Source: JACPSX01 sp035288405 [NCBI: bacterium]
Lineage (GTDB): Bacteria > JACPSX01
NCBI GenBank assembly: GCA_035288405.1
Contig: DATEAK010000053.1
Location: 1-11,991 of the forward strand
Direction: 5' to 3'
Length of the DNA: 11,991 bases
The first letter of the stretch is position 1; each line of letters starts with the position of its first letter. This document shows positions 1 through 11,991 of this stretch, in pieces. The position numbers and the translations under genes were made by a program. The notes under the pieces were generated by a model, which was not told the DNA's origin, made no database searches, and worked only from the letters and a program-made list of their open reading frames with translations.

Positions 1-1323
1 TCCCACTTCCTCAAGGGTGCGGGAAATCAACTCCCGTTCCATCTCCCGCACGGAGACCCCGGCTTCCACGGGAATCCTCAATTGCGGGCTGCCGCTCTCT
101 ACAGCAGGAACCAGGAAAGCCCCCGGTACCCCCTGATCCTCAAGGCGGATATGCTGCGGGAGAATTCCCTCCCCATTGCAAAGCAGCACGGCCCTCTCCA
201 GAACATTCTCCAGTTCGCGGACATTGCCTTTCCACGTCCATCGGCACAGTAGGTCCATCGCATCTTTTCTTAACCGAGGAATCGGCCTGGAATTTTTCGT
301 GCTTACTTTCTGTATCAAGTGGTCTGCCACCAGGGGAATATCACCCGGGCGGTCTCGGAGAGGCGGAATCATCAGGGGAACAACGTTCAGTCTGTAGTAA
401 AGGTCCTCCCGGAATCCTCCCCGGCGCACTTGGTCGAGTAGGTTGCGGTTTGTTGTGGCGATCACCCGGAGATCCACTGGGATTGGATTCCTTCCTCCAA
501 CCCGATCCACCTCATGTTCTTGCAGCACGCGAAGCAGCTTGGCCTGAAGCGGAAACGGCATCTCGCTAACCTCATCCAGCAAAAGCGTGCCGCCATCAGC
601 CAACTCGAATTTGCCGGGCTTGCGGGTCACTGCCCCCGTGAAGGCTCCCCTCTCATGGCCAAAAAGCTCACTCTCCAGAAGTCCCTCCGGCAATGCCGCA
701 CAGTTTACGGCGACCAGTAACTTCTGGCCCCGAGGACTGTGGGAGTGTATGTAGCGAGCCAGCAGCTCTTTCCCCGTTCCGCTTTCGCCTTGAATGAGGA
801 CGGTCGCATTGCTGATGGCGATGTTTCGGGCCATTTCCAAAATGCTCAGCATCTGCGCATCGGCGGTGATGATCTCGCGCTTCCCTTTGCAGAGGACTTC
901 TTGCGGACGCCGAAGAAATTCTTCACTTCCTGACATTCGCTCCTTCCGCTTGCATACCCGGCGGACTGCATCTTCTAGAATTTCCACGGAAAATGGTTTC
1001 AGGATATAGTCCGTCGCCCCTTCGCGCATTGCCTCTACGGCATTCTCGATAGTCCCGTATGCCGTGATCATAATGAAGGAGACCTGTGGATTTTGCTCCT
1101 TGGCCTTGTGGAGGACATCTAGACCGCTGACGTGAGGCATCCGAACATCGCTGATCACCACATCGAAGGTCTGTTTTTCGAGTTTGTACAAGGCTTCGAG
1201 CCCGCTGCAGGCCACCTCGACGGCGCAACCTGCCCTGCTCAGGGCCGCCGATAGTGCAAGCCTCATGTCCGCCTCATCGTCGACCACCAGTATCGAAAGG
1301 GAAGAGAGACTTTGCTTGATCAT
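1..1323 (-). CDS. Sigma-54-dependent response regulator, NtrC/FlrC type (3' end outside window)
   Basis: Two-component transcription activator that would remodel sigma-54 RNA polymerase after phosphorylation by the kinase encoded just upstream. My minus-strand translation gives 441 residues without a stop, so the C-terminal Fis-type HTH lies beyond the window. A receiver domain covers about residues 10-125, with acidic pocket D15-D16, phosphoacceptor D59, T87 and K109. The AAA+ domain follows, with Walker A GESGTGKE (179-186), the sigma-54-contacting GAFTGA loop (226-231) and Walker B DE (250-251). The last visible part contains a MERELI-type stretch that usually precedes the HTH in this family. 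The ATG at 1323 follows the kinase stop by 2 nt and has a GGAG about 5 nt upstream; a GTG two codons earlier is a less likely start. The intact GAFTGA loop indicates true sigma-54 activation. A flagellar FlrC/FlbD-like role is inference from the operon; other NtrC-type roles remain possible. Confidence 0.95.
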   Translation of the reverse strand, partial: MIKQSLSSLSILVVDDEADMRLALSAALSRAGCAVEVACSGLEALYKLEKQTFDVVISDVRMPHVSGLDVLHKAKEQNPQVSFIMITAYGTIENAVEAMREGATDYILKPFSVEILEDAVRRVCKRKERMSGSEEFLRRPQEVLCKGKREIITADAQMLSILEMARNIAISNATVLIQGESGTGKELLARYIHSHSPRGQKLLVAVNCAALPEGLLESELFGHERGAFTGAVTRKPGKFELADGGTLLLDEVSEMPFPLQAKLLRVLQEHEVDRVGGRNPIPVDLRVIATTNRNLLDQVRRGGFREDLYYRLNVVPLMIPPLRDRPGDIPLVADHLIQKVSTKNSRPIPRLRKDAMDLLCRWTWKGNVRELENVLERAVLLCNGEGILPQHIRLEDQGVPGAFLVPAVESGSPQLRIPVEAGVSVREMERELISRTLEEVG

Positions 1324-1325
1324 AA

Positions 1326-2750
1326 TCACTCCAATCCGGGATTTCCTTCCGGTCGGCCGCCGGGAAAGATCAATGTCAGTTCGGTCCCTTTGCCTGGCTG
1401 ACTGGTAACCTCCAGCCGGCCGCCATGAGCTGTAACGATGTTATGGACAATGGCCAGCCCCAGCCCCGTTCCCGAATCCTTCGTGGTGAAGAAAGGGTCG
1501 AAGATCCGGGAGATTTGGTCCTCCGGGATTCCTACTCCGGAATCACAAAATGCAATCTCGATCCGGCGGGCTGAAGGACAGACATTCGGGCCTCCCCTGC
1601 CGGAGGCAGTGCCGGGGGGAGAAAGGTACCGGGTGCATACCCGAAGGGATCCTCCGGCAGGCATTGCCTCCACGGCATTCAAGATCATGTTGAGGAATAC
1701 TTGTTTCAGAAGCTCCCGATCGCCCGGCATCGTCGGATTTTCACAACTGAACTCGGGTTTCATAGTGATATGATTTTGTTCTAGAAGGTAGCGTGCGAAC
1801 TGTAAGGTTTCGGAAACAAGATCGTTTACCGCGATGGGATCCGCTGCGGGTTTCGAGCTTCTCGTGAACAGCAATAAATTCGTCAAGATATGATTGAGAC
1901 TTCTCACTCCGGAACTGATGCGTTCCGCCAGATCTCTCTTGTCCGGATCGTGTTCCAGCTCGCGCTTGAGAAGGGTGGCAAAGAGCTCGATGCTGCCCAG
2001 CGGGTTTCGGATCTCGTGGGCCATATGGGCAGCCATCTCTCCCATTGCTAAGAGACGGCTGCGGCGCTGTCCCTCTTCCTCCAAATGCTTGAGCCGCGTT
2101 ACATCTTGAAGGAGAATCACGACTCCCGCCATCTGTTTTTCGTGGCCCTGCATGGATGTCGTGGAAACACGCAAGACGATACGGTCCCGGGCTCGCCCGT
2201 CAGGAAGCGAAAATTCTGAGTCCACCGGGAACCCGCAGCAGTCGGCAGATACGGGATCAGACCCTCCGGGGGGCAAATAGGGGCTTAAGTTCTCTCGCCA
2301 GTGAGCACCCAGCACCAAGCCCGGATCGAGGTCGGTGAGCTGCTGAGCGGCTCGGTTAAACAGTCGGACCTCTCCGGCCATGTCCAGAACGACGACACCC
2401 GTCTGGAGGCTCTCTAGAATATTGTTCAGATAATTCTTAACCTCTTCCTTCTCCTGAAGATTTCTCTCGAGTTCCTGGTTCTTTTCCTGCAACTCCAGTG
2501 TGAGGTCCTTCACGCGCTTTTGCAGCAATCCGTAAGAGCGGCGAAGTGTTTCGGTGGCGCGGGTAAAAGATTCGAACGCCGCGGCCAGCAGCTTTCCCTC
2601 GGAATTGTCCTGGGCGCCGCGCACTGGCTCCGGGAGGAGCCGGAGCCGGCGCTCAACGGATTCCTGATAAATTGGTTCGGGGCTTTCTCCGCCCTCGGGA
2701 GTTAAAGAAGAGTACTCATACAGGTGAGACTCCGCCGAAATCGGTTTCAT
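1326..2750 (-). CDS. Cytoplasmic PAS-domain sensor histidine kinase
   Basis: Autophosphorylating sensor kinase of 474 residues, presumed partner of the response regulator immediately downstream. No membrane segment or signal peptide is visible, so it should be soluble. The N-terminal ~60 residues are polar. A charged, coiled-coil-like stretch (about 60-112) leads into a PAS domain (about 110-220, starting near ILESLQTGVVVLD). The phosphoacceptor H-box contains H245 in HEIRNPLGSIELF. The ATPase domain has the N-box (N354, N358), the G1 box DSGVGI (from D403), DPFFTTK (F-box) and the GTGLGLAI G2 box (427-434). A short Gly/Pro-rich insert lies between the N-box and G1 (about 376-395). The start is the ATG that overlaps the TPR gene's TGA as ATGA; it has AAGGAGGGG upstream, and a longer reading would run through the TPR gene. 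A soluble PAS kinase before a sigma-54 regulator resembles flagellar FlrB/FleS-type kinases, but the input signal is unknown. Confidence 0.95.
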   Translation of the reverse strand: MKPISAESHLYEYSSLTPEGGESPEPIYQESVERRLRLLPEPVRGAQDNSEGKLLAAAFESFTRATETLRRSYGLLQKRVKDLTLELQEKNQELERNLQEKEEVKNYLNNILESLQTGVVVLDMAGEVRLFNRAAQQLTDLDPGLVLGAHWRENLSPYLPPGGSDPVSADCCGFPVDSEFSLPDGRARDRIVLRVSTTSMQGHEKQMAGVVILLQDVTRLKHLEEEGQRRSRLLAMGEMAAHMAHEIRNPLGSIELFATLLKRELEHDPDKRDLAERISSGVRSLNHILTNLLLFTRSSKPAADPIAVNDLVSETLQFARYLLEQNHITMKPEFSCENPTMPGDRELLKQVFLNMILNAVEAMPAGGSLRVCTRYLSPPGTASGRGGPNVCPSARRIEIAFCDSGVGIPEDQISRIFDPFFTTKDSGTGLGLAIVHNIVTAHGGRLEVTSQPGKGTELTLIFPGGRPEGNPGLE

Positions 2751-4861
2751 GGCGCTGTCCCCTCCTTGGAGCTCTCCAGGAAAGGTGGAGCTTTCGCCCG
2801 CAGCTTGGTCTGCCAGTCCATATCTGCGAGAAAATTCGTCGCCACTTCTGACAGGAAAGCGTCCGACTTGGTGGAGCTCAGGGCCTTGAAAATCTCCCGT
2901 GCCTTCTCCGGCACCCCGAGCTTTTGATAACTCAGCCCCATCTGCAGTGAAGCCCACGCAGATTGGGGGGAGTTGGGAAAGAGCTTTTGTGCTTTGCCGT
3001 ATGCCTCCAGCGCCTCCTTGGTTTTGCCCATCTGGAAAAGGCTGTCTCCCAGGAGGAAGTAGCTTGCGGCAATGTGGGTATCATCCGTGCCGACCTCCGG
3101 AATGTAAGACTGGATGGCGCGCGCGAAAAAGCCGGCGGCCGCCTCGAATTTCCCACGCGCCCAGGAGAGACGGCCCTCGTTGTACAAGGCGAGAGAGGCA
3201 CCCGAAAATTTCGGGTTCGCCTGCAGTGCCTGTTCAAAGAAGCGCGCCGCACGGTCCGGTTCGTTCTGAGCCATGGCGATTTCCCCGAGGCGCAGCAGCC
3301 CCATAGGTCGATAGGAGGATCCAGGGTAATCCTTTTGCAGAGCGGAAAAGATTTCAGCGGCTCCGGACCGGTCACCTCCGGCCCAACGAGTCTCTCCCAA
3401 CAAAAATAGGAGACGGTCCCGGGGGATGTTCTGCTTTTTTCTTCCCAAAAGATCGCGGTACACCTCCGTGGCAGGGCCGGAAAGACCCAGTGCCGCAAGG
3501 CTCTCCCCCACTTGCAGGAGGGTCTCCTGGCTGGCAGCCTCGTTCAAGACATCGCGCCGCATTTTCTCGTACAAGTCGACCACGGCGATGTGGCGCCCCA
3601 ATCCGGCATAAAAGGCGATCTGGTCTTGGACGGTTTGTCGAACCAGATCTGCGGCTTGAGCCGCCAGCACGCCATAAGGATACTGGGTCTGATGAATCTT
3701 CAAGGTTTCGAGAGCCTCGCGAAATTGCTTACTGTCCTTCTGACGGGTGGCCAAACGGATCAAGGCAACCTCGCTCAATACGGGAGTGGTTTGAGCCCGC
3801 GCTATTTCACGGTAAACTTCCGTGGGATCCTGGCGAAATTTCGACGAAACCCATTGGATCGGGTTCAAGACGGCTTTCGCCTGCGTCGAGTTTTCTCCTT
3901 CCATGTCGGCCAGGCGGATCCGGCTGATGTATCCTCCCTCTTCATAGGGGTACCGTGTAGCGGCCTCCTGGTAGATCTGCCGGCCTTCCCGGTTCTGACC
4001 TGTTCGTCGATAGGAATCCCCGATTCGGGCCAGTCCTCGCGTGCTGAGCGGATCTACCGGGTAAAGGTTCACAAGATCGAAAAACTTCCGCCGCGCTTCA
4101 GGATATTTTCCGCGTTGGTAGAATGTTTCGCCCATGGCAAACAGGGTCGCTGCGGAGGAGATCCCCCCACGGGGATACGAAGCCAGCGCTTTCCTGTAAA
4201 AGGCCTCGGCTCTTTCGAATTGGCCAAGACGATAAAATGTGTTTCCAACTCCATAGCTGGCCTCAATCCCGGGCGCCGAGTTCTTAAACTGAGCACTGAT
4301 CCGCTCGTAGATCACCTGGGCTTCCGCAAACCTCTCCAGGGCAAAATAGGTTTCTGCGAGTCCCAGCATTGCGTAGGGGAGATAACGGCTCTTCGGAAAT
4401 GTCTCAATAAAAGTCTGGTAGATCGCCTCGGCTTCATAATAGTATCCCATGCCGCTGTAGCTGCGCCCGATCTGTAATTGAAACCACGGAGCGATGGGAG
4501 ACCGCGGATAGCGCTGGAGCAATTCCCGGTACTCGTCGATTACCTGGACAAACTGTCTTTTACCCGCCTGCGTGGCCATGTAAAAAAGGCTATCGCCACG
4601 CAGGACTTCGGCGCTCTCTCTGAGTCGACTATTCGGAAATTCTTTGAGGAGACGGGTGAGCTGGTTTCGCGCCAGATCGTAATTGCGATTCTGGAACAAT
4701 TTCAGAGCCACAAAGTAAACTTCTTGATCGGTATTGTCCGCTTCTGTCCCTGCCGGGTTTTGACTTGCCGACTTCCCGGCGGGTTCTCCTCGGACTTCGC
4801 TGAGGATCCCGGCAACCCCGATCACGACAATAAGCAAAAGGATTCCGTTTCTGAAATGCAT
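2747..4861 (-). CDS. Exported tetratricopeptide-repeat protein
   Basis: Protein of 704 residues that I cannot assign to a named family. An N-terminal hydrophobic segment (about 7-20, ILLLIVVIGVAGIL) after an Arg looks like a signal peptide, with possible cleavage near residue 25 (VRG|EP). No lipobox Cys is seen. The rest is almost entirely helical TPR-like repeats: residues 47-320 hold about seven units with typical Tyr/Pro ends (FPNS, YPRS, FPKS, YPRG), and 480-665 hold a second block. A less regular middle region covers about 320-480. The spacing resembles YbgF/BamD-like envelope TPR scaffolds. The ATG at 4861 is chosen because the signal peptide begins there and an upstream sigma-54 promoter lies inside the longer open frame. 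AAAGAGGAG sits 12 nt upstream, somewhat far. It is the first gene of an operon with the kinase and response regulator, so it may supply or scaffold the sensed signal (inference). Confidence 0.88.
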   Translation of the reverse strand: MHFRNGILLLIVVIGVAGILSEVRGEPAGKSASQNPAGTEADNTDQEVYFVALKLFQNRNYDLARNQLTRLLKEFPNSRLRESAEVLRGDSLFYMATQAGKRQFVQVIDEYRELLQRYPRSPIAPWFQLQIGRSYSGMGYYYEAEAIYQTFIETFPKSRYLPYAMLGLAETYFALERFAEAQVIYERISAQFKNSAPGIEASYGVGNTFYRLGQFERAEAFYRKALASYPRGGISSAATLFAMGETFYQRGKYPEARRKFFDLVNLYPVDPLSTRGLARIGDSYRRTGQNREGRQIYQEAATRYPYEEGGYISRIRLADMEGENSTQAKAVLNPIQWVSSKFRQDPTEVYREIARAQTTPVLSEVALIRLATRQKDSKQFREALETLKIHQTQYPYGVLAAQAADLVRQTVQDQIAFYAGLGRHIAVVDLYEKMRRDVLNEAASQETLLQVGESLAALGLSGPATEVYRDLLGRKKQNIPRDRLLFLLGETRWAGGDRSGAAEIFSALQKDYPGSSYRPMGLLRLGEIAMAQNEPDRAARFFEQALQANPKFSGASLALYNEGRLSWARGKFEAAAGFFARAIQSYIPEVGTDDTHIAASYFLLGDSLFQMGKTKEALEAYGKAQKLFPNSPQSAWASLQMGLSYQKLGVPEKAREIFKALSSTKSDAFLSEVATNFLADMDWQTKLRAKAPPFLESSKEGTAP

Positions 4862-4902
4862 CTCGCGATGGTACTCCTCTTTGGAACTTACCAGAAGAGA
4901 CG

Positions 4903-4918
4903 AGCAAGATTCGTACCA
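4903..4918 (-). promoter_or_regulatory. Sigma-54 (-24/-12) promoter of the TPR-kinase-regulator operon
   Basis: The minus strand reads TGGTACGAATCTTGCT. This has the invariant GG-N10-GC spacing and differs from the usual TGGCACG-N4-TTGC consensus at one position. GG lies at 4917-4916 and GC at 4905-4904, so transcription should start near 4892. That is about 10 nt before the AAAGAGGAG ribosome-binding sequence and about 31 nt before the ATG at 4861. The placement between two sigma-54 activator genes supports it. It has not been tested experimentally. Confidence 0.75.
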
Positions 4919-5044
4919 GTAGGTGAGCCGGATTGGGAATTCGGAAAGACCGCAGGAACCCTGTAGGTAGTCCACTTTCCTGCAGATCAGAACCACCTTC
5001 AGGAGTTAGAGAGGAACTTCTTCTGTCAAATTCAGCGGATTACA

Positions 5045-5060
5045 TGTCAGGATTTTGACA
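5045..5060. promoter_or_regulatory. Candidate enhancer-binding dyad upstream of the sigma-54 promoter
   Basis: The sequence TGTCAGGATTTTGACA is a dyad of TGTCA and TGACA arms around 6 nt. It overlaps the stop codon of regulator 1 and is centred about 134 bp upstream of the -24 element, a normal distance for sigma-54 enhancer sites. A further TGTCAAA half-site lies at 5024-5030. GTCA-N6-TGAC has the same arms and spacing as the FleQ-box consensus I recall from Pseudomonas. The 5-bp arms are short, so chance is a real alternative. Confidence 0.4.
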
Positions 5061-6510
5061 ATGGTTGTGCGAGTTGCTTCTTTTTTAGTTTTTCCACCAG
5101 AGTGGTGCGGTTCATCCCCAGTAAACGAGCGGCTTTATTTTTCACCCAGTCTGCTTTTTCCAAGGCTCTGAGGATCAATTGGTTTTCGAAGCGATCGACA
5201 ACTTCCTTGAGCGAAATCCCTTGATCAGGAATATCGAACTGCAAGAAGTTTCCATCCGAACGGGCACCAAAGAACTTCTTCGGCAAGTCTTCAATCTCGA
5301 TGGTGCCCGCTTCTTTGAGGATGACAATGCGCTCGATGAGATTTTCCAGTTCCCGCACATTGCCAGGCCACTCGTAGTTCGATAAATGCTTTAAAGCCTC
5401 ATCGCTAACACCGAGCATATGCTTGCTTTTCTCCCTATTAAAGTGCTCCAAGAAGTGGTTGACAAGCAGGGGAATATCACCCTGTCGGTGACGCAACGGT
5501 GGCAGAGAAATGGGGATCACGTTCAGACGGTAATATAGGTCTTCCCGAAATGTGCGGTTGGAGACAGCCTGCTCCAAATCCTGGTTGGTGGCCGCGATGA
5601 TCCGCACATCGACCTTAATTGTTTTTGTACCTCCAATCCTTTCGAACTCCTGCTCTTGCAAAACCCTTAGGACCTTTACCTGCAGGGCGGGACTCATGTC
5701 CCCGATTTCATCGAGGAAAATGCTACCCTGATGGGCCAGCTCGAATCGACCAATCCGGGTCGCCGAGGCACCCGTAAAAGCCCCCTTCTCATGTCCAAAA
5801 AGCTCGCTTTCCAGCAAGGTTTCGGGGATGGCACCACAATTCACAGGGATGAGGGGGCGATCTTTACGATGGCTGTTGAAGTGAAGCGCTCGTGCCACGA
5901 GTTCCTTGCCGGTTCCACTTTCTCCGCTGATGAGCACGGTGCTGTCACTGTCAGCCACCTTCTCAATCAGTTGGAAAACCTGCTGCATTTCCGGGCTATC
6001 GCCCACGATATTTTCGAATCGATATTTTCTCTGAAGCTGGCGTCTTAAGGCCAGGTTTTCAATGAATAATTTCTGATCTTCATAGCGGCGAAAATGGGTG
6101 CGCCTCTCTGAGCCTGGGAAAGGACTACCGCTTCCCCTCCAACGCTTTTCCTCTAGTGCCCGCAAGATCAACTTCTTGAGTTCCTGAAGGTGGAACGGCT
6201 TCGTAACAAAATCGTAGGCGCCAGCTCCCATGACTTCTGCCGCAGTTTGTGTACTTCCAAACCCTGTCATCGCGATGGCGAGAGTTCTCCTGCCGAGTTG
6301 CCCCATTTCTTTGAGAACTTCAAAACCGTCCACCCGAGGCATTTTTAGATCGACCAACATGAGCTCGAATTCCCTTTCTCGCAAAAGGTCGATAGCCCTC
6401 TGGCCACCACCGGCCACGCTCACGACAAATCCTTGCCGAGAAAGGAACTCCTTTAGGAGATCCCGGGTCTCCTTTTCGTCATCGACAACAAGGATTTCAG
6501 TTCTTTCCAT
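5047..6510 (-). CDS. Sigma-54-dependent response regulator, NtrC family (complete)
   Basis: Activator of 487 residues (from the ATG at 6510) with receiver, AAA+ and Fis-type HTH domains. Key residues in that numbering: phosphoacceptor D54, T82 and K104; Walker A GESGTGKE (196-203); GAFTGA loop (243-248); Walker B DE (267-268); and a C-terminal HTH around 456-477 ([20 protein letters not shown]). The longer reading from 6549 adds 13 residues, but its ATG lies inside the predicted -10 element. The 6510 start also puts the phosphoacceptor at residue 54, as in NtrC. The Shine-Dalgarno for 6510 is weak (AGGA, 12 nt away). The RTTLVEKL recognition region resembles FleQ/FlrA activators, although FleQ itself lacks a normal phosphoacceptor while this protein keeps one. 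No kinase gene is directly paired with it. It probably activates the sigma-54 promoter just downstream (inference). Confidence 0.93.
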
Positions 6511-6548
6511 GGGCGGGCCCAATCCTGGTTGGTTATTTGGCGTGTCCA

Positions 6549-6577
6549 TGTATACAGCATTTTCAAGGGGATGTCAA
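6549..6577 (-). promoter_or_regulatory. Sigma-70-type promoter of the response regulator gene
   Basis: The minus strand has a perfect -35 TTGACA (6577-6572), a 17-nt spacer and a -10 TATACA (6554-6549, 4 of 6 matches). The predicted transcript start is near 6542. That is downstream of the first in-frame ATG (6549-6547), which shares the last base of the -10 hexamer, so translation should begin at the ATG at 6510. Confidence 0.6.
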
Positions 6578-6606
6578 AGTGAAAACTGGAATTGTCCCTT
6601 GACATC
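6570..6606. repeat. 8-bp inverted repeat spanning two divergent -35 elements
   Basis: GATGTCAA at 6570-6577 and TTGACATC at 6599-6606 are exact inverted copies separated by 21 bp. Each arm contains the TTGACA -35 element of one of two divergent promoters. The symmetry may simply reflect two good -35 elements. The matching flanking TC on each side also allows a shared operator. Confidence 0.7.
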
Positions 6607-6627
6607 ATTACCCTATTATGCTAAAAA
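6599..6627 (+). promoter_or_regulatory. Sigma-70-type promoter of the rplU operon
   Basis: There is a perfect -35 TTGACA at 6599-6604, a 17-nt spacer ending in TGC (extended -10), and TAAAAA at 6622-6627 (4 of 6 matches; the last T is missing). Transcription would start near 6634 and leave a leader of about 68 nt before rplU. The leader holds only a weak 4-bp hairpin (CCGA at 6651-6654 with TCGG at 6663-6666), so no leader RNA is called. Confidence 0.5.
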
Positions 6628-6701
6628 TTCTTGTTCGTTGACTGATTAGACCGACGAATCCATCGGCTTGTTAAAGTGAAAACGAGTGAGGTAACGCACT
6701 G

Positions 6702-7028
6702 ATGTATGCAATCGTTGGAACAGGGGGCAAACAAATCCAGGTATCTCCAGGCGAGATTGTTCGAGTGGAAACCTTGCCCGGAAAAGTTGGAGAAACCATT
6801 GAGATTCCGGAAGTTCTTCTTCTCAATCGGGATGGGAACGTCGAAGCGGGAACACCGACTCTACCAGGTGTGCGGGTAACAGCGCAAATTTTGTCCCACG
6901 GGCGTAGTAAGAAAGTCATCGTTTTTAAGCACAAGCGCCGGAAAAACTACCGCCGCAGGAATGGCCACCGTCAGGGATTTACAGAGATCAAAATCACGGA
7001 TATCCTCGCCGGTTCAGGGAGTAACTAA
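6702..7028 (+). CDS. rplU: 50S ribosomal protein L21
   Basis: Large-subunit ribosomal protein of 108 residues that binds 23S rRNA. It begins [14 protein letters not shown], typical of L21, and carries the conserved basic stretch near residues 78-90 ([16 protein letters not shown]) followed by the FTEIKI ending. Its length fits the family (about 100-105 residues). The ATG at 6702 has GAGG about 10 nt upstream. It is first in the plus-strand operon, behind a predicted sigma-70 promoter, and is followed by rpmA after 4 nt, the usual L21-L27 pair. Confidence 0.99.
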
Positions 7029-7032
7029 AACA

Positions 7033-7287
7033 ATGGCTCACAAGAAGGGACAGGGGAGTACAACAAACGGCCGAGACAGTATCGGTAAGAGGCTCGGAGT
7101 CAAGGCAGGGTGCGGGCAACGGGTCAGCGCAGGCAGCATTCTGGTCCGCCAGCGGGGCACCCACTTTCATCCCGGCATCAACGTGGGCTTAGGAAACGAT
7201 TACACCCTTTTTGCGACCGTCGATGGGGTCGTGCAATTTGAAACCAAACCCGGTGGCCGTAAAATCGTCAGCATCTTGACTACCTAA
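7033..7287 (+). CDS. rpmA: 50S ribosomal protein L27
   Basis: Large-subunit ribosomal protein of 84 residues whose N-terminus reaches toward the peptidyl-transferase centre. The [10 protein letters not shown] start, the [12 protein letters not shown] stretch and the [10 protein letters not shown] motif are diagnostic of L27. The ATG at 7033 is chosen because L27 proteins begin MAHKK; an in-frame ATG 24 codons upstream falls inside rplU and would add unrelated residues. A GGAG lies about 11 nt upstream, overlapping the end of rplU. There is no cleavable N-terminal extension of the Firmicutes type. Confidence 0.99.
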
Positions 7288-7398
7288 GACCGATTGATGA
7301 GGGAAGCAATGTTTTTATTCACTCGCCGCCTTTGCTCCCCTCCTGCCGCTTTTCCTCTCTCCTCTGGGCCGCAATAAGAATTCTCGAAGGGGTATTCC
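7288..7398 (+). other. C-rich, G-poor gap between rpmA and obgE
   Basis: This is the longest gap inside the housekeeping operon. Positions 7321-7370 contain 25 C, 16 T, 8 G and 1 A by my count. Such C-rich, G-poor sequence resembles Rho-loading (rut) sites. No hairpin with a T-run, no convincing promoter and no credible gene was found here. A 26-codon reading frame at 7297 shows no similarity I recognise. Confidence 0.4.
7387..7392 (+). promoter_or_regulatory. Ribosome-binding site fixing the obgE TTG start
   Basis: AAGGGG ends 6 nt before the TTG at 7399. An in-frame TAA at 7375-7377 rules out any longer reading, and no ATG or GTG lies between that stop and the conserved Obg N-terminus. The TTG is therefore the only sensible start. 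Confidence 0.8.
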
Positions 7399-8424
7399 TT
7401 GCTTGTTGATCAAGCCAAGATTTTCCTCAGGGCTGGAAAAGGGGGAGGTGGTTGCCTCAGTTTTCATAGGGAAAAGTACGTGCCGCGGGGCGGGCCCGAT
7501 GGAGGCGACGGAGGACGGGGAGGTCATATCTTCCTGCGCACAAATCCGAACCTTCACACGTTGGCAGATTTCGCCTATCGCAAGATCTATCAATCCCCAC
7601 CAGGTGGCCCTGGAGAAGGGGGAAACCGCCATGGCCATCACGGGGAAGATATAATCCTTAGCGTTCCCGTCGGAACTGAAGTCATCGATGCGCAAACCGG
7701 AGAGCTTCTAGCCGACCTGTCCCGGGAAGGAATGGAATTTCTCGCAGCCCGTGGTGGACAAGGTGGCAAGGGAAATGCCCGGTTCAAGTCTTCAACGAAC
7801 CGTACCCCGCGGCAACGGGAACTCGGAGAGGCGGGCCAGGAGCAATCGTTGGTTTTAGAACTCAAAGTTCTGGCGGATGTAGGGCTTTTGGGGTTCCCGA
7901 ACGCAGGTAAATCGACCTTCATTTCCAGGATTTCGGCAGCCCGGCCCAAAGTGGCTTCTTACGCCTTTACGACCCTGGAACCCGCCCTGGGAGTTTGGGA
8001 ACTTCCTGGAGGTCCCATCGTGGTGGCCGACGTTCCCGGAATCATTGAGGGAGCTCATCAGGGAAAGGGGCTGGGACTCCGCTTCTTGAAGCATCTCGAA
8101 CGGACGGGAATCCTCCTCTATCTGATCGATTTCAGTGTTCCATCCTCCGAGATTCCTCCCTGGGATCAATATACAGCTCTGCGGTCTGAAGTCGTTGCCT
8201 ACGGGAAGGGACTGGCGGATAAGCCCTATCTGGTCATAGCCACCAAAATGGACTTGCCGACTGCCGTAGAAAACTGGTGCTCCCAGGCGGATCTTTTCCG
8301 GGAAAAGGAAATCTTCCCGATCCCCATCTCGGCACTCGCCGGGAGCGGAATCGAGGATCTCGCACGGGACGTTGATGCGCTTCTACCGCACAAGGGAAGA
8401 AAGCTAAATGTCTGTGTCGGATAA
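7399..8424 (+). CDS. obgE: Obg/CgtA family ribosome-assembly GTPase
   Basis: GTPase of 341 residues that binds the 50S subunit and takes part in late ribosome assembly and stress control. The Gly-rich Obg fold covers about 1-157, with REKYVPRGGPDGGDGGRGG near 24-42 and repeated GG motifs. The G domain follows: G1 GFPNAGKS (165-172), G2 TT (191-192), G3 DVPG (211-214), G4 TKMD (282-285, Thr in place of the common Asn) and G5 SAL (311-313). It ends soon after the G domain, so it lacks the C-terminal extensions found in some homologues. Translation begins at a TTG with a good AAGGGG; no ATG or GTG alternative exists. Its last 17 nt overlap proB. The rplU-rpmA-obg order is very common in bacteria. 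Confidence 0.98.
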   Translation: MLVDQAKIFLRAGKGGGGCLSFHREKYVPRGGPDGGDGGRGGHIFLRTNPNLHTLADFAYRKIYQSPPGGPGEGGNRHGHHGEDIILSVPVGTEVIDAQTGELLADLSREGMEFLAARGGQGGKGNARFKSSTNRTPRQRELGEAGQEQSLVLELKVLADVGLLGFPNAGKSTFISRISAARPKVASYAFTTLEPALGVWELPGGPIVVADVPGIIEGAHQGKGLGLRFLKHLERTGILLYLIDFSVPSSEIPPWDQYTALRSEVVAYGKGLADKPYLVIATKMDLPTAVENWCSQADLFREKEIFPIPISALAGSGIEDLARDVDALLPHKGRKLNVCVG

Positions 8425-9577
8425 CACAAGAGCAAACGATGGGCAGCTGCGAGAGCGCCTTCGTACCCGCAATATCAAGCGGATCGTTATTAAAATCGGC
8501 AGCAGTGTTCTTGCCCTACCTCAATGCGGGCTCAATACCGCTACGATCGAATCCATCTCCTCCCAGATTGCCTCCCTCCGCAGTCAAGGACTGGAAATCC
8601 TCCTGGTCTCTTCAGGCGCCATTGCTTCCGGAGTCCTCAAGCTCGGTCTCAAAGAGCCCCCCCGCACTTTGCCGCTCAAGCAAGCTGTGGCCGCCGCGGG
8701 GCAAAGCCATCTCATCCGAACCTATGAAAAATTCTTCGAGGTGTACAGCACTCATGTAGCCCAGATTCTTTTGACCCACGAGGATCTGCGGGACCGCAAA
8801 CGTTATCTGAATGCCCGCACCACGTTGCTCACGCTCCTTCAGCTCGGTGCCCTCCCGATCATTAATGAAAACGATACGGTCGCTGTGGATGAGATTCGAT
8901 TTGGCGACAACGATACTCTATCCGCCCAGGTCGCAAGCTTGATGGATGCCGATCTTTTACTTATCCTGACCGATACCGATGGACTCTATGATAAAGATCC
9001 CGGAGCTGGAGGGAATCCTCATCTCATTCCCTCAGTTGCCGAGGTTACTGTCGAGGTCGAGAAACTGGCGGGAGCACGTCCGGGCGCCCTGGGAACCGGG
9101 GGGATGCTCACAAAAATCCGAGCCGCGAAGGCCATGAGCCAGGCGGGTGGCTTCACGGTAATCGCCAACGGGAGGGAAGAAGCAATCATCACGCGCATCC
9201 TTTCCGGTGAAGTTCTCGGTACTCTTTTCCTTCCCACCGAGAAACCATTGCGCAGCCGGAAACACTGGATCCTTCACACTCTGCGGCCTCGAGGGGAGAT
9301 CACGGTCGACGACGGGGCCAAGGAAGCTCTGGTTCGCTACGGGAAAAGCCTCCTCCCTTCCGGTATCCTCGATGTGCGAGGAAACTTTGCATTCGGGGAT
9401 GCCGTCAGTTGCCTCGGACAGGACCTGCGCGAATTCGCCCGGGGTCTGGTCAACTACAGCGCCCGGGATCTCGTGAAGATCAAAGGGGCTCGCACAGACA
9501 CTATTGAATCCATTCTGGGGCGCAAAGACTATGATGAAGTCATCCACCGGGACGATTTGGTCCTCCTGGAGGTTTAA
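8408..9577 (+). CDS. proB: Glutamate 5-kinase with C-terminal PUA domain
   Basis: Catalyses ATP-dependent phosphorylation of L-glutamate to gamma-glutamyl phosphate, the first step of proline synthesis, in the cytoplasm. At 389 residues it has the usual two-domain form. The amino-acid kinase domain (about 24-280) shows VIKIGSSVL, LVSSGAIASG, INENDTVAVDEIRFGDND, LTDTDGLYDKDP and GTGGMLTKIRAA. A PUA domain follows (about 295-385). The ATG at 8408 lies inside the end of obgE (17-nt overlap) and is preceded by AAGGGA/GGAAG-type sequence. proA follows after 3 nt, and the product is the substrate of ProA; the unstable intermediate is a known reason for their pairing. Proline feedback control is usual for the family but cannot be read from this sequence. 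Confidence 0.98.
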   Translation: MSVSDNTRANDGQLRERLRTRNIKRIVIKIGSSVLALPQCGLNTATIESISSQIASLRSQGLEILLVSSGAIASGVLKLGLKEPPRTLPLKQAVAAAGQSHLIRTYEKFFEVYSTHVAQILLTHEDLRDRKRYLNARTTLLTLLQLGALPIINENDTVAVDEIRFGDNDTLSAQVASLMDADLLLILTDTDGLYDKDPGAGGNPHLIPSVAEVTVEVEKLAGARPGALGTGGMLTKIRAAKAMSQAGGFTVIANGREEAIITRILSGEVLGTLFLPTEKPLRSRKHWILHTLRPRGEITVDDGAKEALVRYGKSLLPSGILDVRGNFAFGDAVSCLGQDLREFARGLVNYSARDLVKIKGARTDTIESILGRKDYDEVIHRDDLVLLEV

Positions 9578-9580
9578 CCA

Positions 9581-10846
9581 GTGGCAACGGAAACCCTGAA
9601 AAGCATGATTCTCTCCATGGGCCAAAATGCCCGAGCCGCTTCCCGTCCCCTGAGGCAGATGTCTACCACGATAAAGAACAATGCTCTGGAGTCTATGGCC
9701 GCCAGCCTTCTGGACCATGGGCAGGAGATCCTGGAGGGTAACCAGCGCGATTTGGCCGCAGCCCGAGAGAAGAACTCGAGTCCGGCGATGATAGATCGCC
9801 TCACTTTGAACGAGCAGAGGCTCCAGGCCATGGCAAGTGGAATTCTGGAAATTGCCGCTCTCCCCGATCCCGTGGGAGAAGTGCCGAGAATGTGGCGCAG
9901 GCCCAATGGCCTCTTGATCGGGAAATGTCGGGTTCCTCTGGGAGTCATCGGAGTCATTTACGAATCCCGGCCCAATGTCACTGCCGACACGGCGGCTCTC
10001 TGTCTGAAATCGGGAAATGCGGTCATTTTGCGAGGGGGTTCCGAAGCCTTCCATTCCAATCGAGTGATTACCCGGGTTTTGTCCGAAGCGGCCAGCAGCC
10101 GGGGAATTCCCGAGGGTTCTTTACAACTCGTTGAGACGACCGACCGGGAGGCCGTCTACGAACTTCTTCAAATGGACCGCTACCTCGATGTCATCATCCC
10201 CCGCGGAGGACCCGATCTAATTTCCCTGGTCAGCGAGCGTTCCCGGGTACCGGTCATCAAACACGATAAAGGGTTGTGCCATACGTATGTGGATTCCCAC
10301 GCGGACCTGGAGATGGCCCTGCGAGTCTGCACGAACGCCAAGGTTCAGCGTCCCGGTGTCTGCAATGCAATGGAGACTCTTCTGGTGCATCAGACAGTCG
10401 CTGCTTCCTTCCTCCCGCGCATCGGGGAAGCTTTAAGCCGCGCAGGCGTCGAGATCCGAGGCTGTCCTCGCACTTGCGCCCTCCTTCCCGCAGCCCGGCC
10501 GGCTCAACCGGAAGACTGGGATGCGGAATACCTGGACCTGATCTTATCTGTGAAAGTAGTCGATAGTTTGGATGAGGCCACGGCGCATATCGAGCGGCAC
10601 GGATCAGGACTGGCCGAAGCCATTATCACCTCTGATTATACAAACTCGCGGCGCTTCCTTGATGAGGTCGATGCCGCCGCCGTATTCGTAAACGCCTCTA
10701 CTCGTTTTACCGACGGCAACCAGTTCGGTCTAGGCGCCGAGATGGGAATCAGCACCCAGAAGCTCCATGTGCGCGGTCCCATGGGCCTTGAAGATCTAAC
10801 CTGTACGAAGTACATTATTCTGGGAGACGGACAGGTCCGGGAGTAG
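9581..10846 (+). CDS. proA: Gamma-glutamyl phosphate reductase
   Basis: NADPH-dependent reductase of 421 residues that converts gamma-glutamyl phosphate to glutamate-5-semialdehyde, the second step of proline synthesis. It belongs to the aldehyde-dehydrogenase superfamily. Visible family motifs include GVIYESRPNVTADTAALCLKSGN (about 124-146), ILRGGSEA (149-156), the catalytic Cys C261 in VQRPGVCNAMETLL, and the late ASTRFTDGNQFGLGAEMGIST region. The start is GTG at 9581 with a strong GGAGG about 8 nt upstream, located in the 3' end of proB. The gap after proB is only 3 nt, so translational coupling is likely. No key residue appears to be missing. Confidence 0.98.
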   Translation: MATETLKSMILSMGQNARAASRPLRQMSTTIKNNALESMAASLLDHGQEILEGNQRDLAAAREKNSSPAMIDRLTLNEQRLQAMASGILEIAALPDPVGEVPRMWRRPNGLLIGKCRVPLGVIGVIYESRPNVTADTAALCLKSGNAVILRGGSEAFHSNRVITRVLSEAASSRGIPEGSLQLVETTDREAVYELLQMDRYLDVIIPRGGPDLISLVSERSRVPVIKHDKGLCHTYVDSHADLEMALRVCTNAKVQRPGVCNAMETLLVHQTVAASFLPRIGEALSRAGVEIRGCPRTCALLPAARPAQPEDWDAEYLDLILSVKVVDSLDEATAHIERHGSGLAEAIITSDYTNSRRFLDEVDAAAVFVNASTRFTDGNQFGLGAEMGISTQKLHVRGPMGLEDLTCTKYIILGDGQVRE

Positions 10847-10886
10847 TCCGGCTCGGCCGGAAATTCCCCGATTTCAAAGAGGTTTG

Positions 10887-11576
10887 ATGCGGCTCGGCAT
10901 CCTAGGAGGGACATTTAACCCGATCCACTGCGGCCATCTCCTCTGTGCGGGTCAGGTCCGGGAAAAGCTGGCTTTGGATCAGGTCATCTTTATCCCTACG
11001 GGGCAACCCCCTCATAAGGAGGGAAATCCGGTTCTTAACCCGTACCATCGTCTGGCCATGGCTTACTTGGCCACAATGCCATTTGCGGCTTTCACGGTTT
11101 CCACTCTGGAAGTGGAACGACCGGGAAAGTCTTACTCGGTCGAGACCATCACTGCGATTCGAGATTGTTTCTCTCCCGAGACCGAGTTTTTCTTTATCCT
11201 CGGCAGCGACGCCATTCTGGAAATCGGGACCTGGAAAGATACAGATAAGCTTCTCAAGAGCTGCCATTTTGCGGTTGTGAATCGCCCCGATCATGAGGTG
11301 GATGATCTCTTTCCCCATCTGCAGCACTCGGTGAAGTCCCGCTATCCCGAACTCGAGTTCCTTCCCAGCAAGCCCTCCGGAAGCGGAGGAATGATTGGGA
11401 TAAAGGGCTCGCCCTACTCCGTGCACATGATTCCAAGCTTGACACTGAGGATTTCCGCTTCAGAAATCCGCCAACGTTTACGTCAGGGCCGTAGCGTGGC
11501 GGGCTTGGTGCCGACCGCAGTGGAACGGCACATCGTCAAGTATGGACTTTACTTGAAGGAGGATTCATGGCGTTGA
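10887..11576 (+). CDS. nadD: Nicotinate-nucleotide adenylyltransferase
   Basis: Transfers AMP from ATP to nicotinate mononucleotide, giving deamido-NAD in NAD biosynthesis. The 229-residue protein shows the nucleotidyltransferase signature GGTFNPIHCGH (7-17, with HxGH at 14-17), IPTGQPPHK (36-44), SYSVET (82-87), LGSDAI (105-110), and the C-terminal ISASEIRQRL followed by VPTAVERHIVKYGLY. It is slightly longer than many NadD proteins because of a Gly/Ser-rich segment near 161-178. The ATG at 10887 is chosen because the conserved strand begins right after it and AGAGG lies 5 nt upstream; a TTG one codon earlier is possible. It sits 40 nt after proA and overlaps rsfS by 10 nt. Confidence 0.98.
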   Translation: MRLGILGGTFNPIHCGHLLCAGQVREKLALDQVIFIPTGQPPHKEGNPVLNPYHRLAMAYLATMPFAAFTVSTLEVERPGKSYSVETITAIRDCFSPETEFFFILGSDAILEIGTWKDTDKLLKSCHFAVVNRPDHEVDDLFPHLQHSVKSRYPELEFLPSKPSGSGGMIGIKGSPYSVHMIPSLTLRISASEIRQRLRQGRSVAGLVPTAVERHIVKYGLYLKEDSWR

Positions 11577-11962
11577 GCGCAGAAGAGAGAATCAAGGTTT
11601 GCGGTCGAGTTGCAGGAGAAAAGAAAGCCACGGATTCCATTCTCCTGGACTTGCGCGAGCTTTCCACGATCACCGATTACTTTCTCATTTGCAGCGGTCA
11701 ATCGCAACGCCAGGTGAAGACCATCGCCGATGCAATTGATGAAGTCCTCTCCCAGAGCGGTGTCCAACCTGTGGGGCGCGAAGGCTACGAGGAGGGACGC
11801 TGGGTTTTGCTCGATTACGACGAATTTATCGTGCACATATTCCAACCCGAAGTCCGCAAGTTCTATGACCTGGAACGGCTTTGGGGAGTCACCGTGCAGC
11901 ATTGGGCTGAACCCGCCGGCACGTTTGTGGCCGCGCCCCAGCGCCGTCCGGCGAACCTATAA
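11567..11962 (+). CDS. rsfS: Ribosome silencing factor RsfS (Iojap/YbeB family)
   Basis: Small cytoplasmic factor that binds L14 on the 50S subunit and blocks joining with 30S when nutrients are scarce. The 131 residues contain the family core: A21-D23 (KATDSILLDLREL), TDYFLICSGQSQRQVKTIADAI (about 36-57), GYEEGRWVLLDYDEFIVHIF (about 73-92) and the RKFYDLERLWG ending. A short Pro/Ala-rich tail follows. The ATG at 11567 has a strong AAGGAGG and overlaps nadD by 10 nt, the usual nadD-rsfS pairing. Confidence 0.97.
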   Translation: MALSAEERIKVCGRVAGEKKATDSILLDLRELSTITDYFLICSGQSQRQVKTIADAIDEVLSQSGVQPVGREGYEEGRWVLLDYDEFIVHIFQPEVRKFYDLERLWGVTVQHWAEPAGTFVAAPQRRPANL

Positions 11963-11987
11963 ACAGTTTCTTTTCACAGGAACCGAT

Positions 11988-11991
11988 ATGA
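11988..11991 (+). CDS. Probable start codon of the next operon gene (cut by window edge)
   Basis: An ATG at 11988-11990 is preceded by AGGA with 6 nt spacing, 25 nt after the rsfS stop. Only four bases are present, so the product cannot be identified. In the Geobacter-type gene order I recall, rlmH or gpmI follows rsfS. Confidence 0.45.

What the first reader, a model, noticed from the sequence alone, without database searches (positions are those of the whole stretch)
4903..4918. Near-consensus sigma-54 promoter drives an operon encoding its own sigma-54 activator
TGGTACGAATCTTGCT (minus strand) has exact GG-N10-GC geometry, one mismatch to consensus, and ideal spacing to the Shine-Dalgarno and ATG of the TPR gene. 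The operon it starts encodes a kinase and a GAFTGA-containing activator, and another GAFTGA activator is encoded just upstream. This predicts a layered circuit (regulator 1 to operon to regulator 2), possibly with positive autoregulation, as in class II flagellar genes.
Basis: partly seen in the sequence, partly recalled or inferred. Interest (0 to 1): 0.6.

Follow-up and report, generated by a model that had tools for sequence, protein, structure and literature searches.

The report
FleQ-type flagellar switch, candidate phylum
A short DNA switch in front of a small operon of an uncultured bacterium is very probably a real sigma-54 promoter, switched on by the regulator encoded next to it, and most likely starts the two-step flagellum-building programme known from Vibrio and Pseudomonas.

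Summary
In detail: TGGTACGAATCTTGCT at 4918-4903 (minus strand), one mismatch from TGGCACG-N4-TTGCW. Alone it is modest (0.07 expected per window). In the one close relative, L001 (Ca. Tectomicrobia MAG), 18 of 18 bases are identical in a gap otherwise 48.5% identical.

In distant genomes a sigma-54 element follows the upstream regulator's (RR1) homologues in 13 of 21 family loci (shuffle mean 0.235; 0 of 13 others), and 8 of 21 carry the repeat within one mismatch. FleQ falls inside the RR1 clade, FlrC inside the RR2 clade. In several relatives the order continues TPR > kinase > RR2 > flg/fli genes.

So this is most likely a FleQ>FleSR (FlrA>FlrBC) flagellar cascade. It differs by an intact phospho-acceptor on RR1, loss of FleQ's Arg144 equivalent, and a TPR gene heading the operon. 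Autoregulation is untested. No rpoN was found in the closest, fragmented MAG; the window's own genome is not held.

The parts
4903..4918 (-). sigma-54 -24/-12 promoter element TGGTACGAATCTTGCT
   Evidence: 1 mismatch, only such match in the window; 4919-4902 18 of 18 identical in L001, rest of gap 48.5%
5045..5060 (.). candidate enhancer (UAS): inverted repeat TGTCA-N6-TGACA, FleQ/FlrA-box type; overlaps the RR1 stop codon
   Evidence: searches (only match up to 1 mismatch in window; 37 of 200 shuffles have one; 4 of 21 exact, 8 of 21 with at most 1 mismatch in RR1-family loci, shuffle means 0.01 and 0.22), papers PMC10723142 and PMC4641369 (passages)
5021..5029 (-). second conserved block TTGACAGAA (possible extra half-site)
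   Evidence: 9-nt identical run with L001; function inferred only
4874..4880 (-). Shine-Dalgarno AGAGGAG of the TPR gene
   Evidence: read directly; 4880-4873 identical in L001
5047..6549 (-). RR1: NtrC-type response regulator, FleQ-clade AAA+ and HTH, intact phospho-acceptor site (D67, T95, K117)
2747..4861 (-). TPR-repeat protein, 704 aa, N-terminal hydrophobic segment (export signal or anchor), first gene of the operon
1326..2750 (-). PAS-HisKA-HATPase sensor kinase, no strongly hydrophobic segment; proposed start ATG overlaps the TPR stop (ATGA). The ORF itself opens further upstream at 2957
1..1329 (-). RR2: NtrC-type response regulator with GAFTGA, FlrC-clade AAA+; cut by the window end, so its HTH is not seen

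Best explanation
4918-4903 is the -24/-12 element of a sigma-54 promoter that drives a TPR-kinase-RR2 operon at the head of a flagellar gene cluster. RR1, encoded immediately upstream and probably expressed independently, binds the inverted repeat TGTCA-N6-TGACA at 5045-5060 as a dimer. By DNA looping (about 148 bp) it uses its GAFTGA AAA+ domain to open the sigma-54 polymerase. The operon then supplies a cytoplasmic PAS kinase and RR2. These form a FlrBC/FleSR-type pair expected to check early basal-body assembly and switch on the next sigma-54 tier (flgB rod operon and beyond). It works like FleQ>FleSR and FlrA>FlrBC, but RR1 keeps a complete phosphorylation site and lacks FleQ's Arg144, so it is probably controlled by phosphorylation rather than by c-di-GMP. 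Shown here: sequence, conservation, synteny in relatives, tree placement. Inferred: binding, looping, sigma-54 dependence, the signal, and flagellar genes directly downstream of the window.
For: Element and conservation. Recurrence of a sigma-54 element behind RR1-family genes: 13 of 21 with at most 2 mismatches and 8 of 21 with at most 1, shuffle means 0.235 and 0.015, 0 of 13 in other NtrC-type regulators, 0 on the antisense strand. Enhancer repeat: exact in 4 of 21 and with at most 1 mismatch in 8 of 21 (shuffle means 0.01, 0.22; 0 of 13 others), and of spacings 0-13 only 6 occurs exactly. The exact repeat is rare: 2 copies in G001, one of them here, and 4 in G215, two of them in its RR1-TPR gap. 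Synteny: RR1-TPR-HK-RR2 then flg/fli in G092 and G042; the same in G215 if its two contigs that end and begin inside a kinase are adjacent (inferred); RR1-TPR-HK-RR2 with fliG about 3 kb further in G316; TPR-HK/RR2 then fliG in G048. G215 also shares the divergent rplU-rpmA-obgE-proB-proA. A sigma-54 element with at most 1 mismatch lies downstream of RR2, towards flgB, in 3 of 5 modules, Markov mean 0.003. Tree: FleQ inside the RR1 clade (95/87), FlrC inside the RR2 clade (99/95). RR1 [14 protein letters not shown] against FleQ RRTTLVEKMRK. G001 carries fliI, flgE, fliM, fliO, fliQ, fliR and 16 strong sigma-54 activators. Papers, passages read: PMC10723142, PMC4641369, PMC6120874, PMC7064773, PMC3930126.
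Against: No rpoN domain was found in the nearest MAG G001 (PF04552 and PF04963), nor in G215 or G364; fliG is also missing in G001. G001's contigs seen here are short, so a gap is the likelier reason, but this is not proven. The window's own genome is not held, and the window ends inside RR2, so downstream flagellar genes are not seen. There is only one close relative. 8 of 21 family loci lack an element within 400 nt; of these, G042/L067 has one further down, before its TPR gene, and G048 has only a 3-mismatch one before its TPR gene. The enhancer repeat within 1 mismatch is absent in 13 of 21. Exact repeats outside the modules, 10 copies, do not sit in the expected place. PMC6120874 (passage) found the proposed FleQ consensus unreliable in P. 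fluorescens. The family signature was chosen.
Confidence: 0.85

Rival explanations
1. The sigma-54 promoter is real, but RR2 (autoregulation) or another activator turns it on, not RR1.
For: G001 encodes 16 strong sigma-54 activators; RR2 also has GAFTGA and its HTH is outside the window, so its site is unknown. Operons that encode their own activator are often autoregulated (general knowledge).
Against: The conserved repeat is GTCA-N6-TGAC, the FleQ/FlrA form, and RR1 rather than RR2 is the FleQ-clade protein. In G087 the element follows an RR1-type gene and precedes flgB-flgC-like genes with no RR2 between. In G131 and G321 it follows RR1-type genes and precedes fliA- and flhG-like genes.
Confidence: 0.12
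2. The operon is a sigma-54-driven cell-envelope two-component system unrelated to flagella; RR1 and RR2 are generic NtrC-type regulators.
For: The TPR protein scores over the NCBIfam cut-offs of YbgF and BamD; no flagellar gene lies inside the window; the best NCBIfam hits are AtoC, NifA, NtrC (RR1) and AtoC, NtrC, FlbD (RR2), all of these below cut-off.
Against: Orthologous modules continue into flg/fli genes. FleQ and FlrC fall inside the respective clades. G001 has a flagellar cluster.
Confidence: 0.08
3. Chance match; transcription starts elsewhere (read-through from RR1 or a sigma-70 promoter).
For: 13 of 200 shuffles of the window give at least one equally good match.
Against: 18 of 18 conserved in a diverged gap; recurrence behind RR1-family genes; no sigma-70-like site on the minus strand of 4700-7000 (a weak scan).
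Confidence: 0.04

Closest known systems
FlrA > FlrBC class II/III flagellar hierarchy of Vibrio cholerae
   Same: A sigma-54 activator turns on a sigma-54 promoter before a cytoplasmic kinase and a second sigma-54 activator (PMC7064773, PMC3930126, passages); GTCA-N6-TGGC is reported in the FlrA region before flrBC (PMC4641369, passage); FlrC falls inside the RR2 clade.
   Different: A TPR gene precedes the kinase; RR1 has an intact phospho-acceptor site; the operon sits upstream of flg/fli genes in relatives; different phylum.
FleQ > FleSR of Pseudomonas
   Same: FleQ lies inside the RR1 clade and has a near-identical recognition helix; the FleQ box GTCAAT-N2-ATTGAC has the same GTCA-N6-TGAC frame (PMC10723142, passage).
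   Different: The FleQ REC lacks the phospho-Asp (PMC6120874, passage) while RR1 has D67; the FleQ linker Arg144 aligns with Glu179; a FleQ footprint at fleSR was not reproducible (PMC6120874, passage), whereas a clear box lies here.
DVU2894 flagellar regulator of Desulfovibrio vulgaris
   Same: FlrA/FleQ-like, with predicted site yGTCA-N6-TGACr (PMC4641369, passage), the same motif.
   Different: Single-component regulator with GAFTHA, proposed to be autoregulated (same paper); RR1 is a full response regulator with GAFTGA.
FgrM of Geobacter
   Same: A sigma-54 activator of flagellar genes, beside flgB (recalled; no text read, only a search listing).
   Different: Not compared by sequence here.

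Membership tests
sigma-54 (-24/-12) promoter | GG-N10-GC with near-consensus TGGCACG-N4-TTGCW (consensus recalled) | tested here: met
sigma-54 (-24/-12) promoter | conserved in relatives at the orthologous position | tested here: met
   one close relative; distant loci, 13 of 21
sigma-54 (-24/-12) promoter | upstream enhancer site for a GAFTGA activator | tested here: met
   by sequence; binding itself not shown
sigma-54 (-24/-12) promoter | organism encodes RpoN | tested here: inconclusive
   own genome not held; no hit in the relative G001, which has 16 strong activators
sigma-54 (-24/-12) promoter | transcript start about 12 nt after GC, RpoN-dependent | not testable with these tools
   needs RNA
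FleQ/FlrA master regulator (RR1) | AAA+ domain groups with FleQ | tested here: met
   FleQ nests in the RR1 clade, 95/87; FlrA itself not in the tree
FleQ/FlrA master regulator (RR1) | FleQ-type HTH and GTCA-N6-TGAC box at the target | tested here: met
   box form from PMC10723142 (passage)
FleQ/FlrA master regulator (RR1) | pseudo-receiver without the phospho-Asp | tested here: not met
   D67, T95, K117, D23, D24 present; phospho-Asp in 18 of 21 family rows
FleQ/FlrA master regulator (RR1) | Arg144 linker residue (c-di-GMP/ATP site) | tested here: not met
   Glu179; Arg in 0 of 21 family rows
FlrBC/FleSR pair (kinase + RR2) | cytoplasmic PAS-HisKA-HATPase kinase | tested here: met
   domains; highest 19-residue hydropathy 1.19, no membrane-like segment
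FlrBC/FleSR pair (kinase + RR2) | RR2 AAA+ groups with FlrC, phospho-acceptor residues and GAFTGA present | tested here: met
   (99/95); REC residues and GAFTGA read by eye from the ORF
FlrBC/FleSR pair (kinase + RR2) | located with flagellar genes | tested here: inconclusive
   outside the window; met in orthologous modules
PflA-type periplasmic stator scaffold (TPR gene) | signal + beta-sandwich + TPR superhelix in a flagellar setting | tested here: inconclusive
   Foldseek rank 2 is the C. jejuni scaffold 9hmf_K at low TM 0.34, not among the 50 rows; no beta strands in the window model (pTM 0.40); AMIN-like N-terminus over cut-off in L064 and below cut-off in L063

The most novel reading that the evidence does not exclude
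The module is an older, cross-phylum form of the polar-flagellum switch. A phosphorylatable FleQ-clade regulator already reads the GTCA-N6-TGAC box and drives a TPR-kinase-FlrC operon, and the c-di-GMP-controlled pseudo-receivers FleQ/FlrA are a later derivative. The TPR protein at the head of the operon is a periplasmic, PflA-like stator scaffold, so a motor accessory is made together with the assembly-checkpoint kinase.
Probability: 0.3. Interest if true: 0.6.

Novelty: new variant of a known kind. Interest (0 to 1): 0.4.

Why it matters
It identifies the likely trigger of flagellum building in an uncultured lineage and shows promoter, enhancer box and both regulator clades held together in genomes whose TPR proteins are only about 19-26% identical to this one over their long alignments. 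Because RR1 keeps a working-looking phosphorylation site where FleQ has lost it, the locus makes the origin of c-di-GMP control of flagellar master regulators testable. In relatives the same gene order brackets an unassigned TPR protein that may be a motor scaffold.

Tried and rejected
Own genome: not held, so a genome-wide ranking of the site was impossible. The TPR-protein scan of genome contigs gave one relative only; the 'phylum' search around G001 held one genome, G001 itself. RpoN: PF04552 searched in 9 genomes (found in 6) and PF04963 in 59 relatives (found in 46); G001, G215 and G364 have neither. I do not read the absence as real, given the 16 activators in G001, but cannot exclude it. 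RR1 regulon by enhancer motif: of 13 exact copies in 7 genomes, 3 lie in the RR1-TPR gaps of G001 and G215; of the other 10 loci, 4 hold a sigma-54-like element with at most 2 mismatches, in each with the repeat downstream of it, so no wider regulon is claimed. C277 of G001 was first thought to be the continuation of RR2 into flgB; it encodes a different regulator and was dropped. TPR fold: moderate-confidence model from two sequences; hits are generic TPR solenoids, and the Campylobacter scaffold hit did not stand out and was not among the rows. IHF sites were not examined. Literature searches for this combination listed no description of this locus; most subscription journals are not covered. 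Rows not used: 7 of the 40 matches were not fetched, and L081 held no RR1-type gene; one search scored only the 4 best candidates of a genome.

Full report
What is there. On the minus strand the window reads RR1 (6549-5047), a 185-nt gap, TPR (ATG 4861 to 2747), a sensor kinase (proposed ATG 2750 to 1326, start codon overlapping the TPR stop as ATGA) and RR2 (from 1329 to the window end, cut). The plus strand carries rplU, rpmA, obgE, proB, proA, nadD and a ribosome-silencing-factor-like gene (the plus-strand names are recognised from the sequences, not searched). The proposed promoter TGGTACGAATCTTGCT is at 4918-4903 as stated.

Is it more than chance? By itself it is suggestive only: 1 match with at most 1 mismatch in the window against 0.07 expected; 13 of 200 shuffles had at least one. 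The relative L001 (Ca. Tectomicrobia MAG, TPR 76% identical) has the same gene order as far as its contig reaches. Its RR1-TPR gap is 48.5% identical outside the site, yet 4919-4902 is 18 of 18 identical; 7 of 20000 permutations gave a run as long. The other conserved runs of 7 or more are the Shine-Dalgarno (4880-4873) and two blocks near the RR1 stop (5059-5044, 5029-5021). Much of the first of these is coding.

The enhancer. The block at the RR1 stop is an exact inverted repeat TGTCA-N6-TGACA (5045-5060), the only such match up to 1 mismatch in the window (0.23 expected). PMC10723142 (passage) gives the FleQ box as GTCAAT and ATTGAC separated by two nucleotides, that is GTCA-N6-TGAC. PMC4641369 (passage) gives yGTCA-N6-TGACr for the FleQ/FlrA-like DVU2894 and GTCA-N6-TGGC before V. 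cholerae flrBC. PMC6120874 (passage) cautions that the FleQ consensus was unreliable in P. fluorescens.

A family-wide test. RR1 was searched in 386 relatives of G001 (the genome holding L001): 36 genomes, 40 matches at E up to 1e-120. I examined 33 of these 40 plus the window. By the HTH signature [NK]RTTL[VIL][EQ]K, chosen after a first look, 21 are RR1-family and 13 are not. Within 400 nt after the stop (230 nt in one control), on the sense strand, a GG-N10-GC element with at most 2 mismatches follows 13 of 21 family genes (8 of 21 with at most 1; shuffle means 0.235 and 0.015) and 0 of 13 others; none occurs on the antisense strand. Window and L001 are near-copies, and G042 contributes two genes, so the independent number is somewhat lower. 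The inverted repeat is exact in 4 of 21 and within 1 mismatch in 8 of 21 (shuffle means 0.01 and 0.22), 0 of 13 others; across spacings 0-13 exact pairs occur only at 6. The motif was read from window and L001, so L062, L063, L064, L068, L076 and L045 are the independent cases. In G048 the sequence before the TPR gene reads TGTCA-N6-TGACG and, downstream, TGGTATAAATCTTGCT (3 mismatches); its RR1-type gene is on another contig. Exact repeats are rare genome-wide: 2 in G001, 4 in G215, 3 in G364, 2 in G092, 2 in G048, 0 in G316 and G231.

What the operon is for. In G215 the same rplU-rpmA-obgE-proB-proA neighbourhood diverges from RR1-TPR-HK at a contig end (L063). Another contig begins in a kinase and continues RR2-flgB-flgC-fliE-fliF-fliG-fliH-fliI (L131; flgC, fliE, fliF, fliG, fliI by Pfam; flgB and fliH by position and sequence only); that the two contigs adjoin is inferred. 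G092 and G042 show RR1-TPR-kinase-RR2 followed by flg/fli genes (in G042 with an opposite-strand regulator between RR1 and TPR). G316 shows RR1-TPR-kinase-RR2 with fliG about 3 kb further on. G048 shows TPR-kinase/RR2 and fliG. G364 shows RR1-TPR-fliE-fliF without kinase or RR2. G231 shows RR1, a protein with only sub-threshold TPR matches, then flgB-, fliF- and fliG-like genes. G087 shows RR1, a flgB-like gene (just below cut-off) and flgC. Elsewhere the element precedes a fliA-like sigma factor (G131) or flhG/fleN-like ATPases (G321, G042 second copy). FliG is found in 8 of 9 module genomes, missing only in G001. G001 does carry fliI, flgE, fliM, fliO, fliQ, fliR on one contig. Sigma-54-like elements lie there just before a gene that looks like fliL and at the start of one that may be fliK (these two names are impressions). 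In the stretch after RR2, towards flgB, 3 of 5 modules have an element with at most 1 mismatch (Markov mean 0.003; G215 has a 3-mismatch one, G042 none), which fits RR2 acting on the next tier.

Who the regulators are. An AAA+ tree of 46 rows puts FleQ inside the RR1 clade (branch 95/87) and FlrC inside the RR2 clade (99/95); many branches within the clades are weak, and only six solved references were included. FleQ's recognition helix RRTTLVEKMRK matches RR1's [11 protein letters not shown]. Unlike FleQ, whose REC lacks the phospho-Asp (PMC6120874, passage), RR1 has D23, D24, D67, T95, K117. The phospho-Asp is present in 18 of 21 family rows, missing in L068, L077 and L045. FleQ's linker Arg (chain position 146, taken as the Arg144 of PMC10723142) aligns to Glu179 and is Arg in 0 of 21. 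So RR1 works like FleQ but fails two described FleQ features.

How it most likely works. RR1, presumably phosphorylated by an unknown kinase, binds 5045-5060, loops about 148 bp to sigma-54 polymerase at 4918-4903 and starts the TPR-kinase-RR2 transcript. The kinase has a PAS domain and no membrane-like segment. FlrB, FleS and FlgS are likewise cytoplasmic or predicted so; FlgS detects the MS-ring/rotor/export complex, and FlrBC and FleSR need it (PMC7064773, PMC3930126, passages). RR2 would then activate rod and hook genes. Binding, looping, signal and sigma-54 dependence are inference.

The TPR protein. It has an N-terminal hydrophobic segment and an all-helical model with a poorly modelled middle. 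It scores over the NCBIfam cut-offs for YbgF and BamD, which here probably reflects its TPR repeats. The module homologues are distant (E 2e-79 for L063 down to 6e-5 for L068, none for L071). L064 (and weakly L063) starts with an AMIN-like domain. In G139 the gene after the element is also a TPR protein (L076), near genes that look like motA/motB (sequence impression). The C. jejuni motor scaffold is a low-scoring Foldseek match among many TPR proteins. PMC12222027 (passages) describes PflA as beta-sandwich plus TPR superhelix and possibly widespread. This is a lead, not a result.

Weak points. No rpoN was found in G001, G215 or G364. The window's genome is not held. There is only one close relative. 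8 of 21 family loci lack a nearby element, and 13 of 21 lack the repeat within 1 mismatch. The 10 exact repeats outside the modules are not in the expected arrangement.

Novelty. The circuit type is known. New, as far as the searches named in Tried and rejected show, are its presence with promoter and box in this candidate phylum, the TPR gene at its head, and the phosphorylatable FleQ-clade regulator.

Noticed in passing
G001, G215, G364 (whole genomes): No Sigma54_DBD or Sigma54_CBD match although all three carry the sigma-54-type element behind RR1 (G001 has 16 strong activators). Probably assembly gaps, but G364 has a contig of over 400 kb.
   Followed up: partly
L135, L137, L139, L144 (around position 1501): In four of the ten exact TGTCA-N6-TGACA copies outside the modules, a sigma-54-like element with at most 2 mismatches lies within about 45-160 nt, each time with the repeat downstream of the element; in L137 a flgF-like gene follows. 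Too few to judge.
   Followed up: partly
L068:3638-5032: This RR1 homologue has lost the phospho-Asp and Lys (G, E) while keeping TPR-kinase-RR2 and a perfect sigma-54 element: an apparent pseudo-receiver, as in FleQ.
   Followed up: partly
L067:5032-5763: A response-regulator gene on the opposite strand sits between RR1 and the TPR gene, with the sigma-54 element just before the TPR gene.
   Followed up: partly
L076:1-6843: Kinase fragment, genes resembling motA and motB, then RR1, exact enhancer repeat, 2-mismatch element and a TPR protein on one small contig.
   Followed up: partly
L128:8001-8093 (G001 C277): Flg_bb_rod match in a 120-aa frame downstream of another NtrC-type regulator, on a contig apart from the main flagellar one.
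   Followed up: no
window 6702-11962: Divergent rplU-rpmA-obgE-proB-proA-nadD and silencing-factor-like block; its first part is shared with L001 and the distant G215, so the linkage of this housekeeping block to the flagellar switch is old or recurrent.
   Followed up: partly
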